DNA from: Thiocapsa rosea
GTDB lineage: Bacteria > Pseudomonadota > Gammaproteobacteria > Chromatiales > Chromatiaceae
Assembly: GCF_003634315.1 (NCBI RefSeq)
Contig: NZ_RBXL01000001.1
Location: 5,312,501-5,376,500, forward strand
Length of the DNA: 64,000 nucleotides
Direction: 5' to 3'
Both the position numbers and the translations under genes were made by a program. Position 1 is the first letter of the stretch; each line of letters opens with the position of its first letter. Under the pieces are notes generated by a model. It had not been told where the DNA came from. It ran no database searches and saw nothing but the letters and a program-made list of their open reading frames with translations. Below are positions 1 to 64,000 of the stretch, piece after piece.

Positions 1-2
1 CG

Positions 3-455
3 ACGGTGGACATGTCCCGGACCTATCTGGACTGGGCGCGCGATAATCTCGCGCTGAACGCGATCCCGATGCAGCGCCATGAACTGGTTCAGGCGGACTG
101 TCTGCAGTGGCTGGAAGAGGCCGCCGGCAAACGCCAATACGACCTCATTTTTTTGGATCCTCCCAGCTTCTCGACCTCCAAGCGGATGACGGAGACGCTC
201 GACATCCAGCGCGACCATGTCGGCCTGATTCGAGCCACCACCCGGCTGCTCAAGCCGGGCGGTCTGCTGGTGTTTTCGAACAATCTGCGCCGGTTTCGGC
301 TGTACGCGGAGGATCTGGCGGATCTCGAGATCCAGGATATCAGCCGCGAGACCATCCCTCGCGACTTTGCCCGCAACCCGCGGATCCACCAATGTTGGCG
401 CATCACCAAGCCTAGGTCGCCGTTCCCGCCGACCGATCCGCTCAGCTGTCGGTGA
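3..455 (+). CDS. rlmL: 23S rRNA methyltransferase RlmL (RlmKL), C-terminal part
   Basis: This is the C-terminal end of the bifunctional RlmL/RlmK enzyme, which methylates 23S rRNA at m2G2445 and m7G2069; only the RlmK-type Rossmann methyltransferase half lies in the window and the 5-prime part is cut off by the window edge. Visible family marks are LDWARDNLALN (SAM-binding region), QADCLQWL, the catalytic-loop motif DLIFLDPPSFS, the QRDH segment and the closing DFARNPRIHQCW. The reading frame is open to the window edge, so the ATG at position 12 is internal. The last 14 bases overlap the convergent end of the PufC-OmpA gene, so the final residues after ITK are unlike those of relatives. Confidence 0.9.
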   Translation, partial: TVDMSRTYLDWARDNLALNAIPMQRHELVQADCLQWLEEAAGKRQYDLIFLDPPSFSTSKRMTETLDIQRDHVGLIRATTRLLKPGGLLVFSNNLRRFRLYAEDLADLEIQDISRETIPRDFARNPRIHQCWRITKPRSPFPPTDPLSCR

Positions 456-3180
456 GGTTGCTCACCGCGTCGTTGCCGGTCTGCTCGATCATGACGATCT
501 CGACGCGCCGATTCTCGCGTCGCCCCCGATCGGTCGCGTTGTCGGCGATCGGCCGTTCGGCACCATAGCCCTCGGTGCTGAGTCGGCCGGGATCCACCCC
601 GCGCTCGATCAGAGCCTGCATGACCGATTCCGCACGCTGCCGAGACAGGGCCTGATTGATCTCCGGGTTGCCCAGGCTGTCCGTGTGCCCGGCGATCTTC
701 GCCTTCAGGTCGGATCTTGCTGCAAGCATCTCGGCGATACGGTCGAGCATCGGCAGCGCGCCTGCCGGCAGAACGGCGCTGCCGCTCGGGAACCGAAGCT
801 CCTCCCCGCCGAGGTTGACCACAATGCCCTCCGGGGTGATTCGTCCGCCGACCTCGGCCGCACCTTCATAAAGCGTGCGTAACCGTGTGATCGACTCCTT
901 GGCTTCGGCCAGCTCGTGCGCATGCTCCGTTGCCGCAGCCTGCTTGCGTGCCCGCAGATCCGCGGCGGCGGCGTCCGACTCGGCGAGCATTGCCCGCAAG
1001 GCATCCATTTCCTCCGTCAAGGCAGCGATCTGCGACTCGGACTCGGTGTCCGCTAAGGCGGCGTCGCGCTGCGCGCGGACCACGCCAAGCTGCTGCTGCA
1101 GGGCGACGCGCTCCTGATCGAGTCTTGCTCCGGCGGCCCGGAGCGCCGCTGCGCGCTCTTCGTCCAGCTTGGCGATCTGCCTCTCGGCTTCGGCCGCAAC
1201 GGCATCGCGCTGCCCACGAACTACGGCAAGCTGTTGCTGCAGGGCGGTGCGCTCTTGATCGAGCCTCGCCCCGGCAGCCCGCAGGACCGCGGCCCGTTCA
1301 TCCGACAGCTTGGCGAGCTGCCCCTGCGCCTCGGCCGAAACCGAATCGCGCTGCCCACGAACCACCGCAAGCTGCTGCTGCAGGGCGGTGCGCTCCTGAT
1401 CGAGCCTCGCGCCTGCAGCCCGAAGAGCCGCAGCCCGCTCTTCGCCCAGCTTCGCGATCTGCAACTCGGCCTCGGCCGCAACCGCATGACGCTGAGCGCG
1501 AACCACCGCAAGCTGTTGCTGCAGCGCGGTACGCTCCTGATCGAGCCTCGCCCCGGCAGCCCTCAGAGCCGCCGCTCGCTCTGCGGTCAATTTGGCGGCC
1601 TGCATCTGCGAATCGGCCGCGACCGCATCGCGCTGCCCGCGAACCACCGCAAGCTGTTGCTGCAGAGCAATCCGCTCCTGCTGCAACCTGGCATCCGCAG
1701 CCGCGCGATCCCCCTCGCCTTGACTCAGTGTCGCTGCATGCCGGCGATCGCGTTCGGCGATCTCGGTCTCGGCTTCGGCGATCGCGGCGTCGCGCTGCGA
1801 GCGAACGCTCTCCAGTTCTTGAAGCAGTGCAGTGCGCTCGGTTTCGGCTAGTCCGGCGTCCGACGCGACAGCAGGCTCAAGCGCTGGTTCGAGCGCGACC
1901 TCCGCCACGTCCTCCTGCATCGGCGCCTGCGTGTCATCCAGTGCCGCAATCAGCGCGCTTTCCGCACCCGGCTCCGCAAGCGCAAGCACCGCCGGCTCCT
2001 CCGGCACGACCCCCGGTCGTTCCGTGCGATATCCAGCCAGCTCGGGGTAGTCGCCTAGCATACTGACCCCGAGCAGCGGTTTGAAGGCACCTTTGTGGCA
2101 GGTGTCGCAAGCCACCTTAGGTGCATCGCCGGTGGGCCCCAGTCGCTCCGTGGGATACAAGGTCTTAAGGGGATTGAGATAGTCGCCGTTGAGCTCGCGC
2201 ACCATCCGAATGCCGTGCCACGCGGTGACGCGTTGCGGCGTGCTCTGTTCCCAAACACCCATCGCCCGGGTTTGGTGACAGTAGGTGCAGTTCACGCCCA
2301 GCGAATTAGACATATACATCATCAAGGCGTAGGTCCATTCCGCCTTCTTGATCGAGTTTCGGTTATCCGAGGGCAGTGCCGTCAATCCCTGAACGGAGAC
2401 CTGAGCGTCGCCGTCGAAAAACGGCGTCAAGGGATCAAACGGAAGCGACGAGTTACCGACGGTCCGCATGCCCGACGTGTTTTGGCCCGCCTTGACGCCG
2501 GTTATCCCGGCCGACGGGGTCGTAGGTCCGAGGTTGGTGAACCAGGTACCGGAGGGGACCGCCTGGCCGCGGTGGCAGGTCCAACAGGTGACACCGGTCC
2601 CCGCGACATGAGACTTCCAATTCGAATTGATGTCCCGTGTCATCTGCAGCATTTGCCGCGAGACAACCTTGGTGTATTTCTCGTCCGAGGCCAAGTTCTC
2701 GGTGTTGTGGCAGTATTCGCAGCCCTCTTTGGGAGCGACCCAAGTCGACATCGCCTGCATCAGGCGTGCGAGTTCGAGTGCATCCAGGTCAGTGAGCACC
2801 TGGATGTTTTCATTGACCTCCGTCGCGAGGGGTATCGCGGGGTCCGGCGGATCGCGAGGCTCGGGTTCGGGAATGCTGTGGATATCGGCCGCTGCCATCA
2901 ATCGACCGGGTTTATCGATGTGGATCATCGACGTGCCGCGCTCTCCCCACTGGACGCTCTCCGTGCGATCGCAACCGACCAGGCTCAAAAGACTGCACAC
3001 CATCAGACCGGTCACCACCCGGGTCGAGCCTCTGCGAGTCGATGCGCGATGCGAATGAATGGAACTGTCTAGGGTTGACGACGGCACAGCGCCAATGGCC
3101 GTTTGCCGGTCGATCCGCTGCATGCGCCGGTGCGCAACGTGCACCCACGCGTGCTCCGAAGTGCCTGCGGGACACCTCAT
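442..3180 (-). CDS. PufC-type tetrahaem reaction-centre cytochrome fused to coiled coil and OmpA domain
   Basis: The protein has 912 residues with the start at 3180, chosen because GGAGG lies 8 bases upstream. A basic stretch and a hydrophobic segment end in a lipobox LVGC (Cys70) followed by Asp, which in enterobacteria keeps lipoproteins in the inner membrane. Residues about 84-390 are a full photosynthetic reaction-centre cytochrome c subunit: haem motifs CEYCH (154), CWTCH (199), CTYCH (298) and CDTCH (358), with family segments TWVAPKEGC, MTRDINSNW, STPQR and DYPEL. Normal PufC ends there, at about 340 residues. Here a linker, a helical region (about 443-775) with nearly five 47-residue repeats, and an OmpA/Pal-like domain (about 780-900, GHTDSLG and NRRVEI) follow. 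Known PufC passes electrons from HiPIP or cytochrome c to the special pair; tethering to peptidoglycan is inference. The 70 residues before the lipobox are unusually long, so a later start is possible. Confidence 0.88.
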   Translation of the reverse strand: MRCPAGTSEHAWVHVAHRRMQRIDRQTAIGAVPSSTLDSSIHSHRASTRRGSTRVVTGLMVCSLLSLVGCDRTESVQWGERGTSMIHIDKPGRLMAAADIHSIPEPEPRDPPDPAIPLATEVNENIQVLTDLDALELARLMQAMSTWVAPKEGCEYCHNTENLASDEKYTKVVSRQMLQMTRDINSNWKSHVAGTGVTCWTCHRGQAVPSGTWFTNLGPTTPSAGITGVKAGQNTSGMRTVGNSSLPFDPLTPFFDGDAQVSVQGLTALPSDNRNSIKKAEWTYALMMYMSNSLGVNCTYCHQTRAMGVWEQSTPQRVTAWHGIRMVRELNGDYLNPLKTLYPTERLGPTGDAPKVACDTCHKGAFKPLLGVSMLGDYPELAGYRTERPGVVPEEPAVLALAEPGAESALIAALDDTQAPMQEDVAEVALEPALEPAVASDAGLAETERTALLQELESVRSQRDAAIAEAETEIAERDRRHAATLSQGEGDRAAADARLQQERIALQQQLAVVRGQRDAVAADSQMQAAKLTAERAAALRAAGARLDQERTALQQQLAVVRAQRHAVAAEAELQIAKLGEERAAALRAAGARLDQERTALQQQLAVVRGQRDSVSAEAQGQLAKLSDERAAVLRAAGARLDQERTALQQQLAVVRGQRDAVAAEAERQIAKLDEERAAALRAAGARLDQERVALQQQLGVVRAQRDAALADTESESQIAALTEEMDALRAMLAESDAAAADLRARKQAAATEHAHELAEAKESITRLRTLYEGAAEVGGRITPEGIVVNLGGEELRFPSGSAVLPAGALPMLDRIAEMLAARSDLKAKIAGHTDSLGNPEINQALSRQRAESVMQALIERGVDPGRLSTEGYGAERPIADNATDRGRRENRRVEIVMIEQTGNDAVSNLTDS
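1062..1692 (-). repeat. 141-bp tandem repeat (47 residues) inside the coiled coil
   Basis: About 4.6 head-to-tail copies of a 47-codon unit, recognisable by GARLDQERTALQQQLAVVR and EERAAALRAA, encode the central helical rod of the PufC-OmpA protein. The copies are nearly identical, which suggests recent amplification and a variable rod length between strains. Confidence 0.9.
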
Positions 3181-3412
3181 CGCTGTGACCTCCAATGCTC
3201 GATGCCCTGCGTCCGGCTGCACCGGACGATCGGCTCTGTTTTAGTGGCGTGATGGCGAGACCAATGCCCCGGTCTCCGGCCCGTGTCTCCGGGTCCATCG
3301 ATCTTTTGGCCCGAGTGCAGCGTGCAGCCCTGTCGCGTCGATCGAGCCCGCTCCGGCTGAACCGGTATCTTTGCGCCGACCCGTCACTGTTCTTGTCGGT
3401 CGGCGCATCGGT

Positions 3413-3742
3413 CTAAGCTGCGGCATTGGGCTTGAAGTTTCGGCACCAGCCGTCGACCGGCACCAAACGTTTACCGAAGAAGGAACAGGGTCCGAGCGGC
3501 TCGCCCGGCTCCCCGGAGAACAACTGACACTCGCTGCATTTCTGCTCGACCGTGTGCTTGGGGTATTTGGCCTGGTCGACCTGCGTGGTATCCAAGCGGA
3601 AACCCATTGACTTCGCGTAGGCGTCGTCTTCGGTCAAGACAGCCGTCTTCGCTTCCTCGGCAAGGCTCCAGCGACTCAGGGCGAGTGCGGACCCTCCCGC
3701 CACGAGTTGAAGCATGAAGGTCCGGCGATTGCATTCGCTCAT
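3413..3742 (-). CDS. hip: High-potential iron-sulfur protein (HiPIP)
   Basis: This is a small periplasmic 4Fe-4S electron carrier, which in purple sulfur bacteria reduces the haems of the reaction-centre cytochrome. The protein has 109 residues with the start at 3742 (GAGGG 8 bases upstream). It opens with a twin-arginine signal (NRRTFMLQLVAGG), as expected for a carrier that is exported folded. The four cluster ligands are Cys69, Cys72, Cys86 and Cys100 in the spacing C-x2-C-x13-C-x13-C, with the family segments CSECQLF and GWCRNF. It sits 232 bases upstream of the PufC-OmpA gene and 150 bases downstream of soxZ on the same strand. This makes it the natural electron link between the Sox-like proteins and the tetrahaem protein; that role is inferred from context. 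Confidence 0.92.
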   Translation of the reverse strand: MSECNRRTFMLQLVAGGSALALSRWSLAEEAKTAVLTEDDAYAKSMGFRLDTTQVDQAKYPKHTVEQKCSECQLFSGEPGEPLGPCSFFGKRLVPVDGWCRNFKPNAAA

Positions 3743-3892
3743 GGTGTTTGCCCTCGTTCGTTTGGTGGTGTGTGTCACGTTGCAACGGGCTCCGTCATGG
3801 AAACGAAACCCGTTAGGCCGGCTTTCCCCGATCGCTGCCCCGACTGGAGACACGATCGGATGTTCCAGCGCCGCTGCCGTCCGGTATCGACG

Positions 3893-4204
3893 TCACAGGA
3901 TCGAGGCCGAACCGGTTCCCAGGTCACCCACGTTGTCCGTCCAGGTGACGTTGAGGCGATCACCCGGCTCGCCGCCCTTGAATCGAAACGCGATCAAGGG
4001 ATCCTTCGAAACGGCGATGCTCAAACGCGCCTGTAGCACCGTGCGATCGCCGAGCTTGACCTCGACATCGCTGATGTAGTGGGCGCGGCGCCCCTTCCCC
4101 GATGCATCCAACCCCAGTCCTGTCTCCATTGGATGCGGCATCAAGACCATCACCTCGGTGATGCCGTCGTTGCTTCTTGCGCGGATTCGTATCGGATCAG
4201 CCAT
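3893..4204 (-). CDS. soxZ: Sulfur-compound carrier subunit SoxZ
   Basis: SoxZ pairs with SoxY to form the periplasmic carrier on which thiosulfate sulfur is oxidised. The protein has 103 residues, normal for the family, and shows the immunoglobulin-like fold marks DGITEVMVLMPHPMETG, HYISDVEVKLGDRTVL and SKDPLIAFRFKGGEPGD. It carries no signal peptide, as is usual because it is exported with SoxY. It follows the soxY-like gene by 54 bases on the same strand, and a HiPIP gene comes next. No soxB, soxA or soxX in their usual full-length forms are in the window. Confidence 0.9.
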   Translation of the reverse strand: MADPIRIRARSNDGITEVMVLMPHPMETGLGLDASGKGRRAHYISDVEVKLGDRTVLQARLSIAVSKDPLIAFRFKGGEPGDRLNVTWTDNVGDLGTGSASIL

Positions 4205-4258
4205 CCTGTTTCACTCTCGTTCGCCCCCGAAAGAGGCCCCTCCTCGGGGCTCGGATGC

Positions 4259-4810
4259 TCAAACGCATCCGCCAACCGTGACACGCGTCTGCGCGACCCG
4301 TGAGTAGAGACGACCACTCGCCCTCACCACCGCGTATACCGGACCGCTTTGCGCCAGCTTCAGGCGTACCGAGACGAATGGATCGGTCCCGCTCGGAATC
4401 TCGAAGCAAACCGCGGCCGGATACGGATTGCTCGCGACCAGGACGTAAATCTCCGAGACTCCATCGAGTGTGCTCGACACCGTCACGGGCACGACGGCCC
4501 CGTCCTCGACGACGCCGGGCAAGGTCACATCGACAACTGTGTCATTCGCCGAGGTGCTCCCGAGAATGGCGAGCGCCTCGTCCATCGTCGTGGCTGAGAA
4601 GAGGTCGGCGCATTGCGGTGTCTGCGCGTGAACGGAGCCGAGCAGACCGCTTTGCAACAACACCCAAAACAGGCCACCGGTCACGATCAAACCGCGCCGA
4701 TCACGATCGACGTCGGCCTCGTCCTCGGTCCCGTCCGTCCCGATCGAAACAGCCGTGGCGTGAGGCCGCGCCGCATCGACAGCGTGTTTGTGTCCGAGCC
4801 GGGAGATCAT
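4259..4810 (-). CDS. soxY: SoxY-like carrier protein with altered C-terminal arm
   Basis: This is the sulfur-carrying partner of SoxZ, with substrate held on a cysteine in the flexible C-terminal arm. The start at 4810 gives 183 residues; its ATG overlaps the TGA of the DUF1566 gene (ATGA), implying translational coupling. A possible twin-arginine signal (DRDRRGLIVTGG, residues 36-46) precedes the mature part. Family segments include SEIYVLVASNPYPAA, GTDPFVSVRLKLAQS and VYAVVRASGRLYS. The protein ends VTVGGCV: the carrier cysteine (Cys182) is present, but the usual GGCGG ending is shortened to GGCV. It probably works with the neighbouring SoxZ; whether the shortened arm accepts the usual substrate cannot be told from sequence. 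Confidence 0.85.
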   Translation of the reverse strand: MISRLGHKHAVDAARPHATAVSIGTDGTEDEADVDRDRRGLIVTGGLFWVLLQSGLLGSVHAQTPQCADLFSATTMDEALAILGSTSANDTVVDVTLPGVVEDGAVVPVTVSSTLDGVSEIYVLVASNPYPAAVCFEIPSGTDPFVSVRLKLAQSGPVYAVVRASGRLYSRVAQTRVTVGGCV

Positions 4811-5346
4811 GGTGCCGTGCGCACGAGGCGGACCGCATGTCGCTCGGTTTTCGCCACATGCTGCACGCCCTCCGGTCCGAAGCTCAGGGCGTATGCGTGG
4901 TCCTCGAAGCCTTCGCCCGGTCGCAACGAAGCAGTCCAGAAGAGGCTCGGCGGGGTGCTCGGAAACACAGCAAGGTTGATTCGCGGGTTCTCGCATTGCC
5001 TCTCGGCAATCATTGCGAGATCGCGCAGTTGCGGCACGCGCCAGTCGTTGAAGAAACGTACTCCGCTCGCGTTCGTCGTTGCCGCAAGCTCCTGAGCCCC
5101 CGGCCAGTCATAAACGGCTGCTTCCCCGACACACGTACTGCCGGACCAGCTCTGTCCTGTGGAGCAGCGCATCCACATCAGCTGGGCGACCTCATCCGTC
5201 ACGGTGCCGTCCCCGTTGTCGCTGAACCGTTCCGTCGGCGACGACAACGGATAGCGGCTGGTGTCGCAGGTTTGTTCGGCGAAGCTCGGGGCGACGAGGA
5301 CGCCTTGAACGATCATCAAAACGAATGCAGCTCTGCCCGGCATCAT
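4807..5346 (-). CDS. DUF1566 domain protein, secreted
   Basis: A 179-residue protein with a signal peptide (MMPGRAAFVLMIVQG, cleavage likely near PSFA-EQ) and a DUF1566 (Lcl C-terminal) domain. This is marked by RFSDNGDGTVTDEVAQLMWMRC, the segment WRVPQLRDL, LFWTASLRPGE and a final HAVRLVR. Such domains occur in secreted or surface proteins of unknown role. The start at 5346 was preferred over 5409 because it gives a clean signal peptide and has GAGG 9 bases upstream. The stop overlaps the SoxY start, so the product is made together with the carrier and may act as its periplasmic partner; that is inference. Confidence 0.75.
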   Translation of the reverse strand: MMPGRAAFVLMIVQGVLVAPSFAEQTCDTSRYPLSSPTERFSDNGDGTVTDEVAQLMWMRCSTGQSWSGSTCVGEAAVYDWPGAQELAATTNASGVRFFNDWRVPQLRDLAMIAERQCENPRINLAVFPSTPPSLFWTASLRPGEGFEDHAYALSFGPEGVQHVAKTERHAVRLVRTAP

Positions 5347-5477
5347 CGGATACAGCCTCGAAGACTGAAGAATCACGACACGCGACTGTCGACACGACAT
5401 TGTCGACACCGCACATCATCCATCGGCAGGCTAACCTCAAAGAGAGACCTGCCGATGGCCCGTCATTTCAAGTCGGG

Positions 5478-5990
5478 TCAGGGCTTGGTGTCGACGCCGA
5501 TGCCGGTCGGTGTTCGTGCGAAACCGGTGCCGTATTCGACGACAATCGGTGTCGTCTGCTCGCTTGCCAGACCGGGGGTGATCTCCTTGCCGCGATGCAG
5601 ATAGAAGGCGTAGGCTTCCATGGCGGTCATGTCGTCTCCATCGACGTCGAGCCTCGCCCCTGCCTGGGGGTTCTCGATGCACCAATTCACCATCTCACGA
5701 AAGGGAATGACCTTGCCGTACATCGTCATGTACTTCGGAAAGGTTTGCGGATTGGACGCAGCCGTATCGGGATGACAGTTTCCACAGGCGAGACCATTGG
5801 TCGTCATATCCGCACGGCTGCCGTGCCAAAGGTCATACCCCAAGGCGATCGATTCGACCAAAGCCGCCTTCTGCTCTGCAAGCTCTTCATCCGTAAAGGG
5901 CGCACGTGCCAAACTGGTCCCTGCCGCAAGAACCGCGGCGACCGCCGACACCGCCAAGATCCGGTCGATCTTCAGCATCTTATTCGTCAT
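5478..5990 (-). CDS. Single-haem c-type cytochrome related to SoxA/TsdA haem domains
   Basis: The protein has 170 residues with a signal peptide (hydrophobic stretch to about residue 28) and one haem motif, CGNCH (69-73). The following pattern, FPKYMTMYGKV then EMVNWCIENP and a YAFYLHRG helix, matches the haem domain of thiosulfate dehydrogenase TsdA and the C-terminal domain of SoxA. In those proteins a cysteine in the N-x-C segment is the distal haem ligand; here that is Cys104. Those enzymes join thiosulfate to a sulfur acceptor or to itself, so a similar reaction on the nearby SoxY cysteine is plausible. AGGGGAG lies just before the start, 11 bases after the phosphoesterase stop. Confidence 0.75.
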   Translation of the reverse strand: MTNKMLKIDRILAVSAVAAVLAAGTSLARAPFTDEELAEQKAALVESIALGYDLWHGSRADMTTNGLACGNCHPDTAASNPQTFPKYMTMYGKVIPFREMVNWCIENPQAGARLDVDGDDMTAMEAYAFYLHRGKEITPGLASEQTTPIVVEYGTGFARTPTGIGVDTKP

Positions 5991-6001
5991 GATCGCTCCC
6001 C

Positions 6002-7021
6002 TTAGACCTTGAACCCGTCTCTCATAAATGGTGTCAGCGAGTCTTCGAACGGTTGGTACTGGACCAGACCCTCGAAAGATTCGCTCAGATCGATGACCTG
6101 TGTACCCATCCCGTCAGTCGAGATCGACGGATCCGCCCGATTCATCCGAGTCTCGGGGAAAGCAAGTTCCACAGGGGGATAAGGCCAAGGCCAGGCCGTT
6201 CCGAGGGCCGCAACGGAACTCATGTTTCCGATCCGGTTGTATAGCGTCTGATGGACATGACCGTGATAGGACATGACGTTGTCGAACTTCGACAGGATCT
6301 CGCGAATTTCGGGCGCGTCCGAGGTTTGGAAGTTCCAGCGCGGGTAGTAATCCCACAGCGGCGAATGCGTGAAGATCACAACAGGCGTGTCCGGCGCCAG
6401 GTCCTTGACGTCGTTGGCGAGCCATTCGAGCTGCTTCTCGTGCACGCCCCATGGACCGGGGATCGGGCTCTCGAGCATTTCCATGACCGTCATGCGCTCG
6501 AGCGGGGTCATTCCGGCTCCGGTCCAAAAGTCCCGAACCAAAATGGAGTTGAGGCCGATGAAATGCACCCCCTTGTGATTGAACGACCAGGTCTCGTCGC
6601 CGAAAAGCCCCCGCCACGCATCACCCATATCGAGATACCAATCGTGCTCGCCGGGGATGATCTTCATCGGCATCTTCAGATCCGCGAGGATCTTGCTCCC
6701 TTTCACCAACTGGTCTTCCGTTCCGTTTTGTGCGACGTCGCCGCCGAACAGCACAAAGTCGGGAAGCGGCGTCATCGCATTGACCTGGGCTACCGCCTCT
6801 GCGAGCTGTTGGTCGAACTTGTGGTCGGGCATGCTGTAGAGATGCGCGTCGCTGATGATGGCGAATCGGAATGGCTCGACGCCCCGCTTACCCGTTTGCG
6901 CGCGGACGATATCGACAACGCCGAGATTGATTCCGACCGCCTGCGCGACCAAAGTCGTCAAGCCGGCCTTGCCGGCAAACGACAGAAACTGCCTTCTGCT
7001 GTGATCTACAATGTCAGACAT
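6002..7021 (-). CDS. Tat-exported calcineurin-like metallophosphoesterase
   Basis: The protein has 339 residues; the start at 7021 was chosen over an upstream GTG because GAGGTGGAG precedes it. A twin-arginine signal (HSRRQFLSFAG, residues 7-17) leads into a single metallophosphoesterase domain. Metal-site motifs are SDAH (57-60), GGD (93-95), GEHD (124-127, a variant of GNHD), FTHS (217-220) and YHGHVH (252-257). SoxB, the hydrolase of the Sox pathway, belongs to the same superfamily but is about 560 residues with an extra 5-nucleotidase domain, which is absent here. Being first in a run with SoxYZ and a SoxA/TsdA-like cytochrome, it may replace SoxB in releasing sulfate from SoxY; this is inference, and a plain periplasmic phosphoesterase is the alternative. 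Confidence 0.8.
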   Translation of the reverse strand: MSDIVDHSRRQFLSFAGKAGLTTLVAQAVGINLGVVDIVRAQTGKRGVEPFRFAIISDAHLYSMPDHKFDQQLAEAVAQVNAMTPLPDFVLFGGDVAQNGTEDQLVKGSKILADLKMPMKIIPGEHDWYLDMGDAWRGLFGDETWSFNHKGVHFIGLNSILVRDFWTGAGMTPLERMTVMEMLESPIPGPWGVHEKQLEWLANDVKDLAPDTPVVIFTHSPLWDYYPRWNFQTSDAPEIREILSKFDNVMSYHGHVHQTLYNRIGNMSSVAALGTAWPWPYPPVELAFPETRMNRADPSISTDGMGTQVIDLSESFEGLVQYQPFEDSLTPFMRDGFKV

Positions 7022-7627
7022 TGTTGTCTCCACCTCGTTGTTGGCGTCTTCTGAACAGCGCCGATAGTGTTGTCACGTGTCCAAGATCCATTCAACGCAT
7101 CGACAGGGCAATGAGCTGCGTCTGACCGAGCGAAGCGATTTCACAGGATTCCAACCTGCGATCATCCGAGCGGAAATTTCTATCGCTTTAGTCGTTATCA
7201 CCTATCGTCATTATTGACGTAACAAGGATGTAGTGTTGACAGGAATGGTGTCAAGCGTCCGACCAAAATAATTTTATCGGCGAACTTCATAAAGACTATT
7301 CCATCATATTAGTAAAATCGAATACGGTGGAGCTATTGAGATGGACATTGCTCTCAATCCGAGTACGCGAATTCAATGAATGAGGTGTGGTTATTCGAAA
7401 AGGCTGGATTGAAAGAGCCGTTCGAATGGCCAAGGTGAATATGCAGTCGCGCGGAGTGCGCAACCTATTCTCCCCGAAGTCTCTGCCGATCAAAAGCGTC
7501 AGACAGACCCGGTGACTGCGTTATCATGTCGATCCATCGGGATGATGAACGAAGAGCGACGCCTCGAAATCAAAGCGTCGGTCGAGGCGCAGACGCGCAC
7601 ACCCACACACGAAGACGGAGTCGATCA
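7022..7627. promoter_or_regulatory. Intergenic region upstream of the Sox/PufC cluster, AT-rich, with dyads
   Basis: About 600 bases with no credible gene. Bases 7150-7400 are clearly richer in AT than their surroundings. Two dyads are visible: CGTCA-TTAT-TGACG at 7206-7219 and TTGACA-N7-TGTCAA at 7236-7254. Read on the minus strand, the second gives a perfect -35 hexamer TTGACA pointing at the phosphoesterase gene, with a poor -10 (TACATC) 16 bases on. A regulated promoter for the cluster is therefore likely here, but no regulator can be named. Confidence 0.45.
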
Positions 7628-8368
7628 ATGAGCACGGCGGGTCCACTCATCCTTTTCGGTACGGCACATCTGAGCAGCGTGCTCGTCATCGCAGCGATCG
7701 GTGTCGGGTTACCCCTGCTGGCGCGCCGAACGCTGAGTATCGCGGCGCAATACCGAGTGGGGCTCTTGATCGCGGCCCTTTTGATCGGGCAGGAGGGTTT
7801 TCATATCTGGCTGCTGGCAAACCGTTACGACCAGCTCTTGAGCAGCCTGCTGCCTCTGCATCTGTGCGGACTGTCGGTGCTGCTGACCGCCTGGGTTCTT
7901 GCGGCGCGATCCTATTCCGCTTATGAGATCGTCTATTTTTGGGCGTGGGGCGGGACCCTTCAGGCACTCATCACACCGGATCTGGACAGGGGATTTCCTG
8001 ACCCGGCCTTTATCGCCTTTTTTCTCGGGCATGGGCTCGTCATCGTCGGCGTCCTCTATGCCACCTTGGTCTATCGTTTCAGACCGAGACTCGCATCCAT
8101 CTTCAAATCCATCGGTGTTTTGCTGCTCGTGGTCGCCGTCGTTGCTCCCCTCAACCTCTGGTTGGGGACGAACTATCTCTTCCTCTGCAGCAAACCCGAG
8201 CAGGCGTCCTTGATGGATTATCTCGGCCCCTGGCCTTGGTACATCTTGAGCCTGGCCGGATTGGCGCTGGTGTCGAGTGTCATCTATTACCTGCCGTTCC
8301 TGATCGGGGATCTTGTCGCGGCGCGCTCGCGTGCGACGCGTCCGTCGCCGCCATCATCGCGGGGATGA
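7628..8368 (+). CDS. TIGR02206/YwaF-type integral membrane protein
   Basis: A 246-residue protein with about seven membrane helices. It resembles the YwaF/TIGR02206 family of unknown function, recognisable from the LPLHLCGLSVLLTAW segment, the WAWGGTLQALITPDL segment and the NYLFLCSKPEQASLMDYLGPWPWYI segment. The start at 7628 has GGAG 7 bases upstream and removes a polar 34-residue N-terminal extension of the longer frame. It points away from the Sox/PufC cluster and stands alone; no function is assigned. Confidence 0.8.
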   Translation: MSTAGPLILFGTAHLSSVLVIAAIGVGLPLLARRTLSIAAQYRVGLLIAALLIGQEGFHIWLLANRYDQLLSSLLPLHLCGLSVLLTAWVLAARSYSAYEIVYFWAWGGTLQALITPDLDRGFPDPAFIAFFLGHGLVIVGVLYATLVYRFRPRLASIFKSIGVLLLVVAVVAPLNLWLGTNYLFLCSKPEQASLMDYLGPWPWYILSLAGLALVSSVIYYLPFLIGDLVAARSRATRPSPPSSRG

Positions 8369-8399
8369 AGCGGGGGCCGCATCGCGCGGCGCAACCTCC

Positions 8400-9149
8400 T
8401 TAAAGGGCGCAGAGGCTGCGCGGACGCATCGGGGCCGGTACCGAACCAGGACGGTCGGCGGATATCGGGTCGAGCCAGGCGCGCACGCCGGGGTTCAATC
8501 CGACCGCCGCGTCGACCGCGATCTCGCCCGCAGGATCCGGTAGGCAGAACGGGATTCCCATCTGTGCCGCCGCAATGGCAACGCCGACCAATGCGGCGAT
8601 CTCGGGACGTCCGCGGCAGCGCAGAGCATCATAGGGGTCGAAGCAAAAGGGGGGCTCCCCAAGACATCGATCGAGACAGGGGAACTCATACCCCGCACAG
8701 GGTGCAAACGCATCTGTCGCGCGCAGCCACCACCGGGGCACAGGGCGCACCGACGGGGCCACACCGATCAGGTGCGCGACCCCTGCGAGCTTGGCGCGCT
8801 CGGCCGCGTGGCGGCCGGCGCTCAAGGCGACATCCAAACGGTGTTTGTCGAGTGGGCGGGTCAGCCGACACCGAGGATGCTCGCCACAGATCCATGGATG
8901 AACCCGGGCGCGTCCGTTTGAACACATCTCGAGGTCGACCCGAAGCCGAAGGATCTCGATCTCGAGGTCCGTGTCGTCTTCGGGACAGTTCAGGTGATCC
9001 GCGACGGTGGACCGGCTGCAGACCGCGACCCGCATCTGATCCTCGCCCGAGAAGAAAAACGCGCCGGCCTCGGAATCGAGCTCGACAAGCAAAACCCGCG
9101 AACCGCTCGCGCGCCACAGCGTGGAATCGACGCACACCGGAGCGTCCAT
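8400..9149 (-). CDS. Degenerate CobT-like protein in cobalamin operon
   Basis: A 249-residue, cysteine-rich product lying after cobQ on the same strand. The C-terminal half aligns by eye with nicotinate-nucleotide:dimethylbenzimidazole phosphoribosyltransferase (CobT). ALSAGRHAAERAKLAGV matches the helix before the CobT loop, and PEIAALVGVAIAAAQMGIP, followed by AVGLNPGVRAWL, matches the region around the nucleotide site. The conserved GEMGIGNTT loop is replaced by an unrelated segment, and the C-terminal part with RSAEPGH and LGEGSGA is missing, so CobT activity is not expected. Codon use supports this frame being translated. The start is uncertain; 9149 is the first ATG after the cobQ stop and has only a weak ribosome site. 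Confidence 0.55.
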   Translation of the reverse strand: MDAPVCVDSTLWRASGSRVLLVELDSEAGAFFFSGEDQMRVAVCSRSTVADHLNCPEDDTDLEIEILRLRVDLEMCSNGRARVHPWICGEHPRCRLTRPLDKHRLDVALSAGRHAAERAKLAGVAHLIGVAPSVRPVPRWWLRATDAFAPCAGYEFPCLDRCLGEPPFCFDPYDALRCRGRPEIAALVGVAIAAAQMGIPFCLPDPAGEIAVDAAVGLNPGVRAWLDPISADRPGSVPAPMRPRSLCAL

Positions 9150-9286
9150 TCGAGTTGCACCGAGATCATTCGACCCGCTGCTGCCGACCGAGCCTGATCG
9201 CCCGCCACGACTGCAACCGTCATCGGATGCATGCGCCCCCCCGAGGCGATCGCGATGCGCCGCCGGGACGCTCAACCAGCCCGGTC

Positions 9287-10783
9287 TCAAGAGGCTTCGG
9301 TCCCGCTGCTCGGCATAGCGCCGCACAGAATCCGCTCGATCTGTCCGAGATCGAGATGCTGCTCGATGCTGTCGGCCAACCGCTCCAGGGCCGACTCGCG
9401 CAGAGCACGATAGTCCGGGGTCTCGTGCACCGCCAGACCGGCCCAACGCAGCAGGGCCGACGCAGCGGCGGGCGACTCGAAGAGTCCGTGCAGATAGGTC
9501 CCCAGGATCTGTCCATCCTCCGAAACCGCACCGTCCGGCCGCTCGCCCGGTGCATCGTTCAGGAGCACGGCCGGATGATCGAGTGCCGGACCGCTCGACC
9601 GGCCGGCATGGATCTCGTATCCCGTAACCGCGGCGTCCTCCAGCCTAAGCCGGCCTGAGACGTTGGCCAGGGTCTTCTCGGGCGCGAGCCGGGTTTCCAG
9701 ATCCAGCAAACCAAGTCCAGGCCCGTCGCCCGGATCGCCTTCCAGACCCAATGGATCCAGGATCCGGGTGCCGAGCATCTGGAAACCGCCGCAGATCCCG
9801 ATCAGCCGGCCGCCGTAGCGCAGATGCCGCGCGATCACCGGCTCCCAGCCCTCGCGACGCAACCAATCCAGATCCGAGCGCACCGACTTGGACCCCGGGA
9901 GGATGATGAGATCCGCAGGCGGCGGAACCTCTCCGGCCAAGACATAGCGCAGGTCGACCTGAGGATGCAGACGCAGTGGATCGAGGTCGGTGTGGTTGCT
10001 GATGCGCGGCAGCCGCGGGACGATCACCCGCAGGGCGTCGCTCGGCTTGTCGGACTGGCGCACGGCGACGGCGTCCTCGGCCTCCAGATGCAGGCCGTGC
10101 AGATAGGGCAAGACGCCGAGCACCGGCTTGCCGGTCTCGCGCTCGAGCCAGTCCAGACCGGGCTTCAGGAGCGCGAGATCGCCTCGGAAGCGATTGATGA
10201 CGAATCCGACCACGCGCGCCCGCTCGCTCGGCGCGAGCAATGCCAGCGTGCCGACCAAATGGGCAAAGACCCCGCCGCGATCGATATCCGCGATCAGGAT
10301 CACCGGACAGTCCACCGCCTCGGCGAACCCCATGTTGGCGATGTCGTGCTCGCGCAGATTGATCTCGGCGGGACTGCCGGCACCCTCCACGACGATGCGA
10401 TCGTAGGACGCGCCGAGCCGGGCATGGGACTCCAGTACCGCTGCGCGCGCGATGCGCTTGTAGTCGTGATAGGCGACGGCGTCCATATTGCCGACGGCCC
10501 GACCCTGAATGATGACCTGGGCACCGCGGTCCGAATTGGGCTTGAGCAGGACCGGGTTCATGTCGACGCTAGGCGCGATCCCGCAGGCCTGCGCCTGCAC
10601 CGCCTGGGCCCGGCCGATCTCGCCGCCGTCGGCGGTGACGGCGCTGTTCAGGGCCATGTTTTGGGGCTTGAAGGGTGCGACCTTGACGCCGCGTCTGCTG
10701 AAACAGCGGCACAGACCGGCCACCAGGACACTCTTGCCCGCATCCGAGGTCGTGCCCTGGACCATGAGGGTCACCGCGGTCAT
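9287..10783 (-). CDS. cobQ: Cobyric acid synthase CobQ
   Basis: CobQ amidates the b, d, e and g carboxyl groups of adenosylcobyrinic a,c-diamide using glutamine and ATP, in the cytoplasm. The product has 498 residues, the usual length. The N-terminal ATPase domain shows the modified P-loop GTTSDAGKS and [11 protein letters not shown]. The C-terminal class I glutamine amidotransferase domain carries the nucleophile in [11 protein letters not shown] and the closing [11 protein letters not shown]. The ATG overlaps the TGA of the upstream decarboxylase gene (ATGA), so the two are translated together. Confidence 0.95.
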
Positions 10784-11952
10784 CTTGAAACTCCGGTGAG
10801 GGTGCCTGGAACGGGGGCGGAGGCGGAGGCGAGCGTCGGAGCAGCCGATGAAAAATACCTATCGGGGGTCTCGCCCACTGCTTGCCGGAATGCATCTGCG
10901 GGCGGGTACAGCGCCGGACAGCACAGCCCGGATTTGAGCCGCGCCCAGCCGGCCTCGTCACCCGGCAGTCCGAAACGAAGACTCGAGGGTGCGTCGAATC
11001 GTCGTACCAAGATCCCCTGCCGTGCCAGTCGATCCTGGATGGCGGGGGCCTCCAACGTGCAGACCCATTGAAACAGCTCGGTACCGCCCGTCGGCACGAG
11101 ACCATCGTCGGACAGCAGCCCGGCAAGCCGGGCGGAGGCCCGGCGCAGCGACGCGCGGGTCGCCTCCTGCCAGGGTGAATCGGTCAAGGCGAGCCGGGCG
11201 ACATGGCGGGCCGGACCGCTCAGCGCCCAAGGTCCGAGCCGCGCATGCAGCGCCACGCGCAGATCGGCCGTCGCGAGCACGAACCCGACGCGCACCCCGG
11301 CAAGTCCATAAAATTTGCCCAACGACCGCAGGACGATTAAACCCGGTCGATCGGTGTAGGGGGCGAGGCTGTCCCGCGGGGTCGTGTCCATGAATGCCTC
11401 GTCCACGAGAAGCCAGCCGCCGCGTGCGGCGAGCCGTGCGTGCCAATCGAGCAAGGTGCTCACCGACCACCGTCTACCCGTCGGATTGTTCGGATTGATC
11501 ACGACCAGGACATCGAGGTCGTCCAGACCCGCGCCATGGTCACCGCCCGGCGCTCCGTCGGCCAGGCGGACCAGGGTGTGACCGGCGCGCTGCCATGCTT
11601 GCGCATGCTCCTGATAACCGACCGTCGGCACCCCGACGCGTCCGGGCATCCGCAAATCGGGCAACGCCTGGATCGCGGCCTGCGAACCGGCGACGGGGAG
11701 GAGACCGGGTGCGCCGTAACACAGCGCGGCCGTTTCTTCCAGACCGTCGTCCTCTTCGGGCAGCCGCGCCCATGCGGTACCGGGCACCTCGGGCACGGGC
11801 CAGCCGTCGGGATTGATGCCGGTCGAGAGATCCAACCAATCCGGCACCGGAATGCGGTAACGCGCCGCGGCCTCGCGCAGACGCCCGCCGTGCTCCAGCG
11901 GAGGTGGCGTCCGGACGCTCGATTCAGCGGTATGCAAGCGACGTGCAATCAT
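10780..11952 (-). CDS. cobC: Threonine-phosphate decarboxylase (cobalamin side-chain enzyme)
   Basis: A PLP-dependent fold-type I decarboxylase that makes (R)-1-amino-2-propanol phosphate for the nucleotide loop of cobalamin (called CobD in Salmonella and CobC in Pseudomonas). The protein has 390 residues. Marks are LEHGGRL near the start, [20 protein letters not shown], the aspartate motif LLVDEAFMD, the PLP lysine in [11 protein letters not shown] and the arginine in SSLRFGLPG. It is preceded by a small membrane-protein gene (4 bases) and overlaps cobQ by 4 bases. The C-terminal tail after about residue 340 is longer than usual and low in complexity. Confidence 0.9.
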
Positions 11953-11956
11953 CGCG

Positions 11957-12313
11957 TCATTCGGTCTGCTTCACGTCCAGCCCGATCGGGCTGTACTGGA
12001 TCCGCACGGCCATCCAAAAGGCGTAGGCCGCAAGGACCATCAGGAACCCGAGGATGTCGAGGACGGAGAAAACCCGCTCACGGTCGACGACGAACCAGAT
12101 CGCAGCCAGAACCGTCCCCGTGAAGAGGATCCCCATCACATAAAGAGGTGCAAGGCCAAGCCGCATACCTTCCAGATGCTGATGGATCTTCTGCTCGCGG
12201 TTCTGCGCAGCGGCGCGCTCGCGAGCCCCGAGCACGGCGCGTCGATGGGCCAACGCTTGATAGACCAACCAGGCACCCATCAGAAGGCAGACTGCTCCGA
12301 GATAATATTTCAT
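11957..12313 (-). CDS. Small membrane protein of unknown function
   Basis: The product has 118 residues: an N-terminal hydrophobic helix (MKYYLGAVCLLMGAWLVYQ), a charged stretch (residues 24-48), then two further membrane helices and a polar tail ending DVKQTE. No family is recognised. GAGG lies 9 bases before the start. It is the first gene of the cobalamin run, 4 bases ahead of the threonine-phosphate decarboxylase gene, and a TTAAACCGCG element begins 18 bases upstream, so that operon's promoter must lie in or beyond the element. Confidence 0.65.
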   Translation of the reverse strand: MKYYLGAVCLLMGAWLVYQALAHRRAVLGARERAAAQNREQKIHQHLEGMRLGLAPLYVMGILFTGTVLAAIWFVVDRERVFSVLDILGFLMVLAAYAFWMAVRIQYSPIGLDVKQTE

Positions 12314-12331
12314 TGCGTGGTTACCTCGATC

Positions 12332-12418
12332 TTAAACCGCGCCCAGTGCGGTATGCGATGTTGTTGGATGGGATCGGCCCCGGCCGTTTTGACGACCGCT
12401 GGAGACGGCGCGGTTTAA
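12332..12418 (+). mobile_element. TTAAACCGCG element, type A (part of composite)
   Basis: An 87-bp element with perfect 12-bp terminal inverted repeats TTAAACCGCGCC / GGCGCGGTTTAA and the type A core (GCGGTATGCGATGTTGTTGG and GATCGGCCCCGG). No coding capacity. A 21-bp AT-rich linker (12419-12439) joins it to the type B element that follows. The same order recurs at 63171-63366 and, reversed, at 51233-51427. Confidence 0.85.
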
Positions 12419-12439
12419 GAGATTAAAAAAAATATGATT

Positions 12440-12525
12440 TTAAACCGCGTCCCCGCTAAGGCCCGTGCATGCACCAAACGTCGAATTCACTCGAAAACGA
12501 GCATCTCGCTCTGGACGCGGTTTAG
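12440..12525 (+). mobile_element. TTAAACCGCG element, type B (part of composite)
   Basis: An 86-bp element with ends TTAAACCGCGTCC / GGACGCGGTTTAG and the type B core (GCACCAAACGTCGAATTCAC, GAGCATCTCGCTCTGGACGC). It follows the type A copy after an AT-rich linker. Confidence 0.85.
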
Positions 12526-12538
12526 CTCAACGACAGAG

Positions 12539-12559
12539 GGCTCGGCGCATCGCCGAGCC
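12539..12559. terminator. GC-rich hairpin downstream of the YdjM-like gene
   Basis: A perfect 9-bp stem with a 3-base loop (GGCTCGGCG-CAT-CGCCGAGCC) lies about 80 bases beyond the stop of the minus-strand hydrolase gene. It has no clear T-run, so it may be a terminator or just a palindrome. Confidence 0.3.
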
Positions 12560-12640
12560 GAACGCGATGCTACTCGCGAGCGTCGACGCCAACAAGCCGA
12601 CGCGTTGGCCGAGGCTTCGTCCGATGTGCCCGCCCGGCGC

Positions 12641-13417
12641 TCAAAGGTTGGCCGCCCCCGTGCGGATCCAGTCGACCAGGGACTGCACCAGCACACCGGC
12701 CCCGTCGACCAGGCCCTCGAACGTCTCCACGAGACGCTCGGCGGCGACGACGATCGTCCGAGACAGATCCTCCGCCGGCAGCAAACCCCCATCGAGCGCC
12801 GGCGCGAACCACGCCAACGCAACAACAACGGCCAGCATCGCGAGACTGCTCCGAGGATCGGCGAGACTGAAGGGCTTGAGCGCGGTCCCGAACGAGCGTT
12901 TGACCCGACTGTTCAGGAGGTCGACGCTGTAGAGTTCGTCCAGGACGAGGTGCGTCAGGTAGCCGATCCCGACCATGAGGCCGGCGATCCAGGCCGATTC
13001 CGCGGACCGATCCATCATCCAGTAGGCGATGTTGACGGTCGCCAACGCCGCCGCCGCGATCCCGAGCCAGGAATGCCAGATGCCGCGGTGGACCGTCGCC
13101 CGGGCAAAAAGCTCGAAGATCAGATAGCGCACGCAGAGAAAGACGCCGATCCAGATGAGCGCGACCTCCAGCGGCAGAAACCGCCCGATCAGCGGTAGGG
13201 TCATCGCGAAGGCGACCGCAACCCCGAGCACATTGAAGAAGGCACGCACCGGTTTGGAGGCGTCGGCATCGATGTCCGGAAGGAGACTCCCGGCGACACC
13301 CAGTGCAAAATAGCCGAGTGTCGCGCCCTGCTCGACCAGTCCGGCGCCGTGCAAACCGAGCACCGTGGCAACGCTCACGAAGATGCCGCCGTTGAGATGA
13401 GTCTGGAAATTGGCCAT
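12641..13417 (-). CDS. YdjM-like membrane-bound metal-dependent hydrolase
   Basis: A 258-residue membrane protein of the YdjM/DUF457 family, whose members are predicted metal-dependent hydrolases; the substrate is unknown. Motifs with likely metal ligands are THLNGG near the N-terminus, LPDIDAD, HRGIWHS and THLVLDEL, set between four or more hydrophobic helices. The start MANFQTHLNGG at 13417 was chosen because the conserved N-terminal histidine follows it directly; the 26 residues upstream in the frame are polar and unlike the family. It stands alone between a TTAAACCGCG composite and the divergent MEKHLA gene. Confidence 0.8.
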   Translation of the reverse strand: MANFQTHLNGGIFVSVATVLGLHGAGLVEQGATLGYFALGVAGSLLPDIDADASKPVRAFFNVLGVAVAFAMTLPLIGRFLPLEVALIWIGVFLCVRYLIFELFARATVHRGIWHSWLGIAAAALATVNIAYWMMDRSAESAWIAGLMVGIGYLTHLVLDELYSVDLLNSRVKRSFGTALKPFSLADPRSSLAMLAVVVALAWFAPALDGGLLPAEDLSRTIVVAAERLVETFEGLVDGAGVLVQSLVDWIRTGAANL

Positions 13418-13538
13418 GCGCGATCGTGGGTCCGGGAACAGAGGGGCCTGATTGCCGCCCTGAATCCGGCAGAGACTAACAGGGCGGAGGCTCAAACGGT
13501 GAGCCTGCCCCTTCGATTTATGACTGGATCATGAGCCG

Positions 13539-14015
13539 ATGCCCTTACCCTACCCCGACCCGTCCAATGACTTCCTGTGCGACCATGCCCGACTCCTGCG
13601 CACGAGCCATCGACACCTGACCGGGCGCGATCTGATCGATCCCGGCGTGGACGACCGCGAGGCCGCCCGGCGACTGTTTGCAGCGCCCTTCGCGCTCCTG
13701 TCGCACACGGCCGACCCGGACCCGATCCTGACTTACGGCAACCGAATAGTCCTGGATCTGTTCGAGCTTGATTGGGAGACGCTGACGCGGATGCCCTCGC
13801 GCTTGACCGCCGAGGCACCGGACCGGGAGGCGCGCGCGCGCCTGCTCGCGCAGGTGACGGCCAACGGCTTCATCGACCATTACAGTGGGGTGCGGGTATC
13901 TTCGAGCGGTCGGCGGTTTCGGATCGAGAGCGCGGTCGTCTGGAACCTGATCGATCAAGAGGGACGGCAACTCGGGCAAGCGGCGACCTTTGAACACTGG
14001 CAACCGCTCGGTTGA
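13539..14015 (+). CDS. MEKHLA domain protein
   Basis: A 158-residue protein whose body matches the MEKHLA domain, a PAS-related module usually found as a small single-domain bacterial protein. Marks are PFALLSHTADPDPILTYGN, LFELDWETLTRMPSRLTAE and GFIDHYSGVRVSSSGRRFRI. Its ligand and role are unknown. It lies about 100 bases upstream of the N-carbamoylputrescine amidase gene on the same strand and could be cotranscribed with it. Confidence 0.8.
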   Translation: MPLPYPDPSNDFLCDHARLLRTSHRHLTGRDLIDPGVDDREAARRLFAAPFALLSHTADPDPILTYGNRIVLDLFELDWETLTRMPSRLTAEAPDREARARLLAQVTANGFIDHYSGVRVSSSGRRFRIESAVVWNLIDQEGRQLGQAATFEHWQPLG

Positions 14016-14116
14016 TCCGAGCCGCGCTTCGATCAACGACGTGGCCGGGTCGATCACGGCCCCGCGATCACAAGCAGTCACACACACCTGGATCCACTGT
14101 TTCGGAGGTTGGCGTC

Positions 14117-15010
14117 ATGTCGGGGACCCCTTTCACCATCGCACTTGTGCAGGAAACCGATCAGGGAAGCGTCGCGGCCAATCTCGATGCCTGCGAGCGG
14201 GGAATCCTCGAGGCCGTCGAGGGCGGTGCGCGTCTGGTTCTGCTTCAGGAGCTGCACAACGGCACCTATTTTTGCCAGACCGAAGATCCCGCCAACTTCG
14301 ATCTCGCCGAGTCGATCCCGGGTCCCAGCACCGAGCGACTCGGCGCTTTGGCCGGCGAGCTGGGTGTGGTCATCGTCGCCTCGCTGTTCGAGCGCCGCGC
14401 CCCCGGGCTCTATCACAACACCGCGGTGGTCTTGGACAGCGACGGACGGCTCGCCGGCGTCTATCGCAAGATGCACATCCCGGACGATCCAGGCTACTAC
14501 GAGAAATTCTATTTCACGCCCGGCGACATCGGCTTCGAGCCGATCGACACCTCGGTCGGGCGCCTGGGCGTGCTGGTGTGTTGGGATCAGTGGTATCCGG
14601 AGGCCGCCCGTCTGATGGCGTTGGCCGGTGCAGAGATCCTGCTCTACCCGACCGCGATCGGCTGGGATCCCAACGACGCGCCGCAAGAGCAAGCCCGCCA
14701 GCGCGAGGCATGGATCGGGATTCAGCGCAGCCATGCGATCGCGAACGCCCTGCCCGTCGCGGCCTGCAATCGTGTTGGGTTCGAGGCGGATCCGAGCGGC
14801 GCGACGGCCGGAGCGCGATTTTGGGGGCATTCCTTCGTCTGTGGTCCACAAGGCGAGATCATCGCGCAAGCCGGCGATCAAACCCCGCAGATCCTGCTTG
14901 CCGAGATCGACCCGGCTCGCACCGAGAACGTCCGCCGACTCTGGCCCTTCCTGCGCGACCGCCGCATCGACGCTTACGGCGACCTGACTCGTCGCTATCG
15001 GGACCGATGA
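14117..15010 (+). CDS. aguB: N-carbamoylputrescine amidase (nitrilase family)
   Basis: This hydrolyses N-carbamoylputrescine to putrescine, CO2 and ammonia in the agmatine route to polyamines. The product has 297 residues, the usual length. The nitrilase triad is visible as Glu45 (LLQELHNGTYF), Lys118 (YRKMHIPDDPGYYEKFYF) and Cys155 (GVLVCWDQWYPE), and the long matching segments are specific to AguB rather than to nitrilases in general. GGAGGT lies 7 bases before the start at 14117. The usual partner, agmatine deiminase, is not nearby, so its gene must lie elsewhere if the pathway is complete. Confidence 0.93.
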   Translation: MSGTPFTIALVQETDQGSVAANLDACERGILEAVEGGARLVLLQELHNGTYFCQTEDPANFDLAESIPGPSTERLGALAGELGVVIVASLFERRAPGLYHNTAVVLDSDGRLAGVYRKMHIPDDPGYYEKFYFTPGDIGFEPIDTSVGRLGVLVCWDQWYPEAARLMALAGAEILLYPTAIGWDPNDAPQEQARQREAWIGIQRSHAIANALPVAACNRVGFEADPSGATAGARFWGHSFVCGPQGEIIAQAGDQTPQILLAEIDPARTENVRRLWPFLRDRRIDAYGDLTRRYRDR

Positions 15011-15025
15011 CCGGCCCGGCGAAGA

Positions 15026-15153
15026 GCCGACTGAAGTCGGCGTACCGGGGAGCCGACTGAAGTCGGCGTACCCGGGAGCCGACTGACGTCGGCGTGCCGG
15101 GCTTCAGGTTCGCCGGTTTCAACCGGCCCCGGGGAGGCGGACTTCAGTCCGCC
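15026..15153. repeat. Cluster of palindromic hairpin repeats after aguB
   Basis: Three copies of a 16-bp palindrome GCCGACTGAAGTCGGC (15026-15041, 15052-15067 and, with one change, 15078-15093) in 26-bp units are followed by GGCGGACTTCAGTCCGCC at 15136-15153. All can fold into short hairpins at the end of aguB and may act as terminators or REP-like elements. The units are too short and too self-complementary for a CRISPR. Confidence 0.8.
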
Positions 15154-15271
15154 GAGACCAACGACCGGAATGGTGTTCTCGGGAACCGAGAAAGGACAGA
15201 TGCGCCGACCTTTCGACGACCAAACGGGTGTGGCTGAAACATCTTGCCGACCCGGGAACCCCGAACGCGAT

Positions 15272-15763
15272 TCAATCCCTCCGTGTCTCGAATCGAAACG
15301 GCGCAGCCAAGATCCCCTCTGCCGTGTGGACCAACACCCTCGCCTCCCACTCCATGCGCGCACGCACGCACACCGGCAAGGTGCCCTGCCCTTCGTAAAC
15401 GCCCGGACCAGCCGACTCCAGCGCTGCTCGGTTGTAGCCCATATTCATGTCGACACCGGCGAAATCGATCTCCACCGCGCGGACGTCCAAGCCGCTCGTC
15501 TGCACCGCAAGCCGCAGCGGCGTGACGACCGGGATGGTCTGCGGCTCGATCGCAAAGCGCAGGCTCCCGCCGCCTGCAAACCGAGCATCGCAGGGTCCGG
15601 CGCGCAGATCGCAGCCCGGATCAAGCGGCGCGACCTCGACCAGCGTCGGGTTCAGCAGCGGCCACGCCTTGTAGAGCGCGACCGCGACAACCGCGACGAG
15701 CAGCAGGCCGGCAACGGCCCAGAGCAGGGCCGTGGTGCGCCGGGGCGAGGAGGTCTCAGTCAT
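15272..15763 (-). CDS. Membrane-anchored protein of unknown function (FixH/YtkA-like fold possible)
   Basis: The product has 163 residues with one N-terminal membrane helix (TALLWAVAGLLLVAVVAVALY, about residues 11-31) and a periplasmic domain. The segment VEIDFAGVDMNMGYNR recalls the M-x-M-x4-R region of FixH/YtkA-like domains, and the fold ends with a beta-rich part. Two cysteines (CDLRAGPC) near residue 50 could form a disulfide or bind metal. It lies just after a DUF29 fragment and pbpC on the same strand. The assignment is a guess from short motifs. Confidence 0.5.
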   Translation of the reverse strand: MTETSSPRRTTALLWAVAGLLLVAVVAVALYKAWPLLNPTLVEVAPLDPGCDLRAGPCDARFAGGGSLRFAIEPQTIPVVTPLRLAVQTSGLDVRAVEIDFAGVDMNMGYNRAALESAGPGVYEGQGTLPVCVRARMEWEARVLVHTAEGILAAPFRFETRRD

Positions 15764-15872
15764 GGCCGGTTGCATCGAGCGTGTCGATCTCGCCATAGCG
15801 CCCTTCGCGCAGCAGGCGAGCGGTCTGCATGGTCCAGTCGTACAGATCCTGGTCGTAAAGCGATTGCGACAT
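15756..15872 (-). pseudogene. DUF29 N-terminal fragment
   Basis: A 38-residue open frame, SLYDQDLYDWTMQTARLLREGRYGEIDTL, matches only the first third of the DUF29 family; a full-length 144-residue member lies at 44397-44831. The frame ends in a stop where the family continues with the EEIED helix. It overlaps the start of the downstream membrane-protein gene by 8 bases and lies 73 bases after pbpC. It may be a decayed gene or a short functional leftover. Confidence 0.5.
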
Positions 15873-15945
15873 GATGACGGGCTCCGGAGCGGGCGCCAAC
15901 CTGGAATCAGTTGAAGTGTGAGGGTGAATCCTCCCGAACGCCAGA

Positions 15946-18126
15946 TCATTCAAGAAAGACATTGACTCGGGCTGCTGCGCCGCGGGCATCGACGACCGAG
16001 ATGGCGACATATCCGGGGCCGTCGGGTGTCCAACGGGCGGTTCGGGCATAGGGTTCGCGCACGACCGGCGCACCGTCGACAAACCAGGTGAAGGGCGGGA
16101 CACCGTCGCGAACCCGCAGGACCAGATCGGCGGCCCGACCTCGCCCGAGACCCAGCTCGACGCGTGCGCCCTCGGGCGGATAGGCGATCTGCGGGGCGTG
16201 GGTGCCGCCGCGCGAGGCGGCACGCGAATCCTGAACGCGACGTAACGGCGGAGGCAGCTCCGCCGAGGTCGTGCTCAGGATCCCCGGTGGTGACGGCGGG
16301 AGCGGGGTCGTCTGACCGAGACGCGCGAAGACCTCGACCAGCACGGGCGCCGCGGCATCGATGCCGGCGAGTCCCGGCACGGGAGCGCCATCGGGACGAC
16401 CGACCCAAACGCCTGCCACATGGCGCCCGTCGAACCCGATCGCCCAGGCATCGCGATAGCCGTAGGATGTCCCGGTCTTGTAGGCGAGCACACCTGGCGC
16501 GCTGTTGGTCGGTGCCGGGGCACCGGCAAGGATCGAGGCGACATACCAGGCCGCACGCGCCTCGAGCACGGGCGCCCCGGAATCTTCGGCGATGCCAGAC
16601 GATCCGGGGTCCACGCCCTTCTCGTCGAGGATGTCCCGCAAGATCACCGGGCGCCCGCCGCGCGCGATGGCGGCATAGATGCCGACGAGGTCGGTCAAGG
16701 ACACACCGACCCCGCCTAGGCCGACGGCGAGCCCGGGCGGCGTCATATCGGGAAGCACCGGCTGTGCACCGGCGCGGCGCATCCGAGCGACCAGCCGCGC
16801 CGGTCCGACCGCGTCCAGCAGCTTCACCGCCGGGATGTTGAGCGAGAGCTGCAGCGCCCGACGCACCGTGACCGTCCCCTGAAAACCCAGGTCGAAATTG
16901 GCCGGGACATAGCCGCCGAAGGCGCTCGGGCGATCCTCGATCAGGCTCTCCGGATGGGCGCGACCGTCCTCGAAGGCCAGCCCGTAGATGAGCGGCTTGA
17001 GCGCCGAGCCCGGCGATCGGACCGCGCGGGTCATGTCGACATGACCTTGCCGAGCGGTCTCGAAAAGGCCGGCCGAACCCACGCTGGACAGGATCTCGCC
17101 GCGCCCGTGATCGGCGACCAGGATCGCCATCGAGACCCTCGGACCGAGTGCGGCGGCACGCGCGTTCGCGAGCTGCTCGAGGCGTCCCTGCAGACCCGCA
17201 TCCAGCGTCAGGCGATGGACCGCGCGCTCGGGCTGCGCGCGTCTGAGTCGATCGGTGAGATGCGCCGCCAGCATCGGGGCATCCATGCGTGCCCTCGGGA
17301 CGGGCTCGGCGCGGGCCGCGGCCGCCTCGTCCGCGTCGATGACGCCGGCAAGGCGCACATGCTCGAGCACCCGATCGCGCGCCCGACGGGCGGCCTCGGG
17401 GTGCCGATCCGGCCGGCGCGTCTCGGGCGACTGGGGCAATGCGACGAGCAACGCGGCCTCGGCCGGTGTCAGGCGTCGCGGCTCCTTGCCGAGCCACGCG
17501 AGCGAGGCCGAACGCACACCTTCGAGGTTGCCGCCGTAGGGGGCGAGTGTCAGATAGGTCTGCAGGATGGCGCCTTTGTCGAAGCGTCGCTCCAGCCAGA
17601 GTGCGGTGCGAATCTGCCGGAGCTTGCCGCCTGCATCCCGTGTCGAGCGCGCACCCAAAAGCCGAGCCAGTTGCATGGTCAGCGTCGATCCGCCGGAACC
17701 GATACGTCCCTGGCTCAGGAGCTGCCAGCCGGCGCGCACGAGGGCGAGTGCATCGACACCCGGGTGCGACGCGAACCGGCGATCCTCGTAGGCCAAGAGC
17801 ATCGCCATATAGGTCGGATCGACCGCATCCAGGTCGACCGGCAGACGCCAGCGTCCGTCGGCGACCGTGAAGGCGCGCAGCAGACGCCCGTCGCGATCCA
17901 GCATCAGGGTCGAGGTCGCCGTCCGCATGTCCGCGAGGCGCGTCAACCCGTCCACATCGCCGATCGGATCGGCAAGGTGGACAAGCGCAGCGCCGTCCAC
18001 CAGCCCCGGCGCCAGGCTCGGCGGCGTCGAGGTCTCGATCAGCGCGTCCAACCCCGCTCGGCCGCCCGTCAACAGAAGCAAAACGGCACCGAGGGCCACA
18101 AGCGTCTTGATCAGTGCGCCGTTCAC
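15946..18126 (-). CDS. pbpC: Penicillin-binding protein 1C
   Basis: A bifunctional peptidoglycan synthase anchored in the inner membrane by an N-terminal helix (residues 6-22). The protein has 726 residues. The glycosyltransferase domain shows YEDRRFASHPGVD with the catalytic glutamate and GGSTLTMQLARLL. The transpeptidase domain has the active serine in SPGSALKPLIYG (SxxK), SLNIPAVK and KTGTSYGYRDAW. A C-terminal PBP1C-type domain follows (PFTWFVDGAPV). The alpha-2-macroglobulin gene that often precedes pbpC is absent; the upstream neighbour is an unrelated methyltransferase gene about 40 bases away. Confidence 0.93.
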   Translation of the reverse strand: MNGALIKTLVALGAVLLLLTGGRAGLDALIETSTPPSLAPGLVDGAALVHLADPIGDVDGLTRLADMRTATSTLMLDRDGRLLRAFTVADGRWRLPVDLDAVDPTYMAMLLAYEDRRFASHPGVDALALVRAGWQLLSQGRIGSGGSTLTMQLARLLGARSTRDAGGKLRQIRTALWLERRFDKGAILQTYLTLAPYGGNLEGVRSASLAWLGKEPRRLTPAEAALLVALPQSPETRRPDRHPEAARRARDRVLEHVRLAGVIDADEAAAARAEPVPRARMDAPMLAAHLTDRLRRAQPERAVHRLTLDAGLQGRLEQLANARAAALGPRVSMAILVADHGRGEILSSVGSAGLFETARQGHVDMTRAVRSPGSALKPLIYGLAFEDGRAHPESLIEDRPSAFGGYVPANFDLGFQGTVTVRRALQLSLNIPAVKLLDAVGPARLVARMRRAGAQPVLPDMTPPGLAVGLGGVGVSLTDLVGIYAAIARGGRPVILRDILDEKGVDPGSSGIAEDSGAPVLEARAAWYVASILAGAPAPTNSAPGVLAYKTGTSYGYRDAWAIGFDGRHVAGVWVGRPDGAPVPGLAGIDAAAPVLVEVFARLGQTTPLPPSPPGILSTTSAELPPPLRRVQDSRAASRGGTHAPQIAYPPEGARVELGLGRGRAADLVLRVRDGVPPFTWFVDGAPVVREPYARTARWTPDGPGYVAISVVDARGAAARVNVFLE

Positions 18127-18165
18127 CGAGACCTCGCATGCCTTGTCACGGCGAAACCTCCTTTT

Positions 18166-19815
18166 TCAGCCGTCCGTCGCGTCGTTTCCGCCTTGCGCCA
18201 CGGGCTCGGACCCGCGCGGCTGCGCGTCCGCAACAAGCAGCCCGGCGCGCGCAAAGATGCCGAGCAGACGCTCGAGACTGGCCGGTGCAATCTGCTCCGA
18301 ACGGCCCTCGCCCTCGCCCTCGCCCTCGCCCGCCGACCCCAACGCCGCGGCCAAGTCCGGGCCAGTCCGAATCTCGGCTGCGAGGTCCGTCAACAAGGCG
18401 TTCAGATCACGCGTGCCGTCGAGCAGCATAAGCAGTCGGGCGGACAAAGCATCAAGCCCGAGACTGCGGTGGCGCACGCTCGCGACATGCCCCTCACCGG
18501 AGGCCGCCTGCGCGCGTGCCAAGGGCGTGGCCCGAGGCCATGCGCCGACCTGGTGCGGCCAACGGGCGGTGCGCCGGGTCAGACCGATCCCCTGCGAGAT
18601 ATAGAGGTTGAAGAGCTCGCCCAAGCAGGCGTCCCGGTCGTTCGCGTAGCGCCGACCGCCGGCCCCGGCGACCTCTGTTGAGGCCGCGTCCATGAGAGGT
18701 CCCAACGGCATCGCATTCGGATAGACCAGCGCGAGACCTTCCAGAACGGCCTTGGTGAGGGGATGCTCCACCTGCAGACGACCGCCGTCCGCCGTGGCGT
18801 AGTCCTGGCGCTTCACGCGGTTCAGATGGACCCGTTGCAAGGGGGTCAGATCGGCATGGATCGAAAAGTCGTAGAGTCGCTCCAGATCGATCTCCAGACA
18901 GGGCTGCGCGTCTGCGCGCACGAAGAGGGTCTGTCGGAAGGCCCGCAGGCGCAGGAAGTCCATGTACTGCTCCTGCACGACCTGATCGCCGAGCCCGTCG
19001 AGCGCGGCCTCGGCCGCCGCCCCGAGTGTGGAGGCGAACATGGTGTGCAGCTTGGACTCGGCAAGGAAGGCGAGCCCGTGACGGCGCGCCCGTGCCATGA
19101 CATCACTGAACAGCTCGGGGCTGTTCGTCTCCTCCAGATACTCGTGATAGAGATAGCTCGGGCGGGCGGTGCGCAGATACTCGACCTCGCGTCGCAGCGT
19201 CTCGGCCTCGGGTCGCGGCTGACCGTCCGGATGCTTGGCCGAAACCCCTCGGGCGAGCCGATCGAGCAGATCGTGCGCGCGGCTCAAACGCTCGCCGGGC
19301 GCCGTCGCGCCGCGGCAGTGGAACAGAAGCATGTCGCGCAACATACCGCGCTGACGCCAGCCCGGCAGGACGTTGTAGCTGACATAGGCGATCCCGCGCT
19401 CGCTCAGGAGCCGACCGCAGAGGTGCAGGATGTGCTCCTTCACCGCGTCCGGGACCCAGGAATAGACACCGTGGACCAGGATAAAGTCGAACGGGGCCTG
19501 CGTCTCGTCGACATCGAGGATGTCCTGATGGAGCAGGCGCAGATTGGTCAAACCCAGCTCGGCGATCATGGCCTGACCGCGCCGAGCCTGCTCGGCGGAG
19601 AGCTCGACCCCGACGAATTCGCTCCACGGCAGATGAAAGGCCATGGGAATCAGATTCCCGCCGCTCGCCGCGCCCAGCTCCAACACCCGGCAGCGCTCCG
19701 GATCCGCCGTGGTCAGACCGAGCAGCCGGCCGAGCGTCGCGAGAAAGTCCGGATGTGTCTCCGGGATCGCAAAGCTCTCGTAGGGGATTTGATCGTAGCT
19801 GTCGAGCGTCGTCAT
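18166..19815 (-). CDS. SAM-dependent methyltransferase with regulatory domain
   Basis: A 549-residue protein. The N-terminal class I methyltransferase domain shows VLELGAASGGNLIPMAFHLP (SAM-binding glycine loop) and DFILVHGVYSWVPD. The middle is a methyltransferase regulatory domain (segments SYLYHEYLEETN and QYMDFLRLRAFRQTLF). A C-terminal region contains a run of GE repeats (GEGEGEGEG). The substrate is unknown. The start at 19815 fits the family (TLDSYDQIPYES); the longer open frame runs back through a TTAAACCGCG type B element and is not credible. It lies about 40 bases upstream of pbpC and may share its transcript. Confidence 0.85.
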   Translation of the reverse strand: MTTLDSYDQIPYESFAIPETHPDFLATLGRLLGLTTADPERCRVLELGAASGGNLIPMAFHLPWSEFVGVELSAEQARRGQAMIAELGLTNLRLLHQDILDVDETQAPFDFILVHGVYSWVPDAVKEHILHLCGRLLSERGIAYVSYNVLPGWRQRGMLRDMLLFHCRGATAPGERLSRAHDLLDRLARGVSAKHPDGQPRPEAETLRREVEYLRTARPSYLYHEYLEETNSPELFSDVMARARRHGLAFLAESKLHTMFASTLGAAAEAALDGLGDQVVQEQYMDFLRLRAFRQTLFVRADAQPCLEIDLERLYDFSIHADLTPLQRVHLNRVKRQDYATADGGRLQVEHPLTKAVLEGLALVYPNAMPLGPLMDAASTEVAGAGGRRYANDRDACLGELFNLYISQGIGLTRRTARWPHQVGAWPRATPLARAQAASGEGHVASVRHRSLGLDALSARLLMLLDGTRDLNALLTDLAAEIRTGPDLAAALGSAGEGEGEGEGRSEQIAPASLERLLGIFARAGLLVADAQPRGSEPVAQGGNDATDG

Positions 19816-19845
19816 GGATGTCGAACCGGCAAAGCGCTGTTGATC

Positions 19846-19912
19846 TAGGGCTGTGGATGCACCAAACGTCGAACTCACTCGAAAGTGAGCATCTCGCTCG
19901 GGACGCGGTTTA
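19846..19912 (+). mobile_element. TTAAACCGCG element, type B, left end lost
   Basis: The right two thirds of a type B copy (GGATGCACCAAACGTCGAAC to CGGGACGCGGTTTA). The left inverted repeat is missing. Read on the minus strand, its terminal TAA at 19910-19912 is the stop codon of the DUF4407 gene. Confidence 0.8.
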
Positions 19913-22270
19913 GACCTCGGCGTCGTCGGTCGTCGCTCGCTCCGAAGCCAACAGAGTACCGATCGCATCTTCGTGGAAGAGGATGCGTGAGCGGACGCCG
20001 GAGAGCCGCTCCTCGATGGCGCGCAGTTGATCCTCGTGCGTGATCCGGCGCACCTCCAAGGCGCGTCGCTCGTCGCGCAAGGCGACGAGGCGCTCTCCCT
20101 CCTCGCGGAGCCACTTCTCGAGCGCCTTCATCTCCCGCTTCGCCTCGCGAGCACTCTTGCCGTCCTCGGGCCGCCCCGAGCGCGACCAGAAGCCGCCGAC
20201 GGAGGACCGTGCGCCCTCACCGAGATCCGCGTCCCGGCCGTCCGCGATCCGCTTCAGCTCGGTCATCCGTGCGCCGGCCGATGCCAGCTCACGCTCGCTC
20301 GACGCAATCTTCCCGCTCAATGTCTCGATCGCGTCCTTCAAACGATAGCCGGCCTCGCGCAGTGCTGCGGCCTCGGCCGTGTCGCGCGTCTCCAGCTCAC
20401 GCAGACGGCTCAGCTCGTCGCGCATCCCGGCGAGACGCTCCAGACGCTCCTCGCGACGCCGCCGGGCCTCCAGTTCGGCGATCTCGACCCGATGACGGTG
20501 CAGGCGCTGCACATCGGCCTGACGCAGCTCCTCCTCGCGCTGGGTACGGCGGATCTCCATCTCCTTCTCGCGCAAACGCCGGTCCTCGCGCGCCAGCTCG
20601 ACGGAGCGCTCGAAGGCGGCCATGCGCTCGCGTAGATCCTCCTCGTCGTGGGCCTTCTGCAACGCCCAGGACTCGCGCGCCTGCTGCAGCTCGTGCTCGA
20701 GCTCCTCGCGTCGATGATGATGCTTGGCGCGCGTCTCGTCGGCCAACTGAGCCCGCAGCTCGCCGGCGCGCAAACGCTGCTCGTTCTCGTAGGCCGCGAC
20801 CTCGATCTCGCGGCGGCGGCTGACCAGATCCAGCTCCCGATCGAGGTTCTCGCGACGACGCTCGATCAGGGTCTCGGCGAACGACTCGTCCGCCAAACGC
20901 GTCCGCATCGGCTCGGCGGCCGCCAGCCGGGCCTGCTGCTCGGCGAAATGACCCTCCGGATCGCGCTCGTAGCCTTCCCACAGGCGCGCGAACTCCACCG
21001 GACTCAGGCGCTGTGCGACATCCTCCGGGCAGGCGAAACCGGGGATCCCGGCCAATGCACCGTCGAGATATTTGCGGTACTGGAACTGCAAGGCTTCGTT
21101 GTAGTAGGCCCGCACCGCGGCCGGCTCGAACAACTTCAGGGCGATCAGCGAGAAGAAGAGGATCGCCAGCGCCGCCTGCGCAAAGCCGTCGACCGTCTCG
21201 AAATGCGGCACGCCCGCCTCGTCCGGACTCATCCGCAGCGCCTGCAAGGCCTTGGAGCGTGCAGCAAAGGTCAACCGCGGCGGCAGCTCCTCGGGCTGCG
21301 CAGCGGCCACCTCGGCACGGATACGGTCCATGCGCTCCTGCTGCTCCAGGCGGATGCGTTGGAGTTCGTCGGTGCGCGCGCGCAGGCGCTCCTCCTGATC
21401 CGCGATCGTCTGCGCAACCTCGGCGATGCGCCGATCGATCTCGGCCTGTTTGTCGGCCAGCGCGGCGACGAGCGTATTGGCCCGGGCCTCCCATCTGCGC
21501 GCCTCCGGCCCATAGCCCTCGGGACGGTCGCCGCGTCCGTGGATTTCGTCGCCGAGGCGCTCCTGTGCAGCGGCCAGCTCGGTGCGCAGCACCGTGACCT
21601 CCGGTCCGTATTCGGCCGCGATTTGATCCCGACGTTGCCGCTCGGCGTCGAGCGATCGATTCAGACGCTCGACCTCCTCCTCCAAGGGGGCGATGAGACC
21701 CCCGTAGCGCGCCTCGATCTCTTGGGCACGCACGGCGACCTGCGCCTGGAATTCCGCATCGCGCCCGGCGTAGTAGTGTTCGACCAGACGCTGGTGGTAA
21801 CTCTCGATGTCGTCGGCGCGGATCAGCTTAGCCAGAAAAGGCGCGGTCACATAGAGCGAAACCGCCACGATCAGGACCCGCACCAGCAGACCGAAGAACC
21901 AGCGTGTACCCGCGCCGCGTTCCGCAAGCCGAGCGTCCCGAAGGCCGCCCCCTGGCGCACCTCGGGCACGGGTCGGGCGCTCGGACATGATCAGGGAGGC
22001 GTCGACGATCCAGATGACCGCGAACATGAGCACGAACATGAAGAGACCGGCGACCGGCCGGAGCCAGGCCGCAGCCTGCGGGACGATCGAGGCACCGACG
22101 AAACCCCAGACGATGCCCTCGATGGTGGCCATCAGGAGGATGATGGTCCAAGCGAAACCGAGCCAGACCGCAACGGCCGGCGTGGCAAGGCTGTCGCCGT
22201 AAGGACGCAGCCGCAGTGTATCCAACGATGGGACCTTGAAAAAACGCCGAGATCGCCACCCGAGATCCAT
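19910..22270 (-). CDS. DUF4407-type membrane protein with long coiled coils
   Basis: A 786-residue protein with a DUF4407-like layout. The N-terminal part has membrane helices (about residues 30-90 and 120-150), followed by a first coiled coil (about 175-325). A further membrane helix lies near 365-385, followed by a second, very charged coiled coil to the C-terminus. The role is unknown; such proteins are thought to sit in the inner membrane with a large soluble rod. AGGGAGGG precedes the start by 7-8 bases. The stop codon TAA lies inside the end of a type B TTAAACCGCG element, so the native C-terminus may have been altered by the element. Confidence 0.7.
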   Translation of the reverse strand: MDLGWRSRRFFKVPSLDTLRLRPYGDSLATPAVAVWLGFAWTIILLMATIEGIVWGFVGASIVPQAAAWLRPVAGLFMFVLMFAVIWIVDASLIMSERPTRARGAPGGGLRDARLAERGAGTRWFFGLLVRVLIVAVSLYVTAPFLAKLIRADDIESYHQRLVEHYYAGRDAEFQAQVAVRAQEIEARYGGLIAPLEEEVERLNRSLDAERQRRDQIAAEYGPEVTVLRTELAAAQERLGDEIHGRGDRPEGYGPEARRWEARANTLVAALADKQAEIDRRIAEVAQTIADQEERLRARTDELQRIRLEQQERMDRIRAEVAAAQPEELPPRLTFAARSKALQALRMSPDEAGVPHFETVDGFAQAALAILFFSLIALKLFEPAAVRAYYNEALQFQYRKYLDGALAGIPGFACPEDVAQRLSPVEFARLWEGYERDPEGHFAEQQARLAAAEPMRTRLADESFAETLIERRRENLDRELDLVSRRREIEVAAYENEQRLRAGELRAQLADETRAKHHHRREELEHELQQARESWALQKAHDEEDLRERMAAFERSVELAREDRRLREKEMEIRRTQREEELRQADVQRLHRHRVEIAELEARRRREERLERLAGMRDELSRLRELETRDTAEAAALREAGYRLKDAIETLSGKIASSERELASAGARMTELKRIADGRDADLGEGARSSVGGFWSRSGRPEDGKSAREAKREMKALEKWLREEGERLVALRDERRALEVRRITHEDQLRAIEERLSGVRSRILFHEDAIGTLLASERATTDDAEV

Positions 22271-22621
22271 GTTCCTGCCCTCCCTTCACGCGTGCGAGCA
22301 CCTTAGTCGAGATAGGATAAACCATTGGCGGCCGCCGACCGACCCGATGACGCCACATCTTTACAGCCAAGGGACTCAAACCTGAGAATCATTTGCAATT
22401 GTGGCCGGGCGATACTAGCGTTTCCACCAAACAGAACGCCTGCCGGTCGAGCCATCGCGATCGATGCCCTCGACCCCATCTCTCTCGGTGTAGGCGTCGA
22501 GCCGTACGAGACACAACCAACTCCGAAGCTAAACGCAAAATGAAAATGAAGCATGTCGCCCTGGACGCGGTTTAACAGCCAACAGCTCGGATTCGGCGGC
22601 GAGACTTCGTTCACAGACGGG
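22271..22621. other. Gap between DUF4407 and CDF genes
   Basis: This holds the divergent upstream regions of the two genes and a partial TTAAACCGCG element at 22523-22575. Nothing else was recognised. Confidence 0.5.
22523..22575 (+). mobile_element. TTAAACCGCG element, right-end fragment
   Basis: Matches the right part of the holC-linked copy (TGAAAATGAAGCATGTCGCC and CTGGACGCGGTTTAA). No left inverted repeat is visible. It ends 46 bases before the CDF exporter start. Confidence 0.7.
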
Positions 22622-23740
22622 ATGCCTATGCACACACACGACATCAGCGACTGGGGTCACAGCCACGACTTCGCCACCGCCGACCAAGGGGATGCAGAGC
22701 GTCGGACGCGCTGGGTCGTCGGTCTTACCCTCGCAGCCATGTGCGTGGAATTGGTCGCCGGCTGGATCACCGGCTCGATGGCCCTGCTGGCGGACGGCTG
22801 GCACATGGGCAGTCACGCCGCAGCACTCGGGATTGCCGCCTATGCCTATGCCTTCGCGCGGCAGCGCGGGTCGGATCGGCGATTCACCTTCGGAACCGGC
22901 AAGGTGTCCTCGCTCGCGGGCTATACGAGTGCACTCCTGCTGGCCGCGGGCGCCCTCTGGATGTTGTTCGAATCATTGAGCCGCCTCGTCGATCCGGTCG
23001 AGATCCGCTACGAGGAGGCGATGATCGTCGCGGCCTTCGGTCTGGCCGTGAACCTGCTCAGCGCCTGGTTGCTGGGTCACTCCGGACACGGGCACCATCA
23101 TCATGGGCATGATGATGATCACGATCGCCATCATGCACACGACGACCATGCACACGAGCATCATCGGCACGGCCATCATCGCGGGCTTGCCGACATCCAG
23201 GATCACAACCTCAAGGCGGCCTATCTGCATGTGATCGCCGACGCCCTGACCTCCGTCCTGGCGCTGGTCGCATTGGCGATGGGCCTGCTCTATGGCTGGG
23301 CCTTTATGGACCCGCTGATGGGCATCGTCGGCGCCGTCTTGATCGGCCGATGGGCGTGGGGACTCGCGCGCGAGAGCGCACAGGTCCTGTTGGACGCAGG
23401 CGACAACGGCGCAATCGAGCAGGAGATATGCCGACGTATCGAGTCCGACGCAGACAACCAGGTCGCGGATCTGCACGTCTGGAGGATCGCACCCGCCGGA
23501 CGCGCCTGCATCCTGTCGCTCGTCACCCACAATCCGCACCCGGTGGAGCACTACCGCAGCCTACTCTCCGGCATGGACGACCTGCTCCACATCACAGTCG
23601 AGGTCAATCAGTGCAGACAACCAACATGCCGAGCAGCAATCAAGGAATACGCAGCAAACCGTCCCGATCCTCCGGACGCTCAGGTGCCGGCGGCTTCGGC
23701 TTGGGGAGCTGCCTTAAGGTCACCGCCACATCCCGACTGA
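22622..23740 (+). CDS. dmeF: CDF family metal exporter, DmeF-like (Co/Ni/Zn)
   Basis: A proton-driven metal exporter of the inner membrane with six predicted helices; 372 residues. Substrate-site motifs LLADGWHMGSH (helix 2) and HVIADALTSVLA (helix 5) carry the H/D metal ligands. A long histidine-rich loop with about 25 histidines (around residues 155-190) lies between helices 4 and 5. The histidine-rich start (MPMHTHDISDWGHSHD) and GTGKVSSLAGYTSA are typical of the DmeF subgroup. The start could be 22622 or 22628. The C-terminus runs about 30 residues past the normal end and overlaps the convergent pqiC gene by 101 bases. Confidence 0.9.
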   Translation: MPMHTHDISDWGHSHDFATADQGDAERRTRWVVGLTLAAMCVELVAGWITGSMALLADGWHMGSHAAALGIAAYAYAFARQRGSDRRFTFGTGKVSSLAGYTSALLLAAGALWMLFESLSRLVDPVEIRYEEAMIVAAFGLAVNLLSAWLLGHSGHGHHHHGHDDDHDRHHAHDDHAHEHHRHGHHRGLADIQDHNLKAAYLHVIADALTSVLALVALAMGLLYGWAFMDPLMGIVGAVLIGRWAWGLARESAQVLLDAGDNGAIEQEICRRIESDADNQVADLHVWRIAPAGRACILSLVTHNPHPVEHYRSLLSGMDDLLHITVEVNQCRQPTCRAAIKEYAANRPDPPDAQVPAASAWGAALRSPPHPD

Positions 23741-24296
23741 AATCCCCCAAGGTCTCGCTCATCGCAGCAATGAGTGCGCCCTCGTCCTTCGGCTCGGCCA
23801 GCGGACGACGGTAGCGCGTGTCCTCCACGCGCAGGACCTGATCTGTACGGTGCTCGAGCACGATCCAACGCACCCGCAGCACGGCGTATCCATCTGAGGT
23901 CCCCTCGAAGGCAAGCACGTCGGCCGTCACCCGGAAGTCCAATGGATAGCGGACCTCGTTGGGAAAGCCGAAGACGCTGCTCGTACCCAACAAGGCGGAC
24001 ATGTTCTCAATCCAGACCCGCAGAAAATCGTCCTGGATGGTCCCGCCCCAGCGATGGAACTCGTCGATGGCCAAGCGATTGCCGGCATCGCGCGTCACGA
24101 TCTGAGGTCGATCGAGAAACTGCGGAAAGTTGACCGGACCAAGCCCGACGCCCAACGCCGTGCTCGGCGGACCACCCGAGTCGGGCAGCGCACGCATCGG
24201 CGTCAGGGTATAGAAGCTCGACGGCGGCGAGGTCGCACAGCCCGTTGTGACCAGGACGGCGACCGCGACGGCCAACCCGAATGCTCTCACCTTCAT
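23640..24296 (-). CDS. pqiC: PqiC outer-membrane lipoprotein
   Basis: A lipoprotein of the PqiABC lipid-transport system that joins the PqiB needle at the outer membrane. The protein has 218 residues; the lipobox is VTTGC (Cys19), followed by the family start PPSSFYTLTP. Other marks are VGLGPVNFPQFLDRPQIVTR and FHRWGGTIQDDFLRVW. The proline-rich C-terminus (PKPKPPAPERPED) is longer than usual. Its ATG overlaps the pqiB stop by 4 bases. The 3-prime end overlaps the convergent CDF gene by 101 bases. Confidence 0.9.
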   Translation of the reverse strand: MKVRAFGLAVAVAVLVTTGCATSPPSSFYTLTPMRALPDSGGPPSTALGVGLGPVNFPQFLDRPQIVTRDAGNRLAIDEFHRWGGTIQDDFLRVWIENMSALLGTSSVFGFPNEVRYPLDFRVTADVLAFEGTSDGYAVLRVRWIVLEHRTDQVLRVEDTRYRRPLAEPKDEGALIAAMSETLGDFSRDVAVTLRQLPKPKPPAPERPEDRDGLLRIP

Positions 24297-25978
24297 CGAC
24301 CTCCTCCTTTGCCCCTCAACAGGGCTTCCGGGTGACGCTCGAGATAGTCCGTCAGCACGCGCAGCGATCGCGCCGCACCCGAGACCTCGTTGAGCGAACG
24401 ACGCAGCTCCACGGAAATGGGCGAGCCCTCCTCGATCATTTGACGCACACCCCGCAAGGTCGCGGTGGTCTGACGCAGGGTCTCGGCCAGCTCGGGCGCG
24501 ATGCCCGTATTGAGCTGCTCGGCCAGCGCACGGATCTGGGCCAGCGACTCTTCTAGCTCCACGATACCCTGTTTCAGCGCCGCGGAGTTCACGATCTCGC
24601 TCGCCCCGGCGAGCGTGTCGGTCAGATCCTTGCCGATCCGATCGAACGGAAAGGCATGGAGACGATCGAGGATCTCCGTGACCTTGTTGGTCAGGGCCTC
24701 GAGCGAGCCGGGGATCGTCGGTAGGACATCGTAGTCACCCTCTTTCGCGAGCACCTCGGGTGCCGCGTCCGGGTAGAAATCAAGCTCGACATAGAGCTGA
24801 CCCGTAATCAGGCTGCCGGTCTTGAGCTGAGCCCGCAGACCCTTGGCGACCAATTGCCTGATCATGCCCGTCTCGTCGAGCGCCCGGCGGTCACCGCGAA
24901 CCGCCACACGCTCGGGCTCGACCTCGATGAGAACCGGGATGTGAAACTGCAGGTCATCGACACTGAGCTGAAGCTGGATATCGAGGACCTTTCCGATGGT
25001 GATCCCGCGCAGCATGACGGGTGCGCCGACGCTCAAGCCGCGCACCGAGCCCTCGAAGAAAAGGAGATAGCGCTCTTTGTGCAGGTAAATCTTCTCGTGG
25101 GCGTTGTCGCGGCTCGGATACAGAGGAAACACATGATCCGCGCTCGGAGGCTCGCCCGGCGCATCGATGGTGTCCGGCGTATCGAAGGCCAAGCCGCCGA
25201 TCAAGACCGACATCAACGACTCGGTATCCACCGTCACACCGGCGGCGCTCAACGAAAAATCGATCCCGCTGGCGTTCCAGAACCGGGTGCTCGTGGACAC
25301 CAACCGATCATGCGGCGCGAAGATAAAGACGTCGATGCTGACCGCCTCCCCGTCGTCGTCCAGCGAGAAGCCCGCAACCTGGCCGACCTGAATCTTGCGG
25401 TAATAGACCGGGGCACCGACGTTCAACGACCCCAAGGTCTGCGAGCGCAACGCGAATCGCGTCCCCGCCTCCGAGGTCGTAAACAGCGGCGGCTCTTCGA
25501 GACCTTTGAACTGAAAAACCTCTTTTCCGCCGCGCACCGGATCGATCGCGATAAAGGAGCCCGACAGCAGGGTCTCCAGACCCGAGATACCGCTGGCGGT
25601 CACCCGCGGGCGCTCGACCCAGAAACGCGTCTTCTCGGTCAGAAACTGCTCCGATCCGTGCTTGAGCTCGGCGGTGACAATGACGCTCTTCAGATCCGCA
25701 CTCACGTCGATCGAGGTGACCTGGCCGATGTCGACATCCTTGAACTTGACCTTGGTCTTCCCGGCGGCGAGCCCCGACGCCGTCCTGAACTCGATCTTGA
25801 CCGTCGGCCCGCGCTCGGCATAGGTCTTGGCGGCGAGCCAACCGCCGATCAACAGGGCCACGATCGGGATCAACCAGACGAGCGAAACACCGCTGCGGCG
25901 CTTGACGACCGCCGCGTGCGCGCCCTCAAGGGGATCCGGTAAGGGAGGCCCCGAACCGGCGTTCTCGATCTCCGACAT
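24293..25978 (-). CDS. pqiB: PqiB, MCE-domain lipid transport protein
   Basis: An inner-membrane-anchored periplasmic protein that forms a needle for phospholipid transport between the membranes. The protein has 561 residues: a cytoplasmic start, one membrane helix (VSLVWLIPIVALLIGGWLAA, about residues 30-50), three MCE domains (beginning VKIEFRTASGLAAGKTKVKF, then TRFALRSQTLGSLNVGAPVYYR, then RYLLFFEGSVRGLSVGAPVMLRG) and a long C-terminal helix. The start MSEIEN at 25978 overlaps pqiA by 53 bases. Confidence 0.93.
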   Translation of the reverse strand: MSEIENAGSGPPLPDPLEGAHAAVVKRRSGVSLVWLIPIVALLIGGWLAAKTYAERGPTVKIEFRTASGLAAGKTKVKFKDVDIGQVTSIDVSADLKSVIVTAELKHGSEQFLTEKTRFWVERPRVTASGISGLETLLSGSFIAIDPVRGGKEVFQFKGLEEPPLFTTSEAGTRFALRSQTLGSLNVGAPVYYRKIQVGQVAGFSLDDDGEAVSIDVFIFAPHDRLVSTSTRFWNASGIDFSLSAAGVTVDTESLMSVLIGGLAFDTPDTIDAPGEPPSADHVFPLYPSRDNAHEKIYLHKERYLLFFEGSVRGLSVGAPVMLRGITIGKVLDIQLQLSVDDLQFHIPVLIEVEPERVAVRGDRRALDETGMIRQLVAKGLRAQLKTGSLITGQLYVELDFYPDAAPEVLAKEGDYDVLPTIPGSLEALTNKVTEILDRLHAFPFDRIGKDLTDTLAGASEIVNSAALKQGIVELEESLAQIRALAEQLNTGIAPELAETLRQTTATLRGVRQMIEEGSPISVELRRSLNEVSGAARSLRVLTDYLERHPEALLRGKGGGR

Positions 25979-27215
25979 GTCCCGGCTCCAGTGCATCCCA
26001 GATCAACCTGGGATCGAACGACATAGCTGCGAGCATGGTCAAGACCACGACTGCGCAGAAAAAGATGGCACCAAGCTCCGCTTGGACGCTCGCAAGATTC
26101 CCGAGCCGCACCAAGGCAACCAGGATGGTGACCACATAGACATCCACCATGGACCAGCGTCCGATCGTCTCGACGACACGATAGAGGCGGGTCCGCTCAC
26201 GCGGCCGCCACGCGGAGCGCAGTTGAACCGACACGAGAAGGAAGATCAAGATCAACAGCTTCAGGAGCGGAACGAAGATGCTTGCAATAAAGATCACAAG
26301 GGCCAGAGGCCACATCCCGTGATCCAGCATGAACGACACGCCGGAAAAGATGGTATCCGATTGGCTGCGTCCGAGCGACGTCACCGACATGATCGGCAAG
26401 ACATTGGCCGGGATGTAGCACACGATCGCCGCAATCAAAAGCGCCCACGTCCGTTGCAGACTTTGAGGTTTGCGCCGGTGCAGGACGTCGGTGCAACGCG
26501 GACAGCGCAGCTGCTCGCCGTCGCGCATGGCCTCGGAGGGACGAACCACCAGCTCGCAGACGTCGCAGGAGACATGATCCTCGCCATGGCGCAGCGGGCG
26601 TGTGCGAGCACCGTTGATGCGCACGCGCGACCACACGAGATCCGGATCCAGGGCCGCCTGCGCCGCCGCCAGGACAAAGATGAGCGCGACGAGTGCGAAG
26701 AGCGAGGCCCCCGGCACGATCGACGCCATGTCGGCGAGCTTCACCACCGCCACCAGGATTCCGACCATGAAAACGTCCATCATTCCCCAAGGCACCAGGG
26801 TCCGAATCCATCGAAAAAGCGTCGGCAACCAGGTCGGCATCCGGTTCAAGGTCAGCGGGACCAGGACAATCAGCAAGAGTGCCAACTGCAGGCCGGGCGC
26901 AAGGATGCTGGTAAAGAGCACCACCGCGGCAATCGGCCAATCGCCCGCTTGATAAAGATCGACCACGCCCGTGATCAATGTCGTCTGGGTCCCCCTGCCC
27001 TGCATCTCGAACGACAGAAAGGGGAAGCTGTTGGCGACGATGAAGAGGACGAGTCCGGCGATCGTGAGTGCCAGAGTTCGGTTGAGGCTATCCGGTCGAT
27101 TGCGGTGCATCGTGCCGCCGCAGCGCACGCACTGCGCCGATCCGCCCGGCGGCACCTCCGGGATGCGCTGGAGCAGACCGCATTCCAGACAGGCGGTAAG
27201 CGAATCGTGGGCCAT
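25926..27215 (-). CDS. pqiA: PqiA, integral membrane protein of the Pqi system
   Basis: The inner-membrane component of PqiABC; 429 residues. It is built from two repeated halves, each with a rubredoxin-like zinc site and about four membrane helices. The first site is CLECGLLQ / CVRCGG, the second CDVCELV / CPRCTD. Repeated membrane segments FIVANSFPFLSFEMQG and YIPANVLPIMSVTSLG follow each. The start at 27215 places the first cysteine pair right at the N-terminus, as in relatives; the longer open frame upstream is not credible. Confidence 0.93.
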   Translation of the reverse strand: MAHDSLTACLECGLLQRIPEVPPGGSAQCVRCGGTMHRNRPDSLNRTLALTIAGLVLFIVANSFPFLSFEMQGRGTQTTLITGVVDLYQAGDWPIAAVVLFTSILAPGLQLALLLIVLVPLTLNRMPTWLPTLFRWIRTLVPWGMMDVFMVGILVAVVKLADMASIVPGASLFALVALIFVLAAAQAALDPDLVWSRVRINGARTRPLRHGEDHVSCDVCELVVRPSEAMRDGEQLRCPRCTDVLHRRKPQSLQRTWALLIAAIVCYIPANVLPIMSVTSLGRSQSDTIFSGVSFMLDHGMWPLALVIFIASIFVPLLKLLILIFLLVSVQLRSAWRPRERTRLYRVVETIGRWSMVDVYVVTILVALVRLGNLASVQAELGAIFFCAVVVLTMLAAMSFDPRLIWDALEPGHVGDRERRFGASLTGSP

Positions 27216-27431
27216 GGGTGCTCGGTCGTCTGTTCGGTGGTCCGTGCAAATCGAGGCTGGTTCGGTTGCCTCCGGCGCGCGGGTCACACAACCCCGCGAA
27301 GAAGCGACATGCTGCCGGTATACTAACCCCAATCCGACCGCAAAAAGGCCGTTTCGCGGCAGCTCGGGCAAGACCGCAGCGGTATCCCGTGCCGAAGCAC
27401 GCCCGAGAGCAATGACATCACGACTTCACAC

Positions 27432-27518
27432 TTAAGGCGCGTCGGCGCCGATGCGTGCGGACTCCCGCAAAGCCGGACACCAACGACAATAACGCATGGC
27501 AAATCAGACGCGCCTTAA
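27432..27518. mobile_element. 87-bp TTAA-ended inverted-repeat element upstream of holC
   Basis: Perfect 12-bp inverted repeats TTAAGGCGCGTC / GACGCGCCTTAA bound exactly 87 bp, the same length and TTAA-NN-CGCG end type as the TTAAACCGCG elements but with a different core. It ends 3 bases before the holC start codon, which therefore has no visible Shine-Dalgarno sequence. The rest of the 27216-27521 gap must hold the divergent promoters of pqiA and holC; a TATACT hexamer is seen near 27320. Confidence 0.7.
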
Positions 27519-27521
27519 CCC

Positions 27522-27953
27522 ATGACCCGAATCGACTTCTACAGCCTGGACGGCAGCAGCGGCGGCGATCGCTTCCTCCTCGTCTGTCGCCTCGTCGAGC
27601 GCATCCGCGCGACCGGCGCACGCGTGCTGATCCACTGTCCCGACCCCGGGCAAGCCCAACATCTGGATCGTCTGCTCTGGACCTTCCGCGAGGACAGCTT
27701 CCTGCCCCACGGACGCGTCGGTCAAACCGATCCTGAGTTGACCCCCATTCTCATCAGCAGCGACGGCTCGCCCGACAGCGAAGATCAAGTCTTGATCAAC
27801 CTCTCGAGCGAAGTCCCCGAGTTCTTCGGCCGCTTCGAGCGTCTCTGCGAGCCCATCGACCACGACCCAGCCGCCCGCCTCGCCGGCCGCGAACGCTTCC
27901 GCTACTACCGCGATCGAGGCTACCCCCTAAAACATCACCAGATTCAGCTATAA
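27522..27953 (+). CDS. holC: DNA polymerase III chi subunit HolC
   Basis: The chi subunit joins the clamp loader to single-strand-binding protein during replication. The product has 143 residues, the usual length. Marks are IDFYSLDGSSGGDRFLLVCRL, LLWTFREDSFLPHG, PILISSDGSP and VLINLSSEVPEFFGRFERL, ending in YYRDRGYPLKHHQI. It is often followed by valS, which is not the case here. The gene is bracketed by two TTAA-ended elements: one stops 3 bases before the ATG, and the TAA stop codon is the first three bases of the other. Confidence 0.93.
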   Translation: MTRIDFYSLDGSSGGDRFLLVCRLVERIRATGARVLIHCPDPGQAQHLDRLLWTFREDSFLPHGRVGQTDPELTPILISSDGSPDSEDQVLINLSSEVPEFFGRFERLCEPIDHDPAARLAGRERFRYYRDRGYPLKHHQIQL

Positions 27954-28035
27954 ACCGCGTCTCGCCAGGATCGAGGAAGCCCCCGACGCCGAATGCAACG
28001 TGAAAATGACGCATGTCGCTCTGGACGCGGTTTAA
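27951..28035 (+). mobile_element. TTAAACCGCG element after holC
   Basis: An 85-bp copy with ends TAAACCGCGTC / GGACGCGGTTTAA and a core (CCGAATGCAACGTGAAAATG) shared with 22523-22575. Its first three bases are the holC stop codon. Confidence 0.85.
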
Positions 28036-28073
28036 CCCACCCCTCCCAATCCCCTCAACCCAGTGTCAAACGG

Positions 28074-28107
28074 CGTAGGATGGGTAGAGCGAAGCGAAAC
28101 CCATCCT
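28074..28107. repeat. GGATGGGTAGAGC palindrome
   Basis: AGGATGGGTAGAGCGAAGC followed by GAAACCCATCCT can fold into a hairpin (stem GGATGGGT / ACCCATCC). The same repeat occurs in tandem at 35438-35584. It lies between holC and a convergent membrane-protein gene and may serve as a two-way terminator. Confidence 0.7.
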
Positions 28108-28114
28108 CTCGACC

Positions 28115-28810
28115 TCACCGAGCCCGACGCAGATCAAGAACCGCGGAGGCGCAAGCGGATCTCCAAAGCCAATAGGCCCCGAGCGCAAACGCCGCCGTCC
28201 CGATCGCCGTCAGAATCTGCTCCAACCAGTGCATGAAGAGCGTATCCGGGGAGGCCATGGCAATCGGCGGCAGCGCGAAGACCATCGCCAAATTCACCCC
28301 GAAGAGCAGCGCCGCATCCTTGCGGCCGAGTCGCAGCGCGCTCGCAATCAAGACAAGACTCAGCACCAGATTGGCGACGCTCGTGAGCCCCAGCAACGGC
28401 AAGAACCAGCCCCGCTGGATCCCCATTCCAAGCGTACGCACAACCACGGCACCGACAACGACCAAAATGGCGGCAGCAACCGCATGCTGGATCCAAGCAA
28501 CCTCGCCCCGCCCCCGAAGCCGTTGCGAGACACCCAGCGCCGCCCCCGCCAGCAGCGCGAATCCAGGTGCCATCAACGGAAAGAGCGCACTCGCGAGCCA
28601 GGCCAGATCCTGACCGGTGGTGACGAGTATCAGCTTCCAGACAGCCTTCGAGAGTCCACCCAGCACGATCAACACACCACCCGCCCGGGCCATGGTCCGG
28701 CATGGCGGGACGAGGTCCCCGACCAGACGGGTGAGAAACCATAAGGCGAACCCGGTGAAGATCACCGGCAAGAGGTTGAAGAGCGCAAGCGGTAAGGTTA
28801 GCTCGGACAC
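28115..28810 (-). CDS. Polytopic membrane protein of unknown function
   Basis: A 231-residue, strongly hydrophobic protein with about seven predicted membrane helices and short polar loops (CRTMARAGG, SQRLRGRGE, LRLGRKD). It has no recognised family. Its start region lies about 40 bases from the promoter of the divergent DsrC-like gene. Its 3-prime end meets a GGATGGGTAGAGC palindrome. Confidence 0.6.
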   Translation of the reverse strand: MSELTLPLALFNLLPVIFTGFALWFLTRLVGDLVPPCRTMARAGGVLIVLGGLSKAVWKLILVTTGQDLAWLASALFPLMAPGFALLAGAALGVSQRLRGRGEVAWIQHAVAAAILVVVGAVVVRTLGMGIQRGWFLPLLGLTSVANLVLSLVLIASALRLGRKDAALLFGVNLAMVFALPPIAMASPDTLFMHWLEQILTAIGTAAFALGAYWLWRSACASAVLDLRRAR

Positions 28811-28848
28811 CTGGATGGCCTCAAAGAATCGATTCGCGAATCAGGGGG

Positions 28849-28876
28849 TTGACGCGCCGATAATTCCGACTATATA
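28849..28876 (+). promoter_or_regulatory. Sigma-70-type promoter for the DsrC-like gene
   Basis: TTGACG at 28849-28854 and TATATA at 28871-28876 with 16-base spacing, in an AT-rich stretch about 70 bases before the start codon. No operator is evident. Confidence 0.55.
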
Positions 28877-28944
28877 CGTCAGTGTGAGCGTTACTAATAT
28901 CATTATAAAAAATACTGATCCACCAAAGACCAGGGATAATCACG

Positions 28945-29289
28945 ATGACCCAAACCGCCGTCCGCAACCAAACCTCTCCCAATCACCGTCCTCTTCCCGT
29001 CGACGAGGACGGATTCCTGATCGACCCGACGGATTGGAACGCCGGCATGGCCCGTGTCATGGCGGAACTCGACGAGATCGGCCCCCTGGGCCGCGACCAT
29101 TGGTCGATCATCTACTATCTGCGCGAGCACCGCATGACCTACGGCGCCATCCCGCCCGTGTCGCAGATCTGCCGCACACACGGCATGGAGCGTGACGCGG
29201 TGCGTCGGCTCTTCGGCTCCTGCCGCCAGGCGTGGCGCATCGCGGGGTTGCCGCATCCCGGGGATGAAGCCTTGAGCTATATGAGCTAA
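28945..29289 (+). CDS. DsrC/TusE-family protein lacking the redox cysteines
   Basis: DsrC and TusE carry sulfur on C-terminal cysteines in dissimilatory sulfur metabolism or tRNA thiolation. This 114-residue member has the family body: VDEDGFLIDPTDWN, DHWSIIYYLREHRMTYGAIPP and RRLFGSCRQAW-RIAGLPHPG. The penultimate-residue cysteine of the GCV/KCI ending is missing (the protein ends SYMS), and the second redox cysteine before RIAGLP is Trp97. Cys76 and Cys93 are at other places. It therefore cannot form the DsrC trisulfide and fits the cysteine-less, regulatory-type homologues described for this family. The TAA stop is the first codon of a TTAAACCGCG element. Confidence 0.85.
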   Translation: MTQTAVRNQTSPNHRPLPVDEDGFLIDPTDWNAGMARVMAELDEIGPLGRDHWSIIYYLREHRMTYGAIPPVSQICRTHGMERDAVRRLFGSCRQAWRIAGLPHPGDEALSYMS

Positions 29290-29345
29290 ACCGCGTCCGG
29301 AAAGGTATGCGTCGGTCTTGGCATGGAACGGCTACGGCACCAAGA
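29287..29345 (+). mobile_element. TTAAACCGCG element, left-end fragment
   Basis: TAAACCGCGTCCGG followed by GGTATGCG recalls both element types; no right inverted repeat is found before the CGTTGT array. It begins at the stop codon of the DsrC-like gene. Confidence 0.6.
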
Positions 29346-29365
29346 CACTTGCTCGAAATCCGTGA

Positions 29366-29476
<111 letters not shown>

Positions 29477-29558
29477 AAGAGTTCTACGTCGGTTTGTTCA
29501 GAACGTGCGGCGTAAGGGACTCAATCGGGGCTTCTGTTTTAGACCTCGCCGCTTCGAC

Positions 29559-31820
29559 CTACGCCACCGATAGACCGTCCACCCGCTGAAATCCGCGCGG
29601 CAGCAACCGCCCGCGGCGACCACGCTCCCCTTGATAGACATCCAGATCCGCCGGCTTCAGGGTCAAGGTCCGTTTGCCCGAAAGCAGCAGCAGACTCCCG
29701 CCCTGAGGGACCACGGCGAGCGCAATCACCAACTCTTCCCGCGCCGCGACGCGGGCCGAGGGGATGCCGATGATCTTGTTGCCCTTACCCCGCGGCATTT
29801 CGGGAAGCTCCGAGACTGGAAACAGCAGCAGATGGCCCGCGGTGGTGACGGCCGCAAGCCGGGCGCCTTCCAGACCACCTTCCTCCCCGGTCAGCGCAAG
29901 TGGCGCCAAGACCTCGGCGCCCTTGGGCAGGCTGAGCACCGCCTTGCCGGCCTTGGCCTTGGCATAGAGGTCCTCGATCCGGGCGATGAACCCATATCCG
30001 GCATCGGACGCCATCAGCACGCGACTCTCGGGCGCCTCGCCCAGCACCGCCACGAAACGCGCACCGGCGGGCGGATCCAGTCGCCCGGTCAAAGGCTCGC
30101 CCTGCCCGCGCGCCGAGGGCAGGCTATGTGCCGGCAAGGAATAGCTGCGCCCGGTCGAATCGAGAAAGACGACGGCCTGACTGCTGCGCACCCGCACCGC
30201 CATGAGGTACCGGTCCCCGGACCGGTAGCTCAGCCCGGCCGGATCGACCTCGTGGCCCTTGGCCGCACGCACCCAGCCCTTCTCGGACAGCACCACGGTC
30301 ACCGGCTCGCTCGGGGTCAGATCGATCTCGTCGATGGCCGCCGCGCTGGCCCTTGCAACCAGCGGCGAGCGCCTCGGGTCGCCGTGCTTCTCGGCATCGG
30401 CCGTGATCTCTTCGGAGATCAGCCGCTTGAGCGCCGACTCGTCACCCAGGATGGCTTGCAGCCCGTCGCGCTCCTCGGCCAACTCCGCCTGCTCGGTGCG
30501 GATCTTCATCTCTTCCAGACGCGCGAGCTGGCGCAGCCGGGTGTTCAGCACATAGTCCGCCTGAGCCTCGGAGAGCGCGAACCGCTCCATGAGCACCGGC
30601 TTGGGCTCGTCCTCGGTACGGACGATGCGGATCACCTCGTCGATGTTGAGAAAGGCGATCAGCAAGCCGTCCAAGAGGTGCAGACGCTCGAGGACCTTGT
30701 CCAACCGATGTTGCGAGCGTCGCCGGACCGTCTCGGTGCGGTACATCAGCCACTCGACGAGGATGTCGCGCAGCGTCATGACGCGCGGCCGACCGTTCAG
30801 CGCGATCACGTTCATGTTGACCCGGTAGCTGCGTTCCAGGTCGGTCGTGGCGAAGAGGTGCGACATGACCCGGTCGACATCGACGCGATTGGAACGCGGC
30901 ACGATCACCAATCGGGTCGGAAACTCATGATCTGACTCGTCGCGGAAGTCCTCGATCATCGGCAGCTTCTTGGCGTTGAACTGCTGCGCGATCTGCTCGA
31001 GCACACGGCTGCCGGAGACCTGATACGGCAAGGCGGTGATCACGATCTCGCCGCGCTCGACCTCGTAGACGGCGCGCTGTTTCAGGCTCCCGCCGCCGGT
31101 CTGGTAGATCTTCGCGAGATCCTCGCGCGGGGTGACGATCTCGCCCGCGGTCGGGAAGTCCGGCCCCGGAACGAATCGCATCAGCTCATCGAGTGTCGCA
31201 TCCGGATGATCGAGCAGATGGATGCAGGCCCGCGCCACCTCGCGCAGGTTGTGCGAGGGAATATCGGTCGCCATGCCGACGGCGATCCCGGTCGCACCGT
31301 TGAGCAGCAGATTCGGCAGACGCGCCGGCAGCAGCTTCGGCTCCTCGAGCGTCCCGTCGAAGTTGGACTGCCAGTCGACCGTACCCTGATCGACCTCGTC
31401 GAGCAGCAGACTCGCATAGGGCGTGAGGCGCGACTCGGTATAGCGCATGGCGGCGAACGACTTGGGATCGTCCGGCGAGCCCCAGTTGCCTTGTCCGTCC
31501 ACCAGCGTATAGCGATAGCTGAAGGGCTGCGCCATCAGCACCATCGCCTCGTAACAGGCCGAGTCGCCGTGCGGATGGAATTTGCCCAGCACGTCGCCGA
31601 CGGTGCGCGCGGATTTCTTGAACTTGGCCGCCGCCGAGAGCCCGAGCTCCGACATGGCGTAGAGGATGCGCCGCTGCACGGGCTTGAGCCCGTCGCCCAC
31701 ATGGGGCAGAGCGCGGTCGAGGATGACGTACATGGAATAGTCCAGATACGCCTTTTCGGTGAAATCCTTCAGCGGCAGGCGCTCGAGGCCCTCCGCGTTG
31801 TAGGTCGTGGTTTCGGTCAT
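29559..31820 (-). CDS. parC: DNA topoisomerase IV subunit A
   Basis: ParC separates linked daughter chromosomes and works with ParE, which is not in the window. The product has 753 residues, the usual length. The N-terminal cleavage domain shows [34 protein letters not shown] (the quinolone-resistance region, with the Ser and Glu of sensitive type replaced as S-A-C-Y-E) and the active Tyr127 in [11 protein letters not shown]. The C-terminal part has the degenerate beta-propeller repeats of ParC. It stands alone, divergent from the Phd/PIN pair. Confidence 0.95.
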
Positions 31821-31977
31821 GCCGTCGTCTTGCGCTCACTGAATCCGCGGTCGCGCATGATGCGGCAAGAAGCGGCTCGGAACAAACCCGAGCCGGGGGC
31901 TGGAGGGAGTGCATTGCAGCCCGGAGTCCCCGCAGACTAGACTCGGTCACTAAACCTTAGCTAACGGAGGCACAGCG

Positions 31978-32211
31978 ATGGCTCTCCAAGTCAACATCCA
32001 CGAGGCGAAAACTCAACTCTCCAAGATCATTGCCCGGGCCTGTCGCGGAGAGGAGGTCGTGATCGCCAAGGCCGGTCAACCGCTGGTGCGGTTGACCCCG
32101 ATCGAGCGACAGCCGAGCGGTCGGCGCTTCGGCGCGCTGCGCGGAAAGGCAAAGGTGGATGAACGATTCTTCGATCCACTGCCGGAGGAAGAGCTGCGCG
32201 CTTGGGAATGA
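31978..32211 (+). CDS. Phd/YefM-family antitoxin
   Basis: A 77-residue antitoxin with the Phd-type N-terminal DNA-binding region (VNIHEAKTQLSKIIARACRGEEVVIAKAGQPLVRLTP) and a C-terminal toxin-binding tail (FFDPLPEEELRAWE). A strong GGAGG site lies 7 bases before the start. The stop overlaps the toxin start (ATGA), the usual coupling of such pairs. A TTAGCTAA dyad just upstream could be the autoregulatory site. Confidence 0.9.
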   Translation: MALQVNIHEAKTQLSKIIARACRGEEVVIAKAGQPLVRLTPIERQPSGRRFGALRGKAKVDERFFDPLPEEELRAWE

Positions 32212-32603
32212 GCAAGATGCGACTCCTGCTCGACACCCACGCCCTCCTGTGGTGGCTGGACGGCGATGTGCAGCTGTCGTTGCCGGCGCGCGAAGCCATC
32301 GCAAACCAACAAACCGTCGTCCTGGTCAGTGCTGCTTCGGCGTGGGAAATCGCCACCAAGGTGCGGATCGGTAAGCTGCCGGGAGCCATTCACGTCATCG
32401 AGCACCTTCCCGAGATCCTCGATTCCCAAGACTTCCTCCATCTTCCTGTCGGCGTCGACCACGCCCGGCGTGCCGGCCTGATGCCCGGCACACACCGGGA
32501 CCCGTTTGACCGGATGCTGATTGCCCAGGCGCAGATCGAGGGGCTGACCCTGGTCAGCAACGAGATCCTGTTCGATACCTTCGGCGTTGCGCGATTGTGG
32601 TAG
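32208..32603 (+). CDS. PIN-domain toxin (type II toxin-antitoxin)
   Basis: A 131-residue PIN ribonuclease of the VapC-like group paired with Phd-type antitoxins. Acidic metal ligands are visible in LLLDTHALLWWLDGD, ASAWEIATKVRIGKL and HRDPFDRMLIAQAQIEGLTLVSNE. The start at 32208 overlaps the antitoxin stop. RNA targets cannot be told from sequence. Confidence 0.9.
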   Translation: MSKMRLLLDTHALLWWLDGDVQLSLPAREAIANQQTVVLVSAASAWEIATKVRIGKLPGAIHVIEHLPEILDSQDFLHLPVGVDHARRAGLMPGTHRDPFDRMLIAQAQIEGLTLVSNEILFDTFGVARLW

Positions 32604-32643
32604 CTCGGTCAATTGCGGCCGATCGCTGCCCGCGACCCCGAAA

Positions 32644-33744
32644 TCAGCTCCCACCCTCGTAACTCTGCAGCCAGTGCGCATAGGGCGCCGGGAGTATCCA
32701 AGCGGGACGCTCGACACCGAGTTTACGGGCAGCCTCGTAAGGCCAATGCGGGTTCGCCAGGTGCGCGCGCCCGATCATCACCAGATCCAATTGCTCGTTT
32801 GCCACGGCCCCTTGCGCGATCTCCGGGACGTCGAACCCCCAGGCGGACGCAACAGGCAAACCCGACTCGCGCCGCACCCGCTCGGCGATGGGCGCGAGGA
32901 AACCCGGCGCCCAAGGGATCCGGGCGGTCGGCGCGGAGAAACCGATGCTGACGTTCAGGAGATCGAGGCCATGGCTCTTGAGCTGCCGGGCCAGCTCGAT
33001 CGACTCGGCCAGGGTCTCTTCATCCCGCCCGTCGTATTCGATCACGCCGAAACGCGCGGTCAGGGGGAGATTCTCGGGCCAGACCTCGCGCACGGCATCG
33101 AGGGTTTCCAGCAGGAAACGGCAACGGTTCTCCAGACTCCCGCCATAGGCATCGTCGCGCTGATTGGAATGCGTGGAGAAGAAGCTCTGGCCCAGATAGC
33201 CGTGCGCGAAATGCAGCTCGAGCCACCGGAACCCGGCGTCCCGCGCGCGCCGTGCCGCGGCCGTAAAGTCTGAACGCACCCGCGCGATGTCCTCCGGCGT
33301 CATCGCCTGCGGCACCTTCGGGAGATTCGCGCCGTAGGGGATCGCCGAGGGCGCGATGGGCTGCCAGCCGCGCGCGTCGCCCTCCGGGATATGGTCATCG
33401 CCTTCCCACGGGCGGTTCGCGCTCGCCTTGCGGCCGGCGTGACCGATCTGAATGCCCGGCACGGCGCCGGCCGCTTTGATGGCCTCGACGGCGGGCACGA
33501 GCGCCTGCGCCTGCTCATCGTTCCACAGACCCGTGCAGTTGGGCGTAATGCGCCCTTCCGGTGACACGGCGGTCGCCTCGACGATGACCAGACCGGCGCC
33601 GCCGCGTGCCAGACCGGCGAGATGCACCAGATGCCAGTCGTTGACGACTCCCTCGATCGCCGAGTATTGGCACATGGGCGGCACGGCGATGCGGTTACGC
33701 AGCGTCACGTCCTTCAAACTGAAGGGTTGGAACAGAGCGGACAT
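32644..33744 (-). CDS. NADH:flavin oxidoreductase (Old Yellow Enzyme, NamA/YqjM type)
   Basis: A 366-residue FMN ene-reductase of the YqjM-like group. The TIM-barrel marks are LRNRIAVPPMCQYSA (with the cysteine that modulates flavin potential), IQIGHAGRKAS (His-Gly-His-type site as H-A-G-R), LELHFAHGYLGQSF, NQRDDAYGGSLENR and the phosphate-binding MIGRAHLANP. Its physiological substrate is unknown; relatives reduce activated alkenes. It is a single gene convergent with the PIN toxin gene. Confidence 0.92.
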   Translation of the reverse strand: MSALFQPFSLKDVTLRNRIAVPPMCQYSAIEGVVNDWHLVHLAGLARGGAGLVIVEATAVSPEGRITPNCTGLWNDEQAQALVPAVEAIKAAGAVPGIQIGHAGRKASANRPWEGDDHIPEGDARGWQPIAPSAIPYGANLPKVPQAMTPEDIARVRSDFTAAARRARDAGFRWLELHFAHGYLGQSFFSTHSNQRDDAYGGSLENRCRFLLETLDAVREVWPENLPLTARFGVIEYDGRDEETLAESIELARQLKSHGLDLLNVSIGFSAPTARIPWAPGFLAPIAERVRRESGLPVASAWGFDVPEIAQGAVANEQLDLVMIGRAHLANPHWPYEAARKLGVERPAWILPAPYAHWLQSYEGGS

Positions 33745-33803
33745 GGTGACTCCCGGGTCAAGTGGTCGAGAACTCCGGACAGTCTCTCACGCTTCGCACA
33801 TTC

Positions 33804-34313
33804 TCAAGCGCTCGACCCGAGGCGCTTCTCGATGAAGCGATATTGGACGGAGCACTCGCCCGCACTCCCGGCGCCGAAACCAAGTGCGCGATAGAGCGCC
33901 TCGGCACGTGGATTGTCCTCTCGCACCTCGAGCGTGAGCTTGCAGCAACCGCGACGCCTCGCCTCCGCCTCGATCGCCGCCAGCAGCGCGGTGGCGATAC
34001 CCCGGCCTCGATGGCTCGGGAGTACGGCCAGATCGTGGATGTTGAGCAGCGGCCGGGCGCGGAAGGTCGAGAAACCCTGGAAGCAGATCGCCAGCCCGAC
34101 AGCGTCTTCGCCGTCGCGGGCCAAAAGCACCAGATGATCCTGCACGCGCCGCAGGGCCGGCACCAGCCGTTGTGTGACGTCCTCCGGCAGGGACTCGCCG
34201 GCACCCATGGCGTCCCGGGCGTAGGCGTTCAGCAGGGTCACGACGGCGTGCGCGTCGTCGGATCGATCGAGATCGGCCGGCCGGATCGAACCTGAGAACC
34301 GCTGTTGATGCAT
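33804..34313 (-). CDS. GNAT family N-acetyltransferase
   Basis: A cytoplasmic acetyl-CoA-dependent transferase of 169 residues (176 with the alternative start at 34334). The acetyl-CoA loop is LAVLPSHRGRGIATALLAAIE, followed by LTLEVREDNPRAEALYRALGF, both classic GNAT motifs. No substrate can be predicted. It lies 59 bases upstream of the ene-reductase gene on the same strand. Confidence 0.85.
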   Translation of the reverse strand: MHQQRFSGSIRPADLDRSDDAHAVVTLLNAYARDAMGAGESLPEDVTQRLVPALRRVQDHLVLLARDGEDAVGLAICFQGFSTFRARPLLNIHDLAVLPSHRGRGIATALLAAIEAEARRRGCCKLTLEVREDNPRAEALYRALGFGAGSAGECSVQYRFIEKRLGSSA

Positions 34314-34484
34314 CCTGATTCCCCTGTATCGCATCGGTGTCGACGTTGACTCAAACAGCCTGCCCTGCTCCGCGACGCTCGCCTATAATCGCCCGACCCC
34401 GGCGAACGCAACAGCCGGGACACCAACCAAATCCGCGACCCCGACGGCGCGGCGGGTGACCGACGACAATGGAGAAGAGTATCC

Positions 34485-35411
34485 GTGGCATCGATCGAGC
34501 GCGTCATGCGGTTGCGGAGCGAGCTGGAAGCGCGCTTGTTGTGGATCTCGTTGGGCGCAACCCTCGTGATCGCCGGGCTCGGCATCCTCTTCGGTCTCTT
34601 GGCCCGGTCGACCGCCATTCTCTTCGACGGAGTCTTCTCGTTCGTCGATGTCGCCGTCACCTGGTTGACCCTTGTCGTTGCGCGGTTGGTCGCCAGCCAA
34701 GGCGATCGCCGCTTCCAGTACGGCTTCTGGCATCTCGAGCCGATGGTCATCGCCTTGAAGGCATCGGTGCTCATCGTCTTGGTCGCCTACGCCTTCCTGA
34801 GTGCGGTGAACAGCATCCTCAAGGGCGGCTACGAGCCCGAATTCGGCACCGCGCTCCTGTACGCCGGTGCGGTCGCACTCATCTGCTACGGGATGTGGTG
34901 GTGGATGGGCCGCCAAGCCGAGCGGATCGACTCGGGGCTCGTGCGCTTGGATGTGAAGGCATGGCTGATGTCGGCCCTGATCACCACCGCGCTCTTGATT
35001 GCCTTCGGCGCGGCGCTGGCGATGAAAGGCACCGACGTGGAGGGTTTCATCCGCTACGTCGACCCCGTCGTGTTGGCCATCGTCGCACTCTTTCTCCTGC
35101 CATTGCCCTTCCGCGAAGCGCGCGAGTCATTCGGCGAGATCCTGATGATCAGCCCGCCCGACATGGATGCACACGTCCGTTCGGTCATGACGGATTTCGT
35201 CGCCCGTCACGGCTTTTCGGACTATCGCAGCTATCTCTCCAAGGCCGGCCGCGCCCGATTTATCGAGATCTCCGTCCTGGTCCCGCCCGACCTCAGTCTA
35301 CCCGTGGCCCAGATCGACGCCCTGCGCGCCGAAATCGGCACCGCCATCGGCAGTGCCGGACCCGACCGATGGCTCACCATCGTCTTCACCGCCGACCCCG
35401 TCCACCTCTGA
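34485..35411 (+). CDS. Cation diffusion facilitator family transporter
   Basis: A 308-residue CDF-type exporter with five or six membrane helices, less typical than the DmeF-like protein in this window. The first metal-site motif is ILFDGVFSFVDVA in helix 2; QYGFWHLEPMVIALKA is the CDF signature loop after it. The second site is VRLDVKAWLMSA, which lacks the usual HxxxD pattern, so metal choice is unclear. A cytoplasmic domain follows. The start is GTG at 34485 with GGAGAAGAG just upstream. Confidence 0.8.
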   Translation: MASIERVMRLRSELEARLLWISLGATLVIAGLGILFGLLARSTAILFDGVFSFVDVAVTWLTLVVARLVASQGDRRFQYGFWHLEPMVIALKASVLIVLVAYAFLSAVNSILKGGYEPEFGTALLYAGAVALICYGMWWWMGRQAERIDSGLVRLDVKAWLMSALITTALLIAFGAALAMKGTDVEGFIRYVDPVVLAIVALFLLPLPFREARESFGEILMISPPDMDAHVRSVMTDFVARHGFSDYRSYLSKAGRARFIEISVLVPPDLSLPVAQIDALRAEIGTAIGSAGPDRWLTIVFTADPVHL

Positions 35412-35437
35412 CCCACCCCCAAAACCCCAACCAAAAC

Positions 35438-35584
35438 GTAGGATGGGTAGAGCAAAGCGAAACCCATCCTCCCCGCCCCATCGTCTCAATTCCGGCCCGG
35501 TAGAGCAAAGCGAAACCCATCCTCCCCGCCCCATCGTCTCAATTCCGACCGGGCAGAGCGCAGCGAACCCCATTCTCTCCCGCA
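35438..35584. repeat. Tandem GGATGGGTAGAGC repeats
   Basis: A hairpin AGGATGGGTAGAGC / GAAACCCATCCT starts a series of about 53-bp direct units (35447-35499, 35500-35551 and a diverged partial copy to 35584), each holding GTAGAGCAAAGCGAAACCCA and CCCCATCGTCTCAATTCCG. They separate the CDF gene from the convergent Bcr/CflA gene. A single related copy is at 28074-28107. Confidence 0.85.
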
Positions 35585-35636
35585 TCACCCCCAACCGAAG
35601 CTCGCACACGCACCCCGACCCCATGAACCACCCCGC

Positions 35637-36836
35637 TCACCCAACCTCCGAACCATCACTCACAGACGAGCAGCACAGCAGCCAATAGCTCCCGCCCGCC
35701 GCCAAACCGCAGATCGCCATACCGAAGAGCATCGGCCTCGCATCCCCCGTATGCAGCAGGCTGACCAGCGATCCCATCACAGCACCGAGCCCGAAGCGCG
35801 ACGCCCCGGAGAAGGCCGATGCCGTGCCCGCCATCCGTGCGAAGTGCGCCATAAACCCCGCCATGGAGTTGCCGAGCACCACCCCCGCCATCCCGAGATA
35901 GAGCAAGGTCGCGCCGACGATGGCCCACAGCGGCGGCGTCCCCCAGATGGCCAGCCCCAGCAGAATCAGCGCCGACACGACCTGCACTCCGAGACCCAAA
36001 CGCAGCAGACGCTCCGCCCCCAACCGGACGACCAACCGGGCATTCTGGCCGGTCACCACCATCGCCAGGGCCACGTTCGCCCCGAAGAAGACCCCGAACC
36101 AACCTACCGGCACCCCGTGCAGCTCGATATAGACGAAGGGCGAGGTCACGATATAGGTCATCATGCCGCCGAAAGAGAAGGCCCCGGTCAGCAGATACCC
36201 CAGGCCGACCCGATGTCGAAGCAAGGTCAGATAATTGCGTAAGACCCGAGCCAGCTCGGGCGGGTGGCGATCCGCGTGCAGAAGGGTCTCCGGGATCAGC
36301 CGAAAGAAGAGCCCGCTCGCCGTCAAGCCCAGAAACAAGAGCGCGCCGAAGACCCAGTGCCACTCCAGATAGGACACGATGGCCCCGCCGATGGACGGTG
36401 CCAGCAGGGGTGCGAGCGCCGTTGTCAGCATCACCAGACTCATCACCCGCGCATAGTGATCGCGCTCGAAGAGATCCCGCACCAAGGCCGGCACCGTCAC
36501 CGCCACCGCCGCGCCGCCAAGCCCCTGAACGGCGCGCCCCAACAGCAGTGTCTCCATCCGCTCGGACAAGACACACATCAGCGCCCCCACGCAAAAGAGC
36601 GCCAACCCACCACCGATGGTCGCCCGCCGTCCGAGCACGTCCGAGGCCGGTCCCAAAACCAATTGGGCCAGAGCAAAGACGCCCAGATACGCGGTCACGC
36701 TCAGCTGAGCCAGCTCGATCGTCGAGTCCAAGTCCTGCGCGATCGCGGGCAGGCTCGGCAGATACATGTCGATGGCAAAGGGCGTCAGGCCGGAGAGCAG
36801 ACCAAGTGTGAGGAGCGTCGAGAGGCGAATCTGCAT
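35637..36836 (-). CDS. Bcr/CflA family drug efflux transporter
   Basis: A proton-driven MFS exporter with twelve predicted helices; 399 residues. The family marks are FAIDMYLPSLPAIAQDL in helix 1, GPASDVLGRRATIGGG (MFS motif A) and GLGGAAVAVTVPALVRDLF. Relatives export bicyclomycin, chloramphenicol or cysteine; the substrate here is unknown. The start at 36836 was chosen because the signature helix follows directly. A type A TTAAACCGCG element lies 53 bases upstream of the start, so the promoter overlaps or lies beyond it. Confidence 0.9.
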   Translation of the reverse strand: MQIRLSTLLTLGLLSGLTPFAIDMYLPSLPAIAQDLDSTIELAQLSVTAYLGVFALAQLVLGPASDVLGRRATIGGGLALFCVGALMCVLSERMETLLLGRAVQGLGGAAVAVTVPALVRDLFERDHYARVMSLVMLTTALAPLLAPSIGGAIVSYLEWHWVFGALLFLGLTASGLFFRLIPETLLHADRHPPELARVLRNYLTLLRHRVGLGYLLTGAFSFGGMMTYIVTSPFVYIELHGVPVGWFGVFFGANVALAMVVTGQNARLVVRLGAERLLRLGLGVQVVSALILLGLAIWGTPPLWAIVGATLLYLGMAGVVLGNSMAGFMAHFARMAGTASAFSGASRFGLGAVMGSLVSLLHTGDARPMLFGMAICGLAAGGSYWLLCCSSVSDGSEVG

Positions 36837-36888
36837 GGGCCCTCCGGGCCGCGCTGGGCCCGCAGGCCGCAGAGAAGAGGAAAAGTGG

Positions 36889-36976
36889 TTAAACCGCGCC
36901 CGGTGCGGTATGCGTAATTTGTTGGAATGGCTTAGCTGCGACAGCTTCAATGACTGTCGGAGCTGGCGCGGTTTAA
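36889..36976 (+). mobile_element. TTAAACCGCG element, type A
   Basis: An 88-bp complete copy with perfect 12-bp ends TTAAACCGCGCC / GGCGCGGTTTAA and the core GTGCGGTATGCG. It lies between the Bcr/CflA gene and the TacA antitoxin gene and is not adjacent to a stop codon. Confidence 0.85.
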
Positions 36977-37096
36977 AAAACGCTGCGTACGAACAGGCGA
37001 AACGCGATGCCTAACAAATGGGATCGTACGAGCAGAGCGAGCCACGGCCGGCTCCTTTTTCCCGCGGATCTCGTGCGGGTTTGATGAATGGAATTT

Positions 37097-37113
37097 TACG
37101 GCAATCTGCCGTA
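37097..37113. promoter_or_regulatory. Dyad operator upstream of the TacA-like antitoxin
   Basis: A perfect inverted repeat TACGGCA-ATC-TGCCGTA lies 25 bases before the antitoxin start in an AT-rich stretch. Antitoxins of this ribbon-helix-helix family bind such dyads to repress their own operon. Confidence 0.6.
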
Positions 37114-37137
37114 CCTTAAGACAAAGAAGAACCTTCT

Positions 37138-37416
37138 ATGCCATCAGCTACTTCGACCGCTCGCCTAGAGGCCCGAATCAGCACCGAGCTGCACGCCTTG
37201 CTCAAGCGTGCCGCGGAGATCCAGGGTCGCACCATGACCGACTTCGTGGTCTCGGCCGTCCAGGAGGCCGCCCAGCGCGCCATCGAGCAAGCCGAAGTCA
37301 TCCGGCTGTCTCAGGCCGACTCGCAACGCTTTGCGGAGGCCCTATTGTCGCCGCCCCGGCCAACCCCTGCCTTGGAGCGTGCCTTTGAGCGCCGCCGTAG
37401 GCTGGTGGCCGAGTGA
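37138..37416 (+). CDS. tacA: TacA/DUF1778-family antitoxin
   Basis: A 92-residue ribbon-helix-helix antitoxin. The N-terminal part ARLEARISTELHALLKRAAEIQGRTMTDFVVSA is the DNA-binding fold, and the C-terminal tail (LSQADSQRFAEALLSPPRP) is the toxin-blocking segment typical of the family. The stop overlaps the start of the GNAT toxin gene by 4 bases. The toxin gene is broken, so this antitoxin may now be a lone repressor. Confidence 0.88.
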   Translation: MPSATSTARLEARISTELHALLKRAAEIQGRTMTDFVVSAVQEAAQRAIEQAEVIRLSQADSQRFAEALLSPPRPTPALERAFERRRRLVAE

Positions 37417-37832
37417 GCGGCGCGCCATTTCGCATCGTACCGCTTGAAACCGCGCATGACCGCACGACCTTTGAAAGCGGCTCTGCACCGCTGGACGGCT
37501 ACTTCCGCCACCAGGTCACGCAGGATATTCGCCGCAGGGTGACCGCCTGCTTCGTCGCCGTTACCCATGAGACGCGCATAGCGGGGTACTACACCCTGGC
37601 CTCGGCGAGCATCCTGCTTGCCGACCTCCCGGCCGCCGCCAAAAAACTGCCGCGTTACCCCTCCGTGCCGGCCGTTCGCATGGGGCGTTTAGCGGTTCAT
37701 CGGAGCTTCCACGGGCAGGGTCTCGGCGGCGTGCTTCTGGCCGACGCGCTCGAACGTACCGCCCGCTCGGAAATTGCCGCGTTCAGTCTAGTGGAGGACG
37801 CGAAGGACGAATCGGCGGCGGCCTTCTACCGC
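37413..37832 (+). pseudogene. TacT-type GNAT toxin, 3-prime end lost
   Basis: GNAT toxins of this class acetylate the amino group of charged tRNAs. Residues 1-140 match the family: FESGSAPLDGYFRHQVTQDIRR, RIAGYYTLASASI, MGRLAVHRSFHGQGLGGVLL (acetyl-CoA loop) and SAAAFYR with the catalytic Tyr139. The family then continues for about 25 residues, but here the homology stops at about 37832, where the sequence becomes the antisense of the putA 3-prime end. The open frame runs on to 38162 as unrelated residues. A rearrangement joined the middle of the toxin gene to putA; a folded, active toxin is unlikely. Confidence 0.75.
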
Positions 37833-40800
37833 CCTCGTCCTCGGCGGCCGCAAGCAGCAAGGCATTCCCGCCCGAGGCGGTGGTGTCGCGGGACAGGGTC
37901 TTCTCGGTCAAGAATCGGCGCATCCAACCAGGGCTGCCGGCCGGCGGGATGCCGATGCCGGCGCCGACGTCGGCCCAGAGAATCAAGGGACGGATCGGTC
38001 CCTCGCTGCGGGCGAGTGCGGCGTCGAGCCGGGCGGCAAGGGCATCCGTCCCGTGAAACGCAAGCCCGTCCAGACGCGGGTCAGCGGCGAGGTCATCCAG
38101 GTCCGCATCCGTTCCCGGCGGGATCAGGGCAAACAACGCGATCGGCGCCCCGGCGTCGATGAAATGCTGCGCGGTCCGATCGGCATCCGATCCGACGGCG
38201 ATGACGCGATTGCCGGTGACCAGGGCTGCGCCGATCTGAACGGCGAGCACGGCCGGATCCTCGGCGACGCAGGCGATCCGCCCGCGCGGTTCGAGAAGGA
38301 GCTGGTTCTCCTCGCCCGTCGGGCCCGCGAGTGTCAGCGGGGCGGCAAGCATGGCACGCGCCCGGGCCGCGAGGGCGATGAGGGCCGGGCCGGCCGCACT
38401 TTCGACCCGCGTTGCCACCCGATCGAGAATCGTCGCACGCGTCTTGAGATCCGGCGGCAGGGCATCATCGGCTCGGCGCAAGGCTTCCTCCAGATCCCGG
38501 CGCGACAGACCCGTCAGCGGACCCGTCGGCGCCCGGGGCCCAGGGGTGCCGGCCTCCTGCAGGCGATCCGTTCGGCCGACCTCGGTGCCGCCCCGGCTCA
38601 CATCGCCCAAGACGCAGGCGGCGGGTCTGGCGGCGACCAATCGCTCCAGATAATAGGGTCCACCCGCCTTGGGTCCGGTGCCCGAGAGCCCGCGCCCGCC
38701 GAAGGGCTGGATGCCGACCAGGGCGCCGATCTGGTTGCGATTGATATAGATGTTGCCGATTCGGGCGCGCGCCGCGATCCGGCGCCAGGTCGCGTCGATA
38801 CGGGTATGCACACCGAGTGTGAGCCCGTAGCCCTTGGCATTGATGCTGTCGACTACCGCATCGAGCGCATCCGGGGCGAAGCGCACCACATGCAGGAGCG
38901 GCCCGAAGACCTCGCGCTCAAGCTGGCCGGCATGCTCCAGCTCGTAGGCCGCGGGGGCGACGAACCAGCCCTGTTCGGTCCCGGGGCCAGGCGCGACGCG
39001 TTGGATGAGTCGAGCCTCGCGCTCCATCCGTTGCGCGTGCGCCTCCAGCATCGCCGCCGCCGCGCCGTCGATCACCGGGCCGACGTCGGTGTCGAGCAGG
39101 CCCGGATCGCCCAGTCTGAGCTCGTCCATCGCCCCGGCGAGCATGTCGAGCGTGTGCTCGGCGATGTCCTCTTGGAGAAAGAGCAAACGCAGGGCCGAGC
39201 AACGCTGGCCCGCGCTGCGGAAGGCACCGGCCAGGACGTCGCGAATGACTTGCTCCGTCAGGGCGGTGCTGTCGACAATCATGGCGTTGATCCCGCCGGT
39301 CTCGGCGATCAGCACGCGGCGGCGGTCGGACTGGCCAGCGAGCTGCCGATTGATGGAATGCGCGACCTCGGTCGATCCGGTGAAGCAGACCCCGGCGATC
39401 CTCGGGTCGGCGACCAGCGCCGCCCCGACGCGGGCCCCCTCCCCCGGCAAGAGATGCAGGACGGCACCCGGCACACCGGCCCTATGCAGAAGCCTGACCG
39501 CACGCGCGGCGATCAACGGGGTCTGCTCGGCGGGTTTGGCCAGAACCGCGTTGCCCGCCACCAGGGCCGCACTCACCTGCCCGATGAAAATGGCGAGCGG
39601 GAAGTTCCAGGGGCTGATGCAGACAAAGACGCCGCCCTCGACTCTCGCGGCACGCCCGGACATCGATCCCTGCAACGCCGGCTCGGGACCGCCTCCGGCC
39701 CGCGCCCGGGCGGCGTAGTAACGACAGAAGTCGACCGCCTCGCGCACCTCGGCGAGGGCATCGGGCAGGGTCTTGCCGGCCTCGCGCACCGCCAGCGCCA
39801 TGAAGGCAGGCAGATCGGCCTCCAGTGCGTCGGCCGCGCGTTCGAGACAGGTGGCGCGCTCCTCGAGGTCACGCGCCGCCCACGCGGGCGCGGCCTTCGC
39901 GGCAAGGTCGAGCGCCCGCTCGATCTCGGCCGGGTCGGCTTCGCGTACCCCGCCGATCTCGCGTGTGCGATCGGCGGGCGAGACCACCGGCCGCAATCCC
40001 GCCTCCGCAATCGTGCCGTCGATGATCGGGGCCGCGGTCCAGGGTCCGTCCGCGGCGCACATGGCATCGCGCAACAGCATCAGCTCGCCCGGCGAGGCGA
40101 GATCCAGACCTCGCGCGATCGTCCGCTCGGGCAGCAGGATCGCCCGAGGTAGCGGGATCCGCGGGTGCGGCTGGCCGGCGTGCGTGCGCATCTGCGCAAC
40201 GGGGTCCCGCACGATCGCCTCGATCGGCAGGCGCTCGTCGCGAAGACGATTGACGAAAGAGCTGTTGGCCCCGTTCTCCAGCAGCCGGCGCACCAGATAG
40301 GGCAGGAGATCCTCATGGCGCCCGACCGGGGCATAGATGCGGCAACCGACCCCGAGATCACCGTCCTCGACGACCCTTTGATAGAGCGCCTCGCCCATGC
40401 CGTGCAGACGCTGAAACTCGAAACCGCGGGTCCTCCCGGCCAACTCGAGCACGGCCGCGATCGTGTGGGCGTTGTGGGTCGCGAACTGCGGGTAGAGCCG
40501 ATCCGCGCGCGCGAGCAGCCGACGCGCGCAGGCGAGATAGGACACATCGGTGGCGGCCTTGCGGGTGAAGACCGGATAGCCCGACTGGCCACCCTCCTGC
40601 GCCCGCTTGATCTCGGTGTCCCAATAGGCACCCTTCACCAGTCGGACCATCAGTCGGCGCCGATGCCGTCCCGCAAGCGCGCCGAGCCAGTCAATCACCG
40701 CCGGGGCGCGCTTCTGATACGCCTGGACCGCGACCCCGAGGCCCCGCCAATCGCCGAGCGCGGGATCGCCCGCCAGGGCGGCGACGAGATCCAGCGAGAG

Positions 40801-41682
40801 ATCGAGCCGATCGGCCTCCTCCGCGTCGATCGTCAGGCCGATGTCGAGCTCGGCCGCAGCCTGCGCCAATGCGAGCAGGCGCGGGAGAAGCTCGGCCATC
40901 ACGCGCCCTCGCTGGGCGGCTTCGTAGCGCGGGTGCAGCGCCGAGAGCTTGACCGAGATCCCCGGTCCGGCCACCGGTCCGCGCCCTTTGGCGGCGGTGC
41001 CGATCGTGCGGATCGCGTCTCGGTAGGTCCCGAAGTAGCGCTCGGCATCCGCGGCGGTGCAGGCGGCCTCGCCGAGCATGTCGTAGGAATAGGTGTAGCC
41101 CTTGGCCTCGCCCGTCCGCGCCCGATCCAATGCCTCGTCGATGCTGGAGCCCATCACGAACTGCAGCGCCAAGTTCCGCATCGCTTGAGCAAGCGCCTCG
41201 CGCACCACCGGCTCGCCGAGCCGACCCACCAGTCGGCCGATCAAGGTCCCCGCGCTGTCGTCTTGCGTGCGACCGAGTTTCACCACACGCCCCGTCAGCA
41301 TCAAGGCAAGCGTCGAGGCATTCACCAAGAGCGACTGCGACTGGCCGAGGTGGCGGTCCCAGTCGGCCGGGGCCAGCTTGTCCAGGATCAGGCGGTCCCG
41401 CGTGCCGGTGTCCGGGATGCGCAGAAGGGCCTCGGCGATACACATCAGCGTCACGCCTTCCGGCGTGGAGAGGCCGTACTCCTGAAGAAAGGCGTCGAGC
41501 CCGCCGAGCCGCCCGCCGCTCAGACGAACCGACTCCACGAGCCGACGGGCCGTCGTGTCGATCCGCTCCAAGGCGTCGGCAGCGAGGTCCAGATCCGCGA
41601 GACACGCCCGAACACAAGCCGCCTCGTCGGCGCGAGTCAGGGCGTCGATGGCCGCACGCACTGGAAGGCGGGCCGGATCCAA
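37783..41682 (-). CDS. putA: Bifunctional proline dehydrogenase / glutamate-semialdehyde dehydrogenase PutA
   Basis: PutA oxidises proline to glutamate in two steps, feeding electrons to the quinone pool and to NAD. The protein has 1299 residues. The FAD barrel domain shows VKLGRTQDDSAG, RGPVAGPGISVKLSALHPRYE, RLVKGAYWDTEIKRAQ and ATHNAHT. The aldehyde dehydrogenase domain shows ISPWNFPLAIF, CFTGSTEVAHSIN, AETGGINAMIVDS, the catalytic cysteine in GQRCSALRLLFLQED and GGRGLSGTGPKAGGP. No N-terminal ribbon-helix-helix is present, so it should not regulate its own gene. The start is TTG, 9 bases after maeB. The last about 14 residues (RRPPPIRPSRPPLD) are antisense to the broken TacT gene. Confidence 0.93.
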   Translation of the reverse strand: MDPARLPVRAAIDALTRADEAACVRACLADLDLAADALERIDTTARRLVESVRLSGGRLGGLDAFLQEYGLSTPEGVTLMCIAEALLRIPDTGTRDRLILDKLAPADWDRHLGQSQSLLVNASTLALMLTGRVVKLGRTQDDSAGTLIGRLVGRLGEPVVREALAQAMRNLALQFVMGSSIDEALDRARTGEAKGYTYSYDMLGEAACTAADAERYFGTYRDAIRTIGTAAKGRGPVAGPGISVKLSALHPRYEAAQRGRVMAELLPRLLALAQAAAELDIGLTIDAEEADRLDLSLDLVAALAGDPALGDWRGLGVAVQAYQKRAPAVIDWLGALAGRHRRRLMVRLVKGAYWDTEIKRAQEGGQSGYPVFTRKAATDVSYLACARRLLARADRLYPQFATHNAHTIAAVLELAGRTRGFEFQRLHGMGEALYQRVVEDGDLGVGCRIYAPVGRHEDLLPYLVRRLLENGANSSFVNRLRDERLPIEAIVRDPVAQMRTHAGQPHPRIPLPRAILLPERTIARGLDLASPGELMLLRDAMCAADGPWTAAPIIDGTIAEAGLRPVVSPADRTREIGGVREADPAEIERALDLAAKAAPAWAARDLEERATCLERAADALEADLPAFMALAVREAGKTLPDALAEVREAVDFCRYYAARARAGGGPEPALQGSMSGRAARVEGGVFVCISPWNFPLAIFIGQVSAALVAGNAVLAKPAEQTPLIAARAVRLLHRAGVPGAVLHLLPGEGARVGAALVADPRIAGVCFTGSTEVAHSINRQLAGQSDRRRVLIAETGGINAMIVDSTALTEQVIRDVLAGAFRSAGQRCSALRLLFLQEDIAEHTLDMLAGAMDELRLGDPGLLDTDVGPVIDGAAAAMLEAHAQRMEREARLIQRVAPGPGTEQGWFVAPAAYELEHAGQLEREVFGPLLHVVRFAPDALDAVVDSINAKGYGLTLGVHTRIDATWRRIAARARIGNIYINRNQIGALVGIQPFGGRGLSGTGPKAGGPYYLERLVAARPAACVLGDVSRGGTEVGRTDRLQEAGTPGPRAPTGPLTGLSRRDLEEALRRADDALPPDLKTRATILDRVATRVESAAGPALIALAARARAMLAAPLTLAGPTGEENQLLLEPRGRIACVAEDPAVLAVQIGAALVTGNRVIAVGSDADRTAQHFIDAGAPIALFALIPPGTDADLDDLAADPRLDGLAFHGTDALAARLDAALARSEGPIRPLILWADVGAGIGIPPAGSPGWMRRFLTEKTLSRDTTASGGNALLLAAAEDEGGRRPPPIRPSRPPLD

Positions 41683-41691
41683 GGCGAACGC

Positions 41692-44079
41692 TTATCCCAA
41701 GACGCGCGGGGCACCCTCGATGGATGCGGCCGACGGACCCTCGGCCACCTGCACGTGACGGGAGTCCGGCAAATCACGCGCGGCGGCCGCGCTCGCCACA
41801 GCCAGGGTGGTCATGTTCAGGGTGCGTCGCACGGTGGCGGCGGGGGTAAGGATGCAGGCCGTCGCGGCCGCCCCCATCAGGATCGGACCCACGGTCACAC
41901 CGCCGCTGGTGGTGGTCTTGAGCACGGTGTAGAGGATGTTGGCGGCATCGAGGTTCGGGCAGATCAGCAGGTTTGCCGAGCCGCCGAGGGTGGTCTCGGC
42001 CAGGTATCGGCTGCGGATGTCTTCTTCCAGCGCGGCATCGCCGTGCAATTCCCCGTCGCATTCGATCTCGGGGTGGCTGGCCACGAAGAGGTCACGCGCC
42101 AGACGCATCTTCTTGGCCGAAGCACGCTTGGATGAGCCGAAGCTCGAGTGCGACAGAAAGGCCACCTTCGGCGGCAGGCCGAAGCGTTGAATTTCCTGCA
42201 CGGCCATCCAGGCGATCTCGGCGAGCTGTTCCGCGCCGGGGTCTTCGTTCACGTAGGTATCGGCAATGAAGAGCGGCCCGCCGCGCTCCGTCATCAGCGC
42301 ATTGAGGGCCGCGTAATTGCTCACGCCGGGCTGCAGGCCGATGATGCTGTGGATGCGCTCGAGATGGGTCTCGTAGCTGCCGGCAAGGCCGCAGATCATG
42401 GCGTCGGCGTCGCCCAGGGCGACCATCAGCGAGGCAATGATGGTGTTGGAGCGACGCACCGCCGCCGCGGCCACCTCGGGCGTGACGCCGTTGCGGCCCA
42501 TGAGTCGTTGGTAATGTTCCCGGTACTGGTTGAGACGCGGATCTTGCTCGGGGTTGACGTTCTCGACATCGTCCCCGAGACGCATGCGCAAGCCGGCCTT
42601 CTCGATGTGGGCCTGGATCACGGCAGGACGTCCGATCAGGATGGGCCGAGCCAGGCGATCGTCGAGCGCGATCTGGGCGGCCCGCAGGGCGCGCTCGTCC
42701 TCGCCGTCGGCAAAGGCCACGCGCTTCCGCGTATCGGGCAAGGCCCTGGCGGCATTGATGACCGGACGCATCAGGATGCCGGTTTGGGAGACGAAGAGCA
42801 TCAGGCTCTCTCGGTAAGCCTGCATGTCGGGAATGGGGCGCATGGCCACCCCCGAGTCGGCCGCGGCTTGAGCCACGGCGGGCGCAATGCGCAGGATCAG
42901 ACGCGTGTCGAAGGGCTTGGGGATCAGATAATCGGGGCCGAAGACCAGGTCCTGACCGGCGTATGCCGTCGCCACCTCGGCACTGCTCTCGCTCTTGGCC
43001 AGATCGGCGATCTCGCGAACACAGGCGAGCTTCATCTCCTCCGTGATCTTGGTGGCGCCGCTGTCGAGTGCACCCCGAAAGATATAGGGGAAGCACAGGA
43101 CATTGTTGACCTGATTGGGGTAGTCAGAGCGTCCGGTGGCGATGATGCAATCGGGCCGCGCGAGCTTGGCCAGCTCCGGACGGATCTCCGGCTCGGGGTT
43201 GGCCAGGGCCAGAATGATGGGCCGATCGGCCATGGTCTTGACCATCTCCACGGTCAGCACGCCGGGTGCGGAGCAACCCAAAAAGACATCGGCGCCGTCG
43301 ACCACATCGGCCAGGGTGCGCGCGTCGGTCTGCTGCGCATAGCGGGCCTTGGAGGCGTCGAACCCGCCGGGACGGCCCTCGTAGATCACGCCCTTGGAAT
43401 CGACCATGAAGACATGCTCGCGCCGGATCCCCAGACCGACCATCACGTCGACGCAGGCGATCGCTGCCGCACCGGCACCCGAAACAGCCATCTTCACGGT
43501 ATCGATGGTCTTGCCGACCAGTTCCAAGGCGTTCAGCAGCGCGGCGCCGGAGATGATGGCCGTGCCGTGCTGATCGTCATGGAACACCGGGATGTTCATA
43601 CGCTCGCTGAGCTGGCGCTCGATGTAGAAGCATTCCGGGGCCTTGATGTCTTCCAGGTTGATGCCGCCCAGCGTCGGTTCGAGCGCGGCGATGATCTCCA
43701 CCAGCTTGTCCGGATCACGCTCGGCCAGCTCGATGTCGAACACATCGATGCCCGCGAATTTCTTGAACAGACAACCCTTGCCCTCCATCACGGGTTTTGC
43801 AGCCAAGGGGCCGATGTCGCCCAAGCCGAGCACGGCCGTGCCGTTGGTCACCACCCCCACCAGATTTCCGCGCGAGGTGTACTCCGCCGCAAGCGCCGGG
43901 TCGGCCTGGATATCGAGACAGGGATAGGCGACACCCGGCGAGTAGGCCAGGGAGAGATCGCGCTGGTTCGACAGCGGCTTGGAGGGCGTGACGGCGATCT
44001 TGCCGCGAGTCGGGCTGCGGTGGTACTCCCGAGCGGCGTCGCGCAATGCCTGCTCGGCGGTGGACAGATTCGGTGTCAT
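41692..44079 (-). CDS. maeB: NADP-dependent malic enzyme MaeB
   Basis: This converts malate to pyruvate, CO2 and NADPH. The protein has 795 residues. The N-terminal malic enzyme domain has [12 protein letters not shown], the segment [41 protein letters not shown] and the nucleotide loop [10 protein letters not shown]. The C-terminal half is a phosphotransacetylase-like domain (from about residue 435), which in this family senses acetyl-CoA rather than catalysing. putA follows by 9 bases, so proline breakdown and NADPH/pyruvate supply may be expressed together. Confidence 0.94.
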
Positions 44080-44312
44080 TGGAGTGCAAACGTTCCGTGG
44101 TTGATGATTGACGTTCGGCAGACAAGGTCATCAGGGGCGCCTGTGTCGGGGAATGCCTTGTTCACGAGATCGGACGCGTGGACAAGCGCCCATAAGGTGG
44201 ACAATCGTCGTAAGCTGGACAAGCGTCGTAGGGTGGACTAGCGTAGCGCAGTCCACCAGCGCCGGTGCATGCCTCGGTGGACTTCGCTCGCGCTCGTCCA
44301 CCCGACCGTTAC
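44080..44312. repeat. GGTGGAC repeats upstream of maeB
   Basis: Bases 44177-44240 hold three to four imperfect 18-bp tandem units around GTGGACAAGCGTCGTA. A larger palindromic repeat follows, GGTGGACTAGCGTAGCGCAG with GTCCACC, then GGTGGACTTCGCTCGCGCTC with GTCCACCC. The same palindrome family occurs at 48526-48604. No gene is seen in this stretch. Confidence 0.75.
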
Positions 44313-44400
44313 TTGAACCGCGCCGGCTCCAACCGTCGTCAAGTCTGCCGGGGCCGATCCCATCCATAAACATCCTAATCCCGCGCTGGGCGCGGTTTAA
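44313..44400 (-). mobile_element. TTAAACCGCG element, type A, reversed
   Basis: An 88-bp type A copy in reverse orientation with ends TTGAACCGCGCC / GGGCGCGGTTTAA (one change in the left end). Read on the minus strand, its TAA at 44397-44399 is the stop codon of the DUF29 gene. Confidence 0.85.
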
Positions 44401-44831
44401 GCCGGCAAGAAATCATCCGCGAGGATCTGCTCGATTGTCCACGGGCAGTCGTCCGGGAAAGCACCCATTCCCGTTTCGTTGATCGCGAGCGTGACTGCAT
44501 CGGCCCAAATCGCCCCCTGCCGTTCGGCGTCGGCCAGTCTCGGCTTCAAGCTCGGCACCTGTTTGAGATGAAATGCCAGGGCCTTGCGTTGCTCCTTGAT
44601 CGTTCGCCGCCAACTCGTGCTTTGGCGCTCGGGCTGGTACTGCCATTTGATGAGATGCGCCATCAGCACAGCCATGCGGCTCGCCAGCTCGCGTTGTTCG
44701 CTCTTGCCCACGTCTTCGATTTCCTCGGCGATGTGTTCCAGATCCAGCTGATCCAACCGACCCGCGCGGATCAGGCGCGCTTGCTCGTTCGCCCAGGCAA
44801 CAACGTCTGCGTCATAGTTGATGGTCGTCAT
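44397..44831 (-). CDS. DUF29 family protein
   Basis: A 144-residue cytoplasmic helical protein of the DUF29 family, common in multiple copies in cyanobacteria and phototrophic proteobacteria; its role is unknown. Marks are YDADVVAWANEQARLIRAGR, LDLEHIAEEIEDVGKSEQRELASR and LMAHLIKWQYQPE, ending in PWTIEQILADDFLP. The start at 44831 (MTTINYD) fits the family. The stop is the TAA of the abutting TTAAACCGCG element. A fragment of a second member is at 15756-15872. Confidence 0.88.
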   Translation of the reverse strand: MTTINYDADVVAWANEQARLIRAGRLDQLDLEHIAEEIEDVGKSEQRELASRMAVLMAHLIKWQYQPERQSTSWRRTIKEQRKALAFHLKQVPSLKPRLADAERQGAIWADAVTLAINETGMGAFPDDCPWTIEQILADDFLPA

Positions 44832-45056
44832 CGTGCGCTCCACTCCAACCCGTGTGTCCCAGTATAAACGAGGCATCCACCCGGCCTCGCACACACCCTC
44901 TGCACTCACGGGTATCGCGGCGGATCGCGCCTGGCGATAGCGTTCGGGAAGGGATTCTGCCGAACCCATGGCCGGAAACCAGGACGGGATCTACTCGCCG
45001 ATAACCTGATCGCCTATCCTTGCGTGCTCGGTAGATGCCTCGGAGAGATGCACGGC

Positions 45057-45812
45057 ATGGACAGAAACCGATTCGACATCCAATTCAGTGGAGACCTCGT
45101 TCCCGGGACCGACGTGCTCGCGGCTCGGCAGCGGATCCAGCACACGTTCAACCTCTCCGACGCGGCTGTCGGTCACCTCTTCGGCGGCACGCCGGTCACG
45201 GTCAGGCGGGGTGTCGACAGCGAGACCGCGGCGCGCTACCAGAGCGCCTTCCGTGAAGCCGGCGCGCTGATTCGGATCGTCCCTGCCTCGAACGAACGTG
45301 CGCCGGCTCCTCTCTCCCTCGATCCGTTCGGGTGGTCGGGACAGGGTGCGAACCGGAATCAGACCCGGACTCGGCCGAAATCCATGTTCGACCGGTTGTT
45401 TCACCATTTCGAGAAGGCGCTGGCCGCGGTCCTGCTGGTGTTGATCTCGGTTGTCGCCGTGATCGCCGTCATCGAGCTTTGCTTCGTACTATACAAAGAC
45501 ATCGTCAGCCAGAAGGGTCTGTTTCTTCTGGACTTAAACGAGCTGTTTGAAGTCTTCGGCATGTTCCTGATGGTGTTGATCGCGATCGAGCTGATGGCGA
45601 GCGTCTACATGTACATGATGGACAAGTCCGTCCACGTCGAGATCATGCTGTTGATCGCCATCACCGCGCTGACCCGCAAGGTGGTCGTCTTGGATCTGGA
45701 AAGCAAAGGTGATCCGGCCATGTACATGTTCGGTCTGGCTGCGCTCCTGGGCACGCTGATCGGGGGTTACTACCTCGTCAAACGGCTCACCGGTCCCGGC
45801 GACGGTCATTGA
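45057..45812 (+). CDS. PsiE-like membrane protein with extra N-terminal domain
   Basis: The product has 251 residues. Residues 1-78 form a small soluble domain (FDIQFSGDLVPGTDVLAARQ, LFGGTPVTVRRGVDSETAARY, AFREAGALIRI) of a type found at the N-terminus of various gammaproteobacterial membrane proteins. The C-terminal part (from about residue 110) has four membrane helices in the phosphate-starvation PsiE pattern (LNELFEVFGMFLMVLIAIEL, AITALTRKVVVLDLE). GGAGAG lies 9 bases before the start at 45057. It overlaps the convergent NmrA-like gene by 7 bases. The function of PsiE itself is unknown. Confidence 0.75.
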   Translation: MDRNRFDIQFSGDLVPGTDVLAARQRIQHTFNLSDAAVGHLFGGTPVTVRRGVDSETAARYQSAFREAGALIRIVPASNERAPAPLSLDPFGWSGQGANRNQTRTRPKSMFDRLFHHFEKALAAVLLVLISVVAVIAVIELCFVLYKDIVSQKGLFLLDLNELFEVFGMFLMVLIAIELMASVYMYMMDKSVHVEIMLLIAITALTRKVVVLDLESKGDPAMYMFGLAALLGTLIGGYYLVKRLTGPGDGH

Positions 45813-46777
45813 TCCGGCGACGGCTCGCCGCCCCGCGGGATGCGATCCTTGTTGATCTCCAACCACTTTCGGAACGACTTCAATGCGGGATTCAGTGCGC
45901 GGGCGACTGCCGGATCGCGCGCACCGCAAAAATCGGCTTCGAAGTCGCACTTGAACTGGAACATGTTTCCCAGGTCTTCCGCGCCGGGAAAACCCAAGCC
46001 GCGGTAGACCTCCGGCGGGATGGCTCGATAGTCCACCGCCTCCCCGAACGCGTCGGCGAGGGCGGCAGCCATCTGCTCGCCGGTCAGGTGCTCGCCTGCG
46101 ATACCGACCGTCTGACCGATGTACTTCTCGCCCTGCTTGAAGATGCCGTACGCGCACCGCCCGATGTCGTCGGCGGCAATGCCCGGCAGCTTCTTGTCGT
46201 CCATCGGCAGCGTGAAGACGAGACGACCGTCGGCCTCGCGCCGTGGCCCCATGCCGAAGTGGATGAGGTTGTCCCAGTAGAAGGAGGTCAGCAGGAAGGT
46301 CGTCGGCACGCCCAGCTCGGTGAAGATGCGGTTGGAGTCGCCCTTGGCATCGAAGTGCGGGACCTTGTAGTGCTCCATGAGGGTCGGCATCCGCGCGTCC
46401 TCGAGCGGCACCCACAGGCGGGTGTCCTCGAGGGTCGACCAGATGGCGTGGCGCAGACCGGCGGCCTTCGCTGCAGCGGCCATGTTCCGGGCCTCGTCCT
46501 TCTCTTTCGCGGGAGAAAAATGCTCCCAGAAGAAGGTGACGAAATAGGCCCCGTAGGCCCCGTCCAGGGCGCGGCGTACGCTGGCCTCGTCGTCGAGATC
46601 GGCCGCGACGACCTGCGCGCCCATCTCGGTCAACGCTTGGGCCTTGTCCGAGTCGACATGACGCGTCACGGCACGCACGGCAAAACCCCCGTCCGGGTCG
46701 TCGAGAATGGCGCGTGCCAAACCGCCGCCCTGTGCCCCCGTCGCGCCGAAAACGGCAATCATCTTTGCGTTGCTCAT
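45806..46777 (-). CDS. NmrA-like NAD(P)-binding protein
   Basis: A 323-residue atypical short-chain dehydrogenase. The Rossmann loop is VFGATGAQGGGLARAIL at the N-terminus; other marks are VVAADLDDEASVRRALDGAYGAYFVT and a threonine-serine (STLED) where active dehydrogenases have a YxxxK motif. NmrA-like proteins usually bind NAD(P) as redox sensors rather than catalyse. The start at 46777 precedes the Rossmann strand directly. It diverges from the large membrane-protein gene at about 46959. Confidence 0.88.
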   Translation of the reverse strand: MSNAKMIAVFGATGAQGGGLARAILDDPDGGFAVRAVTRHVDSDKAQALTEMGAQVVAADLDDEASVRRALDGAYGAYFVTFFWEHFSPAKEKDEARNMAAAAKAAGLRHAIWSTLEDTRLWVPLEDARMPTLMEHYKVPHFDAKGDSNRIFTELGVPTTFLLTSFYWDNLIHFGMGPRREADGRLVFTLPMDDKKLPGIAADDIGRCAYGIFKQGEKYIGQTVGIAGEHLTGEQMAAALADAFGEAVDYRAIPPEVYRGLGFPGAEDLGNMFQFKCDFEADFCGARDPAVARALNPALKSFRKWLEINKDRIPRGGEPSPDQ

Positions 46778-46958
46778 GATCGTGACCTCGAAGAATCGAC
46801 AAGAGCCGTGGCGGCCGGAGCACACCGGGCTCGGGTGTTTTGCGACCCGACGAGTATACTGCGGCGCCGGCATCTTGCCGGAACCTCATCCGTACACTCA
46901 GACGCCGGTATTCCTCCTTGCCCAGCCCGCCGAGAACCCACGACACCGAACGCTCCGT

Positions 46959-48440
46959 TTGTTGCGTCGGCCCGATCCGCAGTCATCGGCTCGGCGACCG
47001 TTCGGCGGTCGCGCTTTGAGCGCGCCATCCGATGTTCAGGCCCGACGGGTCGGGATCGGCGTCGTCCTCGCCTGTCTCGCACTGCTGTCCCTGTTGCTTG
47101 CCCTGGGGCTTTACGCCCATCCGACAAGCGACGATTTCGATTATGCCTATGTCGCCCGCGAGCATGGCGTCCTTGGCGGGGTCATCCATTTCTATCAGAA
47201 CTGGAGCGGTCGCTATGGGAGCGCGGCCATCACGCTCGCATTCGGCCGCTGGGTCGATCTCGCGCAGTCCTATTGGACGGTCACTGCCGCGAGCCTCTTG
47301 ACCCTCTATGCGGCCTTTCTCTACGCAGTTCGCGCACTCTGTCGGCTGGTCGGGATCGGCCGTCCACTCATGCTCGGTCATCTTGCCTTCCTGTTCTACG
47401 TGCTGTTCATCCCGAGACTCGACACTGCCTTTTACTGGCTGGCCGGGGCCGCAACCTACCAAGCGGGCAACGCCTTGTTTCTCGTCTTCGTCGGGGTCTG
47501 GGCCGATTACTTCGGCGGTCCGTCGACGCAGACCCGCGATCTGCGTTTCGGCCTGATCTTGGCCGCACTCGCGGCGCTGATCGCCGGGATGAACGAGACG
47601 ATCATGTTGGTGACGGCAGGGTTATCGGCATTGATGGCCATGGTCGTACTGCGTCTGCGAGGGCCTCGGGTCGGGGTGTGGCTGCCTGCGTTGATCGTCA
47701 TCTCCGTGCTGGGCGCGATCGCCGCATTCGCTCCCGGCCATGAGGTGCGCATGGAGATTATCGGCGAGGTCGGTAACGAATCCCCGGGGCGCAGCCTGCT
47801 GATCTCGGTGTCCCACGCGCTCGTAACCGCGCTGAAGCTGGTCTTGTTTGCCCTGGTCTTTCTTCAGATCGGAAGCGTTCGTACGCTCCTTGCCGAGGGT
47901 CTCGCGCGCTTCGACGGCATCCTCGGGCGTCTCTCCGCAACGGACCGGATCCTGCTCACACTGGCGTTTATCGGGTTGCTCGTCCTGCTCTTCTTCCCGG
48001 CTGCCTGGGCGAAAGGGGCGGAGGCGCCCGGACGGGTGCAGAGCATCAGCGTCTTGCTCGGCACGCTGGTCCTGATTCCGACGATGGCGGCGCTGCGATC
48101 GGCGTTCGGAGATCGCCTTTACCCGAACAGGATGTCGATTCGCCGCCTGGTCTCGGCCGTCAGTCTGACCGCGCTGCTCGCGGTCTCCAATGTCCCCAAG
48201 ATCGCGCGCGACATCCCGCGGCTGCAGACGTTTCATGCCGAGAAGCTCGCCCGCTACGCGCTGATCCATGAGGCGCAAGCGCGCGGACTCACTGCGCTGG
48301 GTCTTCCGCCTCTGCGCACGCGCATGAAGGTGCTGTATTCGGAGGAGCTCAAACCCTACGAGCGCCGCGAGGAGAATCGACTCTTCGGGAGCTACTTCGG
48401 CTGGCATCATCCGATCTGGGCAGAGGACGCGCCACGATAG
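46959..48440 (+). CDS. Large polytopic membrane protein (DUF6056-like)
   Basis: About 490 residues with ten or more membrane helices. The N-terminal pattern HPTSDDFDYAYVAREHG, then FYQNWSGRYGSAAI, a later TAFYWLAGAATYQAGNALFL and GMNETIML resemble the DUF6056/glycosyltransferase-C-like membrane family, in which acidic DD residues after the first helix are typical of polyprenol-sugar transferases. The role may be transfer of a sugar to a surface polymer; that is inference. The start is uncertain: no ATG with a ribosome site is found, and a TTG at 46959 is only a guess. Confidence 0.6.
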   Translation: MLRRPDPQSSARRPFGGRALSAPSDVQARRVGIGVVLACLALLSLLLALGLYAHPTSDDFDYAYVAREHGVLGGVIHFYQNWSGRYGSAAITLAFGRWVDLAQSYWTVTAASLLTLYAAFLYAVRALCRLVGIGRPLMLGHLAFLFYVLFIPRLDTAFYWLAGAATYQAGNALFLVFVGVWADYFGGPSTQTRDLRFGLILAALAALIAGMNETIMLVTAGLSALMAMVVLRLRGPRVGVWLPALIVISVLGAIAAFAPGHEVRMEIIGEVGNESPGRSLLISVSHALVTALKLVLFALVFLQIGSVRTLLAEGLARFDGILGRLSATDRILLTLAFIGLLVLLFFPAAWAKGAEAPGRVQSISVLLGTLVLIPTMAALRSAFGDRLYPNRMSIRRLVSAVSLTALLAVSNVPKIARDIPRLQTFHAEKLARYALIHEAQARGLTALGLPPLRTRMKVLYSEELKPYERREENRLFGSYFGWHHPIWAEDAPR

Positions 48441-48525
48441 GAGACGAATCAAAAGCAAGGCGAACGCCTTCATTCACTGGCTGGGGTGAGCTTACGCATC
48501 CTGCTTGCGAACCATTAGAGCTGGC

Positions 48526-48604
48526 CGGTAGGGTGGACGAGCGAGAGCGAAGTCCACCGAACCCCGCGCCGACGCTGGTGGACTGCGCTTCGCTTGTCCA
48601 CCCT
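48526..48604. repeat. GGTGGAC palindromic repeat
   Basis: GTAGGGTGGACGAGCGAGAG followed by CGAAGTCCACC and then GGTGGACTGCGCTTCGCTTG and TCCACCC; pairs of GGTGGAC / GTCCACC can form two hairpins. The family is shared with 44226-44305. It lies between the DUF6056-like gene and a small membrane-protein gene. Confidence 0.7.
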
Positions 48605-48669
48605 TGCGCTTGTCCATGACCCTACCGCATTTGTCTACCCGCCCTCCGGGCACACACAGGATTGATCCG

Positions 48670-48909
48670 ATGCTGAGCTGGACCGACCGCTTTCCGCTTT
48701 ACCTCTTTGTTGTCGCCGCCTTGACCCTGGGTCTATCACCCTTCTTCCCGGAGCCGCATCTTTGGGAAAAGCTCAAGATGCTGGCCGACGGAACCCTGGT
48801 GAAGCCGATCGACATTTTCGACCTGCTGCTGCATTTAACCCCTTGGGTCCTGCTTATCCTGAAACTGTCGCGTCTCCTGACGCGGCGACGGGACGCGGAT
48901 CCTCGCTAA
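48670..48909 (+). CDS. Small membrane protein of unknown function
   Basis: A 79-residue protein with two predicted membrane helices (PLYLFVVAALTLGLSPFF and FDLLLHLTPWVLLILKL) around the polar loop EPHLWEKLKMLADGTLVKPI. Small proteins with this layout are widespread in proteobacteria and often mislabelled as transporter parts; no role is assigned. The start MLSWTDRFPLY at 48670 is chosen from composition. The 3-prime end overlaps the convergent molybdenum-carrier-like gene by 56 bases. Confidence 0.65.
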   Translation: MLSWTDRFPLYLFVVAALTLGLSPFFPEPHLWEKLKMLADGTLVKPIDIFDLLLHLTPWVLLILKLSRLLTRRRDADPR

Positions 48910-49498
48910 GCCGAGGCCAAACGCGAAAGACCGCCGCGAAGAGCCGCTGCGACTCCTCGCCGATCCCCGGCGCGCCGGATTCGCGGGGCCCGGCGCAGTT
49001 GAGGACCCGGACGTGGTTCGCGACCAGCCAGTCGGTGATCGCCCGAACATCGATCGGCGCCGCGAGGTCGCGCGCCAGCAGGGGTTTGCCGAGCCGGCGC
49101 GCCAGGTCCGCGGTCAGACGCGTGCCGCCGCTCAGGGGGCCGCGATGCAGGATCAGGGTCGCGTCGCTGTCGCGGACGTTCCACTCGGTACGTTCCGCGT
49201 AGTCTGCGCTCGGGGTCTCGCGAAGGGCATAGCGCTCCGGGATGGAACCGTCCTCGCCGCGACGCCCGCGCGGGCACCAGCCGCCGATCGGCAAACCCAG
49301 TGCGATGGCGGCATCCAGCGCCGCGCGATCGACCCCGGTCTGACCTCCCGAGACCACCCGAATGCCCGCCTCGGGCACCGGCATATCACCCCCCTCGACG
49401 GACCTGCGTGCCGCCAGGAGTTCCGCGTCCCGCCGGGCGAAGTAGAGATCCTCCTCCGCCTTTTCCTTGAGTTTGAGCTTATCGACGAATCCGGTCAT
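48854..49498 (-). CDS. Putative molybdenum carrier-like protein, YpsA-type fold
   Basis: A 214-residue protein. After a helical start (LKLKEKAEEDLYFARRDAEL), the domain from residue 45 shows VVSGGQTGVDRAALDAAI, GLPIGGWCPRGRRGEDGSIP, WNVRDSDATLILHRG, GGTRLTADLARRLGKPLL and WLVANHVRVLNCAGPRES. This matches the family called putative molybdenum carrier, related to nucleotide-binding YpsA/LOG-like proteins. Metal carriage has not been shown for most members. Its ATG overlaps the cmoB stop (ATGA), so it is the third gene of the cmo operon. Confidence 0.8.
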   Translation of the reverse strand: MTGFVDKLKLKEKAEEDLYFARRDAELLAARRSVEGGDMPVPEAGIRVVSGGQTGVDRAALDAAIALGLPIGGWCPRGRRGEDGSIPERYALRETPSADYAERTEWNVRDSDATLILHRGPLSGGTRLTADLARRLGKPLLARDLAAPIDVRAITDWLVANHVRVLNCAGPRESGAPGIGEESQRLFAAVFRVWPRLSEDPRPVAASGDATVSG

Positions 49499-50487
49499 GG
49501 GCTGGGCTCCGGTCGGTTCGCGATCAGGACGGCGCGCACGGGCGCCGGGTGTCCCTCGACAGTGCGGCTCGAATCGGCCGGATCCAGATGATCGTGCAAC
49601 GACTGGAAGCGCATCCAATCGGTCGAGCGTTGTTCTTCCGGGCCGGTGCGGGTCACGTCGATCACCCGAATCCCGGTGAATCCGCAGCGACCGAACCAGA
49701 TCGCGAGCGCATCCACGCTCGGAATAAACCAGACATTGCGCATGGCGGCATAGCGTCCCGGCGGGACCAGCAGGCGCTCGCCCTCGCCTTCCAGGACCAG
49801 TGTTTCCAGGACCAGCTCGCCGCCGGGGCGCAGCAGTCGATACAGGTCCATCAGATGGTCGATCGGGGAGCGCCGGTGGTAGAGCACGCCCATCGAGAAG
49901 ACCGTATCGAAGCCGGTCAGATCGCCCCGCAGGTCCTCGATGCCGAGCGGTAGAACCGCGAGATCGTCGCGCACCAAATAGCGGTTGATCGCCAACCACT
50001 GCAGCACAAACAACAGCGTCGGATCGATCCCCAGAACGAGCCGGGCGCCGGCCCCGAGCATCCGCCAGCCGTGATAGCCGTTGCCGCATCCCACGTCGAG
50101 CACAAGCCGATCGGCGAGCGGCGCGATGGCTCCGGCCACGCGCTCCCATTTGAGATCCGAGCGCCACTCGGTGTCGATATGCACGCCCTGAATACAGAAC
50201 GGACCTTTTCGCCAGGGGTGCAAGGCCATCAGCACCTCGGTCAGAGACCGCTCGAGATCGGCGTCGAGCGGCCGGGCACCTTCGATTCCGACACAGGGAC
50301 GGTCCAGGCGGGGCCGACCGTTCGGTAGGTCCGGCAGCCGCGCCAACGCCGCTTCCCATGTCGGCAGATCCCCATGTGCCCGTCCACCCAGCCGGCGCGC
50401 GGTGCCTTCGGCCAGCGCATCGCGCCAGGCGCCCAAACCGGTCTGCGAGAGCCGATCGAGGAAGGGTTCGAAGGGCGTCAGGTCCAT
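49495..50487 (-). CDS. cmoB: tRNA U34 carboxymethyltransferase CmoB
   Basis: CmoB uses carboxy-SAM to make 5-carboxymethoxyuridine at the tRNA wobble base. The product has 330 residues, the usual length. Marks are HPWRKGPFCIQGVHIDTEWRSDLKW, the SAM loop VLDVGCGNGYHGWRM, GIDPTLLF, VFSMGVLYHRRSP and SVDALAIWFGRCGF. It overlaps cmoA by 10 bases, so the enzyme that makes its cosubstrate is produced together with it. Confidence 0.96.
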   Translation of the reverse strand: MDLTPFEPFLDRLSQTGLGAWRDALAEGTARRLGGRAHGDLPTWEAALARLPDLPNGRPRLDRPCVGIEGARPLDADLERSLTEVLMALHPWRKGPFCIQGVHIDTEWRSDLKWERVAGAIAPLADRLVLDVGCGNGYHGWRMLGAGARLVLGIDPTLLFVLQWLAINRYLVRDDLAVLPLGIEDLRGDLTGFDTVFSMGVLYHRRSPIDHLMDLYRLLRPGGELVLETLVLEGEGERLLVPPGRYAAMRNVWFIPSVDALAIWFGRCGFTGIRVIDVTRTGPEEQRSTDWMRFQSLHDHLDPADSSRTVEGHPAPVRAVLIANRPEPSP

Positions 50488-51203
50488 GCGACCCAGGCCA
50501 CGAAGTTGAGATTCTGAAACCAGCGCACGGAGCCGGCGAAACCGGCATCCCGGAGACGCCGCTCATGGGTTTCAACGGTTTCCGGGACGAGTACGCGCTC
50601 GAGCGCGGCTCGCTTGCGGCTGATCGCAAGCTCACTGTAGCCGTTCGCACGCTTGAAGTCCTCGTGGAGGGTGCGCATCAGGCGTCCGCCCTGCGCATCC
50701 GGGATCTCGACCTTCTCGGCCAGCACCAGCATGCCGCCCGGGACCAGACCGGCACGCAGACGAGCCATAAGCGCGTCGCGCCGCTCGGGCGGGATGAACT
50801 GGAGCGTCAGATTCAAGACGATCAATCCGGCACCGCCGATCTCGACGGCTTCCAGATCGGCACAGAGCGGCACGAGTCGGTCGATCCCTGGAACACCGGC
50901 AAGCCGCGCACCCATGCCCTCGATCATCGCCTCCGAGGCATCGACGGCGATCACGGACACATCCGCCGGGGTCTGCAGCAGCAGCTCGCGGGTGACCGCC
51001 CCCATGGAGCACCCCAAGTCGTAACAGCGCGTTCCCGGCTGCACCACGCGCCGTGCGATGAGTCCGGTGAGGCCCACCAGCTCGGCATATCCCGGAACCG
51101 AACGACGCACCATATCCGGGAAGACCCGGGCGACATCGGCATCGAACTCGAACGGCTTGACCGGCGCGCTCGGTTGGTCGAAAAGGTCATCGGGCTCGTT
51201 CAT
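50478..51203 (-). CDS. cmoA: Carboxy-SAM synthase CmoA
   Basis: CmoA makes carboxy-S-adenosylmethionine from SAM and prephenate for CmoB. The product has 241 residues. Marks are FEFDADVARVFPDMVRRSVPGY, YDLGCSMGAVTREL, VIAVDASEAMIEGM, LNLTLQFIPPERR and SVRWFQNLNFVAWVAW. The start MNEPDD at 51203 fits the family. A reversed TTAAACCGCG composite lies 29 bases upstream, so the operon promoter must be in or beyond it. Confidence 0.96.
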   Translation of the reverse strand: MNEPDDLFDQPSAPVKPFEFDADVARVFPDMVRRSVPGYAELVGLTGLIARRVVQPGTRCYDLGCSMGAVTRELLLQTPADVSVIAVDASEAMIEGMGARLAGVPGIDRLVPLCADLEAVEIGGAGLIVLNLTLQFIPPERRDALMARLRAGLVPGGMLVLAEKVEIPDAQGGRLMRTLHEDFKRANGYSELAISRKRAALERVLVPETVETHERRLRDAGFAGSVRWFQNLNFVAWVAWT

Positions 51204-51232
51204 CGTCAAACTTCGCATCCTCGATCACTGTT

Positions 51233-51319
51233 CTAAACCGCGCCCAGAGCGAGATGCTCGCTTTCGATTGAGCTCGACGTTTGGTGCATCCACGGCCCTT
51301 AGCGGGGGGCGCGGTTTAA
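51233..51319 (-). mobile_element. TTAAACCGCG element, type B, reversed (part of composite)
   Basis: An 87-bp type B copy in reverse orientation with ends CTAAACCGCGCC / GGCGCGGTTTAA and the core GCTCGACGTTTGGTGCATCC. A 21-bp AT-rich linker (51320-51340) joins it to the type A copy. Confidence 0.85.
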
Positions 51320-51340
51320 AATTTTATCATTTTTAATATC

Positions 51341-51427
51341 TTAAACCGCGCCGTCTCCAGCGGTCGTCAAATCCGCCGGCGCCGATCCCATCCAAGAACA
51401 TCGCATACCGCAGTGGGCGCGGTTTAA
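51341..51427 (-). mobile_element. TTAAACCGCG element, type A, reversed (part of composite)
   Basis: An 87-bp type A copy in reverse orientation, with ends TTAAACCGCGCC / GGCGCGGTTTAA. It forms the other half of the 195-bp composite. Bases 51428-51556 must hold the ppk1 promoter; nothing else is seen there. Confidence 0.85.
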
Positions 51428-51556
51428 TAGGCTTGCAGCGACACCCAAGGCAAGGCAGAGTCACGCCATGAAACCGCCATCGTCGACCGATGCGCGGTTG
51501 CTAGAATACCCGCCCCGCCCATTCAAATGCCGACCTGCCGTCCAAGGGAACGCAAC

Positions 51557-53797
<2,241 letters not shown>

Positions 53798-53800
<3 letters not shown>

Positions 53801-53883
53801 ACCGCGCCCGATGCGGTATGCGTCGTGTGTTGGATGGGATTGGCCGCGCCAGCTTCGACAACTGTCGGAGCTGGCACGATTGA
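53798..53883 (+). mobile_element. TTAAACCGCG element, type A, right end decayed
   Basis: Begins TAAACCGCGCCCGATGCGGT at the ppk1 stop codon and keeps the type A core, but the right end reads GCTGGCACGATTGA instead of GGCGCGGTTTAA. A dead copy. Confidence 0.8.
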
Positions 53884-53932
53884 CGGCCGAACCACGTTTC
53901 CAAAAATGACTCTTTGCGGAAACCGACTCAAC

Positions 53933-53994
53933 CCTAGTACCCCGTTCCACCCTATTTTGCATGCTCGCAAAATAGGGTGGAACGGGGTACTAGG
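53933..53994. repeat. Perfect hairpin with 28-bp arms after ppk1
   Basis: The arms (53933-53960 and 53967-53994) are exact reverse complements around the 6-base loop ATGCTC; they begin CCTAGTACCCCGTTCC. No T-run follows. It lies between ppk1 and the convergent endonuclease gene and could terminate both transcripts, but its length and perfection are beyond a normal terminator. Confidence 0.9.
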
Positions 53995-54023
53995 CACCGC
54001 GCTCCGCGCGATCGCGACGTCAT

Positions 54024-55091
54024 TCACAACCGCCGCTCGTCTTCCACATAGTGGTTTCCCCTACCCTGCACGCGCCTGATCCGTCGATTGCGCTCGATCT
54101 CCCGCGCATCGGGCGGATCGGCGTTGTTCCAGCCTTTGAAGAGCTGCACGTCCTGCCGGCTGAGGCGAACGCCGTAGGTGTCGCGCATATAGAAGAACGT
54201 CCGGGCGATGTCCCCGCGCACGCCCTCCGGGGGTTGGACCCGACGCAGAATGGGATCGAAACGGATCGGACAGTCGCCCAGGCGTTGTCCGGAGCTCAGC
54301 TCACCCCAGGCATGATCCGAGCGCGCGGCCGTGATCGCGCCCACCGCCGGGACGAGATTGTGCAGATCCTTATAGGCGGCGGCGAAGTCGGGATCCACCC
54401 GCTCGCAGCAGGCCGACCTCGCGAGGCGCGTCCCCGCCTCGCCCATACACACGGGAAACGCCGCCGGATCGCGCCAACAGCGTCGCGACCCGCCGAGCTG
54501 CGACACCGGCACGACATGCGCCGCCTCGACACGCTCCGCCCGGCGGCTACCGACGAGTTTGCCCAATCCGCAGCCTTCGAGGTCGACCCGACCCCGAGGG
54601 TCGTAGCGACAGCTGCAGAAGAAGGTGCGCCGCCGATCCTCGTAGACGGTGTCGAGCAATAGCGCTCGGGCCTCGTCGAAGCTGCCGGCAATCCCGGGCC
54701 GGGGACGATCCGACACAGCCGAAGCACCGAACACCCGCAGATCGAGCGGCCACCACCCAGCCGCAGATTCGGCCTTCGGACGAGCCGGTGCTGCGTCACC
54801 CGCATCGCCGGACGAAAACCCGGATCCCAAGCCGACGGCCGTCTCGCGCACCACGTCGAACAACAGGGTGCGAATGTCGCGTGTGATCTCGAGCGCTCGC
54901 CGCGCAGGTTCCGGCCAACTTTGCGTCAGTGTCGTCGGCAGAAATGAGACGACGCAGATCACGATCAGCCCGATCCCGAGATCCCGGAGCGCAATCAAGC
55001 TCCGGCGCAAGACCGGAAGCAGGCGTGAAAGCCCCGAGAGCCGGGTTGCCGCTCGGGGCGGAGGCGATTTGCGAGACGGGCGACGCGGCAT
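54024..55091 (-). CDS. Endonuclease I family protein with N-terminal membrane anchor
   Basis: The product has 355 residues. The C-terminal two thirds match endonuclease I (EndA/NucM/Vvn), a periplasmic nuclease of the beta-beta-alpha-metal type. The segments are RTFFCSCRYDPRGRVDLEGCG, the active site EAAHVVPVSQLGG, CCERVDPDFAAAYKDLHNLVPAVG and IARTFFYMRDTYGV. Paired cysteines fit periplasmic disulfides. Family members are usually about 230 residues with a cleaved signal. Here an arginine-rich N-terminus is followed by a membrane helix (LGIGLIVICVVSFLPTTL, about residues 38-55) and a 70-residue linker, which suggests an anchored enzyme. Confidence 0.85.
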   Translation of the reverse strand: MPRRPSRKSPPPRAATRLSGLSRLLPVLRRSLIALRDLGIGLIVICVVSFLPTTLTQSWPEPARRALEITRDIRTLLFDVVRETAVGLGSGFSSGDAGDAAPARPKAESAAGWWPLDLRVFGASAVSDRPRPGIAGSFDEARALLLDTVYEDRRRTFFCSCRYDPRGRVDLEGCGLGKLVGSRRAERVEAAHVVPVSQLGGSRRCWRDPAAFPVCMGEAGTRLARSACCERVDPDFAAAYKDLHNLVPAVGAITAARSDHAWGELSSGQRLGDCPIRFDPILRRVQPPEGVRGDIARTFFYMRDTYGVRLSRQDVQLFKGWNNADPPDAREIERNRRIRRVQGRGNHYVEDERRL

Positions 55092-55160
55092 TGCGGAGGG
55101 AGGATCCCGATTGGAGTGCGGGCCGGTACTTTAACCCGCGACCGATCCAACCGCAGTCGC

Positions 55161-56462
55161 TCAGGGGTGTTTCGGCGTCGAACGACGGCCTTCCAAGTCT
55201 GCCAAACGGGCCTCCAGTGCCTCCATGCGTGAGACGACGCCCGTCTCCCGAGACGGATCCGAGGCGGTTTCCAGCGCGGCAACCGCGCGTGCGACAACGG
55301 ACGACAGCGGTTCCCGGGGCCGTGCCAGCGCGTGCAAGCGCGCGAGGATCTCCTCCGGCAGACGACAATCAGCCGGGCGCGATGCCTCCTCCGCGACCCT
55401 CGCGGAAGCGGGACGCGGGGTGCGGACCCGGACGGGGGCACGGCGTCGCCGCATCTGCGCGAGCCTGCCCGCCGACACCGTCCGCAAACCCCGGATCAGC
55501 ATGGCGATGCGATCGCGGGAGACAACAACGGCGCTGCGGATCCGGGAGCGTCTCAGCCAAGCGAACAGAGCGCTCGCCAGGATCAGCGCGGCTGCGCCCC
55601 ACACGAGAAGTCCGGCGCCCATCCATGAGGGCGACGACCGATGGTCGGGGTGGCCCGGATCACCGTTTGAGGAGACGGGCACACCCCCGACCGCCGGGTC
55701 GTACCCCGAGAATGCGGAGGGTAACTCCGGTTGCGGCAGCTCGGGGAGGAAGGCCACGAAGTCATCCGTCAGCGCTGTCGCTTCGGGGCTCGTTGCCCAC
55801 GCGTCTGTCGATGCCGGCTCGCCTGCGAGCGGCAGTTCCGGATTCGGATCGACCTCGGTCTCGGGCGTTGGCGCACCGGCGATCGACGCAACGGGATCCG
55901 GTTCGGACGCGACCTGGACCGTCTCGCGCGCAGCATCACTCGGCCGCACAAGCGATTCGAAGTAGCGCAGGCGTTCGGAATAGAGTGCGCGCAGACAGTC
56001 CGCGTCACCGCAGGCGGCGCGCTCGTTTCTGAGCCAGGCTTTCTGCATCCGCTCGGGTGATAGGCCGAGTGCCTGCAACTCGGTGTAGAGGACGCCCATT
56101 CTCGCGTCCTGGGCTCGAATATCGGGGTTGGCGCAGATCAAGCGCTCCACGGGGGTTCTGGCCTTGGCGCAGTCCCAGACGGCAACGGGATCCCCCGGGG
56201 CGGACCTGACCCGCGCGCGTGCAGGTGTTTCCGATTGCGTCAGCTGACCTTCGTCGACGCAACCGTCCAAGTAGGCGTAAAGATTGACGCCATCGTTGCG
56301 GGCGCACCAGGCATCACCCGCCGGATATCGACAGGGACTGGATGCGGCGTCGATATCCAGACAGGCCGCATCTGCCAGGGCACTGAATAGGGTACCCAAC
56401 AGGGCACAGACAAGCGCGGTTGGGAGCTGTCCGAAACGTCGAATCGTCATACCATCATCCAT
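55161..56462 (-). CDS. LprI-type (DUF1311) domain protein with internal membrane helix
   Basis: A 433-residue protein with a signal peptide (TALVCALLGTLFSALADA). It has a cysteine-rich first part, then a LprI N-terminal-like domain (about residues 97-172: DCAKARTPVERLICANPDI, DARMGVLYTELQAL, ACGDADCLRALYSERLRY) and an acidic, proline-rich linker. A membrane helix (GAGLLVWGAAALILASALFAWL, about 282-303) is followed by a basic cytoplasmic tail with a helix at the end. LprI-like domains bind and inhibit lysozyme in some species; the tail is not part of known members. A start 4 residues later (ATG at 56450) would also keep the signal. Confidence 0.7.
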   Translation of the reverse strand: MDDGMTIRRFGQLPTALVCALLGTLFSALADAACLDIDAASSPCRYPAGDAWCARNDGVNLYAYLDGCVDEGQLTQSETPARARVRSAPGDPVAVWDCAKARTPVERLICANPDIRAQDARMGVLYTELQALGLSPERMQKAWLRNERAACGDADCLRALYSERLRYFESLVRPSDAARETVQVASEPDPVASIAGAPTPETEVDPNPELPLAGEPASTDAWATSPEATALTDDFVAFLPELPQPELPSAFSGYDPAVGGVPVSSNGDPGHPDHRSSPSWMGAGLLVWGAAALILASALFAWLRRSRIRSAVVVSRDRIAMLIRGLRTVSAGRLAQMRRRRAPVRVRTPRPASARVAEEASRPADCRLPEEILARLHALARPREPLSSVVARAVAALETASDPSRETGVVSRMEALEARLADLEGRRSTPKHP

Positions 56463-56500
56463 CAGCGCTCGGAGCAGAGACCATCATCGCCCGGCGCGGA

Positions 56501-57133
56501 TCAGAACTCCTCGAAGGACTCGAAGTCGCCGCCATCGTCCAGGAAGGTCTCTTCGGATTCGAACGGCGCCTCCTCGGGCTCCGCCGGTGTCTCCGACGCC
56601 TCGGCCTCGTTGCCGCCGAACAGGCCGGTCAAGGCATTGGCCATCATGATGCCGCCCGCGACACCGGCGGCGGTCGTCAGGGCCGATGCCATGAAACCGC
56701 CCCCGGCGGGCTGTGTCGGCTGCGACCACCCTCGACTCGGTGCTGCGGGGGCCGTTGATTTGCCGAATCCCATGCCGGGGGCCGTGCCCGGCGTGCTGCC
56801 CGGAGTCATGGCCGGCGTGCGCGTGGCCGCGGGCCGCGCAGCGCTTGCACCCGGAACCGCCCCGCCCCCGAACAGACCGCCGAGGAAGCCACCACCCGCG
56901 GCAGGACGCTCGGCAAGCTGCCTCTCCAACTCCTGAATCCGTTGGTTCTGCGCCTGCACCGTCTGCTCTTGAACCAAGATGACCTGAGACATGTAGTAAG
57001 GAGCGGCCGGCTGGCGGCTCACGGCAGCGGCGATCTCCTGCTCCGCAGCCGGGTCGCGCGGGCCGGCCTGTTGCTCGGCCTGCTTCAGCTTGGCGAAGAG
57101 GTCGCCGATCATGCTCTGCTCATTGGGATCCAC
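56501..57133 (-). CDS. DUF2076 family protein
   Basis: A 210-residue protein of the DUF2076 family. It has a helical start with the family segment MIGDLFAKLKQAEQQAGPRDP, then the segment AAPYYMSQVILVQEQTVQAQNQRIQELE. A Gly/Ala/Pro-rich region with GGGFLGGLFGGG and a hydrophobic ASALTTAAGVAGGIMMANALTGLFGG stretch follow, with an acidic C-terminus. Its role is unknown. The same-strand LprI-type gene starts 38 bases downstream. Confidence 0.88.
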   Translation of the reverse strand: MDPNEQSMIGDLFAKLKQAEQQAGPRDPAAEQEIAAAVSRQPAAPYYMSQVILVQEQTVQAQNQRIQELERQLAERPAAGGGFLGGLFGGGAVPGASAARPAATRTPAMTPGSTPGTAPGMGFGKSTAPAAPSRGWSQPTQPAGGGFMASALTTAAGVAGGIMMANALTGLFGGNEAEASETPAEPEEAPFESEETFLDDGGDFESFEEF

Positions 57134-57331
57134 TGAACATTCTCCTTCCGGTCAAAGGGTTGGGCTCAAAAAAGGAACGGCCGCAGGGTAGAGTCCCCGC
57201 CGGTTCCGAAGGTTCCTCGACTCCGCTTTCGCACGCGTCGCATTGGGCCGCACGGGGCGCCCGCCTGTCAATCGACTCAGCCGAACCGCGGGACTGGCCG
57301 AACAACATCTGCGCCTGCTCGCGCACGACGC

Positions 57332-58249
57332 TTATGCGCTGAGTCGCTCGTCCGGAGACAAGGATACCGCCTTGTCGGCATCGGCATCGAACAGCTCCGG
57401 GATCATCAGGTAGCTCGCAACAAAGAAGCACAGGGCACCGACGAAGGTCCATAGATTTGCATTCCAACTCCAGCTTGCATCCGGCGGCGGCGGGAAGAAT
57501 CCGTACAGGGCCGAGACCTGGAAGGCGATCGAGCCGGCCACGTTGATCATGACCACCCACCAGGCGACTTGGCGCGGCTCGAACGACCACCAACCGTGCG
57601 AGATCTCCATCAATGCCAAGTAGCTGGCGCCCAGAAAACAGATGCTCCCGATCATATCGGGGGTCCAGATCAGCACATCCTCCTGCACCCAACCGAGCCC
57701 CCTGAGCAGCGCGTTTCCGGTATTGAGATTGAACAGCAAGGTGCCCGCAAACTGGATCAGGCTGGACAGATACCCTGCGTTGCGAGGTTTCCACGCCCAC
57801 CAGCGCCAAGCCCGGCGCTGACCGGACGGACCCGTTCCCAGATCGGCGATATCCCCGTTGATCGCCTCGAGCAGTTGCAGACCGGCGGCCGCGGTAAAGA
57901 ACAACGAACCGACGAAGAACACGACACCGATGAAGGATGCCGTGGCCATGTCCGGCTTCAGCAACGCGGACCAGTTGGCGGCAAAGCTGCCATAGGCGAA
58001 GCAGGCGGACCCGATGAGAAACATCAGCGCAATCCACCAGGCCAAGCGCCGAGGCGCCCAGAACCGGAACCAGGACGCTTGCGAAAGCGACAGGCGCAGC
58101 CGCACGCCATCCGGACTCAGGTGGAACGGCTGCAGTTGCTTTCGGTGACGCCTCGACAGGAAAACCAGTTCATGCCCGTCGTCGAGTCTTTGAACAACGC
58201 GCGAAACAAACGGACTGCGGATAGAACGCCGAATATCGGTCATTTTCAT
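57332..58249 (-). CDS. Polytopic membrane protein of unknown function
   Basis: A 305-residue protein with about 70 polar N-terminal residues, then six or more membrane helices rich in Trp and Phe ([71 protein letters not shown]). Repeated short GS-x-CF and SLFF patterns suggest internal duplication, as in YrhK-like proteins; that is a weak resemblance. The 198-base gap to the DUF2076 gene downstream holds nothing recognised. Confidence 0.6.
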
Positions 58250-58359
58250 ACGACGGGTGCTGGACCTGGTTCGGGGGCGCCGAGCTTCACACGCACCGCC
58301 TCCATGCCTATGGCCGCCATCACCGGGGCGAGCGTGAGGCCGAGACGAGGAAACCGGAA

Positions 58360-58535
58360 CGGGCCGCCGGCAGCATCGTCACCTGACCGCCGGGAATGTT
58401 GAAGCCTCGCGCCACGGCAACGGCCGAACTTATGGCCCGAGGCGTTGATCGAGCGCACCCTCGGCAGGCGGAAGTCCCACTCCAGCTCGGGTGCGCAGTA
58501 GGGGGCGAGGAAGCCGCCGCTGGCGTCGTTCACCA
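58360..58535 (-). pseudogene. Glutamate decarboxylase fragment
   Basis: In one frame (58530 down to 58426) the peptide [20 protein letters not shown] and then [14 protein letters not shown] is the PLP-lysine region of glutamate decarboxylase. A second frame then gives GFNIPGGQV, which resembles a later part of the enzyme, so an internal deletion and a frameshift are present. The 5-prime side ends at a TTAAACCGCG type B fragment and nothing else of the gene remains. It is a decayed remnant. Confidence 0.75.
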
Positions 58536-58540
58536 GAATT

Positions 58541-58567
58541 TAGCATCTCGCTCTGGACGCGGTTTAG
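58541..58567 (+). mobile_element. TTAAACCGCG element, type B right-end fragment
   Basis: Only AGCATCTCGCTCTGGACGCG plus GTTTAG remains, adjoining the glutamate decarboxylase remnant. The following 58568-58830 holds no recognised gene. Confidence 0.7.
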
Positions 58568-58830
58568 GCGTTTAAGGGCAGACACAGGATTGGGGAGACG
58601 TCGCACGGATCGGTCCTGCGGATGCGACACCGGCATCAGAAACAAACACCAGCGGGAGTGCGAGCCGGCGGCACTGGAGCGCGACATCGCGCGCGACCAC
58701 GAGAAGATCGACACCGCCGATGCCGGCATGCATCAGCCGATCGCTTTGGCGGGCCGGCGCCGGACCTTGGGCAACGACTCGATCGAACTCCGCTCGGCCG
58801 CGACAGGGCCGAGCGGGGGACGACTCGAAT

Positions 58831-58852
58831 CGATCGACTGCGCAGTCGATCG
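58831..58852. terminator. Perfect 22-bp palindrome downstream of the 74-residue gene
   Basis: CGATCGACTGC / GCAGTCGATCG forms a loop-less perfect palindrome 20 bases beyond the stop of the minus-strand small gene. It may be a terminator or a protein-binding site. Confidence 0.35.
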
Positions 58853-58871
58853 AACGATCGACGCCCGATGC

Positions 58872-59096
58872 CTAATCGGCGCGCTCCGTGACACGCAAGT
58901 CCAGGGGCTGATGCCGTTGCAGGATCTCCGTGATCTCCGATTGGGTTACGTTCGGAGTCAAGACTTGGACCTCATGCTTCCCCTCGTGCTCTCGGGTGCG
59001 GATCTCTTCTTGCGGGATGCCTGTCGCGACGAGGTCATCGACGACGTTGGTGACACTGGTGTGCGATTGATAAACCGCAGTGATGATCTCAGCCAT
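58872..59096 (-). CDS. Small protein of unknown function
   Basis: A 74-residue soluble protein (MAEIITAVYQSHTSVTNVVD, then ATGIPQEEIRTREHEGKHEV and a short beta-alpha end). The pattern of a strand followed by a helix with N-VVDDLVATGIPQEEI recalls small stress-related proteins that sense by a ferredoxin-like fold, but no family is firmly recognised. GAGG lies 8 bases before the start. Longer frames upstream have no support. Confidence 0.6.
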   Translation of the reverse strand: MAEIITAVYQSHTSVTNVVDDLVATGIPQEEIRTREHEGKHEVQVLTPNVTQSEITEILQRHQPLDLRVTERAD

Positions 59097-59608
59097 TGTT
59101 TTGCCTCGGTTCCGGGCTTTGACGCCCCCTCGTACGGGCGGGGCAATCGGTGGATGGATCCGGTCGATCCGATCCGGTTGATGGTCGATCCTCTCTCGAA
59201 TGCCTTTGCCGTACCGCGTTCGTGGCTTCGGCGCCCGGCCCGACAACGGGGCATTCGGACGTCGTCGGTATGCGCCGTGCCAAACCCGAGAATAAACGCC
59301 ATGGTGACGCCGGGCAAGGTCGATGGCTCATCATGAGGCAAGGTCCGTTCGCCGAGCAAGACAGGGGGCAGGCACTCCGGCCCCGTTCAGCGAAGACCCC
59401 TTCGAGTGCGGCGACGACCGTCTCGGGTCGATCCACCACAGGCATGCTGCCGGACCGGACCAACCGGCAGGTTCGGCAGCGCTGCGCGTGGCATCGGCGG
59501 CCTATCCGGGGGTACAGTCAGCCGGGCTGGTTTGCCCCGGCGCGATCAATCGACCGGCCAGGCCGGATCGACTGCTCGTTCACTCTCACCGCACGAGGTA
59601 TCGAATCG
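59097..59608. other. 512-base gap without recognised gene
   Basis: Several overlapping open frames exist on both strands, but none shows family motifs or a convincing ribosome site. It presumably holds divergent promoters for the small gene and the monooxygenase gene. Confidence 0.4.
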
Positions 59609-59932
59609 ATGTTCATCGCTATGAATCGCTTTCACATCAACCGGGGTTTCGAGGCCGATTTCGAGCGCCTCTGGCGGGAGCGTCAATCCCGGCTCGCGCA
59701 GGTACCGGGCTTCGTGACCTTTCGGCTCCTCAAGGGGCCTGACGACGGGGAGACCACGCTATACGCCTCCCACACGACCTGGGCATCGCGCGGCCACTTC
59801 GATGCTTGGCGCGAGTCCGAGGCGTTCCACAAGGCCCATGCGCAGGCAAAGGCGCCTCAGGGAACCTATGCGGGCCATCCTGTACTGGAGCTGTTCGACG
59901 TGGTGCTGGAGGAGTCGGCCCCGGGGAGCTGA
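59609..59932 (+). CDS. Antibiotic biosynthesis monooxygenase / IsdG-like protein
   Basis: A 107-residue ferredoxin-like protein. Marks are MFIAMNRFHINRGFEADFERLW, QVPGFVTFRLLKGP, TTLYASHTTWASRGHFDAWRESEAFHKAHAQA and a C-terminal beta strand. The N-W-H triad region of haem-degrading IsdG enzymes is only partly matched (Asn7, Trp58-type position, His74), so haem degradation or quinone-type monooxygenase activity are both possible. GAGGT precedes the start. The longer open frame upstream is not credible. Confidence 0.8.
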   Translation: MFIAMNRFHINRGFEADFERLWRERQSRLAQVPGFVTFRLLKGPDDGETTLYASHTTWASRGHFDAWRESEAFHKAHAQAKAPQGTYAGHPVLELFDVVLEESAPGS

Positions 59933-60330
59933 TCGGCGCGGAGGATCGCGACCCTTGCCGGAACCGCGCTCGGCCTGACCGTCGAGCGGGTTCATACTGG
60001 CGCGATCGTTCACACCCGCGTCGATCGCCTGATGGACCGCTTGCGGCCCCTGTTCATGGACCCATCGGTGACCAGCAAACAGGAAAAGTGGTCGAAGGAT
60101 CTACTCGGTGTCGTTGTGTTCGTCCGGAATCCGATTACGATTATGATAACGACAAACGAGCTTCCGCCTGCGACCAAGCGCCGTCTCGCGCGGGCATGAC
60201 CGAGCATGTTTCGCTGCCCGCGGCATCCGCCGATCCCGGCCGACCCTCCATCGGCAACGCCTTTACCAGAGTTGGAAGCCGCTCGACGCCATGATGCAGC
60301 ACCATTGAAAGACTTCCGGCAGCCAGACCG
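59933..60330. other. Gap with a core repeat copy
   Basis: This contains the repeat described at 60106-60160. A short frame before it (LTVERVHTGAIVHTRVDRLM) might be the end of a lost gene, but no family is recognised. Confidence 0.35.
60106..60160. repeat. Second copy of the CGTTGT / TCCGGAATCCGATTACGA repeat
   Basis: GTCGTTGTGTTCG, then TCCGGAATCCGATTACGA, then TATGATAACGACAAACGA. It has the same order as at 29367-29476 but only one or two CGTTGT units. Confidence 0.8.
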
Positions 60331-61182
60331 ATGAGGACGCCGATCCGACAAGGACAGACCGGTCGCGTGCGGAGGTCCTGGAGCCCTCGTCAGGCGTCTT
60401 CCGGCTTGTTGCTCTGGGCGCTTCTGCTGCCTGCCACGAGCGCGCTCGCCGCGGAATGGACGCCCGCCGGGGAGCCGGAGCGTCAGGACATCAGCGCCGA
60501 CCTCGCCTATGCCAAGCGCACCGCGGTGCGTCCGTCCGACGGCAAACGGATCACCGCACATCTCGCCTTCTTCACCTCGCGGGCATTCCGCCTGGAGGTG
60601 ATCGATCTCGGGGCCGACCCCGAACCGGCTTACCCGACACTGGAGGCGGCCTTTCGCGCCGTGGGTTGCGTGGCCGGGGTCAACGGCGGATTCTTCCACC
60701 CGGATTGGCAGCCATCCGGGCTGGTGATCTCCAAAGGACGGCGGATCAACCGCTTCGAGACCGCGAAACTCCTGAGCGGCGTCATCTACAACGATGACCG
60801 CGGCATCCACCTCGTCCGGCGCGGCCGGTTCCAAGATCACAAGGGCATCAACGCCTTGTTGCAGACCGGACCCTATCTCGTGGAAGACGGACGCCCGGTG
60901 CGGGGCCTGTCCGCCTCCGATCCGCGGCGGCGTACCTTCATCGCCACGGATTGGCGCGGACACTGGGTCATCGGCGCGAGCATGAGCAGTCTCACCCTCG
61001 CCGAGCTCGGGGCAATCCTTGCCTCCCCGGACGCCATGACACCTTGGCGGGTCGATCGCGCCATCAACCTCGACGGCGGATCCTCGACGGGATTCTACTT
61101 CGACCGCAGCGCCGGCCAGGCTCCGGTGACCCTGCATCCCTGGAAACGTGTGAGGAACCTGCTCGGAATCTGCACGCGTTGA
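60331..61182 (+). CDS. Secreted phosphodiester glycosidase family protein (NAGPA-like)
   Basis: A 283-residue protein with a signal peptide (SSGLLLWALLLPATSALAA, mature from about residue 42) and a phosphodiester glycosidase domain (DUF2233/NAGPA). Marks are GCVAGVNGGFFHPDWQPSGL, LLQTGPYLVEDG, RRRTFIATDWRGHW and the core RAINLDGGSSTGFYF. Human NAGPA removes GlcNAc from a phosphodiester; the bacterial substrate is unknown, and cell-wall sugars are one possibility. It stands alone, 90 bases before the trihaem cytochrome gene. Confidence 0.88.
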   Translation: MRTPIRQGQTGRVRRSWSPRQASSGLLLWALLLPATSALAAEWTPAGEPERQDISADLAYAKRTAVRPSDGKRITAHLAFFTSRAFRLEVIDLGADPEPAYPTLEAAFRAVGCVAGVNGGFFHPDWQPSGLVISKGRRINRFETAKLLSGVIYNDDRGIHLVRRGRFQDHKGINALLQTGPYLVEDGRPVRGLSASDPRRRTFIATDWRGHWVIGASMSSLTLAELGAILASPDAMTPWRVDRAINLDGGSSTGFYFDRSAGQAPVTLHPWKRVRNLLGICTR

Positions 61183-61272
61183 ACCATGCCGAGCGAGAGA
61201 TGCGAACAGCGTGCTTTCAGTGTATCGCCCGACTAGACTGTTGCCCGGTCCATCGAAAATGAGCAATACAAT

Positions 61273-62664
61273 ATGCGCATGCCCTCCCAATCGGTGATGA
61301 TCGCACTGCTCGCCGCAGGAGCGGTCGGTCTCGGATTCATGTCCCGCGATCGTGATCACGGGCCCGAGCGCGCGACGGTACCCCTGACTACCCCGCTCCC
61401 GGCGATCGAAGGTGCGCCCGCAACCTCGGCCTTACCCGCCCGGGTGCCTAGCTCGGGCACACCGGGACCCAGCGCATCCCTGGACGACCAAGTAAATCCG
61501 GGGCAGTACTTGTCGGCCGCCGGCGATTGCGCGGCCTGCCATACCCGACCGGATGGAAAGCCATTCGAGGGTGGCCTTGCTATCGACACGCCGTTCGGAA
61601 CCATCTATACGCCGAACATCACGCCGTCGGAAGACTATGGTATCGGCGCCTTCAGCGACCGGGATTTCCTGCGGGCACTGCAGCACGGCATCTCGCCGAG
61701 CGGTTCGCCCTACTACCCCGCATTTCCCTATACCTCATACACCAAGGTCGCGGACGAGGATCTGCTGGCCATCAAGGCGTATCTGATGACCGTGGAGCCG
61801 TCGAGCTACCAGCCACCCAAAACCCACTTGCGCTGGCCCTTCTCGATTCGGGACCTGATGTTCGGTTGGCAGGAAGTCTATTTCAAAGCAGGGCGGTTCC
61901 AATCGGACCCGAATCGCAGCGACGACTGGAACCGGGGGGCCTATCTCGTCGAAGGTCTGGGACACTGCGGGGAGTGCCACACCCCGCGCAACCTCGCCGG
62001 CGCAACCGAACCGTCCAAAGCCATGACGGGCGCCGTCATCGACGGCTGGTACGCCCCCAATCTGACCGACGCTCTGGACGCTGGGCTCGGACGCTGGAGC
62101 GTCGATGAGCTCGCAGCATTTCTCGGCACCGGGATTGCCAAGACCGCCCACGATTCGGACGCGATCGACGCCGGTGACGCACCCGTGACCGAGGCGCTGG
62201 GCCCGATGGCCGAAGTGGTGCATGACAGCCTATCCAAGCTCACTGAAGCAGACCTCTACGCGATGGCGATCTATCTCATTGACTTGCCCGCAAAGACCGC
62301 ACCGACCCATCAACCGCAGGTGCCGCCGCTGCTGAGCCAAGCGGATTTCGAGAGCGGCCGAGATCTCTACACGACCCACTGCAGTGCGTGCCATCAGGAC
62401 CACGGGCAGGGCCTCGCACCCTACTTTCCGGCACTGCGCGGCAATCCCGCCGTGACGATCGAGGAGCCCAACGACGTCGTCAAGACCCTCTTGCTCGGAG
62501 CACCAGCCGACCCGTCCGATGCCTTCTCGCCGTATGTCGTAATGCCCGCCTTCGGATCGACCCTGACAGACGAACAGATCGCGACTCTGGCAAGTTACAT
62601 TCGTGCGGCCTGGGGCAATGACGCTGCGCCCGTGCAGAGCGCCGAGGTCAAGGCTTTGCGTTGA
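61273..62664 (+). CDS. Trihaem cytochrome c, dehydrogenase-subunit type
   Basis: A 463-residue membrane-anchored cytochrome with an N-terminal helix (MIALLAAGAVGLGF). Three haem motifs, CAACH (about residue 88), CGECH (about 234) and CSACH (about 375), each lie in a class I cytochrome domain. The first two domains have PFGTIYTPNITPSEDYGIG, PAFPYTSYTKV and GWYAPNLT, the layout of the cytochrome subunit of membrane-bound alcohol, gluconate or aldehyde dehydrogenases. It normally passes electrons from the catalytic subunit to quinone or an oxidase; no catalytic subunit gene is next to it. The start has no clear ribosome site. Confidence 0.88.
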   Translation: MRMPSQSVMIALLAAGAVGLGFMSRDRDHGPERATVPLTTPLPAIEGAPATSALPARVPSSGTPGPSASLDDQVNPGQYLSAAGDCAACHTRPDGKPFEGGLAIDTPFGTIYTPNITPSEDYGIGAFSDRDFLRALQHGISPSGSPYYPAFPYTSYTKVADEDLLAIKAYLMTVEPSSYQPPKTHLRWPFSIRDLMFGWQEVYFKAGRFQSDPNRSDDWNRGAYLVEGLGHCGECHTPRNLAGATEPSKAMTGAVIDGWYAPNLTDALDAGLGRWSVDELAAFLGTGIAKTAHDSDAIDAGDAPVTEALGPMAEVVHDSLSKLTEADLYAMAIYLIDLPAKTAPTHQPQVPPLLSQADFESGRDLYTTHCSACHQDHGQGLAPYFPALRGNPAVTIEEPNDVVKTLLLGAPADPSDAFSPYVVMPAFGSTLTDEQIATLASYIRAAWGNDAAPVQSAEVKALR

Positions 62665-62721
62665 GCCTGACCACCTTCACGGCGACCCCCGCCTGATCAA
62701 CGGCGGCACCCGCAGCAATCG

Positions 62722-62762
62722 AAATCGCGCCCGATGCGATCTGTGTCGTTTGTTGGATGGAG
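62722..62762 (+). mobile_element. Type A element left-end fragment
   Basis: AATCGCGCCCGATGCGATCT followed by GTTGGATGG is a diverged left part of a type A copy, 8 bases before the cydB remnant. Confidence 0.55.
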
Positions 62763-62769
62763 GCGCGAC

Positions 62770-63035
62770 ATGATCGAGTCGCTCCCGTTTTCGCTGCCGT
62801 TGTTCTGGGCCGGGGTCCTCGCCTTCGCGATCCTGATCTAAGTGCTGCTTGACGGCTTCGACCTCGGGGGCGGCGTCCTCTTCGCGCTCAACCGCAACGA
62901 GGCGCACCGCCGGCAGATGATGGGCGCGATCGCTCCGGTCTGGGACGGCAACGAGACCTGGCTGGTCATCATCGGCACCGTCCTCTTCGGCGCCTTTCCG
63001 GTGGTCTATGCGATCTTCCTGTCCGCCTTCTATCC
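62770..63035 (+). pseudogene. cydB/cioB (bd-type oxidase subunit II) fragment with nonsense codon
   Basis: The frame from ATG 62770 encodes the first about 88 residues of subunit II of a bd-type quinol oxidase: PLFWAGVLAFAILI, VLLDGFDLGGGVLF and MGAIAPVWDGNETWLVIIG, then LFGAFPVVYAIFLSAFYPA. Codon 24 is TAA (62839-62841) where the family has a tyrosine or similar residue (I-Y-V-L-L-D-G). The gene stops short at about 63035, where a CGTTGT repeat begins. No subunit I gene is present. The single base change at codon 24 and the good conservation elsewhere suggest recent decay. Confidence 0.85.
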
Positions 63036-63078
63036 TGCTCGTTGTCGTTGTCGTCATCGGATTCCGGACGAACCGATC
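63036..63078. repeat. Third copy of the CGTTGT core repeat
   Basis: CGTTGTCGTTGTCGTC, then the inverted core ATCGGATTCCGGACGAAC. It cuts off the cydB fragment. Bases 63079-63170 hold nothing recognised. Confidence 0.75.
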
Positions 63079-63170
63079 CTTCCTTGCACATCCGATCGGC
63101 CGGAAGCAACGTCGGCATCACCGCCGGCCGATCCTCTGCGCAGTTGGGATGTCGATTCCCGGAAATCGCC

Positions 63171-63257
63171 TTAAACCGCGCCCGGGGCGGTATGCGATGT
63201 TTTTGGATGAGATGGGCCCCGGCAGACTTGACAGCCGCTGGAGCTGGCGCGGTTTAA
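63171..63257 (+). mobile_element. TTAAACCGCG element, type A (part of composite)
   Basis: An 87-bp copy with perfect 12-bp ends TTAAACCGCGCC / GGCGCGGTTTAA, followed by a 21-bp AT-rich linker (63258-63278). Confidence 0.85.
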
Positions 63258-63278
63258 GGTATTAAAAAATTTATCATT

Positions 63279-63366
63279 TTAAACCGCGTCGCTCCTAAGG
63301 ACTCTATGGATACACCAAACGTCGAACTGACTCGAAAGTGAGCATTTCGCTCTGGACGCGGTTTAG
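63279..63366 (+). mobile_element. TTAAACCGCG element, type B (part of composite)
   Basis: An 88-bp copy with the type B core (ACCAAACGTCGAACTGACTC, GAGCATTTCGCTCTGGACGC). Read on the minus strand, its terminal TAA is the stop codon of the SPOR gene. Confidence 0.85.
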
Positions 63367-64000
63367 CGTGACTCAATCGGGACCAGGCGCTCGTCGGGTG
63401 CCAGGGGGCGGATCATCGGGGCGAGGCGCTGCAAGCGGGCTGGCAGGTTCGCCAGTGCTGTCTCGGCCGCGGTGCGGTCGGCATAGGCGCCGAGCAACAC
63501 TGGATGCCAACGCGCACCTTGTCCGTTCGTCTGCAGCTTAAATGCCTCACCGAGCAGCCCCTCGTCCTCGGCGAAACGCACAAGGCTGCGGGCATTACGG
63601 AAGCTGATCAACTGAATGCTGAAACGGGCGTCTGCCTCGATGGTGGACCCTTGATCGCTTGGCGCCGACGTCGTCGCGACGAGGTCCAACGTCGCCCGGT
63701 CGTCCGCCGGAGCCGGGTCAGCAGCGCGCGCCGTCGCGGACTCGGTGGATATCGGCGGCGCCGGCAGCTCTGCTGAAGCCAGCCGCTCCTCGGTCACCGG
63801 CCGGCGCTCGCCTGTTGGGCTGAGGGTCAAATCGGAACCGGCGACTTCGGGTGACGGGGCGGATTCAACGGCGGTTGGCGGTGACGTGACCAAGGCAGGC
63901 GCTGCCGGGGCGCTCGACGCAACCAGAGGCTGATCAGCACTCGTCCCGGACACTGCGGCCGGTTGGTCCGCCACGTCCGGACTCGGCGGCTTGACCTCGG
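63363..64000 (-). CDS. SPOR domain protein, C-terminal part
   Basis: The frame is open to the right window edge, so the N-terminus is missing. A Ser/Ala/Pro/Thr-rich linker leads into a C-terminal SPOR domain of about 75 residues: FSIQLISFRNARSLVRFAEDEGL, WHPVLLGAYADRTAAETALANLP. SPOR domains bind denuded glycan strands of peptidoglycan at the division septum. The stop codon TAA is supplied by the edge of a type B TTAAACCGCG element, and the last residues (VPIESR) may not be original. Confidence 0.75.
   Translation of the reverse strand, partial: EVKPPSPDVADQPAAVSGTSADQPLVASSAPAAPALVTSPPTAVESAPSPEVAGSDLTLSPTGERRPVTEERLASAELPAPPISTESATARAADPAPADDRATLDLVATTSAPSDQGSTIEADARFSIQLISFRNARSLVRFAEDEGLLGEAFKLQTNGQGARWHPVLLGAYADRTAAETALANLPARLQRLAPMIRPLAPDERLVPIESR

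Follow-up and report, generated by a model that had tools for sequence, protein, structure and literature searches.

A conserved phosphoesterase-cytochrome gene module in Thiocapsa rosea, possibly an electron donor to the photosynthetic reaction centre

Introduction

It is only partly understood how the reaction centre of purple bacteria receives electrons from different donors. The window analyzed here, a stretch of 64,000 nucleotides of the Thiocapsa rosea chromosome, carries a cluster in which a phosphoesterase, a mono-haem cytochrome and Sox proteins are followed by a high-potential iron-sulfur protein (HiPIP) and a PufC-type cytochrome. An earlier note, made from the letters of the window, had read this cluster as a reduced Sox cycle wired to the photosynthetic chain. 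We therefore asked whether the cluster is an alternative Sox system and whether it is tied to the reaction centre. We assign a probability of roughly 50% to the reading that the cluster encodes a periplasmic module that donates electrons to the photosynthetic reaction centre, probably from a sulfur compound.

Results

Gene content of the module

Seven genes lie on the minus strand, running from 7021 to 442 in the order MPE, Cyt, Lcl, SoxY, SoxZ, HiPIP and PufC-OmpA (Table 1). Pfam family matches reproduced the gene set, order and strand that the earlier note had described. MPE and Cyt are separated by 11 bases, the stop codon of Lcl and the start codon of SoxY overlap in ATGA (4810-4807), as the described coupling of the DUF1566 gene to SoxY implies, and the gap before PufC is 232 bases. 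With these distances, an operon is plausible; a scan of the module for promoter and terminator patterns performed no better than on shuffled sequences. The twin-arginine-like signals of MPE and HiPIP and the lipobox-like motif of PufC were read from the sequence. A gene for a TMEM164-domain protein (PF14808, E 7e-49) is located at 7526-8368 on the plus strand, divergent from MPE, and is found at the same place in six loci of the genus Thiocapsa (L047-L052).

Table 1. Genes of the module and their positions in the window
Gene	Product	Position	Strand	Family match
MPE	Calcineurin-like phosphoesterase, twin-arginine signal SRRQFL	6002..7021	-	PF00149, E 1.3e-13
Cyt	Mono-haem c-type cytochrome of SoxA/TsdA type, CxxCHP, putative haem ligand Cys104	5478..5990	-	PF21342 SoxA-TsdA, 2.7e-9
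Lcl	DUF1566/Lcl_C protein, probably exported, start uncertain	4807..5409	-	PF07603, 3.1e-24
SoxY2	SoxY paralog, C-terminus GGCV instead of GGCGG	4259..4810	-	PF13501, 1.9e-24
SoxZ2	SoxZ of the module-specific clade	3893..4204	-	PF08770, 3.2e-28
HiPIP2	High-potential iron-sulfur protein, twin-arginine-like signal	3413..3742	-	PF01355, 1.1e-17, start codon checked
PufC2-repeat-OmpA	Tetrahaem reaction-centre-type cytochrome, lipobox-like LVGC	442..3180	-	PF02276, 4.7e-129; PF00691 OmpA, 4.5e-21

Canonical sox genes in the host genome

The earlier note had stated that canonical SoxB and SoxAX are absent at this locus. This is correct for the locus only: on the same chromosome, SoxX, SoxA and SoxB lie together at ~4512-4516 kb. 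Further, a GGCGG-type SoxY and a SoxZ are encoded at ~2427 kb, which completes the standard soxBXAYZ set. All five proteins scored above the NCBIfam cut-offs, and a SoxAX-binding protein scored just below its cut-off. The genome contains five SoxZ copies in total. Because canonical SoxB, X, A, Y and Z are also present, the module does not replace Sox in this host. The same genome encodes a 399-aa SoxA/TsdA-type protein with a long N-terminal extension (L046:4959-6158, ~4543 kb), separate from the canonical soxA, and has two matches to the flavin-binding domain of flavocytochrome c sulfide dehydrogenase (PF09242; L001 and L002).

Distribution and gene order

MPE was detected at E <= 1e-20 in 24 of 210 genomes of the order, including that of the window. 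We compared 100 distinct loci, excluding the window's own, and all counts describe this sample. A scan of named genomes contributed 80 loci, the best 80 of 461 relatives, chosen by MPE similarity; completeness is not given for these genomes, so absences there weigh little. Loci L077-L084, on the same contigs as L047, L049, L051, L054, L057, L056, L058 and L060, were dropped before counting.

Cyt was directly downstream of MPE in 95 of the 100 loci, and in the other five the contig ended 19-310 bases after MPE. Lcl was present in 54 loci. HiPIP was found in 30, all with Lcl, and PufC accompanied it downstream in 25 and upstream in two (L105 and L108); in the remaining three (L095, L097 and L099) the contig ended 1.3-1.6 kb after MPE. 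Among 14 close loci (L047-L060; MPE ~83-98% identical), MPE, Cyt, Lcl, HiPIP and PufC occurred in this order in all 13 that were long enough, L055 being cut; SoxYZ was absent from three of the 13 (L052, L053 and L060). Fourteen more distant loci of the same family (L061-L074; MPE 38-46% identical) have Cyt where the contig allows but carry neither HiPIP nor PufC. Among them, SoxB and SoxZ occur in L065 alone, at a distance of 7-9 kb. Gene order is conserved across genomes. Since the order of the module recurs in gamma- and betaproteobacteria at protein identities down to ~36-40%, chance does not explain it.

Four arrangements were distinguished and checked on example loci. In arrangement A, a CCP/MauG-type gene directly precedes MPE-Cyt. 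This form occurs in Aquificota, Leptospiraceae, Myxococcota, Planctomycetota, Kryptonia, Vicinamibacteria, Methylocapsa and several loci of the window's own family, and in Aquificota and Leptospiraceae a carboxypeptidase-regulatory-like protein precedes the CCP/MauG-type gene. Arrangement B, MPE-Cyt-Lcl, occurs in Gallionellaceae (Betaproteobacteria) and gammaproteobacteria; some copies have an OxyR-like LysR gene as a neighbour, and three have catalase nearby. Downstream of two class B modules lies a gene (L101:9199-10548 and L103:9199-10548; L101 was scanned) whose product has a cytochrome c554 domain and an N-terminus that resembles, by eye, a 5'-nucleotidase-type start. Arrangement C, MPE-Cyt-Lcl-(SoxYZ)-HiPIP-PufC, is that of Thiocapsa, Thiohalocapsa and many betaproteobacteria. 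A divergent LysR gene was found in 12 of 18 betaproteobacterial class C loci and resembles that of L099, which has CbbR as its best NCBIfam match, below the cut-off. In arrangement D, the carboxypeptidase-regulatory-like protein, MPE and Cyt occur with cbb3-type oxidase genes (L061 and L070).

In the MPE tree (100 rows), class C and L106 formed one clade of 33 with an SH-aLRT support of 100; its neighbours were class B of Gallionellaceae, then other class B, then class A of Aquificota. The MPE and PufC trees were built with a quick method, with a midpoint root for drawing only, and gains and losses were read from them.

Reaction-centre genes and the module-specific HiPIP and PufC

Reaction-centre L/M was found in 29 of 56 module genomes searched (G223 only partly). 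HiPIP was present at the module in 28 of the 29 L/M-positive genomes, the one exception being L093, whose contig stops after MPE. Among the 27 L/M-negative genomes, one of which (L112) is cut too short to tell, HiPIP was at the module in two (L105 and L124). Both are metagenome-assembled genomes (MAGs) that have PufC at the module; the contig with the reaction-centre genes may be missing from them. Thus, the proposed tie to the photosynthetic chain was upheld. One contig, L054 of Thiohalocapsa, also carries the puf operon, the end of which is ~3 kb upstream of MPE.

This tie holds for the class C clade only, because some phototroph genomes hold MPE-Cyt copies without HiPIP or PufC beside them (L070 and L074 in G113, L072 in G156 and L106 in G231; L071 and L073 are cut). 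Copies of type A or D occur in addition to C in the phototroph genomes with L070 and L074 (G113), L072 (G156), L071 (G112) and L073 (G118). The copy L106, of Comamonadaceae bacterium ZE-17mar17-99, is a second MPE-Cyt-Lcl set in a phototroph genome with no HiPIP or PufC nearby; upstream are cbb3-like oxidase genes and the regulatory-like protein, and a swap of the electron outlet within one genome is possible.

HiPIP2 and PufC2 are each one of two copies in the host genome, the others being at 392 kb (HiPIP) and 784 kb (PufC). With four CxxCH motifs and an equivalog score of 436 bits against a cut-off of 150, PufC2 is predicted to be a tetrahaem reaction-centre cytochrome. Its linker to OmpA contains 4.4 copies of a 141-bp (47-residue) repeat at 1064-1680 and looks coiled-coil-like by eye. 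Module PufC frames range from 780 to 1402 aa in L047-L059 and measure 358 aa in L060; the OmpA domain is present in 11 of 13 complete Chromatiaceae-family copies (not in L059 and L060).

Duplication of both carriers is common in class C. There were two PufC in 27 of 31 class C genomes, three in one and one in three, and at least two HiPIP in 18 of 21 (own included) and one in three; HiPIP was found in one of 13 class A/B genomes. The accessible part of a study of Thiocapsa LSW gives multiple pufC and two HiPIP copies (PMC8767323). In a PufC tree of 58 rows, 28 module copies and 30 puf-operon copies formed two clades (SH-aLRT 100). The puf-operon set comprised 29 copies assigned by position beside PufM on the same contig and the second PufC of the window genome, which was added without this neighbour check. 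Module PufC proteins keep four CxxCH motifs and the conserved Met and His positions; that of L124 is a fragment with two CxxCH.

SoxYZ is an optional part

SoxZ2 scored above its equivalog cut-off (102.6 against 76 bits) and SoxY2 below that of GGCGG-SoxY (101.8 against 125 bits). SoxYZ is present in the cluster with the Cys kept. Of the SoxY proteins downstream in the module, all close with GGC and one further residue apart from L105 (SGCS) and L055, which is cut. SoxY and/or SoxZ were found within 4.5 kb downstream in 18 of 100 loci. SoxZ was present in 16 of the 30 HiPIP-bearing loci, and SoxYZ was missing downstream in the other 14. Neither gene was found downstream in 67 other loci, 14 of which hold less than 3 kb after MPE (L055 and L093 are cut and L106 was set aside). 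With SoxYZ so often missing, the reduced Sox cycle of the earlier note is not supported, and sulfur is not proven as the substrate. SoxYZ is optional in the module.

The downstream module SoxZ proteins of beta- and gammaproteobacteria formed one clade (17 rows, 99/99), apart from other SoxZ rows and from divergent betaproteobacterial pairs; in this tree, outside rows L236 and L241 gave no match, L237 and L238 were duplicates and L106 was left out. SoxYZ presence is patchy, because the label "with SoxYZ", which also covered the divergent pairs, requires eight changes on the MPE tree. One joining followed by several losses is the simplest reading, with transfer between modules as an alternative route. 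SoxZ of any kind, including carriers outside the module, was found in 25 of 25 class C genomes searched and one of seven class B genomes, which fits a sulfur link of class C. In three betaproteobacterial loci (L090, L092 and L093), a SoxYZ pair with GGCGG tails lies upstream in the opposite direction; the SoxZ of these pairs forms its own clade, a second, separate Sox association of the module.

SoxB scored above the curated cut-off in 28 of 56 module genomes: 13 of 13 in the window's family, five of 18 with betaproteobacterial class C (G224, G225, G229, G233 and G235) and 10 of 25 others. It was not found above the cut-off in the other 13 betaproteobacterial class C genomes, most of them MAGs of which completeness is not given. 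In this sample, the module neither needs nor excludes SoxB. Further, MPE-Cyt occurs without adjoining Sox genes in Aquificota, Myxococcota, Planctomycetota and others. The core of the module is not Sox.

Cyt resembles the catalytic domain of SoxA and TsdA

A single CxxCH was present in all 95 Cyt proteins, as was a WC motif (93 NWC, one QWC and one HWC), the Cys of which aligns at the haem-ligand position of SoxA and TsdA. Profile searches matched SoxA (1h31, 3.4e-17) and TsdA (4wqd, 2.1e-9) with this Cys aligned in both, and the best PDB matches of a predicted model of moderate confidence (pLDDT 72) were TsdA, then SoxAX. Together with the PF21342 match, these features agree with the one-haem SoxA/TsdA-type cytochrome of the earlier note and predict a SoxA/TsdA catalytic domain with a CxxCH haem and a Cys at the axial-ligand position. 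Cyt reached 36 bits against the SoxA cut-off of 110, SoxX was absent from the eight proteins scanned at the locus, and the single CxxCH does not match the two-domain, di-haem architecture of TsdA. The accessible part of a study of Allochromatium vinosum TsdA names Cys123 as an essential haem ligand that forms an S-thiosulfonate intermediate, describes electrons leaving TsdA and SoxAX via a second haem domain, and cites a disputed claim that SoxAX is active without its haem Cys (PMC4423706). Lcl had no match among PDB sequences.

MPE is closer to GpdQ and Rv0805 than to SoxB

SoxB belongs to the wide metallophosphoesterase superfamily. The nearest solved structures to MPE, by both sequence and fold, were GpdQ and Rv0805; the model is weak (pLDDT 63), and the fold match rests on its confident core. 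Residues D58, H60, D95, E125, H219, H255 and H257 were invariant in 17 aligned sequences. E125 aligns with the N of the GpdQ metal-site motif GNHD, which reads GEHD in 99 of 100 homologs (L098 is the exception). Similarity to the SoxB of the same genome was marginal (BLASTP E 0.008 over 39 residues; hhalign 58%), SoxB was absent from the 16 PDB sequence matches of MPE and from its 50 listed fold matches, among which a 5'-nucleotidase ranks 31, and no SoxB thiohydrolase was identified in the cluster. In sequence and modelled fold, MPE is closer to GpdQ/Rv0805 than to SoxB, which lends no support to the reduced Sox cycle of the earlier note. MPE could act on a phosphoester; we regard a SoxB-like hydrolase function as conceivable but somewhat improbable.

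Discussion

In our preferred reading, a two-gene core of MPE and a Cys-ligated mono-haem Cyt, helped by the DUF1566 protein, would oxidize a small substrate, for which thiosulfate, a sulfane/thiosulfonate group or another reduced sulfur compound is the most likely candidate. Cyt would form an S-S bond either with its own haem-ligand Cys or with the Cys in the tail of SoxY2, MPE would hydrolyze the terminal group of the adduct, and SoxYZ2, where present, would act as the sulfur carrier. Electrons would pass from Cyt to HiPIP2, then to tetrahaem PufC2 and the photo-oxidized special pair, and the OmpA domain of most Chromatiaceae copies may tie PufC2 to the cell wall. Elsewhere, the same core would be paired with other electron sinks. 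The families, the conserved order, the module-private paralogs, the conserved Cys and the single clade of the phototroph form are established; the substrate, the hydrolysis step, haem ligation and the direction of electron flow are inferred. From the gene and protein sequences, the route through HiPIP2 and PufC2 is likely, and for sulfur as the substrate the chances are about even. The core is read as the electron-giving part mainly because its partners change (CCP/MauG-type, cbb3-type or HiPIP-PufC2) while it stays constant. Against this stand the single haem of Cyt, whereas TsdA and SoxAX pass electrons via a second haem domain, and the OxyR-like regulators and catalase near some copies without HiPIP.

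These last neighbours would fit an oxidative-stress module, in which the core handles peroxide or oxidized thiols with a peroxidase and the phototroph form swapped the peroxidase for HiPIP and PufC. CCP/MauG-type genes directly precede MPE in Aquificota, Leptospiraceae, Myxococcota, Planctomycetota and several Chromatiaceae-family loci, OxyR-like LysR genes lie beside L066, L070, L071, L085, L086, L088, L089, L123 and L128 (three family-checked), and catalase lies near L114, L116 and L118. However, the LysR genes fall short of the curated cut-off for OxyR, any peroxidase activity of the CCP/MauG-type neighbours is putative, no CCP/MauG-type match was found beside the phototroph form, and HiPIP and PufC point to the reaction centre; we consider this explanation unlikely. 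The kinship of MPE with GpdQ and Rv0805 suggests another function, a phosphodiesterase for an organophosphate or a compound of phosphorus and sulfur, with Cyt oxidizing the product. This is rather improbable given that Cyt is of the thiosulfate-oxidizing type in all 95 loci, that SoxYZ was recruited and that Glu replaces the metal-site Asn in nearly all MPE proteins.

We also judge it quite improbable that, as the earlier note proposed in its strict form, the module is an alternative Sox replacing SoxB, SoxAX and SoxCD. The module-specific SoxZ2 clade and the 13 betaproteobacterial class C genomes (mostly MAGs of which completeness is not given) without SoxB above the cut-off would suit it, but SoxYZ is often absent, and all 13 Chromatiaceae-family genomes and that of the window encode SoxB above the cut-off. 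The DUF1566 domain and the fusion of PufC2 to OmpA could indicate a role in assembly or maturation, in which the targets of MPE, Cyt and Lcl would be PufC2/HiPIP2 or the cell wall and not a small substrate; several phyla have the core with no PufC, HiPIP or Lcl adjoining it, which makes this very improbable. Beyond the electron-donor reading, MPE and the mono-haem Cyt might constitute a minimal oxidation system that is new and widespread, with two proteins as the counterpart of SoxB-SoxA and the ligand Cys of Cyt as the carrier. In the course of evolution, its electron outlet would have changed between a CCP/MauG-type protein, a cbb3-type oxidase and, in phototrophs, a private HiPIP-PufC2 line into the reaction centre. 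We advance this idea tentatively and hold it to be doubtful.

The module appears to be an undescribed route by which purple bacteria supply photosynthesis with electrons. As the earlier note surmised, no description of it was found in the literature searched, although most subscription papers were outside the reach of this search. In the accessible part of a report on T. bogorovii BBS, the tables have separate gene entries for LT988_21280 (SoxY), LT988_21285 (SoxZ) and LT988_21295 (reaction-centre cytochrome, no KO), the tags of the module region and its neighbours appear in the tables and not in the main text, and the genome is stated to lack TsdA (PMC10892978). An arsenic gene figure, in the accessible part of another source, includes an MPE (PMC6620896), and the accessible parts of PMC12654162 and PMC11267869 do not mention the module. 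If our reading is true, phototrophs keep separate electron inlets for separate donors, with a second reaction-centre cytochrome and HiPIP joined to the same core in two proteobacterial classes. The carriers include several bins of betaproteobacterial phototrophs, ~2 Mb in size, in which no SoxB was found, so the donor could be of importance to the use of light in lakes. The core is also found in Aquificota, Brocadia and myxobacteria, which suggests a periplasmic oxidation that is common but has no name yet.

Comparison with known systems

The module resembles the Sox system in its SoxA-type domain, its SoxYZ paralog, in which a Cys lies close to the C-terminus, and its exported enzyme of the metallophosphoesterase superfamily. 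It differs in having one haem and no SoxX, an MPE that is not SoxB, an optional SoxYZ and its own HiPIP and PufC. TsdA, including TsdBA, is the best structural match of Cyt and shares the catalytic-domain haem and Cys, whereas Cyt lacks the second haem domain and lies beside MPE in all 95 loci. MPE is similar to GpdQ and Rv0805 in sequence and fold but has a twin-arginine signal, GEHD for GNHD and a neighbouring cytochrome. Di-haem proteins of the CCP/MauG/MbnH type adjoin the same core in many loci, where they score below the NCBIfam MauG and MbnH cut-offs, and were not found beside the phototroph form. Finally, PufC2 shares four haem motifs and their conserved surroundings with the PufC of the puf operon, whereas it belongs to a separate clade, is encoded outside that operon and, in most complete Chromatiaceae-family copies, carries an OmpA domain.
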